Shown in pieces: positions 1 to 35,475 of a DNA stretch of 35,475 nt (positions are counted from its first letter, which is position 1; each line of letters begins with the position of its first letter). Source of the DNA: a candidate division WOR-1 bacterium RIFOXYB2_FULL_37_13 (GTDB lineage: Bacteria; Margulisbacteria; WOR-1; XYC2-FULL-46-14; XYC2-FULL-37-10); NCBI GenBank assembly GCA_001771535.1, contig MEUB01000035.1, positions 1 to 35,475 of the forward strand, given 5' to 3'. Below the pieces are notes generated by a model. The model did not search any database. It was not told the origin of the DNA and saw only the letters and a list, made by a program, of their open reading frames with translations. A program made the position numbers and the translations under genes.

Positions 1-183
1 TGTATCCTTCATCCCTCTTATAATTGGAATTTGGTAGGGGTCTACAATTGTTAAATCTGTTATTTTCCCCTCATCAGGAAAATCAATAACGCTATTTAAA
101 AAGCTCATGAGAATATTTTTGCTTCCTTCAGAACCAAAAACTTTCTTAAAAGCAAAATCAGTCTTAACATCTAAAAATCGCAT
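1..183 (-). CDS. Rpn/PDDEXK-family nuclease or transposase-like protein, N-terminal part only
   Basis: The reverse strand from 183 reads MRFLDVKTDFAFKKVFGSEG and stays open to the window edge (61 codons). The N-terminus, with DVKTDFAFKKVFG, NILMSFLNSVI and a later DPYQIP segment, is characteristic of the PD-(D/E)XK nuclease family transposase / Rpn recombination-promoting nuclease group (PF12784-like). An AAGGAG Shine-Dalgarno lies 7 nt before the ATG, supporting the start. The catalytic acidic and lysine residues would lie beyond the edge, so activity cannot be judged. These genes are common in many copies in mobile or accessory regions, which fits the decayed genes to the right. The family call rests on the N-terminal signature alone. 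Confidence 0.72.
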   Translation of the reverse strand, partial: MRFLDVKTDFAFKKVFGSEGSKNILMSFLNSVIDFPDEGKITDLTIVDPYQIPIIRGMKDT

Positions 184-281
184 GTACCGGCTCCTTATTT
201 TCGTATCTTCATGATAATTATACCATGAAATGATGTTTTCGCAGTTCCTGTTCGTTCGTTTGAGCGATAAGAGATAATCAA

Positions 282-290
282 TGCTATAAT
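282..290 (+). promoter_or_regulatory. Extended -10 promoter of the 297 gene (likely leaderless)
   Basis: TGC-TATAAT at 282-290 is a perfect extended -10 (TGN plus TATAAT). It ends 6 nt before the ATG at 297, so transcription would begin at or next to the start codon. A TTGAGC at 260-265 is a possible -35 with a long 19-nt spacer. No Shine-Dalgarno is present. Confidence 0.55.
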
Positions 291-296
291 TGTTAT

Positions 297-599
297 ATGC
301 AAATTATAGAAAACATATTTTTCGAGCAAATGGCAAACATTGGGAGTGAGGTTATCCGTTCAATAAACTGGAAGAACAAAGGCAACAAAGAATTTTCAGT
401 CTTATCGTTTGAAAGAGCTTTAGAGCTTTTTGATTTAACAATTTCAGACAAAAAAAACAGCAAACGGCTCAAAGAAGTAACAAGAGCAAGAGAATTGTTT
501 GTAGACTATCTGGCCTTTGACAACATATACCAATCCACTGATGATTTTTTAAAAAATTACTTTTACCCATTCAATTATGCCGCGAATCTTCTCAGATAA
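297..599 (+). CDS. Small hypothetical protein (100 aa)
   Basis: I do not recognise this family. The protein is soluble-looking, mixed-charge and predicted largely helical, with aromatic-rich ends (IENIFFEQMANIGSEV at the start, FLKNYFYPFNYAANLL at the end) and a basic middle (KKNSKRLKEVTRARELF). It has no signal peptide or membrane segment. The ATG lies 6 nt after a TATAAT box, which supports this start and a leaderless mRNA. The next gene follows within 5 nt (start 604) or overlaps by 23 nt (start 577), so the two are probably cotranscribed and may work together. Confidence that it is expressed comes from the promoter and the close pair; function is unknown. Confidence 0.6.
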   Translation: MQIIENIFFEQMANIGSEVIRSINWKNKGNKEFSVLSFERALELFDLTISDKKNSKRLKEVTRARELFVDYLAFDNIYQSTDDFLKNYFYPFNYAANLLR

Positions 600-603
600 A
601 ACC

Positions 604-1020
604 ATGCAAAAACAAATAGATAAGCTTATTATTCCGTCAGGGTTAATAAGAAGAGCCAAAACTTATTCGTTAGTATTTGACGAAGATGAACTCTACATTA
701 TAAATACTGGACCGGCTGGACGAGAAGTAATAACAAAAAATATAATTGAAGATGCGGTCGTTTCTTTTGTCCTTGATCGCATTGCAAAAAAAGTTGCAGA
801 AGGCGAAGAAAAACTAAAAACTTTAGGGGTCAAACAATTGGCAAATGAAAAAGGAAATGCTTTCATTGAAAAGAATGCAATCATAAAGACAGAGGTTAAA
901 GTAAATTTTTTCAACACATTAATATTAAAAATTAATACTATAAAAGGGAATTTCTCTTTTAATTGTAATGCTCACAAAAAAGAAGACATAGAAACTTTCG
1001 TTAAATGCTTAAGGGAATGA
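604..1020 (+). CDS. Hypothetical protein, possibly PH-like fold
   Basis: A 138-aa protein starting MQKQIDKLIIPSG. The frame is open back to an ATG at 577, but those extra residues lie inside the upstream gene, so 604 (5 nt after the upstream stop) is the simpler start; neither has a Shine-Dalgarno. The middle alternates beta-like stretches (TYSLVFDEDELYIINTG), a helical segment with FVLDRIAKKVAEGEEKL, then beta-like stretches (TEVKVNFFNTLILKINTIKG) and a C-terminal helix ending in FVKCLRE. That order loosely resembles bacterial PH-like domains. This is a fold guess only; no catalytic motif, signal peptide or membrane span is visible. It pairs with the 100-aa gene before it. Confidence 0.55.
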   Translation: MQKQIDKLIIPSGLIRRAKTYSLVFDEDELYIINTGPAGREVITKNIIEDAVVSFVLDRIAKKVAEGEEKLKTLGVKQLANEKGNAFIEKNAIIKTEVKVNFFNTLILKINTIKGNFSFNCNAHKKEDIETFVKCLRE

Positions 1021-1162
1021 AGAGAGGGCGTAATGCCCAAGAAAGGGTTTGCAATAATATATATATATGTGCCACTATTGCAAGGATCATAGATAAAGCA
1101 ATTTCCGAAATTAACAGAGGGAAGCTTGCGGTATAGCCAAATAAAAAGAAATATTGAAATAC

Positions 1163-1192
1163 TCAAAAAGTGGCTGCATTCGAACTTTTTGA
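1163..1192. terminator. Hairpin with T-rich arm, possible terminator
   Basis: TCAAAAAGT at 1163-1171 and ACTTTTTGA at 1184-1192 form a perfect 9-bp stem with a 12-nt loop. It lies downstream of the 604-1020 gene and just beyond the 3' end of the decayed DUF4143 fragment, so it could stop transcripts from either side. The stem is AT-rich and weak. The 1021-1195 gap otherwise holds a small GGGC/GCCC hairpin (1026-1038) and AT repeats, with no convincing gene. Confidence 0.3.
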
Positions 1193-1195
1193 ATT

Positions 1196-1420
1196 TTACC
1201 CACAAACCAAAAATGGCTCAAGGGGGATAAAATCAATTTCTTTTATTTTTTTGTATAAATCTTTTGTTATAACTGTAATTTTTTTATTTTTAAATGCTGG
1301 ATAGCTCAATAAAAAATCAAAGTCTTTAGAATCTATCCTATTTTGATATTTAACTTCAAAAAAATCCTCTTTATTCTTTGAGATTCTCACGAAATCTATC
1401 TCTTTATCTGCGTATTCCGC
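1196..1420 (-). pseudogene. C-terminal remnant of an AAA/DUF4143 ATPase-nuclease
   Basis: Reading the reverse strand from 1420 gives AEYADKEIDFVRISKNKEDF, then FEVKYQNRID, and continues to a stop at 1196. The EIDFV...EVKY pair is the PD-(D/E)XK-like signature of the DUF4143 domain that ends many AAA family ATP-binding proteins, and the last segment (ITVITKDL...IDFIPLEPFLV) matches the usual C-terminus. A TGA stands directly upstream (1421-1423), and no AAA domain (Walker A, several hundred residues) is found to its right, where a sigma-like gene lies instead. Only about 75 of the usual 380-450 residues remain, so this is a decayed fragment. A GTG at 1388-1390 could start a shorter peptide, but expression is unlikely. 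Confidence 0.6.
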
Positions 1421-1530
1421 TCAATCCTGCATGCGATTCCGATGATTCCTGCACACGATGTGCCTATACATCCCAAGCTTCTGTATCGCAACTTGAAATT
1501 TCCCGCAAAATCAGAAGATATTCCTATAAC

Positions 1531-2169
1531 ATGAACATGGCTGGAAACTCAACGGCAATTGCTCCAACGGGGTTAAGAGTATCTCCGATTTTTGTTAGCT
1601 CTAATAAGCCAGCAACTCTTCTTGATCACAAAAAAAGGATTGCCATTGTTATAGAATATATGCCCAATATAATTAATGCGTGCCACCGCATACTAAGAAC
1701 TGCGCGACTTCCCTTTGAAGTAAAAGAAGATATTCTACAAGGAGTTTTGGAAAGTTTTACCGCTTTTATAGTAAAAACACCTTCTGAAAGGCTGGCAAAC
1801 ATTAAATTTCTGCTTCCTTATTCTCGTAGACTTGCAACTATGAGGGTCCTTGAATTACTAAGAAACCATTCAAGCCACCGCAAACATTTCCCCTCTGTTT
1901 CTATAGAGAGAACGCCGGAATCAACTCAATCTTACCCTCCAGACTTTGAAGCGTCCCCAGATGCGCCAAAACAACTAGAAATATTTAAACAGACTATTGA
2001 GGCTCTTGATGAAGAAGAAGGGAATATATATATAATGTACTTTTTAGATGGATTATTGCAAAGCGAAATCGCAAACCAAATCGGGTACACACCAGCCAAC
2101 ATATCTCAAAAAATAGCAAGAATTTTAAGAAAAATAATCTCAGCACAAAGAAAGCATGGTTATCTATAG
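1531..2169 (+). CDS. Sigma-70-family-like RNA polymerase sigma factor
   Basis: The C-terminal part (EALDEEEGNIYIMYFLDGLL, then QSEIANQIGYTPANISQKIA) has the layout of sigma region 4: a helix with an LDG turn and a helix-turn-helix whose recognition helix is TPANISQKIARILRKI. The middle (PFEVKEDILQGVLESF, later YSRRLATMRVLELLRNHSS and VSIERT) resembles region 2, in the positions of the D-x-x-Q core contact and the -10-melting segment, but is divergent. No regions 1.1 or 3 are visible. The frame is open from 1378, but 1378-1530 overlaps the DUF4143 remnant and reads unlike protein. ATG 1531 or 1537 follows a TATAAC box and is preferred, giving about 212 aa. It could instead be a phage-type or sigma-like HTH regulator. 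Its targets are unknown. Confidence 0.6.
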   Translation: MNMAGNSTAIAPTGLRVSPIFVSSNKPATLLDHKKRIAIVIEYMPNIINACHRILRTARLPFEVKEDILQGVLESFTAFIVKTPSERLANIKFLLPYSRRLATMRVLELLRNHSSHRKHFPSVSIERTPESTQSYPPDFEASPDAPKQLEIFKQTIEALDEEEGNIYIMYFLDGLLQSEIANQIGYTPANISQKIARILRKIISAQRKHGYL

Positions 2170-2225
2170 GGCTTAAAACCTTGTCGGATTATTGCAGGAC
2201 TATTTCCCCTTAATTCAAAAGAATA

Positions 2226-2234
2226 TGCTAAAAT
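2226..2234 (+). promoter_or_regulatory. Extended -10 promoter of the SRPBCC gene (likely leaderless)
   Basis: TGC-TAAAAT at 2226-2234 ends 7 nt before the ATG at 2242. No Shine-Dalgarno is present and no good -35 is seen at 16-18 nt. The spacing and the TGC extension match the site at 282-290. Confidence 0.5.
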
Positions 2235-2241
2235 ATACCAA

Positions 2242-2724
2242 ATGATAGAAGTTAAAGAAAGCATTGTTATAAAAACTACCCCTGAGAAAATTTGGAATTT
2301 TTTAATATCTTTGCATCAAAAAGACACATATAAAAAATGGCATCAAAAAGATCATATAATATTAAAAATTCTAAAAGGTAATGGGGTCGATATTGGTTCG
2401 ATCTTTTATGCAGAAGAATACATTGGGAAACGCATTTTAAGACTCAAATATAAACTTGTTAAGGCAGAATATCCCTTTTATCTAGAATATAAGCCTATTT
2501 TCCCATCATCAATCTTCGCAAATGGAATGGGATCTTTCAAAATGGAGCCCATTGATAACTTACATACAAAATTTATCGCTTATATCAAAGTTGGCTTAAA
2601 ACCAAAAATTTTTGATTGGCTTTGGTGTAAAATAATCACAGTTTTTTTTAAGGAAGAAGATTTGGTCAAACATGTCAAAGAAGAAGGAGAAAGCATTCGC
2701 AAGATTTTAGAGAATCAAGAGTAA
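2242..2724 (+). CDS. SRPBCC (START-like) domain protein
   Basis: The 160-aa protein opens MIEVKESIVIKTTPEKIWNF, the beta strand plus amphipathic helix typical of the SRPBCC / polyketide cyclase superfamily. A long run of beta strands with KGNGVDIGSIFYAEE and GMGSFKMEPIDNLHTKFIAY follows, and a C-terminal helix (KEEDLVKHVKEEGESIRKIL) closes the hydrophobic cavity. Length and order fit a single-domain member. Such proteins bind hydrophobic ligands, and the ligand cannot be inferred here. The next gene, a membrane methyltransferase, starts 26 nt downstream on the same strand, so the two may be one transcription unit. The start is supported by the -10 box 7 nt upstream. Confidence 0.72.
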   Translation: MIEVKESIVIKTTPEKIWNFLISLHQKDTYKKWHQKDHIILKILKGNGVDIGSIFYAEEYIGKRILRLKYKLVKAEYPFYLEYKPIFPSSIFANGMGSFKMEPIDNLHTKFIAYIKVGLKPKIFDWLWCKIITVFFKEEDLVKHVKEEGESIRKILENQE

Positions 2725-2750
2725 ATTTTTATAAAGTGGCTTGAAGATAT

Positions 2751-3212
2751 ATGAGTTTAATAGGAAAAGCGACAATTCATCCATTATTTTTTTATAGCGG
2801 TAAAATATTAGGATATATTCTATGGATTATTTACTTACTTTCTCTTTTTAATAATAATCCGCCGTTTAATTTTTTTAAGATCATATCCTACGCACTGTCA
2901 TTAATAGGCTTAGTCCTTGTTTTTATAAGTATGATAAATTTAGGTCGTTCAACAAGGTTAGGCCTCCCAACTGAAAATATAAAATTTAAATCCAATGGCT
3001 TATATCAATTAAGCAGAAACCCCATGTATCTTGGCTTTAATCTTTTCACCATATCAGCCATTATTTTTATATGGAATTTTTTTATTGCTCTGATTGGGAT
3101 TTATAGCATAATAATATATCACTTTATAATTATCGGAGAAGAAAAATTTTTAGAGCAAGCGTTTGGCAGTAAATATATTGAATACAAAAAAAGAGTAAGG
3201 AGATATATTTAA
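2751..3212 (+). CDS. Isoprenylcysteine carboxyl methyltransferase-family membrane protein
   Basis: This 153-aa protein has about four hydrophobic spans (residues ~12-33, 40-62, 90-105, 108-130). Its conserved C-terminal block includes LYQLSRNPMYLGF and GEEKFLEQAFGSKYIEYKKR, the signature of the ICMT / phospholipid methyltransferase (PEMT) superfamily. In that fold RNPMY and the later E-E pair help bind S-adenosylmethionine at the membrane surface. Bacterial members act on lipids or other hydrophobic acids, and the substrate here is unknown. It lies 26 nt after the SRPBCC gene. Length is normal for small bacterial members, and the frame is intact. Confidence 0.78.
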   Translation: MSLIGKATIHPLFFYSGKILGYILWIIYLLSLFNNNPPFNFFKIISYALSLIGLVLVFISMINLGRSTRLGLPTENIKFKSNGLYQLSRNPMYLGFNLFTISAIIFIWNFFIALIGIYSIIIYHFIIIGEEKFLEQAFGSKYIEYKKRVRRYI

Positions 3213-3321
3213 TTTAAAATGCTAATTATGTTTTATCCTTCAAACAAATTACATTATTTGCCCCAAAAAGAATGCCCTATGCAAGGGCAGGCAAGACATG
3301 ATAAAGGCAGGGAATAAACAT

Positions 3322-3603
3322 ATGACGACTTACATCTCAATCCTCCGCGGAATAAATGTCGGCGGGCAAAAAAAGATAAAAATGGAGGCCTTAGAAACCC
3401 TTTACGAATCCCTTGGTTTTAAAAATATTATAGTTTATATCCAAAGCGGCAACGTAATTTTTGAATCAGAAGAGACAGACATAAAAAAACTTACTGTAAA
3501 AATCGAGCAAAATGGCGGCAAAGTGCTTATGCCAAAATCAGCCATCCCTCAAGTCGGCTGGTTCACAATGAACCATTATTACAACAACAGGTTAATGCTC
3601 TAA
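3322..3603 (+). pseudogene. Chimeric remnant: DUF1697 N-terminus joined to VOC C-terminal fragment
   Basis: The frame begins MTTYISILRGINVGGQKKIK and continues through MEALETLYESLGFKNIIVYI and QSGNVIFES, a textbook DUF1697 start (family about 180 aa). After KLTVKIEQ it switches to NGGKVLMPKSAIPQVGWF, the C-terminal strand region of glyoxalase/VOC proteins (commonly GGKV..PK..IPGVGWFA followed by DTEGN). The last 12 residues, TMNHYYNNRLML, match neither. Neither parent could fold fully: DUF1697 lacks about two thirds, and VOC retains about 20 residues. The frame is open from 3298, but a GGCAGGGA Shine-Dalgarno-like stretch before 3322 favours that start. Its last 12 nt overlap the 3' end of the opposing ZIP gene. 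Confidence 0.65.
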
Positions 3604-4329
3604 AAAGGTCATCCCCCACATAAAAATGAGCCCCAGCACAAAAAGGAGAAAGGCAAAATTGGCCTTGAAGTTGTTTTTCTCTTTATGCAACTCTGGGATC
3701 AGGTCTGAAGCTGAAATATAAATAAATCCTCCGGCAGTTATCGGCAAAAGCATTGGGGCTAGGCTAGATATTGTCGTTGACAGATAATATCCGACTACCC
3801 CACCCAAGACCGCAGTCAAGGCAGAAAGCAAATTGAAGAACAAGGCTTTGTACTTAGAGAAACCTCCGTACACTAAAACCCCGAAATCCCCTATTTCCTG
3901 GGGAATTTCATGGGAAGCAACCGCCATACTAGTGGCAATACCCAATGGGATACTAGCAATAAAACTTGCCGCAATCACCAGTCCGTCAATAAAATTATGC
4001 AGACCATCACCATAAAGGTTGAGATAAGTAAAGGCATGGACGTCACATTTTCCTTCGTGGCAGTGGCGCCAGTGAAAAAGACGTTCCAGCAAAAAGAAAA
4101 GAGTAAAACCAATTAAGGCGTATATAAAAGTTTCGCCCGGCTTGAGTTGTTCCAAGGATTCCGGCAACAGGTGTAAAAAAGCTCCTCCGGCAAGTGCTCC
4201 AGCCGAAAAACCAACCAGTAAAAGCAGCATCCTTTGCAAAAGATCTTCTTTAATTGCCAGAGTGAACACCCCTACCAGTGAAAGAAAGCTGATGATCAGT
4301 GTGCTGGATATGATCCAAATCAATATCAT
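3592..4329 (-). CDS. ZIP family metal transporter
   Basis: This 245-aa inner-membrane protein has about seven to eight hydrophobic spans. It carries the two ZIP metal-site motifs: HNFIDGLVIAASF in the fourth-span region (about residues 111-123) and HEIPQEIGD in the fifth (about 140-148). A short His/Cys loop (HWRHCHEGKCDVH, about residues 86-98) precedes them and probably gathers metal ions. The family moves divalent cations, usually zinc or iron, into the cytoplasm. Length fits the bacterial GufA/ZupT-like group. The start is 6 nt from an extended -10 (TGC-TAGAAT), so the mRNA may be leaderless. It is transcribed away from the adjacent sigma-54 activator gene. Confidence 0.9.
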   Translation of the reverse strand: MILIWIISSTLIISFLSLVGVFTLAIKEDLLQRMLLLLVGFSAGALAGGAFLHLLPESLEQLKPGETFIYALIGFTLFFLLERLFHWRHCHEGKCDVHAFTYLNLYGDGLHNFIDGLVIAASFIASIPLGIATSMAVASHEIPQEIGDFGVLVYGGFSKYKALFFNLLSALTAVLGGVVGYYLSTTISSLAPMLLPITAGGFIYISASDLIPELHKEKNNFKANFAFLLFVLGLIFMWGMTFLEH

Positions 4330-4335
4330 GCTACT

Positions 4336-4344
4336 ATTCTAGCA
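4336..4344 (-). promoter_or_regulatory. Extended -10 promoter of the ZIP gene (likely leaderless)
   Basis: On the reverse strand TGC-TAGAAT occupies 4344-4336 and is separated from the ATG (4329-4327) by 6 nt. A weak TTCATT lies 17 nt upstream as a possible -35. No Shine-Dalgarno is seen. Confidence 0.45.
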
Positions 4345-4392
4345 TATCTAGAATTCATAATGAACTCCAGCGGTAGTGTTGTTCCTACCCCT

Positions 4393-4421
4393 TTGACTAA
4401 ATATACAAATTTGTGTAATAT
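4393..4421 (+). promoter_or_regulatory. Sigma-70-type promoter of the NifA-like regulator
   Basis: TTGACT (4393-4398), a 17-nt spacer and TAATAT (4416-4421) form a strong housekeeping promoter. The start would fall near 4428, just before ATG 4435. The promoter lies inside the longer open frame beginning at 4360, so it also argues that 4435 is the true start. Confidence 0.65.
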
Positions 4422-4434
4422 ACATAATTGTAGT

Positions 4435-5952
4435 ATGACTTTATTAAAAGATTTTAAAGTTCGAACCTTGGTAGAAATAAGCAGCGCGCTTTCTTCTTCG
4501 CTTAATCTGGAAAAAACCCTTGAATCCATCCTTAAGGTACTATCTGATTCTCTTGAAATGCAAAGAGGGACAATTACACTGGTAGACCCCAAAACAAATG
4601 AATTACGAATTGAGATTGCTTTTGGGCTTACAAAAGAGGAAAAAGAAAGAGGAAGATACAAAATAGGAGAAGGGGTTACGGGAAAAGTGGTTGAAACAGG
4701 CGAAGCTATGGTAATACAAGACATAGAAGCTGAGCCTTTGTTTTTAAATAGGACACAGGCAAGAAAAAAACTTGAATCCAGGAAATTTGCTTTTTTATGC
4801 GTTCCTATAAAAGTAAGCAATAAGATAATAGGAGCTCTTTCCGTTGATCATCTTTTTAAAGGTGATATTTCTTACGAAGAAGACATAAAACTTTTAACGA
4901 TCATCGCATCAATGGTTGGACAGGCCGTTAAAGTCCGTGAACTGGCAGAAAAAGACAAACAAGCTGTCATATCTGAAAACATTAAGCTGAAAAGAGAACT
5001 CAAAGGAAAATATAAATTTACAAATATTGTCTACTCTTCACAAGCAATGGAATCGGTCCTTGAAAGCGGGATGCAGGTCGCGCAAAGCAACGCAACAGTC
5101 ATTATTCATGGGGAATCTGGCACAGGAAAAGAACTAATAGCTTCGGCCATTCATTATAACAGCACAAGAGCAAACAAGCCTTTTATAAAGGTAGCATGTG
5201 CCGCCCTTCCCGAAAACCTGTTAGAATCAGAGCTCTTTGGATATGAAAGAGGAGCTTTCACAGGTGCTGCTGAAAGAAAGATAGGACGTTTTGAAATGGC
5301 AGATCTGGGAACAATTTTTCTCGACGAAATAGGAGATTTGACCCCTTTGACACAGGTAAAGCTTTTGAGAATCCTGCAGGAGAGAGAGTTTGAAAGGCTT
5401 GGCGGGACACAAACCATAAAGATAGATGTAAGAATAATCTGCGCAACACACAGAAATCTTGAAAAAATGGTTAAAGACGGAAAGTTTAGGGAAGACCTGT
5501 TTTACAGGATAAATGTTTTTCCTATTTACATTCCGCCTCTTAGGGAAAGAAAAGAAGACATTCCTCCCCTTGCTGATTATTTTATTTCAAAATATGCCAA
5601 AGAAAATAAAAAAAACATAAAAGCAATAAGCAGATCAGCGCTTGATATCCTTATAGCTCATAACTGGCCGGGGAATGTCAGGGAGTTTGAAAATATAATA
5701 GAAAGAGCTGTTGTTTTATGCCAGAAAGGAACAATTACCCCCTCTGAATTGCCATCCAATCTTATCTTAAGAAAAGATGTTGACCTTGAAGTGTCGCAAG
5801 CATCCCTTCCTGAAATAGTTGAATCGATTGAAAAAAGGAGCATCGAAGATGCTCTTAAAAAGCTCAAAACACAAAGAAAAACCGCAAAAGCACTCGGCAT
5901 AACAGAAAGAATGTTAGGCTATAAAATCAACAAGTATAAAATAGACATCTAA
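4435..5952 (+). CDS. NifA-like sigma-54-dependent transcriptional activator (GAF-AAA+-Fis HTH)
   Basis: A 505-aa protein starting MTLLKDFKVRTLVEISSALS. Residues ~10-165 form a GAF domain of the NifA type (QRGTITLVDPKTNELRIEIA, GEGVTGKVVETGEA). Residues ~195-430 form the AAA+ domain, with Walker A GESGTGKE, the sigma-54 contact loop GAFTGA, Walker B TIFLDEIGD and the arginine-rich LRERKEDIPPL. The C-terminus (RKTAKALGITERMLGYKINK) is a Fis-type helix-turn-helix very like the NifA end. Such proteins hydrolyse ATP to open sigma-54 promoters. The facing operon holds amtB and glnK behind a -24/-12 promoter and a NifA-like binding site, so that operon is the obvious target. No nif genes are present, so nitrogen-source control rather than fixation is all that can be claimed. 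Confidence 0.93.
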   Translation: MTLLKDFKVRTLVEISSALSSSLNLEKTLESILKVLSDSLEMQRGTITLVDPKTNELRIEIAFGLTKEEKERGRYKIGEGVTGKVVETGEAMVIQDIEAEPLFLNRTQARKKLESRKFAFLCVPIKVSNKIIGALSVDHLFKGDISYEEDIKLLTIIASMVGQAVKVRELAEKDKQAVISENIKLKRELKGKYKFTNIVYSSQAMESVLESGMQVAQSNATVIIHGESGTGKELIASAIHYNSTRANKPFIKVACAALPENLLESELFGYERGAFTGAAERKIGRFEMADLGTIFLDEIGDLTPLTQVKLLRILQEREFERLGGTQTIKIDVRIICATHRNLEKMVKDGKFREDLFYRINVFPIYIPPLRERKEDIPPLADYFISKYAKENKKNIKAISRSALDILIAHNWPGNVREFENIIERAVVLCQKGTITPSELPSNLILRKDVDLEVSQASLPEIVESIEKRSIEDALKKLKTQRKTAKALGITERMLGYKINKYKIDI

Positions 5953-5967
5953 GCTGAACAATTCGAG

Positions 5968-6008
5968 TCCTGAGCTTGCCCCGAGGCAATCGGGGGCTTG
6001 TCGAAGGA
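5968..6008. repeat. Nested palindromic intergenic repeat
   Basis: An outer pair, TCCTGAGCTTG (5968-5978) and CTTGTCGAAGGA (5997-6008), has the form of the dispersed CCTGAGCTTGTCGAAGG element found in many bacterial genomes. Here it is split by an inner hairpin, CCCCGA (5979-5984), loop GGCAA, TCGGGG (5990-5995). It lies between two convergent genes and could terminate transcription both ways, although no clean T-run follows. Confidence 0.5.
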
Positions 6009-6069
6009 TTGGAGATTAGTTTTTTCTTAACCAGTCTCCAATCTCTACTTTCTAATATCCAATTTCTAG
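6007..6069. repeat. Heptanucleotide repeat array with inverted arms
   Basis: From 6035 the sequence falls into five 7-nt units, TCTCCAA TCTCTAC, TTTCTAA TATCCAA and TTTCTAG, the last reaching into the glnK stop codon. The opposite orientation (GATTGGA GATTAGT) lies at 6007-6020. GATTGGAGA (6007-6015) pairs perfectly with TCTCCAATC (6035-6043) around a T-rich centre, so a hairpin can form between the convergent regulator and glnK genes. Confidence 0.5.
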
Positions 6070-6410
6070 ATCGCCTTATCCCCTCTCTCCCCCGTCCTTA
6101 CTCTTATAATATTCTCAACAGGAGAAACAAATATTTTCCCATCCCCAGGCTGTCCTGTTCTTGCAGATTTTTCAATGGCACTGATGGCTCTCTCGCAATC
6201 AAAGTCGTCAACTATTACCTCCACCTTTAACTTCGGCAGAAATTCAACCCGATATTCTCCCGCCCGCCATTCAAGCACTATTCCCTTTTGCGTCCCCCGC
6301 CCTTTTACCTCTGTAACAGTCATCCCCACAAACCCTTCAGCTTCAAGCGCAATTCTTACTTCTTCTAATTTTTCCGATCTTATAATTGCCTCTATTTTTT
6401 TAAAACTCAT
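6066..6410 (-). CDS. glnK: Nitrogen regulatory protein P-II
   Basis: The 114-aa protein is a canonical P-II: KKIEAIIRSEKLEEVRIALE, GMTVTEVKGRGTQKG, the T-loop EWRAGEYRVEFLPK with the modifiable tyrosine at residue 53 (Tyr51 equivalent), and the C-terminal TGQPGDGKIF...IRVRTGERG that binds ATP/ADP. P-II proteins sense 2-oxoglutarate and adenylate charge; the GlnK type plugs the AmtB channel when nitrogen is plentiful. It lies 20 nt downstream of amtB behind an AGGAGG site, the usual GlnK place. Length and frame are normal. Whether it is uridylylated cannot be told, because no GlnD is in the window. Confidence 0.95.
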   Translation of the reverse strand: MSFKKIEAIIRSEKLEEVRIALEAEGFVGMTVTEVKGRGTQKGIVLEWRAGEYRVEFLPKLKVEVIVDDFDCERAISAIEKSARTGQPGDGKIFVSPVENIIRVRTGERGDKAI

Positions 6411-6430
6411 TTTAATTCCCTCCTAAATTT

Positions 6431-7648
6431 TTAGCTGAACGCTGTTTCGCCGTGTTGCGCAATATCAAGCCCGATATTCTCTTCCGCCTCTTTTGCTCTA
6501 AGAGAAAATATCGCATCAATAACTTTGGCAAGGATAAAACTTACAATAAAAGCAAAGAGAGCAACTACGGCTACTGTAAAAGCTTGAATCCCAAACAATC
6601 CAGGATTTCCAAAAAACAACCCGTCAGCACCTGCTGAATTTATAGCTTTTTCTGCAAATAACCCCGTTGCCAAAGCTCCAAAAATTCCACCCATTCCGTG
6701 GCAGGCAAAAACATCTAGTGAATCATCCAACCCGCTTTTTGTACGAATAAGTATTGCGTAGTAGGAAATTACAGCCGCAACAGCCCCAATCACTATTGCA
6801 GACAGCGGACTTACAAATCCTGAAGCAGGAGTAATTGCAACAAGCCCTACAACAGCCCCAGTTGCCAAACCCAAGACGCTTGGTCTTTTGTGAATCCAGC
6901 TTACAACCATCCAAGCAAGAGCCGCAGAAGCTGCCGCAGTATTTGTTACAACAAAAGCTGAAACCGCAAGCCCGTTTGCCGCCAATGCTGATCCACCGTT
7001 AAAGCCAAACCATCCAAACCATAAAAGAAAAGCACCTAAAACTGTAAGAGGAATATTTGAAGGCTCCATTGGAGTTTTGCCATATCCTTTGCGTTTTCCA
7101 ATAACCATCGCCATAGAAAGAGCAGAAATCCCTGCTGTTATGTGAACAACAGTTCCACCTGCAAAATCAAGTGCCCCCATATTTCTAAGCCAACCGCCAA
7201 TTCCCCATACCCAGTGAGCAACAGGGGCATAAACAAATGTTGACCATAATAATATGTATAATAAGAAGCTTCCAAAACTTATTCTTTCAACAAAGGCTCC
7301 GGTGATAAGCGCAGGAGTTATTACGGCAAAAGCAAGTTGGAAAACCATAAAAGCAAGATGTGGAATTGTGGCAGCATATCCGGCATTAGCCTCTTGTCCC
7401 ACCCCATTTAACCCAAGCCAGTTTAAGCCACCAATAAGGCCAGCATGATCAGTTCCAAATGATAATGAATATCCATAAAGAACCCATTGGACAGATATTA
7501 ACGCAAGAATTGAAACAGAAAGCATAAGAGTTGAAAGTATATTTTTACGCCTCACCATTCCCGCGTAAAAAAATCCCAGCGCCGGTGTCATCATAATAAC
7601 AAGCGCGGTAGAAATTAAAACCCAAGCAGTATCTCCAGCATTTATCAT
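6431..7648 (-). CDS. amtB: Ammonium transporter
   Basis: This 405-aa, roughly eleven-span inner-membrane channel starts MINAGDTAWVLISTALVIMM. It shows the family blocks GFFYAGMVRRKN, WVWGIGGWL, ALDFAGGTVVH with the first pore histidine and preceding aspartate, WFGWFGFNGGSAL, and CHGMGGIFGALATGLFA with the second pore histidine. The trimeric channel carries ammonium or ammonia into the cytoplasm. No cleavable signal peptide is apparent, unlike E. coli AmtB. An AAGGGGGA Shine-Dalgarno precedes the start. The gene sits 15 nt after the outer-membrane protein gene and 20 nt before glnK, so all three form one operon, presumably driven by the sigma-54 promoter at 8382-8397. Confidence 0.96.
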   Translation of the reverse strand: MINAGDTAWVLISTALVIMMTPALGFFYAGMVRRKNILSTLMLSVSILALISVQWVLYGYSLSFGTDHAGLIGGLNWLGLNGVGQEANAGYAATIPHLAFMVFQLAFAVITPALITGAFVERISFGSFLLYILLWSTFVYAPVAHWVWGIGGWLRNMGALDFAGGTVVHITAGISALSMAMVIGKRKGYGKTPMEPSNIPLTVLGAFLLWFGWFGFNGGSALAANGLAVSAFVVTNTAAASAALAWMVVSWIHKRPSVLGLATGAVVGLVAITPASGFVSPLSAIVIGAVAAVISYYAILIRTKSGLDDSLDVFACHGMGGIFGALATGLFAEKAINSAGADGLFFGNPGLFGIQAFTVAVVALFAFIVSFILAKVIDAIFSLRAKEAEENIGLDIAQHGETAFS

Positions 7649-7663
7649 TTTATTTTCCCCCTT

Positions 7664-8335
7664 TTATATATTTATATCCAACTGCGTAGTAAATGTTGGT
7701 TTTGCGCCATTGTTGTAAGTGCCATATCCAAATATCACGGAAGTATTTCCTGAAAACATCCAAGAAACTCCGTAGAATGTTGCGCCCAAGGCTGATTTTG
7801 TGCCTGCATAATCAACACATGCCCACAATTTATCATTTATAACTTTGTCCCAAGTTAAAATTAAACCAGCGTTTTCATTAACACCCAAAACTTTATCATT
7901 TCCTGAAAAATATCCTGCGGTAAGCCTTCCTACAACTGGCAATGTTTTTGCGACAACTCCATACAAAACATTTTGATCCGTAACTCCTGTTTGAGTACCA
8001 AAACCATAGCCTCCAACCGCAAAAGAAGGAATTACTTCTTTTTCCGCTATTCCATATTTAGCATTAAAAGCAAAAGGGCTTTGCTGGGGAAGAAACACGT
8101 CAATTCCGATCTCAAGACCCGAAACCAATCCATAAGTTAATCCCAAATCCGTAGGAAATGCGTACCCCCCATCAATTGGCCCCTCCTGTGTAAAATAGTT
8201 ATCTATGCCAAAATGCAGAACTCCTACCCCCTGGATATCCGTTGAAGGGTTCCATATCTGCGTGGACGGCGTCGCAAAAGATGCCCCAATCAGCAAACAA
8301 ACAAGAACCATGGAAACAAATAATTTACAAAACAT
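7664..8335 (-). CDS. Putative outer-membrane beta-barrel protein of the amtB operon
   Basis: The 223-aa product starts MFCKLFVSMVLVCLLIGASF with a clear signal peptide, cleaved near SFA/TPST. The mature part is a series of short alternating amphipathic strands rich in Gly, Tyr and Phe (LGLTYGLVSGLEIGIDVFLP, AVGGYGFGTQTG, VIFGYGTYNNG), as expected for a small barrel of about ten to twelve strands. No catalytic motif is seen. An open frame extends to 8398, but those codons overlap the sigma-54 promoter; ATG 8335 has an AGGAGAGG site and is the right start. As first gene of the amtB-glnK operon it probably serves ammonium or other nitrogen uptake across the outer membrane, which is inference from context. 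Confidence 0.72.
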   Translation of the reverse strand: MFCKLFVSMVLVCLLIGASFATPSTQIWNPSTDIQGVGVLHFGIDNYFTQEGPIDGGYAFPTDLGLTYGLVSGLEIGIDVFLPQQSPFAFNAKYGIAEKEVIPSFAVGGYGFGTQTGVTDQNVLYGVVAKTLPVVGRLTAGYFSGNDKVLGVNENAGLILTWDKVINDKLWACVDYAGTKSALGATFYGVSWMFSGNTSVIFGYGTYNNGAKPTFTTQLDINI

Positions 8336-8381
8336 ATTTTCTATCCTCTCCTTTATTTTTTTAACTATCCACCCGTTAAGC

Positions 8382-8397
8382 AGCAATTTTCCTGCCA
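8382..8397 (-). promoter_or_regulatory. Sigma-54 (-24/-12) promoter of the OMP-amtB-glnK operon
   Basis: The reverse strand reads TGGCAGGAAAATTGCT. This has the invariant GG and GC dinucleotides 10 nt apart and nearly the whole consensus (TGGCAC-N5-TTGCW). GG is at 8396-8395 and GC at 8384-8383, placing the transcript start near 8371 and the Shine-Dalgarno and ATG 8335 just downstream. The matching activator is encoded at 4435-5952. Confidence 0.75.
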
Positions 8398-8422
8398 ATA
8401 TAAAAAGAGGGGATTAAATACG

Positions 8423-8464
8423 TTTTTGTAGAACAATAAACAAGTCAAGCTACTTTTTTGTAGA
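8423..8464. repeat. Direct repeat TTTTTGTAGA, two copies 32 bp apart
   Basis: TTTTTGTAGA occurs at 8423-8432 and 8455-8464, with starts 32 bp apart (about three helical turns) and on the same face of the DNA, upstream of the sigma-54 promoter. The first copy overlaps the TGT-N10-ACA site. The repeats may help position the activator hexamer or a second regulator. Confidence 0.4.
8427..8442. promoter_or_regulatory. NifA-type upstream activator site TGT-N10-ACA
   Basis: TGTAGAACAATAAACA matches the NifA enhancer consensus TGT-N10-ACA exactly. It is centred about 64 nt upstream of the predicted sigma-54 start, closer than the typical -100 to -150. In AT-rich DNA a chance match is possible, but it lies in the intergenic stretch where the NifA-like activator is expected to bind. 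Confidence 0.45.
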
Positions 8465-8540
8465 TTTTTTATAGCAAAAAGCAAGGCAACAGCATTTCCG
8501 TTTGAGAGCTTTGATTACAGAAAATTGAGACAGAAAAACC

Positions 8541-8753
8541 TTAGGAGTTTGTCAAGAAGCCCACATCTAAAACCACCTGTCTTGAAAAATCTACGGGGAC
8601 AAAAAAACAGGCAGAGGGAGCAGCCTTAGTCAGATAAATATTCAAAGGATTATCTCTTTGTTGTAATATAAATCCATAGCTTGTATCTCCAGTCAATTTT
8701 TTGGCATAAAATCGTCCTTGCGGACTTGTTTTTATCATATTATTAATTTCCAT
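8541..8753 (-). CDS. Small hypothetical protein (70 aa)
   Basis: The protein starts MEINNMIKTSPQGRFYAKKL and has no signal peptide, membrane segment or recognisable motif. An AGGATGGA Shine-Dalgarno lies at a suitable distance before the ATG, which supports translation. It follows the 571-aa unknown gene on the same strand after 52 nt, so the two may be cotranscribed. Its content (TKAAPSACFFVPVDFSRQVV) looks like a small beta-rich domain, but no family is recognised. The call rests on the ribosome binding site and gene spacing alone. Confidence 0.5.
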   Translation of the reverse strand: MEINNMIKTSPQGRFYAKKLTGDTSYGFILQQRDNPLNIYLTKAAPSACFFVPVDFSRQVVLDVGFLTNS

Positions 8754-8805
8754 AAATAATATCCATCCTATTTTAAAAAATTAGAAGACAAAACATCTCT
8801 TTTTT

Positions 8806-10521
8806 TTAAATTCTAAGAACACTAGGAATTTCATAACTTCCAAAAACCATCGCTTCTCTAGGAAGTTCATTAAGAGTAAGCAGATGCTCGCTCCATACGC
8901 TATCAGTTAAAGGACCTATGCTGCTAGGAACAAGTTGCCGGCTCCAACCCTCTGCAAAAGCCATTTCCGGAGCAGTAATTTTCATTTGAACTCCATTACC
9001 ATTTTCTAAAGTAACTTCCGTATCTGCCATAACGGTAGCCCATGTATACCAGTTCTTTTTTCCAAGATTATTCCACTCAAAAGAAGTGGCAATAACATTA
9101 GGATCTTCATCTAATTCACAAAAGGCTTGCAGATGAGCTTTTTTTTCACTGTTATAATCAATAAAATTTTTCTTGCCTAAAGACACATCAGCAATATAGC
9201 TCAAAGACTCTTCAATCCCATCATAAGGAAGCACAAAAGATAATGAATAATCAGAAAATCCATCCTCTAATTTTGTTATAATATTTTCAGCTTTTATCAT
9301 TTTTATCCAAAATTCAATAGACGCCTTCTCTATGTAAACATGTTGAGCTCTTTCATTAAAGAAACTGGATATAGGCCCCAAAAACGGTTTTTTTGCCATT
9401 AAAGAATTTATTGAAGCAGCATGAGTAAGACCAACAGCAGCCGCGTTATAACTTCTCAAGCTGGAAAGAGGTAAGCCCGCTACCATACAATCTCGGGCAA
9501 TTCTATCAGACATTAAAATTTCCAGAGAAGCGCCAACCATTACATCTGAATAAGCTTGCCTCAAAGCCCCTTCATTTTTGAATCTTTCCAAAAGCCCTGG
9601 AACCCTTTCTGTAAAAAAGTTAACAGGTGTTTTAGCGTATCCATAAATAGTTGGATGCATTCTTATTCTCCTTAAAACAGCCTCTTCATCAAAACTTTCT
9701 TCCAGTGTCAGAGTAGATTTCATATCATCAATTACCTTTGCCCAAAGAGTAAACCGTCTACCCATCCCTTCAAACGCGATACCGTATCTATTTATTTTCG
9801 GAAGATTATTTTTTTGTGCCATTGATAAAACCAACTCTCTTGTAACTGCCTTGCCATTCTTAACCAAATCAACGATTGTCGGAAGATCAGGCTCGCCGGT
9901 AAGCGCGTAATAAAAGTTATAAATTTTTTCCCAATTGTTAAAAAGCTGAGAATTCTTTCTTAAAATCGCAACCAGCTCTTCCATTACTTCAAAATCAAAA
10001 AGGTAATTGCTAATTGATTGAGCATAAGAAGAATCCAGGCTAATATCAGCCGCCCCCATTGACAGCAGTGTCATTGCTTGAAAGTATTTTTGCAATATTT
10101 CGGTCTTTTCATAATGTCCTACCGGTTTCGCGGACGCATCTTCTCTAATTCTGCCGGCTCTTGCAACCGCAGCTTTCGTAACACCTTTATCAGAACCTAT
10201 CAAGTTCAAAACAGCTCCTAAAAATTCTTTGGTCCCGTCTTTTTGCGCCAAATCATACATATGTTCAATTGTATCTTCTAAAAGCGGACTTAAAGTATTT
10301 TCTTCTCTAATCATAACAATTTTTTTATGCCTTAATGTAATAGCAGTCATCATATGTGAAACAGGAAGAAATAACGATTCCCCCGCATCCAAACGATCTT
10401 TTACAAAAGTTTGAGGCCCGCATGCGCTATCTGCAAAAAAACCTCCGTCAGAAGAAGCTTTAACCACAGGACGCCTAAACACCTGGCTCACCACTTTATA
10501 TCCGCCAATCGCATTTGTCAT
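8806..10521 (-). CDS. Hypothetical protein (571 aa), possibly DUF3160-like
   Basis: A long intact frame beginning MTNAIGGYKVVSQVFRRPVV after an AAGGGGAT Shine-Dalgarno. It lacks a signal peptide and membrane spans. Composition is that of a mostly helical cytoplasmic protein; segments such as EKIYNFYYALTGEPDLPTIV followed by GIAFEGMGRRFTLWAKVIDD faintly recall the order of blocks in DUF3160 proteins. That resemblance is weak and should not be treated as identification. The last 150 residues are more beta-rich (FEWNNLGKKNWYTWATVMAD, EVTLENGNGVQMKI). It lies between the nitrogen operon and the divergent lptD gene. Function is unknown; the 70-aa gene downstream may be its partner. Confidence 0.72.
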   Translation of the reverse strand: MTNAIGGYKVVSQVFRRPVVKASSDGGFFADSACGPQTFVKDRLDAGESLFLPVSHMMTAITLRHKKIVMIREENTLSPLLEDTIEHMYDLAQKDGTKEFLGAVLNLIGSDKGVTKAAVARAGRIREDASAKPVGHYEKTEILQKYFQAMTLLSMGAADISLDSSYAQSISNYLFDFEVMEELVAILRKNSQLFNNWEKIYNFYYALTGEPDLPTIVDLVKNGKAVTRELVLSMAQKNNLPKINRYGIAFEGMGRRFTLWAKVIDDMKSTLTLEESFDEEAVLRRIRMHPTIYGYAKTPVNFFTERVPGLLERFKNEGALRQAYSDVMVGASLEILMSDRIARDCMVAGLPLSSLRSYNAAAVGLTHAASINSLMAKKPFLGPISSFFNERAQHVYIEKASIEFWIKMIKAENIITKLEDGFSDYSLSFVLPYDGIEESLSYIADVSLGKKNFIDYNSEKKAHLQAFCELDEDPNVIATSFEWNNLGKKNWYTWATVMADTEVTLENGNGVQMKITAPEMAFAEGWSRQLVPSSIGPLTDSVWSEHLLTLNELPREAMVFGSYEIPSVLRI

Positions 10522-10600
10522 ATTTCTTCTATCCCCTTAGTTTATATTAATCTTTAGAAACCTCTTTTTTATTATCCGAAAAACAAAAAGCAAATTTCAC

Positions 10601-12919
10601 ATGAATAAAATTTTTAGTACTGATATAATTCCATATGTGAAAAAGATTCTGCCGATAATAATATTTTTTATAGTTTTTACCTGCGCTTTGGCGTCGGCTG
10701 AAGAAAAAATACCAGTCAAAATAAAAGCGGATAAATTAAAATACATAGAAAATTCCAGCTTAGTTGAAGCATCGGGCTCTGTTGAAGTAAAATTCAAAGA
10801 AATAACAATTTTCGCGGATCAATTGGTTCTGGACTCAAAAACAAACATAGTAACCGCGGAAGGCAATGTCAGAATAAAAGGGTTAGATTATACTGCCGTA
10901 GCTTCCGATGTAACTTACGGAATAAAAAATGAAACATCTTCATATAATGATTTTAAAACAATCCTTTACCCTCAAAATATCAAAGGGGGACTTTTTCTTT
11001 CCGCAAAACATATAGATGATGAAAAGACTAAAATATTAGGCAATGAGGGGGAAGTTACAACCTGCGATTATGAACATCCGCACTATTTTACGACATCAAA
11101 AAAAGTTGAATATTATCCGGATGATAAAATTATAGGTTACAACGTTACTTTTTATGTGCTTGATGTTCCCATTTTTTGGAGCCCCTACATTATTTACGAC
11201 CTTAAACGCAAAGGGAAAAGAAATTGGTCAATCGGACATAACGAGGTGGAGGGAGATTTTATAAAAACTTCATGGGATTATCCTTATGGTCAAATATTTT
11301 TAGACGAAATGACAAAAAAAAGTTTTGGCCAAGGCCTTACCTATTATTACAAAAATGCGAATTATTCCGGAGATGCCTATCTTTATCACATAGATGAGGC
11401 AGACACCCATCTTTCCGATTACGTGTTCAAATTAAACCACTCCATAGGATTAACCCCTCAAACAAAACTTGGGCTAAATCATATATCAAACGCCATCTAC
11501 CAGGTTCCTCAGGGGAGGCTTAATCAGTCCACGTATAAATTGACCTTTGACCATACAAGCGACAGGAGTCTGAATTCTTCTTTGGATGTATACGACAATC
11601 GCCAGGGAAATCAGGAACAGGTCAATTTTCAGACAAGATATTCAAAAAATACGCAAAATACTGCCTATAACTTCAATTTAAACCAGAACAAAACAGATCC
11701 AAGAACAATTAGAATCTCCGAAAGACTATCTCACACTCAAAATATTTTTTCAGATAAGACAAAATTAAATTTTAATGCCGATTACCAGTGTTATATCCAA
11801 AATGCCGGTGAATACGGCAATGAATTATTAACTCCAAACTTTGAAATATCTCATTTTGAAGATTTCTACAATGTAAAATATACGGAAAACTGGCGTATGG
11901 ATATTGACCGCGAGTTATATGCTAACGATAGCAGTGACACTTATATTGAATCACAGCCGGAAATTACAATCAACTTCAATCCTGTCGACCTGAACCTTTT
12001 CAACCTCTCTTCTTCCTTGGGTTACGGGTGGTTTCATGAGGTAGCCTATGTACCAAGCATAGCCAGAAACAGGGACTACTCAACCTCAAGATACAAGACA
12101 TCGCTTAATGCTGTCAAAACAATTCCCGCAGGACCTGGGACAACAATCAATCTCAACGCGGGCTTAGACCAGTTTCTATACGAACCCGGAGACGCATTAA
12201 ATTCTTTCAGGGAAGGGTATGCGCTTGTCTCGCAAGGATATAATTTCTTTAGAAACAACCTGAATTACAATAGAGGAATATCAGACGGCAATTCGCCTTT
12301 CTTTTTTGACAAAATATCCACAAGATATAATAATATAAAAGACTTGATGGTTTTCTATTATTCAAATAACTTCGAGTGGCGAAATGAATGCGGTTTTAAC
12401 TATGAAACAAGAAAATATTTCAATTACGACACAAACTTAATGTTAAATCCTATTGACGCGGCAAGCTTAAATTTTAGGTCAGGCTTTGATATTGAAAATC
12501 AAAAATATATTGATTTGATATCTACCGCAAAGTTATCGCCTTTACAAAAATTAACAATAGAATTGTCTACTGTTAACGATCTCAACCTTGGAGGTTTAAA
12601 ACAAGGCAATTGTCTGATAAACTTGGAAACAGCAAGTGAAAAAGACTGGAAAAACCATTGGAATTTCAAGCTTGGGTATGTTTATGATACAACTATAAAA
12701 GATTTTAAGCCGGTTGATTTAATGGTAATAAAAGATTTACACTGTTGGGAAGTTAAATATACATATTCAGATTATAAAAAAGAATTCAGTTTTATTTTTA
12801 CCCTTAAAGCTTTTCCTTACGAACCTTTTGGCTATTCCGGAGGGCGCGGATTTTATTTTGACAGTTTTGAAAAAGCTCTGCAAAAAGAGGTTATAAATGA
12901 ATCTCCAACCCGTTACTAG
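10601..12919 (+). CDS. lptD: LPS-assembly outer-membrane protein LptD (OstA)
   Basis: The 772-aa product has a signal peptide (residues ~13-33, ending ALASA/EEK). An LptA/OstA-like beta-jellyroll follows (residues ~36-130; KIKADKLKYIENSSLVEASG, VTAEGNVRIKG), then a large C-terminal barrel full of alternating aromatic strands. The closing block CWEVKYTYSDYKKEFSFIFT...LKAFP is typical of LptD ends. Cysteines are present after the jellyroll (TTCDYEHPHYF) and near the end, as in disulfide-linked LptD. The protein inserts lipopolysaccharide into the outer leaflet, so the organism most likely makes LPS. Length is close to the family's 750-800. No Shine-Dalgarno is apparent. Its last 23 nt overlap the lipoprotein gene, so they are coupled. 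Confidence 0.88.
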   Translation: MNKIFSTDIIPYVKKILPIIIFFIVFTCALASAEEKIPVKIKADKLKYIENSSLVEASGSVEVKFKEITIFADQLVLDSKTNIVTAEGNVRIKGLDYTAVASDVTYGIKNETSSYNDFKTILYPQNIKGGLFLSAKHIDDEKTKILGNEGEVTTCDYEHPHYFTTSKKVEYYPDDKIIGYNVTFYVLDVPIFWSPYIIYDLKRKGKRNWSIGHNEVEGDFIKTSWDYPYGQIFLDEMTKKSFGQGLTYYYKNANYSGDAYLYHIDEADTHLSDYVFKLNHSIGLTPQTKLGLNHISNAIYQVPQGRLNQSTYKLTFDHTSDRSLNSSLDVYDNRQGNQEQVNFQTRYSKNTQNTAYNFNLNQNKTDPRTIRISERLSHTQNIFSDKTKLNFNADYQCYIQNAGEYGNELLTPNFEISHFEDFYNVKYTENWRMDIDRELYANDSSDTYIESQPEITINFNPVDLNLFNLSSSLGYGWFHEVAYVPSIARNRDYSTSRYKTSLNAVKTIPAGPGTTINLNAGLDQFLYEPGDALNSFREGYALVSQGYNFFRNNLNYNRGISDGNSPFFFDKISTRYNNIKDLMVFYYSNNFEWRNECGFNYETRKYFNYDTNLMLNPIDAASLNFRSGFDIENQKYIDLISTAKLSPLQKLTIELSTVNDLNLGGLKQGNCLINLETASEKDWKNHWNFKLGYVYDTTIKDFKPVDLMVIKDLHCWEVKYTYSDYKKEFSFIFTLKAFPYEPFGYSGGRGFYFDSFEKALQKEVINESPTRY

Positions 12920-13565
12920 AATTTGGCTGTTGCTTTTTGCGTTAACAATCCTGTTGACATCAGGCTGTTCACGCACAGTTACACAAATGCCGACGCGCAG
13001 CAATGAACTCAAAATGGAAATTGAATTAAACGGAACAGCAGATGTTCAAAATAATCGTTATTTTGTTATTTTTTCAACAACGGAATCCTATCAAATTCCC
13101 CTGCCTCCCCCAAACAGCCTAGATGAATTTTTGGAGCCGGGAGATGACCCTCAGCCGGGAACTACTACAAAAGAGGGATACTATGCCAAATATTATTCAA
13201 CATGGTCAGGATATGTAGTAATTGATAACTTTGGCTATACTTTTGTAAAAGGTCCATTTCTCTTAAATACGCAGGCATCAAGAGAAACTATTGCAAATTT
13301 AGGAGATCTTTCAAACAAACTGAGTTTCATCATAAATTTGGAAACAATATTCGGTTCAAATATTCCCAATAATGTATATTTTGACATAGTAACAGTCAGT
13401 TACCCGCCTAATTTAAAGAAAGTTCCGCAGGATATAATATCCCCCCCAACTTACAAATTTGAAACAATAAGCGGCACTATCCTTCCTAAAAGTGATGTAG
13501 ATGACCCAAGCTCCAATATAACTCCTTCTTTGAACATAATAAATTGGACGGTTACTTTAGAATGA
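12897..13565 (+). CDS. Putative lipoprotein between lptD and lnt
   Basis: A 222-aa protein with a type II signal peptide: a basic start (MNLQPVTR), a hydrophobic stretch and the lipobox LTSGC with the lipidated cysteine near residue 24. No domain was recognised in the mature part; it contains a proline-rich linker (LPPPNSLDEFLEPGDDPQPG) and beta-like segments (GYVVIDNFGYTFVKGPFLLN). It overlaps lptD by 23 nt and shares an ATGA overlap with lnt, so it is translated with both. The position suggests a role in the envelope, perhaps alongside LptD (a place where LptE-like lipoproteins could be sought), but no LptE similarity is claimed. Confidence 0.75.
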   Translation: MNLQPVTRIWLLLFALTILLTSGCSRTVTQMPTRSNELKMEIELNGTADVQNNRYFVIFSTTESYQIPLPPPNSLDEFLEPGDDPQPGTTTKEGYYAKYYSTWSGYVVIDNFGYTFVKGPFLLNTQASRETIANLGDLSNKLSFIINLETIFGSNIPNNVYFDIVTVSYPPNLKKVPQDIISPPTYKFETISGTILPKSDVDDPSSNITPSLNIINWTVTLE

Positions 13566-14938
13566 ACTTTATATATGTTATTTTTTCAGGAGTATTGCTT
13601 TCAGCCGCTTTCCCAAAAGTAAATTTTTTCTTCGTGGCATGGGTAGCTCTTGTCCCATTTTTTATAGCTGTAGAAAAAAGTAAAAACGCAAAATCTGCCG
13701 CGCTTTTAGGCTTTTTATTCGGATTATCTCTTTTTAGCATAAATTTATTTTGGGTAAATACTCTTTTTCTTTATGTAGGATTTTGGGCAATATTGGGATG
13801 GGCATGCTTAATAGCTTTTCAATCAATTTATCTCTTTATTTATGCTTATATCATAAAACGCTTCGGTATAACCCTTTCTATCTGGACCGCAGTTCTTTGG
13901 GTTTTAATAGAAGCAATTAGAGGGATGGGAGATTTTGGTATTCCGGGAGGGGTTGTAGGTTATTCACAAGTTCTTTTTCTTCCTCTTATACAAATTGCTT
14001 CTTTTTCAACGGTATATGGGGTTTCATTTTTAATTATTATATTTAACATCGGCCTTGCAAAAATATTTGTTAGAAAAGAAAAGATTTCCTCCTACACTAT
14101 TTTCGGGCTCAGCTTAATTTTGATGTTTATTTCAATTGTTTTTGGTTTTTTTGAATTAGATAAAGAGACTAAATATGAAAACCATATAAAAGTTTCAATA
14201 ATCCAAGGAAATATTCCACAAGAAAAAAAACTGGATCCGCGATTTAATAATGAAAATTTTTTGATTCATAAAGAATTAACTCTAAAAGCGGCAAACAATT
14301 CTCCCCAAATTATTATATGGCCTGAAACATCAATTTTTACATATCTGCTTTATGACAAAAAATATCTTACAGAAGTAGAAGAACTGGCAAAAAAGACAAA
14401 GGCCTTCTTATTTATAGGAACTCCTCATTATGACAGGCATTATAATGTTTATAATTCAATTGCTGTTTTTTCCCAAAGCGGAGAAGTAATAGGCCGTTAC
14501 GACAAACAACACCTTGTCCCTTTTGGTGAATATCTTCCTTTTAAGCCTGTTTTATATCCAATTTTAAAAAATACCGGATATTACAACAAAGATTTTACTC
14601 CCGGGACAAAAATAAATCCCATAGAAATTATGGGCATAAAAATCGGAACTGCCATATGTTTTGAATCAACTTTTCCGTTTCTTATAAAAAAACAAACAAA
14701 AATGGGGGCCGACTTTTTTATTGTCATAACAAATGACGCGTGGTTCAAATTTTCTTCGGCTCCTTACGAACACTTTGACTATGCAATATTCAGGGCAATT
14801 GAAAATAGGAAGTTTCTCATCCAGGCTGCAAACACAGGAATTTCAGGTTTAATAGATCCGTATGGAAGGATTTTAAATAAACTTGACCTTAATAAACAAG
14901 GATATTTAACAGTAGAAATACCTGTTTTAAGCCAATAA
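13562..14938 (+). CDS. lnt: Apolipoprotein N-acyltransferase
   Basis: The 458-aa protein starts MNFIYVIFSGVLLSAAFPKV at the ATGA overlap with the lipoprotein stop (the frame runs back to 13544, but this start is better). Residues 1-200 hold about six to seven membrane spans. Residues ~210-450 form the periplasmic nitrilase-like domain with its Glu-Lys-Cys centre: the glutamate in IIWPETSIF, the QHLVPFGEYLPF block and the cysteine in IGTAICFESTFP, followed by VITNDAWF. The enzyme adds the third acyl chain to lipoproteins in the inner membrane. Finding it directly after a lipoprotein and LptD is a coherent envelope-biogenesis operon and supports a diderm cell. Confidence 0.93.
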   Translation: MNFIYVIFSGVLLSAAFPKVNFFFVAWVALVPFFIAVEKSKNAKSAALLGFLFGLSLFSINLFWVNTLFLYVGFWAILGWACLIAFQSIYLFIYAYIIKRFGITLSIWTAVLWVLIEAIRGMGDFGIPGGVVGYSQVLFLPLIQIASFSTVYGVSFLIIIFNIGLAKIFVRKEKISSYTIFGLSLILMFISIVFGFFELDKETKYENHIKVSIIQGNIPQEKKLDPRFNNENFLIHKELTLKAANNSPQIIIWPETSIFTYLLYDKKYLTEVEELAKKTKAFLFIGTPHYDRHYNVYNSIAVFSQSGEVIGRYDKQHLVPFGEYLPFKPVLYPILKNTGYYNKDFTPGTKINPIEIMGIKIGTAICFESTFPFLIKKQTKMGADFFIVITNDAWFKFSSAPYEHFDYAIFRAIENRKFLIQAANTGISGLIDPYGRILNKLDLNKQGYLTVEIPVLSQ

Positions 14939-15027
14939 ATGTGGATTTTGTAATACGCCGAATATTTTTGGTCAATGGAACTATTGCGACGAAATAATAT
15001 AAACTTTTTAAAAAGGAAATAAATATA

Positions 15028-16614
15028 ATGGCTGCTGAGCACACAACATCCATAATCCACCACTCATCCAGACCTCGGAAAGAAAATCACGATTACGATG
15101 CTATAATAGTTGGCGCTGGAATTGGCGGCTTGACTTGCGCGGCTTTCTTAGCGCAAGCTGGATTAAAAACCCTTGTAGTTGAACAGCATTTTAAGGCGGG
15201 AGGGAATGTTACTTCTTATAAAAGAGAAGGCTTCACATTTGACGTTCCAAACATAATTGGAGGATTGAGAGAAGGTGCACCAGTAAGAAACATCCTTTCA
15301 CATTTAGGGGTTGAGCAGGATTTTATAGAAGTTGAAAGACCTTTTATTTTCCAGTTTCCTGGGTATCGAGTTAGCGTTTTTTCGGATATTGAAAAATACA
15401 AAGAGGAGCTTATCCGCAATTTCCCCAAAGAAAAGCAGGGTATAATCCAATACCTTAAGACAATGAATGAAATATGGAAAGACATGCTATCTTCTCCACA
15501 TACTTTAAAATGGTATCATTATCCGCTTTTTCCTCTTTTGCATCCTAGAGTTTTAAAATACAAGGACTTAACTTTTGAAAGATTTATAGATAGATTCTTT
15601 AAAGATGAAAAACTGAAAGAGATAGTAGCCTCAGGTTGGGGATTTTTGGGGCTCCCTTCGTCCAGAATATCATTATTAAATATGCTAGGAATGTATATGA
15701 GCTATCATACGGGAGGAGCATGGTATCCTAATGGCGGATATCAAACTTTTGCTAATTCCGTAGCTACCGCATTCAAGAAATTTGGTGGAGAACTTAAATT
15801 AAATACAAGAGTTAGCAAAATAGTTGTTGGAAATGGGCAAGCAAGAGGAATAGAACTGGAAGATGGCACAAGAATATCCGCAAGAGAAGTAATCTCAAAT
15901 GCCGATTCACAAAAAACATTTTTGAACCTGATAGGACAGGAACACCTACCCCCAAATTATTACAGAAAAATTCAAGGGCTTAGAATGAGTGATTCCGGAA
16001 TTGCAGTACACTTGGGCATAAAAATGGATATTTCCGGAATTGATTTAAACTGTGGCTACATTATGGATTTTCCAAGATTTGGAGAAGTTAATTCTAGATT
16101 TGAAGCGGCAAGGCGTGGAGAAATGGTTTTCGAAACCGGCAATATAGGAATGGGGATAAGCGTACCAAGCTTAAGGCATGCACCATCAGATTCAGGAAAA
16201 GACAAACATGTTGTAGAATTAGTTGCCTATCCAGTACCTTGGAACTTTAAAAAAAATGGAAGGAGCAGTGAAGCATATGAGTCACTGAAAGAGAAAGTTT
16301 CCAATGCGCTAATTGCGGAAGCAGAAAGAACAATTCCTGGATTATCGGCAAGCATTTTAATTAAAGAGGTGGCAACTCCTTTAACTTATGAAAGATACAC
16401 AGGCGCAACCAATGGCGCATGGTATGATGCGGAATGCACTCCCGACCAAGGCGGAAGTCACAGATTAGCAGCAAAAACCCCGATTAAAGGTCTTTGGCTA
16501 ACTGGAGCCAAGACATCACTTGGCGCAGGAATGTTTGCTTCAATAAATACAGGACTTTTTACTGCTGATAGCATCTTAAAGGGAGCTTTAACTGGCGGCA
16601 AGTTCTTATTATAA
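15028..16614 (+). CDS. CrtI-like FAD-dependent oxidoreductase (phytoene desaturase / carotene isomerase / retinol saturase family)
   Basis: The 528-aa protein has, after a polar 24-residue leader, the dinucleotide-binding motif [20 protein letters not shown] (residues ~24-43) with [20 protein letters not shown] (~51-70), and the C-terminal FAD-contact block [20 protein letters not shown]. This is the layout of the CrtI/CrtISO/RetSat family, which desaturates, saturates or isomerises polyenes or other hydrophobic chains. An AAAGGA site precedes ATG 15028. No phytoene synthase, GGPP synthase or other carotenoid gene is nearby, so the substrate is open. It converges on fabF, with a 6-nt overlap of their 3' ends. 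Confidence 0.85.
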
Positions 16615-17856
16615 ACAATTATACTTTTTAAATACCAAAACAGCATTATGTCCTCCAAACCCAAGAGAATTTGAAATCGCAACGTCGATTTTCATTTTCC
16701 TTGCCTTGTTTGGGACATAATCAAGATCGCAGACCGAATCCGGATTTTCCTGATTTATAGTCGGCGGAGCAATATCATTGATAATTGATAAAATAGTAGA
16801 AAGAGCTTCAATTGCTCCAGCAGCCCCCAAAAGATGTCCAGTCATGGATTTATTGGAACTTACTGCCACTTTCCTCGCGTGTTCGCCAAATGCGGTCTTA
16901 ATAGCCATGGATTCATACTCATCATTTAATTTTGTTGATGTCCCATGGGCATTTATATAATCTACATTTTCAGGCTTAAGCCCCGCGTCTTTTATAGCTA
17001 AAAGCATTGCGCGCACAGCCCCTTCTCCTCCTGGAGCCGGAGCCGTTATGTGATTTGCATCTCCACTCATACCGTAGCCTGCGATTTCCGCATAAATTTT
17101 TGCACCGCGAGCTTTGGCATGTTCCAATTCTTCAAGAACAAGAATGCCAGACCCTTCTCCCATAACAAAACCATCCCTTTTTCCGTCAAAAGGACGGGAA
17201 GCTTTTTTGGGAGTATCATTAAATCCTGTCGAAAGCGCGCGCGCTGCGGCAAAACTGCCAATACTTATGGGACAAATGGCAGCCTCTGACCCGCCGGCAA
17301 TCATTATATCCGCATCTCCTCTTTCCAGTATTCTAAAAGAATCTCCAATGCAATGAGTTCCTGTGGCACAAGCTGTAACAACACAACTATTAGGTCCTTT
17401 TGCCCCTAAATGGATCGAAACAAGCCCGGCAGCCATGTTGGTTATCATGTAAGGAACAGTAAAAGGAGAAAGCCTTGACGGGCCTTTTTCCTTTAAAATT
17501 ATCACTTGCTCTTCTAGAAAATCTACCCCTCCAATTCCCGAACCTATAAGGACCCCCACTCTGTCGGCATTTGTTTCATCTATATTTAAAGATGAATCAG
17601 AAACTGCCATTTTTGAAGCAGCTATCGCAAACTGGATAAATCTTACGACTTTTTTGGATTCTTTGTTATCCATATACAAATGAGGATCAAAGTTTTTCAC
17701 TTGACCGGCTATATGGCAAGCAAAAGCAGAAGGATCAAATCTGTCTATTTTTACAATGCCGCTTTGACCGACTATAAGATTATCCCAATGTTCTTTAACG
17801 TTTAATCCAATAGGTGTAACAGCTCCTAATCCTGTTACAACAACTCTTCTTTTCAT
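16609..17856 (-). CDS. fabF: Beta-ketoacyl-ACP synthase II
   Basis: The 415-aa condensing enzyme starts [20 protein letters not shown]. It has the thiolase-fold Cys-His-His set: the cysteine in [11 protein letters not shown], the histidine in [13 protein letters not shown] and the histidine in [17 protein letters not shown], plus the nucleophilic-elbow and gate-loop glycines at the C-terminus (NSLGFGGHN). FabF elongates acyl-ACP with malonyl-ACP. It is the last gene of the fab operon and overlaps fabK by one base. Length (about 410) is normal. Its 3' end overlaps the convergent CrtI-like gene by 6 nt, leaving no room for a separate terminator. Confidence 0.97.
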
Positions 17857-18812
17857 TAAGGAACCTCCTCAACTTCAGCAATAATTTCTTCCATAATTTT
17901 TTTAGCGGGCTTAATAGTGCGATCTTTTAACTGCCACACTTTTTCACCTGAAAAAACTATTCCATTTTCAATATCCCCTTTTTGAGAACGGATCAATGCC
18001 TGGACAATGCAATATTTCAATGAGCAATGTTTAAGACAAAAATCACATCCAACTGGCTTAGGCGCGGTCCCTTTTATAATTTGATCAACAAACTTTGTAC
18101 GCAACGCGCGACCCGGCATACCGACAGGCGAATCAATAAGAACAACATCATCTTCGGACGCAGTTTGATATCTTTTTTTATATGGCAAAGAGGCATTGCA
18201 TTCTTCCGCCAGAACAAAGCGTGTTGCAAGCTGAACTCCTTTTGCCCCAATTTTCAGAGCTTTTGCGATTAAAGCGCCGTTAATCAATCCTCCAGCAGCA
18301 ATAACAGGAATTTTTACGGCTTCAACAATTTCAGGAAGAATATCAAAAAGAGGCCGGTCTGTCCCAAGATGCCCGCCCGCCTCCTTGCCCTCAACAACAA
18401 TGGCAGCAGCGCCGCACTTTTCAGCTGTTTTGGCAAGTCGAACAGTGGAAACTATTGAAACGATAGGAACACCGTGCTCTTTCCCTATTTTAAAAACGTC
18501 TTTTGAAAATCCTGCACCTGTAATTATAAGATCTATTTTTTCTTTTATCGCGGTACTTACAATTCCCAAAAACTCACGAGCAGCAAACATTATGTTTATT
18601 CCCACAATGCCGCCCATTGCTTTTTCTCTGGCAATTTTAATTTCATGAGCAAGCTCTTCAAAGCTCATGCCGGAAGCCCCTATAATCCCAATTCCACCTG
18701 TGGCCGCAACGGCGCCAGCAAGACTGCCGGTAGAAATTCTAACAGCCATTCCGCCTTGAATAACAGGTATTTTAGCGACTAAGTCGCTTATTCTAAGTTC
18801 TGGTAATTTCAA
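17856..18812 (-). CDS. fabK: FabK-type enoyl-ACP reductase II (FMN; nitronate monooxygenase fold)
   Basis: The 318-aa TIM-barrel flavoprotein contains [20 protein letters not shown], the FMN-phosphate blocks [20 protein letters not shown] and PVIAAGGL and the later GVQLATRF, all hallmarks of the FabK/nitronate monooxygenase family. Lying between acpP and fabF, it is best read as the enoyl-ACP reductase of this pathway; no fabI or fabL is present. The C-terminus carries an extra cysteine cluster, [13 protein letters not shown] (about residues 258-270), absent from textbook pneumococcal FabK, which might bind a metal or cluster. A nitronate monooxygenase is the alternative, but the location argues for FabK. 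The fabF start codon abuts its stop. Confidence 0.85.
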
Positions 18813-18819
18813 GTTAAAC

Positions 18820-19062
18820 TTACTTCTGATGGGACATTATATAAGAAACAGTATCTCCCACACTTTTTATTTTCTCGGCATCTTCATCAGGAATTTCCGT
18901 ACTAAAAGCCTCTTCTAGGGCCATGACCAATTCTACCGTATCCAAAGAATCCGCCCCTAAATCATCAACATAAGAAGATTCTTTTTTTACTTCACTTTCA
19001 GAAACACCCAACTGTTCAATAACTACCTTTTTTACCTTTTCCAACACTTCATTCTCGTTCAT
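18820..19062 (-). CDS. acpP: Acyl carrier protein
   Basis: This 80-aa acidic four-helix protein has the phosphopantetheine serine in [20 protein letters not shown] (Ser at about residue 39) and a typical C-terminus ([19 protein letters not shown]). It carries the growing acyl chain between the Fab enzymes around it. A strong AAGGAGGGG site precedes the ATG. It is 7 nt from fabK. The gap between fabG and this gene holds the heptad-repeat hairpin described separately, which may set its expression apart from fabG, since ACP is normally needed in excess. Confidence 0.97.
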
Positions 19063-19088
19063 TTTTTCCCCTCCTTCTTTGTAATAAG

Positions 19089-19167
19089 TTTACAGTTTAC
19101 TGTTTACAGTGTACAGTAGCAAGCCATTTCTTGTTTTTACTGTTCACTGTACGCTGTTCACTGCGCA
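19089..19167. repeat. Inverted pair of four-unit heptanucleotide arrays between fabG and acpP
   Basis: 19089-19116 consists of four 7-nt units (TTTACAG TTTACTG, TTTACAG TGTACAG). 19140-19167 holds four units of the opposite orientation (CTGTTCA CTGTACG, CTGTTCA CTGCGCA). Arms 19089-19118 and 19138-19167 can pair over about 30 nt with 20 matches, around a 19-nt loop. The element fills the 95-nt gap between the fabG stop and the acpP Shine-Dalgarno and is read in the middle of the fab operon mRNA. Confidence 0.6.
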
Positions 19168-19172
19168 CTTTA

Positions 19173-19919
19173 TTAGGTGTTCATCAACATACCGCCATTT
19201 ACATTTATAACCTGGCCGGTAATGTAGTCCGAATCAGATCCTGCCAGAAAAACTACCGCCTTCGCGACATCTTCAGGCAGTCCCATTTTTTTCATGGGTA
19301 CCTGGGCAAGCATTGCCTCCTTTACTTCAGGAGAAAGCTTATCAGTCATAGCGGTCGAAATAAATCCAGGAGCAACCGCATTGACACAAATTCCGCGGGA
19401 AGCTGTTTCTCTCGCCACTGTTTTGGTCATTCCTATTACCCCTGCCTTTGAAGCAGAATAATTAGTCTGACCAACATTTCCCATCTCTCCCACAATCGAT
19501 GCAATATTTATTATTTTACCAGAACGTTGTTTCATCATCAAAGCAGAAACAATTTTTGTACAGTTAAAAACACCGGTAAGGTTTACGGAAATTACGGCAT
19601 CCCAATCTTCTTTTTTCATTCTCAAAAGCAGGGTATCTTTCGTAATTCCGGCATTATTAACAAGTATATCAATTTTACCCATTTGCTGTACAGCCTGACT
19701 AACGCCGCTTTCAACATCGCAAAAATCAGAAACATTTGTCTTTAACGCCATTGTTTTAACTCCAAGTTTTTCTATTTCCATGGCTGTCTGCGATGCTAAC
19801 TCAAGGTTAATATCTGAAACAATAACATCAGCCCCTTCTTTCGCAAGAGCTTCTGCAATTGCCTTGCCTATCCCCTGTGCAGCTCCAGTAATAAGAGCTG
19901 TTTTACCTTTTAATTTCAT
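19173..19919 (-). CDS. fabG: 3-oxoacyl-ACP reductase
   Basis: This short-chain dehydrogenase has NADP motif KTALITGAAQGIGKAIAEAL, NNAG at about residues 85-88, the Ser of NIASIVGEMGNVGQ, and the Tyr-x-x-x-Lys of TNYSASKAGVIGMTK. It ends in GQVINVNGGM. It reduces beta-ketoacyl-ACP to the hydroxyacyl form. The frame opens at 19937, but ATG 19919 (MKLKGKTALITG) sits 5 nt after GAGGAGG, so the real product is 248 aa, the normal length. It lies between fabD and acpP in the standard fab order. Confidence 0.96.
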   Translation of the reverse strand: MKLKGKTALITGAAQGIGKAIAEALAKEGADVIVSDINLELASQTAMEIEKLGVKTMALKTNVSDFCDVESGVSQAVQQMGKIDILVNNAGITKDTLLLRMKKEDWDAVISVNLTGVFNCTKIVSALMMKQRSGKIINIASIVGEMGNVGQTNYSASKAGVIGMTKTVARETASRGICVNAVAPGFISTAMTDKLSPEVKEAMLAQVPMKKMGLPEDVAKAVVFLAGSDSDYITGQVINVNGGMLMNT

Positions 19920-19941
19920 AACATCCTCCTCGCCCATGATT

Positions 19942-20817
19942 TTAAATCATACTATGGCATGATTCAACGGTAGAATCGATTTTTTTCACCAACCCGCATA
20001 ATATATTGCCGGGACCGACTTCTATAAATTTTGAAACGCCAAGCGATATCATTTTTTTTACGGAATCTTCCCACAAGACTGAACCAACAACTTGATTATA
20101 AAGATTTTCTTTGATTTTCAAAGCCGAGGCAACAGGTTCCGCGTCTACATTCGCAACAACAGGAATTACAGCATCATTTATGTTTATCTTATCAAGTTCT
20201 ACTTTTAACTTATCAGCAGCCGGTTTCATAAGCGAACAATGGAAAGGCGCCGATACGGCAAGAGAAATAACTCTTTTTGCGCCGGCCTCTCTGCACAATC
20301 GGGAGGCTTCTTTAACTCCTTCTTTTTCACCGGAGATTACAACCTGCCCCGGTGAATTAAAATTCGCCATTTCGACAATACCTTTATCTTTTGCCTTGTT
20401 ACAACATTCCGCAATTTTTTCGCGGCTGAGGTTTAAAACCGCTGCCATGGCTCCTTCTCCCAAAGGAACTGCTTCCTGCATAAACTTACCGCGTAAATTA
20501 ACAAGCTTCACCGCATCTAAAAAAGAAATGGCTCCTGCCGCAACCAATGCGGAATACTCACCAAGAGAGTGTCCTGCCATATAATCAGCCCGCACTCCTT
20601 TGGATTCCAAAACTTTAAAAGCAGCAAAACTTACCGATAAAATTGCCGGCTGGCTTATTTCTGTTCGCTTAAGGTCTTCTTCCGAACCTTCCAAACAAAG
20701 TTTCTTCAGATCAAACCCTAAAACCTGGCTTGCCTGATCAAGTAAACCTTCTGCAAAGCCCTTCCCCATTCCAATTGCCTGACTTCCTTGGCCCGGAAAT
20801 ATAAATGCCGTTTTCAA
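19942..20817 (-). CDS. fabD: Malonyl-CoA:ACP transacylase
   Basis: The 291-aa alpha/beta enzyme starts [20 protein letters not shown] and has the catalytic serine in GHSLGEYSALVAAGAI, an arginine in VNLRGKFMQEAVP, and the histidine in SAPFHCSLMKPAADKL. It moves malonyl groups from CoA to ACP for FabH and FabF. It overlaps the etfA stop by 4 nt, so the electron-transfer genes upstream are translationally coupled to it. Length is slightly under the usual 305-315 and all key residues are present. Confidence 0.96.
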   Translation of the reverse strand: MKTAFIFPGQGSQAIGMGKGFAEGLLDQASQVLGFDLKKLCLEGSEEDLKRTEISQPAILSVSFAAFKVLESKGVRADYMAGHSLGEYSALVAAGAISFLDAVKLVNLRGKFMQEAVPLGEGAMAAVLNLSREKIAECCNKAKDKGIVEMANFNSPGQVVISGEKEGVKEASRLCREAGAKRVISLAVSAPFHCSLMKPAADKLKVELDKININDAVIPVVANVDAEPVASALKIKENLYNQVVGSVLWEDSVKKMISLGVSKFIEVGPGNILCGLVKKIDSTVESCHSMI

Positions 20818-22019
20818 CCTCTTAACTCCTTTATCTTCCTGGTCAATGCGGGAATAACTTCAAGGCAATCACCAAGAATACCATACGTCGCAATTTTAAA
20901 AATTGGAGCATCCGGATCTTTATTAATGGCAACAATTGTATCCGATCCCTGCATGCCTACTAAATGTTGTATCTTCCCGGAAATTCCGCATGCTATATAA
21001 AGTTTCGGAGCAACAGTCTTGCCTGTCTGGCCAACCTGGTGGTGAGCAGATATCCACCCTGCATCCACAGTGGCACGCGAAGCCCCTACAGCACCGGAAA
21101 GTACAGCTGCCAGCTCTTCAACCATCTTAAAATTTTTTGGATCGGAAATGCCGCGTCCTCCGGACACTATTATTTCAGCTTCCTGAAGGTTGACTTTAAT
21201 GCTTTCGTCTTTAATAAGCCCTAAAATTTTAACCACAAGATCTTCCTTGTTTATCACAGGATCAAACTTTATAATATCAACCTTGGCGCCTGCTCCCTGG
21301 CATTTGATCCTTTTAAAAACTTTAGGTCTGACCGTAGCCATTTGAGGTCTGTGGTTTGGAGAAATAATAGTCGCCATGATATTTCCGCCAAATGCAGGAC
21401 GCGTCTGGTTTAAAATTTTCTTCTTAGGATCAATCGATAATCCGGTACAATCAGCTGTAAGGCCCGCGTTAACTCTAATCGCGAGCCGCGCCGCTAAGTC
21501 TCTGCCTGTAGTTGTAGCTCCTATCAAAAAAATTTCCGGTTTGAATTTTTTTATCATTTCTGTAATTGTTCTTGTATAAGGAGCTGTCCTGTATTCTTTA
21601 AATTCGGCATGAGTTGATAAATAAACCTTGTCGGCTCCATATGAAAAAAGCTCATCAATTCCATTTTCTATCTTTTCATCTCCCAACAAAACAGCGGCAA
21701 CTTCACACTTTAAGTCCTCAGACAGTTTTTTTGCTTCTGTTAAAAGTTCATATGATACGGGGTTAATCTCTCCCAAGTGATGTTCAATAAAAACCCAGAT
21801 ATTTTTATATGAGGACAAATCCGCGGTTCCACTTTTTGCTTCTTCTTTTATCAATTCAATCGCGTTAAATTTACAAGTCGAAACACATGCTCCACAAAGA
21901 GTGCAGGCAGTAAGGTCAATTACGGCTTTTTTTGTCTCCATTTTTATGGCACCAAAAGGGCAGGCCTTAACACAAAGCGTGCAACCGGCACATTTATCCT
22001 GTAGAATTTTTATTCCCAT
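20814..22019 (-). CDS. etfA: Electron transfer flavoprotein alpha subunit with N-terminal 2x[4Fe-4S] domain
   Basis: The 401-aa protein begins with a ferredoxin-like domain carrying two cysteine sets, [12 protein letters not shown] (residues ~11-22) and [12 protein letters not shown] (~38-49), both C-x2-C-x2-C-x3-C. The EtfA body follows, with the FAD-binding C-terminus ([48 protein letters not shown]). Ferredoxin-fused EtfA is known from anaerobes, for example the caffeyl-CoA reductase complex CarCDE, where Etf performs flavin-based electron bifurcation. It works as a dimer with EtfB encoded immediately upstream (1-nt overlap) and hands electrons to the adjacent acyl-CoA dehydrogenase. Bifurcation is inferred from family, not proven. 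Confidence 0.94.
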
Positions 22020-22801
22020 CAGATAGTTTTCCTTTCCTTAAGCCTTGAAATAAGCGAAGAAACCATCTCTTCTGTAGAACCGCAAAGCATCTCTCCTCCA
22101 CCCTTGGGAGGAGGGGTGAAAATTTTTACAACGCGTGTTGGCGACCCATTATGTCCGGTTTTTAAAGGATCCGCGTCAACATCCGCGGCTGAAAAAGTTT
22201 TTATCTCTGTTTTTTTTGCTTTCATCATACCCTTTAATGAAGAAACCCTGGGCTCATTGATTTGTTTAACAACTGTAAGCATACATGGAAGGGGAACTTC
22301 TACAACTTCGTTGGCTTCTTCAAGAAGGCGTTCAACTTTTATCTTATCTCCTTGCAATTCAACTTTTACGGCAAAAGTAATTTGAGGAATGTTTAGCCAT
22401 TCAGCTATACCGGGACCGACTTGAGCGGTATCACCATCAATTGCCTGTTTTCCACAAAAAATTATATCAAATCTGCCAATTTTTTTAATTGTTTGAGCCA
22501 ATGTATATGAGGTGGCCCATGTATCTGATCCTGCAAAAGCTTTATCTGAAACAAGGGCTACATCATCTGCACCCATCGCAATTGCCTGTTTTAATGCTTC
22601 TTTAGCCTGTGGAGGCCCCATTGTGATAACAGTAACCTTCCCTCCGTGTTTTTCTCTTAGCCGAAGGGCTTCTTCTATGGCATTTTCATCAAAAGGGTTG
22701 ATAATTGAAGGAACCCCTTCACGAATCAGAGTATTCGTTTCAGGATTAATTTTAACCTCTGTAGTATCCGGAACCTGTTTAATACATACTATAATATCCA
22801 T
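22019..22801 (-). CDS. etfB: Electron transfer flavoprotein beta subunit
   Basis: The 260-aa protein starts MDIIVCIKQVPDTTEVKINP, with blocks TLIREGVPSIINPFDENAIE, VITMGPPQAKEALKQAIAMG, AFAGSDTWATSYTLA, CGKQAIDGDTAQVGPGIAEW and PCMLTVVKQINEPRVSSLKG. The AFAGSDT and INPFDENAIEEAL segments are those seen in EtfB of the bifurcating group (butyryl-CoA dehydrogenase and caffeyl-CoA reductase complexes), where this subunit binds NADH and the bifurcating FAD. Near the C-terminus, FTPPPKGGGEMLCGS is the usual linker, encoded by a small GC-rich inverted repeat. It lies directly between acd (12-nt gap) and etfA (1-nt overlap). Confidence 0.94.
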   Translation of the reverse strand: MDIIVCIKQVPDTTEVKINPETNTLIREGVPSIINPFDENAIEEALRLREKHGGKVTVITMGPPQAKEALKQAIAMGADDVALVSDKAFAGSDTWATSYTLAQTIKKIGRFDIIFCGKQAIDGDTAQVGPGIAEWLNIPQITFAVKVELQGDKIKVERLLEEANEVVEVPLPCMLTVVKQINEPRVSSLKGMMKAKKTEIKTFSAADVDADPLKTGHNGSPTRVVKIFTPPPKGGGEMLCGSTEEMVSSLISRLKERKTI

Positions 22802-22813
22802 TTGTTTAAAAAA

Positions 22814-23971
22814 TTACTTTCTTGCGCTCTCTTTAATCAAGGACAATCCGATTTGATTACGCTGTATCTGATTTGTCCCTTCATAAATCTGAGTAATTTT
22901 GGCGTCACGCATCATCTTTTCAACAGGGTATTCTCTCATATAACCATACCCTCCCATAATCTGCACTGCTTCTGTAGTTACAAACATCGCTGTATCAGAA
23001 GCAATTAATTTTGCCATGCTTGCCTCTTTTGTATAATCTTTAGCGCCGTTATCTATCGCTTTTGCAACGGAATAAACCAACGCTCTTGAAGCTTCGATCT
23101 GGGTTGCCATGTTAGCAAGCATATGTTGGACGGCCTGGATCGATATAATAGGCTTTCCAAACTGCACGCGTTCTTTGGCGTATTTTATAGCTTCATCAAG
23201 CGCTCCCTGAGCAATACCAACCGCCTGTGCGCCAATCCCCGGACGTGTCAAATCCAACGTCTTCATTGCAACTATAAAACCCATCCCTTCCTTTCCAAGA
23301 ATCTGATCCTTATGCACCTTGCAATTCTGGAAAACCAACTCGCGAGTCGCTGAACATCGGATCCCCATCTTTTTTTCTTTTTTACCAAAATCAAAGCCCG
23401 GAGTTCCTTTTTCAATGATAAAAGCTGTAGCCCCTCTTGCCCCCTTCTTCTTGTCTGTCATTGCGATTACAGAATATATTTCAGCTTCTCCACCGTTTGT
23501 AATCCACTGTTTTGTCCCATTTAAAATATAATAATCGCCATCTTTTACGGCTGTTGTTTCAAGCCCGCTCGCATCCGATCCTGCGTTTGCTTCTGTTAAA
23601 CCAAAAGCGGCAAGTTTTTTCCCCGCTGCGATTTCGGGCATATATTTTCTCTTTTGTTCCTCGGTTCCAAAAATTAAAATTGGAGTAGACCCCAATGCTG
23701 ACGCGGCAAAAGTAACACCAACCCCTCCACAGACACGGCTTAATTCTTCGGTCGCGATACAAAAAGCAAGAACGCTTTGCCCGAATCCCCCATACTCTTC
23801 AGGTATATAAAGGCCGCACAAGTCCGCCTCTGCCAACACCTTCAAGATTTCCCATGGAAATTGTTCTTTCTCATCAAGCTCTGCTCTGACAGGCATTACT
23901 TTTTCAACCGCGATCTTTCTTACCAGTTCCCGAATCATTGTATGCTCTTCTTTAAATCCATAGTCTAACAT
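22814..23971 (-). CDS. Acyl-CoA dehydrogenase (butyryl-CoA dehydrogenase type)
   Basis: The 385-aa flavoenzyme has an N-terminal helical domain, a middle beta domain (AAFGLTEANAGSDASGLETT, YILNGTKQWITNGG) and a C-terminal helical domain ending in the catalytic-base motif AKITQIYEGTNQIQRNQIG, with the glutamate of YEGT. Such short-chain dehydrogenases interconvert acyl-CoA and trans-2-enoyl-CoA using Etf as electron partner. Its genes for EtfB and EtfA follow at once. Located between fabH and fabD, it could make butyryl-CoA from crotonyl-CoA as a primer for FabH, or serve another route that merely shares the operon. Chain-length specificity cannot be read from the sequence by eye. Confidence 0.93.
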   Translation of the reverse strand: MLDYGFKEEHTMIRELVRKIAVEKVMPVRAELDEKEQFPWEILKVLAEADLCGLYIPEEYGGFGQSVLAFCIATEELSRVCGGVGVTFAASALGSTPILIFGTEEQKRKYMPEIAAGKKLAAFGLTEANAGSDASGLETTAVKDGDYYILNGTKQWITNGGEAEIYSVIAMTDKKKGARGATAFIIEKGTPGFDFGKKEKKMGIRCSATRELVFQNCKVHKDQILGKEGMGFIVAMKTLDLTRPGIGAQAVGIAQGALDEAIKYAKERVQFGKPIISIQAVQHMLANMATQIEASRALVYSVAKAIDNGAKDYTKEASMAKLIASDTAMFVTTEAVQIMGGYGYMREYPVEKMMRDAKITQIYEGTNQIQRNQIGLSLIKESARK

Positions 23972-23980
23972 TTTTTTATT

Positions 23981-24946
23981 CTACCCCCATTTCACTAAAT
24001 TGGCGGCATAGGTAAGCCCAGCTCCAAACCCGGATAGGACAACTATGTCGCCTTTTTTGATTTTATTGCCGGCAACTGCTTCATCCAAAGCCATCGGAAT
24101 CGAAGCGGCTGATGTGTTGCCGTATTTTTGTAAGTTAACATATACTTTGTCTTTTGGCAAGTTGAATTTCTTGATCACATGATCAATTATACGAATATTC
24201 GCCTGATGGGGAATCACAAAATCTATATCGGAGATGTCCATTCCAGATAATTTTAAAACTTCAAGAACAGATTCTTCAAGAGCTTTTACGGCAAACTTAA
24301 AAACTTCTTTGCCCTCCATGCGGATAAACCTCTTGTTCTTCATTTCAGGATCCCTTGATCCGCCTCCAGGCATAACAAGAAACTTGCCATCCTCTCCCTT
24401 TGCCTTTAAATAACTGCTTAAAACTCCACAATCTTCATCCGTAGCCTTTAACATTACAGCTCCGGCTCCGTCTCCAAAAAGGATACAGGTATTTCTATCT
24501 GTCCAATCAAGATATTTTGTCAAAGTATCTGCTCCAACAACCAGAATATTTTTATAATTGCCGGATTCTATAAAACTTGCTGCAGTTGCCAGCGCAAAAT
24601 TAAATCCCGAACAAGCTGCAGATAAATCCATCGCTGCCGCATTTTGGGCTCCAAGCCTGTCCTGGATAATGCATGAGACAGAAGGAAACAATGTATCGGG
24701 AGAACATGTAGCAACAAGAATAAGATCAATTGACATTGGATCGGTTTTTGATGATAAGAGCGCGCGTTTAGCGGCAAAATAAGCAAGATCAGAAGTCGCG
24801 GTTTGTGGATCAGAGACCCGCCTCTCTTCGATGCCTGTCCTGCTTCTTATCCATTCATCTGATGTATCGACTATTTTCGATAGATCATCATTTGTTATTA
24901 TTTTAGGAGGAACATAGGAACCTGTCCCTATAATTTTTGCTTTCAT
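23981..24946 (-). CDS. fabH: Beta-ketoacyl-ACP synthase III
   Basis: The 321-aa enzyme starts MKAKIIGTGSYVPPKIITND. It carries the Cys-His-Asn triad: the cysteine in DLSAACSGFNFALATA (about residue 110), the histidine in DFVIPHQANIRI and the asparagine in QKYGNTSAASIPMALDEA. The C-terminal GDIVVLSGFGAGLTYAANLV is typical. FabH starts fatty-acid synthesis by condensing an acyl-CoA with malonyl-ACP. It is the first gene of the operon and lies behind a good sigma-70-type promoter. No Shine-Dalgarno is apparent although a leader of about 20 nt is expected. The acyl-CoA dehydrogenase right after it may shape its primer supply. Confidence 0.96.
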   Translation of the reverse strand: MKAKIIGTGSYVPPKIITNDDLSKIVDTSDEWIRSRTGIEERRVSDPQTATSDLAYFAAKRALLSSKTDPMSIDLILVATCSPDTLFPSVSCIIQDRLGAQNAAAMDLSAACSGFNFALATAASFIESGNYKNILVVGADTLTKYLDWTDRNTCILFGDGAGAVMLKATDEDCGVLSSYLKAKGEDGKFLVMPGGGSRDPEMKNKRFIRMEGKEVFKFAVKALEESVLEVLKLSGMDISDIDFVIPHQANIRIIDHVIKKFNLPKDKVYVNLQKYGNTSAASIPMALDEAVAGNKIKKGDIVVLSGFGAGLTYAANLVKWG

Positions 24947-24975
24947 AATATATTTTCAACAAAAAACATTTTTTT

Positions 24976-25004
24976 ATTTTATCAAAACTAAAAGACAATT
25001 GCAA
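24976..25004 (-). promoter_or_regulatory. Sigma-70-type promoter of the fab operon
   Basis: On the reverse strand TTGCAA (25004-24999), a 17-nt spacer and TAAAAT (24981-24976) lie upstream of fabH, placing the transcript start near 24968. The 81-nt gap between tolC and fabH contains this and little else. Confidence 0.6.
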
Positions 25005-25027
25005 TTTTCGGTTGTCGCAAATATTAA

Positions 25028-26356
25028 CTAATATCCACTAATCCCCACTGCTTTGTCGATTTTTGCTTTAGCAATTCTGATATCATAAAGAGCTGTCCAA
25101 TAATTGGCTTGGGCTTGCAACAAAGCCGATTCCGCGTCTAAGACAGAAAGATTGGTTCCTACGTTCGACACAAAATTAAGTTCCGCGTATTTCAATGTCT
25201 TTTCCGCCAAACTTTTGGCATATTCTGCCGCGGACAGGCGCTCTTTGGCACTGCCAAAATTAAGATATGCGGCTTTCAAGTCCAAGGCTATCGCATCTTT
25301 TAAAGATTTTTCCTGCTCTTTTAAGCTTTGCGCTGTTGCCTTTGCTTCCGCTATTTTATTTACATTTACAAAACCGTCAAAAAGCACCCATGAACCGCTA
25401 AGCAATAAATTCCATGAGCCAAGATCATATTTCGTATTGCTTGAAGCATAATTTGTAACAGTTCGCCCCGTTGATCCTACAAGAAAAATATTAGGAAGAA
25501 GATTCCCTGTATTTAGGCCAACAGTATCTTCGGCAATTTCTTTCCCCAGCTTAAAAGAAATCCAATCCGGCCTATTATTATAGGCCTTCTCAAGAAGCCC
25601 TGAATAACTCGCAAAACCTTCAAATGTTTGAGGAGCATCTGAAGATAAAAAGATGTCAGAGGATATGTCTTTTCCTAAAAGACTGTTAAAAGATATTGAG
25701 GCAAGTTGCAATCCGGTTTCAACTTGAATCTGTGTATTTCTCATATTGGCAAGTTCGGTCTGCGTCCGCAAAAGATCAACCTGAGTAGATATCCCTGAAT
25801 TGTAAAAAAGTTCAACCTGTTTTAGATGCTTTTTCAGAGCAATCATGGAAGAATTCACAACCTCAACCATTTTTTTGGATTTTAAATACTCATAATATCC
25901 TGAAACTACATTATAGATAACGTCATTCTTAACTTTTTTAAAATCCTGGAGAGCAGCTAGATAAGAATTATTGGTTATTTTAATGCCAAGCAAAAGCTTT
26001 CCCCCCGTAAAAACAGGCTGCCTTAAAGAAAAACTATAAGTTGTCATTTCGGCCGCTTCATCCGGACTTGTGGTTATAGGAGTTGTCATCCCTGGAATAG
26101 TCAGGCTTAATGGTTGCTGATAAGATTTACCAAAAGAAGAAGACAGGCTTATGCTTGGAAGAACACTCCCCAAAGCCTGATTAAACCTGGCTCCTGATGC
26201 GTTAAGCTTTTCCCTCGCGGAAAGAACCTGTGTGTTTCTTTCCAAAGCTATTTTTATGCTTTGATCCAATGTTAAAACTTGGCTATCGGCAAATGAACTT
26301 CCGGAAAAAATAAAAAATAAAAAAATAAAAAAAATGCTTTTAAAAATTATTTTCAT
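25028..26356 (-). CDS. TolC-family outer-membrane efflux protein
   Basis: The 442-aa protein has a signal peptide (SIFFIFLFFIFSGSSFA, cut near FADS), then two internally similar halves, each with a long coiled-coil helix pair. Family features include LTLDQSIKIALERNTQVLSA at the start, LRQPVFTGGKLLLGIK, and SGSWVLFDGFVNVNKIAEAK in the second half. Such proteins form the trimeric channel-tunnel of tripartite pumps. It is the last gene of the MFP-RND-PII-like-TolC operon, overlapping the previous gene by 4 nt with a GGAGGA site. Length is normal for the family. Confidence 0.92.
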   Translation of the reverse strand: MKIIFKSIFFIFLFFIFSGSSFADSQVLTLDQSIKIALERNTQVLSAREKLNASGARFNQALGSVLPSISLSSSFGKSYQQPLSLTIPGMTTPITTSPDEAAEMTTYSFSLRQPVFTGGKLLLGIKITNNSYLAALQDFKKVKNDVIYNVVSGYYEYLKSKKMVEVVNSSMIALKKHLKQVELFYNSGISTQVDLLRTQTELANMRNTQIQVETGLQLASISFNSLLGKDISSDIFLSSDAPQTFEGFASYSGLLEKAYNNRPDWISFKLGKEIAEDTVGLNTGNLLPNIFLVGSTGRTVTNYASSNTKYDLGSWNLLLSGSWVLFDGFVNVNKIAEAKATAQSLKEQEKSLKDAIALDLKAAYLNFGSAKERLSAAEYAKSLAEKTLKYAELNFVSNVGTNLSVLDAESALLQAQANYWTALYDIRIAKAKIDKAVGISGY

Positions 26357-26643
26357 ATTTCCTCCGAGATTGGAATAACATACGCTTTTATACCCTCTTT
26401 TAAATAGCCGGCTTTTATAGCTTTTATCTCTTTTAATATCATATCTTTTGTTTTTACGTCTGTAACAACAAACAATCCCATGTTAAATCCCGGCCAGATC
26501 TGAGTATCTAAATGAGGCTCGGATTCCCCTCCTTCACCTAAAAGATAAGGAAGTTTTGTATAAAATTTGACTTGCAGTTTTTTTAACGCTCCAAAGACAA
26601 GCAATTCGAGAGGAGCTGAAAATACAATAAAAACCGCGTTCAT
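26353..26643 (-). CDS. Small PII-like / ferredoxin-like fold protein of the RND operon
   Basis: The 96-aa protein starts MNAVFIVFSAPLELLVFGAL. The order strand, helix, short strand (KLQVKFYTKLPYLLGEGGES), a loop with EPHLDTQIWPGFNMG, a second strand (LFVVTDVKTKDMILKEIKAI) and the last strand (GIKAYVIPISEEI) match the PII-like family of small proteins found beside RND pump genes in several phyla; compare the usual P(H)LGTHVWPGTN loop. No uridylylation tyrosine or ATP-binding P-II motif is evident. Four-base overlaps on both sides tie it to the RND and TolC genes, suggesting it senses something or regulates the pump. The function is not established. Confidence 0.65.
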   Translation of the reverse strand: MNAVFIVFSAPLELLVFGALKKLQVKFYTKLPYLLGEGGESEPHLDTQIWPGFNMGLFVVTDVKTKDMILKEIKAIKAGYLKEGIKAYVIPISEEI

Positions 26644-29600
26644 CTTATCTCCCTTCCCTTGTTTTTCAACAAAAAAGACTCAAGCACAAAATATAAAGTC
26701 GGAACAAATATAAGGCTTATGGTCGCAGAAACAGTAAGTCCTCCCATAACCGAGATCGCAAGCGGCTTCCAAAATCCGGAGCCCTCGCCGTTGTTTAACA
26801 GAATAGGCAAAAGGCCAAGCACCGTCGTAGAGGAGGTCATCAAAATAGGCCTTAAACGGGTTCTTCCCGCTTCGGCGATTGCTTCTTTTATTTCTATTCC
26901 TCTGGCTCTTAAGATGTTAATATAATCAACCAGAACAATCGAATTTTTAACAGCGATTCCTGCCACCATTATAAGGCCGACAAATGGCATAACACCAAAA
27001 GGAACTCCGGCGAAAAACAACCCCCAAACCACCCCAATTACGGCAAAAGGAATCGCAAACATAATAATTAAAGGATCAAGAAAAGATTCAAACTGCGCAA
27101 CCATAACAAGATATAAAAGAGCAATACCAAGGAAAAACGCCATGAAAAGAGAAGAAAAGCTTTCCTGCATCTGTTCAGCGTTTCCTCCTATTTTTACTGA
27201 CAGATCAGAAGGAACAGTCATTTTTGAAATAATTGCCCTCACGTCTGAAATTATATCCCCAAGAGGGCGCCCAAAATAATCCGCCTCAACCATAACCAGC
27301 CTTTGCTGGTTCTTTCTCTGGATAACCTGCGGCCCATTTTTCTCTTCTATTTTAGCGATATTACCCAAAGTAATATTTTTTCCTGTCCTTGTTGTAATCA
27401 TTGTATTTTTTATATCATCCAAAGTTTTTCTGTCTTCCGCTTTTAACCTGGTAAAAATGTCATACTCATCGCCGCCCTCTCGAAACTTTGAAACAACTGT
27501 TCCATAAATATTTCCACGGGCTATAATTCCTATTTCAGCCAAAGACAAGCCAAGATCAGCCGCTTTTTCTCTGTCAACATTTACGGCATATTCCGGATTT
27601 GCTTTTTCACGTGAAAGTGAAGGATCAACAACACCGGGGATCTTCTCTATTTTCAACTTTAATTCGTCGGCAAATTTATCTATTACGTCAAAATCAGCGC
27701 CATACAACTCAACCGACACAGGCTTGCCGCCGCCTGTCATTTGATTAGCACCGCTGGCATTAAAATCAACGGACTTTAAACCAGGGACAGAAAGAGCAAT
27801 ATTAGCAACAACACGTTCCAATTCTTTTAGTGTTCTCGTTCTTTCTGACAAGGGAACAACTTTGACAAAAAGATTTCCAAAATTAGCGCCACTCTTTGCT
27901 GAAAGACCAAGCTGCGACCCTGACCCAGCCGTAACCAAAATATATTGAAGCTCCGGGATTTGTTCTTTTACCTTTTTTTCTATTTCTCTCATGGCTTTTG
28001 CGGTCAGCTCCATACGAGTTCCGGGAGGCATAAACACATTGGCAGAAAAAGAGCCTGTATCCTGTTCAGGGAAAAATTCAGTACCGACAACAGGAAAAAG
28101 AAACATGCTAAAAACGAAAATCAGCGCACAGGAAATCAAAACCATCTTTCTTTTTGTTAATGCCCATTCCAGAGCCTTTTTATATTGTGTCTCAAAATAT
28201 TCAAATATGCCTTCACTTTTATCTATAAAGTTTTCAAGAAAATGCCTTTTTAATTTTTCTTTTTTATTTATGCTTAAAAACTTTGAACTAAGCATAGGAA
28301 CCAGAGACAGCGCAGTTACCAAAGACATCCCCATTACTACTATAATAGTAAGAGAAAGCTCCTTAAAAAAGATCCCTATAAATCCGCCGACAACAAGCAT
28401 AGGGAAAAATATAACCATATTTGTGGTTGTAGATGCTATAACAGCGGAAGAAACTTCTATTGCCCCATATATAGCGGCTTCTTTTGCCTGTTCGCCTTTT
28501 TTATCTTTATGCCGATAAATATTTTCTAAAATAACAATTGCGTCATCAACAACAATTCCCACTGCGATAATAATAGCAGCAAGAGATATGATATTTATTG
28601 ATGCCCCCGATATATAAAGATAAATAAAGGCTGCAATCAAAGAAAACGGGATAGCAAGTGAAATAATAAAAGACCCCCGCATATTTCGAAGAAAGAAAAG
28701 AACCGTCAATATTACAAACAAAAATGACCAATAAAGGGTTGTTTGGAGTTCATTTATCTGCCTCTTTATTACTTCGGCCGTATCTTGAATAACGGTAATT
28801 TCCAGGTCAGGAGGCAACTCTTCTTTTATTTTATTAAGTTCCTTTTGGGTTTCTTCGACAACTTTTACCGTATTAGCGCCCGATTGTTTCTGTATCATAA
28901 GCATTATGCCAGGCTTGCCGTCAACTTCGGTTACACTATCTTCGTCTTTAAATGAGTCAGTAACCTCCGCTATGTCAGAAAGAAAAATATCCCTGCCCGA
29001 AAAATTACCGACAATCGTATTTAATATTTCTGAAATATTTTTATATTCACCGGGGATCCTTACTCCATATTCAAGGTTTTGAGACTTAATACTTCCCGCG
29101 GGGATCGAAAGGTTTGCTCCCTGTAAAGCCGAATTTACTTGCAAAAGAGACAAGTGATAAGCCTCTATTCTATGACGATCAATATCAACATTGATTTGCC
29201 TTACAAGCCCTCCTCTTATACTTACGGTCCCGACTCCTTGTATTTTTTTAAGCGCCGGAGATATTTTTTTGTCCGCAAGGTTAAAAAGCTTGTCATAAGA
29301 CTGACCAGCCGATATTCCCAATATTAAAACCGGTATTTGTGAAAGATCAAATTTCAAAATAGTCGGCGGTTGTATATCGTCCGGAAGTTTGGCTCTTATC
29401 GCGTCCATTTTATCTCTGACATCAGCCGAAGCGGAATCTAGGTTGGCTCCCCATTTAAAGGCAATTGTAACTATCGAAATATTTTCAGAGCTGTCCGACG
29501 TGATTTTGTCAATGTTAGGAACGGTAGCAACAGAATCCTCTATCACCTTTGTGACAGATATTTCTATATCTTCGGCACTGGCACCGGGATAAGGAGTGAT

Positions 29601-29735
29601 AATGGTTAGTGTCGGAATTTCAATGTTCGGCAAAAAATCAAGAGGAAGATTTCTTAAGCAAAAAAAACCTATCAGAAGTATGATAAAAAATATCGCCGTG
29701 GTAAATAACGGCCTGTTGACAAAAAGCTTAATCAC
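26640..29735 (-). CDS. RND family efflux transporter (HAE1/AcrB type inner-membrane pump)
   Basis: The 1031-aa pump starts MIKLFVNRPLFTTAIFFIIL. It has twelve membrane spans in a 1+5, 1+5 pattern with two large periplasmic loops (residues ~35-335 and ~545-855). The proton-relay aspartate pair is visible in IIAVGIVVDDAIVILENIYR, and typical blocks PGASAEDIEISVTKVIEDSV, GTEFFPEQDTGSF and RLRPILMTSSTTVLGLLPIL are present. It exports substrates using the proton gradient together with the MFP encoded upstream and the TolC protein downstream. HAE1 pumps export drugs, lipids or other hydrophobic compounds; the substrate is not readable. Start and stop both overlap neighbours by 4 nt. Confidence 0.95.
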   Translation of the reverse strand: MIKLFVNRPLFTTAIFFIILLIGFFCLRNLPLDFLPNIEIPTLTIITPYPGASAEDIEISVTKVIEDSVATVPNIDKITSDSSENISIVTIAFKWGANLDSASADVRDKMDAIRAKLPDDIQPPTILKFDLSQIPVLILGISAGQSYDKLFNLADKKISPALKKIQGVGTVSIRGGLVRQINVDIDRHRIEAYHLSLLQVNSALQGANLSIPAGSIKSQNLEYGVRIPGEYKNISEILNTIVGNFSGRDIFLSDIAEVTDSFKDEDSVTEVDGKPGIMLMIQKQSGANTVKVVEETQKELNKIKEELPPDLEITVIQDTAEVIKRQINELQTTLYWSFLFVILTVLFFLRNMRGSFIISLAIPFSLIAAFIYLYISGASINIISLAAIIIAVGIVVDDAIVILENIYRHKDKKGEQAKEAAIYGAIEVSSAVIASTTTNMVIFFPMLVVGGFIGIFFKELSLTIIVVMGMSLVTALSLVPMLSSKFLSINKKEKLKRHFLENFIDKSEGIFEYFETQYKKALEWALTKRKMVLISCALIFVFSMFLFPVVGTEFFPEQDTGSFSANVFMPPGTRMELTAKAMREIEKKVKEQIPELQYILVTAGSGSQLGLSAKSGANFGNLFVKVVPLSERTRTLKELERVVANIALSVPGLKSVDFNASGANQMTGGGKPVSVELYGADFDVIDKFADELKLKIEKIPGVVDPSLSREKANPEYAVNVDREKAADLGLSLAEIGIIARGNIYGTVVSKFREGGDEYDIFTRLKAEDRKTLDDIKNTMITTRTGKNITLGNIAKIEEKNGPQVIQRKNQQRLVMVEADYFGRPLGDIISDVRAIISKMTVPSDLSVKIGGNAEQMQESFSSLFMAFFLGIALLYLVMVAQFESFLDPLIIMFAIPFAVIGVVWGLFFAGVPFGVMPFVGLIMVAGIAVKNSIVLVDYINILRARGIEIKEAIAEAGRTRLRPILMTSSTTVLGLLPILLNNGEGSGFWKPLAISVMGGLTVSATISLIFVPTLYFVLESFLLKNKGREIR

Positions 29736-30640
29736 TCTTTAACTACCTCAAGCTTAGAGCCTTCCTCCACAACACGTTGACCCACGACAATAACTTCATC
29801 AGAAGAAGAAATGCCCGATAAAACCTCAACCAATCCTTCTTCTTCCAGTCCTGTTTCTACCTTTTTTTTAGCCGCAATCCCATTTTTATTCAAAAAAACA
29901 TACTTAGTTTCAAGCCCCAAGATTGAATCAGCTGGCAAAGTTAAAACATTATCTCTTTTTTCTAGGATAAGAGACACCCTCGAAAACATTCCCGGCTTTA
30001 TAACTTTGCCAGGATTTAAAATTATAATTTCAGCTTGAGCTGTCCTTGTTTGCGGATCAATAACAGGCCTTAAATTATTGACTTTTCCTGGAAAAACTTT
30101 TTCCGGATAAGCATCCAACATTATTTCCGCCGTTGTCCCTTTTTTTACTTTAGGGTAATCTTTTTCAGGAACATCGACATACACCTTGACTGAATTAATG
30201 CTGTAGATAGTAAAAACAGGATTTATAGATCCGGCCTGGCTTATAACTTGTTCTCCGATTTTTATCTGCTGAAGCCCGACAACTCCGGATATAGGAGAAA
30301 AAGTAACAACATCATTGTAAAGTTCATCATTTGGAGAAATCCCTTCAACATAAGATAAGAGCTTATCCCCTGTTTTTACATAATCCCCCTCTTTAACATA
30401 AATTTCAGCAACCCTTCCAGCTGTTTTGGGGCGAACCGCAACTTCAGTTTCTCCTTTTATGTCTCCTGTCAGAATGATTTTTTGTAATATGCTGCCGATT
30501 GCCGGTGTCTGTAAAACAACAGGAATGCTTTTTTCTTCCTGCTCAACTTTTTTTGCCGCTGTCAATCGCGAAATAAATCTATATCCTATAAAAAGAATTA
30601 GAAATATTACAAGGATTCTTATTATTGTTTTTCTATTCAT
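29732..30640 (-). CDS. RND periplasmic adaptor (membrane fusion protein)
   Basis: The 302-aa protein has an N-terminal anchor (IIRILVIFLILFIGYRFI), a lipoyl/barrel-sandwich domain (TAGRVAEIYVKEGDYVKTGD, then FSPISGVVGLQQIKIGEQVI), a beta-barrel domain (VKKGTTAEIMLDAYPEKVFP, GMFSRVSLILE) and a membrane-proximal domain (LTLPADSILGLETKYVFL). The long helical hairpin between the two lipoyl halves is almost absent (SYVEGISPNDELYNDVV), so this is a short-hairpin adaptor. It bridges the RND pump and TolC. It is the first gene of the four-gene operon, 68 nt downstream of plsX, with an AAAGGAG site. The 68-nt gap shows no clear terminator and only a weak AT-rich promoter. Confidence 0.92.
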   Translation of the reverse strand: MNRKTIIRILVIFLILFIGYRFISRLTAAKKVEQEEKSIPVVLQTPAIGSILQKIILTGDIKGETEVAVRPKTAGRVAEIYVKEGDYVKTGDKLLSYVEGISPNDELYNDVVTFSPISGVVGLQQIKIGEQVISQAGSINPVFTIYSINSVKVYVDVPEKDYPKVKKGTTAEIMLDAYPEKVFPGKVNNLRPVIDPQTRTAQAEIIILNPGKVIKPGMFSRVSLILEKRDNVLTLPADSILGLETKYVFLNKNGIAAKKKVETGLEEEGLVEVLSGISSSDEVIVVGQRVVEEGSKLEVVKE

Positions 30641-30708
30641 GATATCTCCTTTGCCATTTTATTATGTTAAATAGTAATTATTGATAAAACCAACGCGAAG
30701 ATAAAGAA

Positions 30709-31704
30709 TTAACCCTTACTTTCCTCTTTTTGGATGCATCCGACCAAATCTCCTTTTACCGACTCATAGGCAACGCGAATTGCATTTTTAATGGCTGTTG
30801 CTTTTGCCCTGCCGTGGGCTTTTACGCAAACACCGTTTACCCCCAACAATTGAGCGCCGCCATATTCATCGTAGTCTATCTGTTTTTTAAGTTTTTTAAA
30901 AGTAGGCAACAATAATAAAGCCCCTATTTTAGCAATAAAACTTTTAGAAATTTCATTTTTTAATATCCCCATAATCTTATAAGATATGCTTTCTGCCAGT
31001 TTCAGAACCAAATTACCCACAAATCCGTCGCAAACAACAACATCAACTTTTCCCGCCAATATCTCTTTGCTCTCAACATTGCCTATAAAATTTATGGCAG
31101 GAGCTTTTGCAAGAAGCGCCCATGCTTCCTGAGTTAATTCATTCCCCTTTTCTTTTTCTTCGCCAATATTTAACAGTCCGACTCTTGGGTTATTAACATG
31201 CATAACATATTTTGCGTAAAGGCTTCCCATTTCGCCAAATTGTTGCAAATGTTTTGGTTTATTATCCACGTTAGCACCCATATCCAAAAGAAGAACTCGT
31301 GAATTTTCGGCAGGAAAAATTGTAGCAATGGCAGGGCGTTCAATCCCTTTGATCCTGCCCAGCTTAAAAAGGCTTGAAGCCATAAATGCTCCCGTATTTC
31401 CGGCAGAGACAACACCATCAACTTCTTTGTTTTTTAAAAGCTCTAGGGCAACATTAACAGAGGCATCTTTTTTTTCTCTTACGGCAGAAACTGGAGCTTC
31501 TGTCATATCAATGATTTGAGAAGATTCTTTAATTGATATATTAGTACCGTAAGGATGTTTTTTTAAAATATCCTTTATTTTGTCCGGATCACCAACTAAG
31601 ATAATACTTACATCCGGCAGTTCTTTTGAAGCAATTAATGCTCCTTTAATCAGCTCATGGGGCGCAAAATCTCCCCCCATCGCATCAAGCGCAATTTTTA
31701 TCAC
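30709..31704 (-). CDS. plsX: Phosphate acyltransferase PlsX
   Basis: The 331-aa protein starts MIKIALDAMGGDFAPHELIK, the diagnostic N-terminus. It continues with ASVNVALELLKNKEVDGVVS, AGNTGAFMASSLFKLGRIKG, RVLLLDMGANVDNKPKHLQQ, VCDGFVGNLVLKLAES and YGGAQLLGVNGVCVKAHGRA. PlsX makes acyl-phosphate from acyl-ACP for PlsY in phospholipid synthesis. It sits 9 nt after rpmF, the widespread yceD-rpmF-plsX arrangement. Normally fabH follows directly; here the efflux operon lies between. Confidence 0.96.
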   Translation of the reverse strand: MIKIALDAMGGDFAPHELIKGALIASKELPDVSIILVGDPDKIKDILKKHPYGTNISIKESSQIIDMTEAPVSAVREKKDASVNVALELLKNKEVDGVVSAGNTGAFMASSLFKLGRIKGIERPAIATIFPAENSRVLLLDMGANVDNKPKHLQQFGEMGSLYAKYVMHVNNPRVGLLNIGEEKEKGNELTQEAWALLAKAPAINFIGNVESKEILAGKVDVVVCDGFVGNLVLKLAESISYKIMGILKNEISKSFIAKIGALLLLPTFKKLKKQIDYDEYGGAQLLGVNGVCVKAHGRAKATAIKNAIRVAYESVKGDLVGCIQKEESKG

Positions 31705-31713
31705 CGGAAGAAA

Positions 31714-31917
31714 CTACTCCTTGCCTTTCTTTTTGGACAACTTAATCTTTATCGCGGCTCTCCCTTTATACGTGCCGCATGACGGACAAGCAAAGTGAGG
31801 ACGGACGGCTTCCCCGCATGACGGGCATTTACCAAAATTTACAAGATGAGCCCTGAAATTTTCCGCTCGACGTTTTCCCTGTCTTGATCTGCTATGGCGT
31901 TTCTTTGGAACTGGCAT
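31714..31917 (-). CDS. rpmF: 50S ribosomal protein L32
   Basis: The 67-aa basic protein starts MPVPKKRHSRSRQGKRRAEN and has the zinc-ribbon cysteine pairs CPSCGEAVRPHFACPSCGTY, of the C-type (zinc-binding) L32, with the end KGRAAIKIKLSKKKGKE. It is part of the large ribosomal subunit. It lies between yceD and plsX, 29 nt after the yceD stop. Presence of all four cysteines suggests zinc binding. Confidence 0.97.
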   Translation of the reverse strand: MPVPKKRHSRSRQGKRRAENFRAHLVNFGKCPSCGEAVRPHFACPSCGTYKGRAAIKIKLSKKKGKE

Positions 31918-31946
31918 TTTTTACTACCCCCTTCAAATTCAACTAA

Positions 31947-32378
31947 CTAAATGCTTGCTGTACAGTTGACAGAGCATAAAGGCTTTATAGGCAACGATGC
32001 TATCATGTTCTGTCGGATAATTTCAGACAAATTGATAGTTTTATCAGCCCCGATTTGAAAACAAAAATCTTCTTCCTTCAGCTCGCGTTCATTGTTAACC
32101 CAAACTTTTTCCTGATCCAGCGTATATTCCTCATCAATATCCAATTCAAACGGGCTATCAAATTCTTTTAAACATCTGGCGCAATCCAAGTTGACGTTGG
32201 TACTTACTTTGCCATTTAAAATTATAGAATTTCCGCTATTTACAAATGTTCCGACAAACTTTACGGGAGAACTCAAAACAAGATTATCGTCAGGATATGA
32301 AACAGTTTCTGTTTCATCTATTTTCAAGCTTTTACCCACACTCTCCAAAAGAGATGTAATATCAATTATTATAGGCAC
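31947..32378 (-). CDS. YceD / DUF177 protein with shortened C-terminus
   Basis: The 143-aa protein starts at GTG 32378. It has the DUF177 body, with VSTNVNLDCARCLKEFDSPF (first cysteine pair), an acidic middle (DIDEEYTLDQEKVW), DKTINLSEIIRQNMIASLPI and KPLCSVNC. Members normally continue C-x-GLCP-x-CG and another 20-30 residues with a second cysteine pair, but here the frame ends TASI-stop. YceD-family proteins are cotranscribed with rpmF and linked to 23S rRNA accumulation. The loss of the last zinc-ligand stretch may matter. A very strong TTGACA-18-TATAAT promoter ends 10 nt before the GTG, so the leader is only a few nucleotides. Confidence 0.88.
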   Translation of the reverse strand: MPIIIDITSLLESVGKSLKIDETETVSYPDDNLVLSSPVKFVGTFVNSGNSIILNGKVSTNVNLDCARCLKEFDSPFELDIDEEYTLDQEKVWVNNERELKEEDFCFQIGADKTINLSEIIRQNMIASLPIKPLCSVNCTASI

Positions 32379-32388
32379 AACAACTTAA

Positions 32389-32418
32389 ATTATACTTTAT
32401 TTTAGAAAGGATTGTCAA
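32389..32418 (-). promoter_or_regulatory. Near-perfect sigma-70 promoter of yceD-rpmF-plsX
   Basis: On the reverse strand TTGACA (32418-32413), an 18-nt spacer and TATAAT (32394-32389) are exact consensus hexamers. The predicted start, near 32382, is only about 4 nt before the GTG start codon. Confidence 0.75.
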
Positions 32419-32471
32419 TTTTTCGTTTCGCAATGAAAAACTCCAGCGGCCTTATTTCCCTTTTTTGTCAG

Positions 32472-33602
32472 CTAAACACTTAAAACATCAAAAGGGTTAT
32501 CAACTTCCAGACCTTTAAGAATATCATAAACAGAATAAAATCTGCGTGCCAATAAATCAAACTGAGGAAAGACCTCTTTTAAATTCGGATATATTTCAGA
32601 ATATCCATGTTTAAGCAGGCTTACAGCTATTGGGTCAGCTTCAACTCTAGCAACTAATTCTGCTACGCTATGAGTCCCAATGTCTCCCATTGAAAGTATA
32701 CAAGGAGAAGTAAATTGCAAAGATATGTAAAATTGCCTATCAACTCCAATTGATATATTTGGCTCTAAAGGCATCCTAATTAATGGAACTTTATTAGGAT
32801 TAACTCTCTCTCCGGAAAACAAATGGGATAATTCTTCATTACATCGTCCACTCATGCTTGGAGAAAAAATGGATGTAGGGATTCTGCTGTTCCTATTATT
32901 TGAAATAATAATAAAATTATTTTGCTCTACCTCACCACGAGCATCAAAAAAAGATGATGAATCTGGAATTTTTCGCCCTAAAGCAGCCGCAAGATTATGC
33001 TGGCTTGTAAAATCTTTCAACCCAACACAATTAATTCTTATGGCTACAGCACTAAATTCTGTTTTTACCAGATAAATTATATTGGCAAGATATTCAACAT
33101 TTAAAATTACTTGATCTAAATTATGGAAATTATCACATGAAATTTGCAATGAAAAAGCTAACCTGGATATTCTCTTTCTAATTTCTGATAATATAATTCT
33201 TGCCCTATCAACAGCTTTTCCCCAAAAACCGTTTGTAGCAACTTCAACCCAATTAAATCCCAATTTATCAGCTACTTCTATAATTCCATATAAAAGCTCT
33301 AAATCTATAAACGGCTCCCCCCCCCAAAGATGCAAATAGCCTTTATCTCTAGTTTGAATTTGATCTGCAATTTGAGTCAAAACTTTAGTTGCTTCATCCA
33401 AAGAAAATGGGGGAAATCCTTTATGATTTGCATCTTCTAAGCACATTGCGCATCTTGCATTGCAAATATTAGTATAGTTAAACGCAGTAAAAATTGGATG
33501 GAAAATTTGTTCCCCATTAGGAACAGGCAACTTTTCTGCTAATTTGCCTAAAACCCCAGAGCGTTGAATAGGTTGAGTTCTTGCAATTTCATTTAAATAC
33601 AT
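32472..33602 (-). CDS. Radical SAM protein of unknown substrate
   Basis: The 376-aa protein has the radical SAM cluster motif C-x3-C-x2-C in NICNARCAMCLED (residues ~46-58), the GGEP motif in LHLWGGEPFIDLELL (~89-103) and a typical downstream segment VEVATNGFWGKA. The C-terminal part contains GRCNEEL and FTSPCILSMGDIGTHSVAEL, followed by EADPIAVSLLKHG. This resembles the tail of a group of radical SAM proteins that normally show ..pC...... lGNi..esl.eil..a..dpl, but with few of the usual auxiliary-cluster cysteines. Substrate is unknown. A nine-base G run in the coding strand at the GGEP motif keeps frame. It lies downstream of ruvA, where ruvB would often be. Confidence 0.85.
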   Translation of the reverse strand: MYLNEIARTQPIQRSGVLGKLAEKLPVPNGEQIFHPIFTAFNYTNICNARCAMCLEDANHKGFPPFSLDEATKVLTQIADQIQTRDKGYLHLWGGEPFIDLELLYGIIEVADKLGFNWVEVATNGFWGKAVDRARIILSEIRKRISRLAFSLQISCDNFHNLDQVILNVEYLANIIYLVKTEFSAVAIRINCVGLKDFTSQHNLAAALGRKIPDSSSFFDARGEVEQNNFIIISNNRNSRIPTSIFSPSMSGRCNEELSHLFSGERVNPNKVPLIRMPLEPNISIGVDRQFYISLQFTSPCILSMGDIGTHSVAELVARVEADPIAVSLLKHGYSEIYPNLKEVFPQFDLLARRFYSVYDILKGLEVDNPFDVLSV

Positions 33603-33735
33603 ATATAATTCAAGTTACAATCCCTAACGGATTGATATTTAACTGCCCTCTAAAAAGAATTTCGACAAAATCAGGTTGAAATTTCATATATGGAAATGTT
33701 GCAGTGGAAATATTGCAAAATGTATTTTATAAAAA

Positions 33736-34329
33736 CTAAGCCAGATTTTTTAGTGCTATCTTGATAACATCTTCAACACTTAAGGTTTTTGATAAATCCA
33801 GTTTTAATAAAACGTCTCTTGCTTCTCGAGAAGAATAACCTAATGTCACCAAAGCTGAAATAGCGTCAGAAACAACTCCTTCATCCCCTATTTCTTTTGC
33901 CATTTCAGAAGGATTAATCCCGTAAGCTTTGCTTATTTTATCTTTCAACTCCACGACAACCCTTTGAGCAGTTTTCTTCCCAACTCCAGGAGCTGATGAA
34001 ATAAGGTCAACATCTCCATGAGTAATGGCCGCAACCAATTTATCGGGCGGCATTACAGAAATAAGGGTCATCGCGCTTTTAGGCCCTATTCCGCTGACAC
34101 TAAGCAGCGCGTTGAAAAGGTTTTTTTCTTCTTTTGATATAAAGCCATACAGCGAAAGGGAATCTTCTCTGACAATTTGAACGGTAAAAACCTTGACCTT
34201 ATTACCGAGAGAACCGATTATTGAAATAAGAGATGTAGGAGCAAATATTTTATAGCCGACGCCATTTACATCTATTATTATTGAATCTTTATCAATATTT
34301 TCCAATATTCCCGAAATATGAGAAATCAT
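33736..34329 (-). CDS. ruvA: Holliday junction branch-migration protein RuvA
   Basis: The 197-aa protein starts MISHISGILENIDKDSIIID and carries the N-terminal OB-fold (VGYKIFAPTSLISIIG, EDSLSLYGFISKEEKNLF). Two helix-hairpin-helix segments follow (LLSVSGIGPKSAMTLISVM and ISSAPGVGKKTAQRVVVELK), then a C-terminal domain III (DAISALVTLGYSSREARDVL) that contacts RuvB. It binds four-way junctions. It overlaps ruvC by 4 nt. No ruvB is found in the window, although domain III implies one exists elsewhere. Confidence 0.96.
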   Translation of the reverse strand: MISHISGILENIDKDSIIIDVNGVGYKIFAPTSLISIIGSLGNKVKVFTVQIVREDSLSLYGFISKEEKNLFNALLSVSGIGPKSAMTLISVMPPDKLVAAITHGDVDLISSAPGVGKKTAQRVVVELKDKISKAYGINPSEMAKEIGDEGVVSDAISALVTLGYSSREARDVLLKLDLSKTLSVEDVIKIALKNLA

Positions 34330-34811
34330 CTTGCCTCCATTTTATACGAATTTAAATGGCAAATGGCAATAGCCAAAGCATCGGCAGCGTCATCGGGCTT
34401 TGGAATATCCTTGAGTTTTAATAATTTCTTTACCATTTGCTGAACCTGATTTTTATCCGCCTTGCCATAGCCTGTAATAGCCAATTTTACCTGTAACGGA
34501 GTATATTCCGCGACCAACCGATGGGACTGCGCGGCGGCAAGGAGGATAACACCTCTGGCCTCTCCTACAGAAATAGCGGTTTTACTGTTGCTGCAAAAAA
34601 AAAGCCTTTCAACCGCGACATAATCAGGCTCAAATTCTTTAATCAAAGCCTGAAGTTCAGAATGAATTTTAAATAATCGTTCATGAGCCGAAAATATTTT
34701 TGAAGTCTTTATGCATCCGTAATAAACAAGCTCAGCTGAACCGCTATTTGTCTCTTCAACAAAACCAAATCCTAGTGTCGCTATGCCTGGATCGATTCCT
34801 AATGTCCGCAT
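34326..34811 (-). CDS. ruvC: Crossover junction endodeoxyribonuclease RuvC
   Basis: The 161-aa protein starts MRTLGIDPGIATLGFGFVEE (catalytic Asp7), with the second acidic residue in DYVAVERLFF (Glu near residue 68) and the C-terminal pair in PDDAADALAIAICHLNS. It resolves Holliday junctions by symmetrical cuts. Length is normal. The ATG is 9 nt from an extended -10 box (TG-T-TATAAT), so the leader is very short and no Shine-Dalgarno is seen. ruvA follows with a 4-nt overlap. Confidence 0.96.
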   Translation of the reverse strand: MRTLGIDPGIATLGFGFVEETNSGSAELVYYGCIKTSKIFSAHERLFKIHSELQALIKEFEPDYVAVERLFFCSNSKTAISVGEARGVILLAAAQSHRLVAEYTPLQVKLAITGYGKADKNQVQQMVKKLLKLKDIPKPDDAADALAIAICHLNSYKMEAR

Positions 34812-34820
34812 TATTTATGA

Positions 34821-34829
34821 ATTATAACA
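34821..34829 (-). promoter_or_regulatory. Extended -10 promoter of ruvCA
   Basis: On the reverse strand TG-T-TATAAT occupies 34829-34821; its 3' end is 9 nt from the ruvC ATG (34811). The -35 region is poor, as usual for extended -10 promoters. Confidence 0.5.
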
Positions 34830-34878
34830 CGTTTTTTTAAATCGAGATGGGAGAAAGCCCAATATTGGAATTTGGCAA

Positions 34879-35163
34879 TTACACAGCTACATATTCTGCA
34901 AATGATACCGATTCTGGAACAGGGATGTGTTCTTCCCTCAAACCCTTTATGTGCATTTCAATTGCTTCATGCATATTTTGTTCAACCTCTTCACGAGTAT
35001 CGCCTGTAGCCACACACCCGGATAAATCAGGCGAATATGCAGAATAATTCCCATTAGTTTTTTCAATAACAACAAGAAAGCGGTTCATAACTATGCTCCC
35101 TTTAGTCCTAACTAAATACCATCCATCATCCTCAATCATTTTTATAACATCACGAACTTTCAT
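34879..35163 (-). pseudogene. hicB: Collapsed hicA-hicB locus: HicA N-terminus fused in frame to full HicB
   Basis: The 94-aa frame starts MKVRDVIKMIEDDGWYLVRT, a standard HicA toxin start. After KGS (residues ~21-23), where HicA continues with the catalytic histidine (GSHxxF), it jumps via IV to MNRFLVVIEKTNGNYSAYSP, then CVATGDTREEVEQNMHEAIE, a complete HicB antitoxin to its VSFAEYVAV end. The active-site histidine and about 35-40 HicA residues are missing, so no toxin remains. HicB may still be made separately: ATG 35088 (69 aa) lies 7 nt after AGGGAG. With no DNA-binding domain this is the short form of HicB. It is likely a relic, or an antitoxin kept against another HicA. Confidence 0.75.
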
Positions 35164-35286
35164 CTTTATTATTTTATTTTATCATTTTTACCACCCATAA
35201 AACAATAAGTATTTTATCTCCTGTCCGGCGTCAAAATTGTTCGACCAAATCAGGTATGGAGCACGGATATCAACAAAAATACGTTT

Positions 35287-35315
35287 TTAACCCCGATTAT
35301 CTTAATCGGGGTTAA
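35287..35315. repeat. Perfect 13-bp inverted repeat with 3-nt loop
   Basis: TTAACCCCGATTA (35287-35299) and TAATCGGGGTTAA (35303-35315) are exact reverse complements around TCT. No T-run follows on either strand, so it is not a standard Rho-independent terminator; it may be an operator, an attenuator or a processing hairpin for the gene starting at 35416. The rest of 35164-35415 is AT-rich with no gene seen. Confidence 0.6.
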
Positions 35316-35415
35316 TAAAAGGGTTAACATGGAGAAACTATCAAGAAATACTGAAATTTCAACTTTTTTCCCCCGACATAAAATCACACAGGGAAAAAAA
35401 TAGGAGAAAAAAACA

Positions 35416-35475
35416 ATGGATATAAATATAACAATGTATACTAGCAAAATAAAACTGCTGGCTTTTTTAATGAGA
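35416..35475 (+). CDS. Start of a rightward gene running off the window
   Basis: TAGGAG lies 9 nt before ATG 35416, which opens MDINITMYTSKIKLLAFLMR to the edge with no stop. The hydrophobic stretch after a lysine pair (KIKLLAFLM) could be the beginning of a signal peptide or membrane anchor. Too little is present to name a family. The ribosome binding site is the main support. Confidence 0.4.
   Translation, partial: MDINITMYTSKIKLLAFLMR

Follow-up and report, generated by a model that had tools for sequence, protein, structure and literature searches.

The window analysed here, a stretch of 35,475 nt, came from a 1.79-Mb genome estimated at 96.7% completeness, and its minus strand carried the gene order OMP, amtB, glnK (Table 1). 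The OMP gene, with AAAGGAG just 5′ of its ATG, encoded a protein 37–47% identical to proteins adjoining amtB/glnK in Omnitrophota and Deltaproteobacteria, and its predicted 12-strand barrel resembled oligogalacturonate/KdgM-type porins. Among named proteins, a close match of AmtB (72%) came from Candidatus Margulisiibacteriota isolate STF1_193. Upstream of the operon and on the same strand, a gene at 8806-10521 gave a partial DUF3160 match. Converging on glnK from the plus strand was a regulator gene with GAF, AAA+, and HTH domains, which agreed with the initial annotation of a NifA-like activator about 2.4 kb away and facing the operon; the inverted repeat between the two genes is a possible shared terminator for both.

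Table 1. Positions of the genes and predicted regulatory features in the window, followed by dyad pairs at loci of other phyla (numbered within each locus).
Feature	Position	Strand	Remarks
Sigma-70 promoter of regulator (predicted), TTGACT-17-TAATAT	4393..4421	+	
Operator TACAAATTTGTG	4404..4415	+	Within the -35/-10 spacer of the regulator promoter
Operator TACATAATTGTA	4421..4432	+	Overlies the predicted start, 2 bases 5′ of the ATG; best operator match in the window
NifA/AnfA-family regulator	4435..5952	+	GAF, HTH, and a GAFTGA-bearing AAA+ domain; translation probably begins at ATG 4435 and not at 4360
Inverted repeat	6007..6043		Arms of 15 nt; lies between regulator and glnK, which converge
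glnK	6066..6410	-	PII nitrogen regulatory protein
amtB	6431..7648	-	Ammonium transporter
OMP	7664..8335	-	Outer-membrane protein; predicted 12-stranded beta-barrel; without Pfam family
Sigma-54 promoter TGGCAGGAAAATTGCT (predicted -24/-12)	8382..8397	-	Conserved in the class, 5′ of most OMP/amtB genes
Proximal operator CTACAAAAACGTAT	8418..8431	-	Centred near -53; ranked in the top four by a matrix built without the source genome
TGT-N10-ACA site of the initial annotation	8427..8442	-	Judged a chance match
Distal operator CTACAAAAAAGTAG	8450..8463	-	Centred near -85, three helical turns (32 bp) beyond the proximal operator
TACA-N4-TGTA pairs, locus L028	5598-5639, 7771-7812		
TACA-N4-TGTA pair, locus L039	953-994		
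TACA-N4-TGTA pair, locus L068	2660-2703		

The sigma-54 element had been described from the sequence as TGGCAG-N5-TTGCT with exact GG-N10-GC spacing, and this was borne out on the minus strand, where GG occupied 8396-8395 and GC 8384-8383. The element lay about 47 bp 5′ of the OMP ATG and predicted a transcript start near position 8371. Sigma-54 control had been made dependent on the presence of rpoN, and the genome search found one copy. The TGGCASNNNNNTTGCW pattern gave five matches in the source genome and its reversed control none. Across the class, most homologous OMP/amtB genes had an element resembling TGGCA-N5-TTGCT on their 5′ side, usually no more than about 110 bp from the start of the gene, a recurrence that places the element beyond chance. 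This class-wide conservation was the strongest evidence for the predicted sigma-54 control, and we regard the putative promoter as real. The weight matrix for sigma-54 sites used approximate frequencies, so that its scores are relative only, and the conclusions were drawn from pattern counts and conservation. An identical 16-base element occurred elsewhere in the genome (C14:13717-13732; L155:3218-3233), approximately 0.4 kb 5′ of a response-regulator gene with a partial sigma-54 activation domain.

Operators were sought in 32 regions, each being the 130-bp stretch 5′ of the sigma-54 element at an OMP/amtB gene of the class. TAC-N6-GTA was the top scorer of all three-base dyads tested, occurring in 23 of the 32 (shuffle maximum 3) with TACA-N4-TGTA as its best form; GTAC-N6-GTAC was found in 0 of 32. 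Measured from the T of TGGC, dyad centres grouped at approximately 27, 38, and 59 bp, or about -53, -64, and -85, with a period of 10.5–10.75 bp (R 0.63, n = 47) and a nominal p of 7e-9 that is too optimistic because the sequences are related. For the same reason, operator and promoter counts across the relatives, many of whose genomes are incomplete, are not independent. A weight matrix built from relatives only, leaving out the source genome, ranked the four dyads of the window 1–4 of 35,462 positions, at 13.6–17.6 bits against 10.2 for the next position. Matrices trained on the sigma-54 promoters alone still detected the sites on the regulator's own promoter, and those trained on regulator promoters alone still detected the amtB sites. 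The TTTTTGTAGA repeats listed in the initial annotation were present at 8423 and 8455, 32 bp apart, but did not stand as a separate motif, being halves of TAC-N6-GTA dyads. An NtcA-type box (GTA-N8-TAC) was rejected, as its half-sites are inverted relative to those found here and its spacing differs.

A sigma-70 promoter had likewise been attributed to the activator gene, and a sigma-70-like element was indeed located just 5′ of it; its position relative to the likely ATG implies a nearly leaderless transcript. The two dyads on this promoter were absent from the initial annotation. Among the 25 orthologues in the class, 22 had TACA-N4-TGTA within 70 bp 5′ of the regulator start (shuffle maximum 3), typically with one dyad in the -35/-10 spacer and a second 17–22 bp on, over the start region. 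Regulators outside the class, 50–56% identical, kept dyads just 5′ of the gene, and in relatives the regulator gene commonly adjoined OMP/amtB. One relative (G010) had neither operator nor regulator orthologue. Sequence features of a sigma-54 enhancer-binding protein were found, namely AAA+ with GAFTGA, HTH, rpoN in the genome, and a -24/-12 target promoter, and the regulator matched the NifA structure PDB 9qq6 at 402 bits. The cysteine motif of the AnfA/VnfA GAF domain was absent from the regulator, whose GAF domain contained one Cys (147). Cys19/Cys24 were rejected as an N-terminal redox motif because they precede the likely start (residue 26) and are translated operator/promoter DNA.

The initial annotation had also stated that nif genes were missing. 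Pattern searches and family searches were the tests applied to the source genome itself; the latter gave no match to PF00148 and, for PF00142, only a partial 27-bit match (residues 7-76 of the model), and nitrogenase protein was not found in the class. PF00148 proteins occurred in four genomes elsewhere in the phylum, and a published Margulisbacteria genome carries nif genes with nifA downstream (PMC6349859); nitrogenase is thus not foreign to the phylum. In a diazotrophic relative (G034), the regulator and amtB genes had dyads, and the patterns used detected no operator/sigma-54 pair near the nif cluster. Within the 31 genomes of the class, the combined operator and sigma-54 pattern matched 48 times and its reversed control 4 times; for the remaining 43 genomes of the phylum the figures were 33 and 38. 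Its targets in relatives included OMP, amtB, glutamine synthetase I and III, and glutamate synthase. A wider regulon in the source genome was rejected, as the pattern gave the OMP-amtB-glnK promoter and one unconvincing site on contig C68. Glutamine synthetase (PF00120), present in 30 of 31 class genomes, was not found in the source genome, which reflects either an assembly gap or real loss; a counterpart of the amtB2-glnA locus of relative G001 was also absent from it. One locus each from Planctomycetota, Nitrospirota, and Desulfobacterales also had pairs of TACA-N4-TGTA 30–32 bp apart close to amtB/glnK; the spread of the dyads to other phyla is based on a handful of loci.

These findings suggested a one-component GAF/AAA+/HTH protein that acts as a repressor at its own sigma-70 promoter and as an activator of ammonium acquisition at a sigma-54 promoter, a reading to which we assign a probability of about 0.77. 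We infer that the regulator binds the TACA-N4-TGTA dyads. At its own promoter, the two dyads span the -35/-10 spacer and the start, and the regulator, once bound there, would limit its own synthesis. At the OMP operon, the two dyads, lying on one helix face, would keep the protein 5′ of sigma-54 RNA polymerase, so that it could open the polymerase through ATP hydrolysis. The GAF domain may read nitrogen status (2-oxoglutarate and/or GlnK), so that nitrogen shortage would lead to synthesis of the outer-membrane pore, the ammonium transporter, and the PII protein. Counting against this explanation are the centre at -53, which is close for an enhancer-binding protein, the missing GAF cysteine motif, and a relative (G007) that had the operator with no regulator orthologue detected in its 90% complete assembly. 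The earlier reading, a NifA-like protein used for ammonium control through sigma-54, gained from the conservation across the class and the lack of detectable nitrogenase, but it had misread the operator, which is a TAC-N6-GTA pair and not TGT-N10-ACA.

The reading of the regulator as a genuine NifA that works through the TGT-N10-ACA site is very improbable. The regulator's score against the NifA model TIGR01817, 530.9 bits for an equivalog cut-off of 528.85, passed by a narrow margin, with the best stretch spanning 438 of 534 model positions. The site itself exists, 64 bp from the predicted start, but it takes its ACA from the proximal dyad, was present in 3 of the 32 homologous promoters, a number equalled by shuffles (maximum 3), and occurred 11 times in the window; nor was nitrogenase found in the genome or the class. 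A NifA locus of Methylococcus, whose nifB had TGT-N10-ACA and no TAC-N6-GTA, was rejected as a comparison.

NtrC-type control of amtB-glnK is common, and two further proteins of the source genome, encoded on contigs C62 and C28, are clear enhancer-binding proteins, both with receiver, AAA+, and HTH domains. Either is a possible but less likely binder of the dyads, and we consider it unlikely that another protein of this NtrC-like kind acts there, as nearly all orthologues of the NifA-like gene carry the dyads on their own promoter, that gene adjoins amtB, and the site is also that of AnfA, which belongs to the same family. Activators that raise their own expression exist, and autorepression is proposed here from sequence; autoactivation or neutral binding at the regulator promoter is nevertheless quite unlikely, because polymerase would normally be excluded by protein bound in the -35/-10 spacer and across the start of this sigma-70 promoter. 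A further suggestion concerns history: control of ammonium scavenging through TAC-N6-GTA with autorepression could be the older role in this NifA/AnfA branch, from which the nitrogenase regulators AnfA and VnfA were recruited later. This idea, which we hold as speculative and doubtful, with some chance of being correct, draws on the paired dyads 5′ of amtB/glnK at single loci of Nitrospirota, Desulfobacterales, and Planctomycetota.

Our preferred reading, an autorepressing activator of ammonium acquisition, means that a Margulisbacterium with no detectable nitrogen-fixation genes appears to use a nitrogenase-type regulator to activate ammonium uptake and repress its own gene through one DNA site. 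An uncultured phylum related to Cyanobacteria thereby gains a testable nitrogen-control circuit with its bases mapped, and the case shows that nitrogen fixation cannot be inferred from a gene's score as nif-specific NifA. In the enteric NtrC circuit, one protein likewise activates ammonium assimilation genes from sigma-54 and represses sigma-70 promoters; NtrC, however, has a two-component receiver and another operator, whereas the window regulator has a GAF domain. NifA shares the regulator's domain order but binds TGT-N10-ACA and controls nif genes, neither of which holds here.

The operator is, by its sequence, the AnfA class of site, published for AnfA and not for NifA. Rhodobacter capsulatus AnfA binds paired tandem TAC-N6-GTA sites at the anfH promoter (PMC7294313), and literature searches with the exact dyad strings returned only this paper, and nothing matching came up when NifA-like regulators acting on amtB were sought. 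Azotobacter vinelandii VnfA, a related activator, also uses paired dyads, of the GTAC-N6-GTAC type (PMC9542535; the plain form is quoted in PMC7294313). This consensus contains TAC-N6-GTA, the outer G/C being unused here, and its targets are alternative nitrogenase and metal genes, unlike those in the window. A Nitratidesulfovibrio vulgaris plasmid regulator was 43.6% identical to the window regulator, and the same plasmid had CTACAAAAATGTAG and TGGCACATCCCTTGCC 5′ of nifH together with a sigma-54 element, its target being nitrogenase, unlike that of the window regulator; the plasmid regulator is probably DVUA0143, the AnfA/VnfA-like nif regulator of N. vulgaris (PMC4641369). Like the window regulator, AnfA is a NifA-type GAF/AAA+/HTH sigma-54 activator with two tandem dyads 5′ of the target promoter. 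AnfA has the GAF cysteine motif, which the window regulator does not, and we liken the two at the DNA level, where the sites look alike, without claiming AnfA/VnfA membership. AnfA targets Fe-nitrogenase, whereas the target here is ammonium uptake, with the operator additionally covering the regulator's own sigma-70 promoter. A DNA site already known from iron-nitrogenase control would thus be extended to ammonium assimilation, which bears on the origin of nitrogenase regulators.
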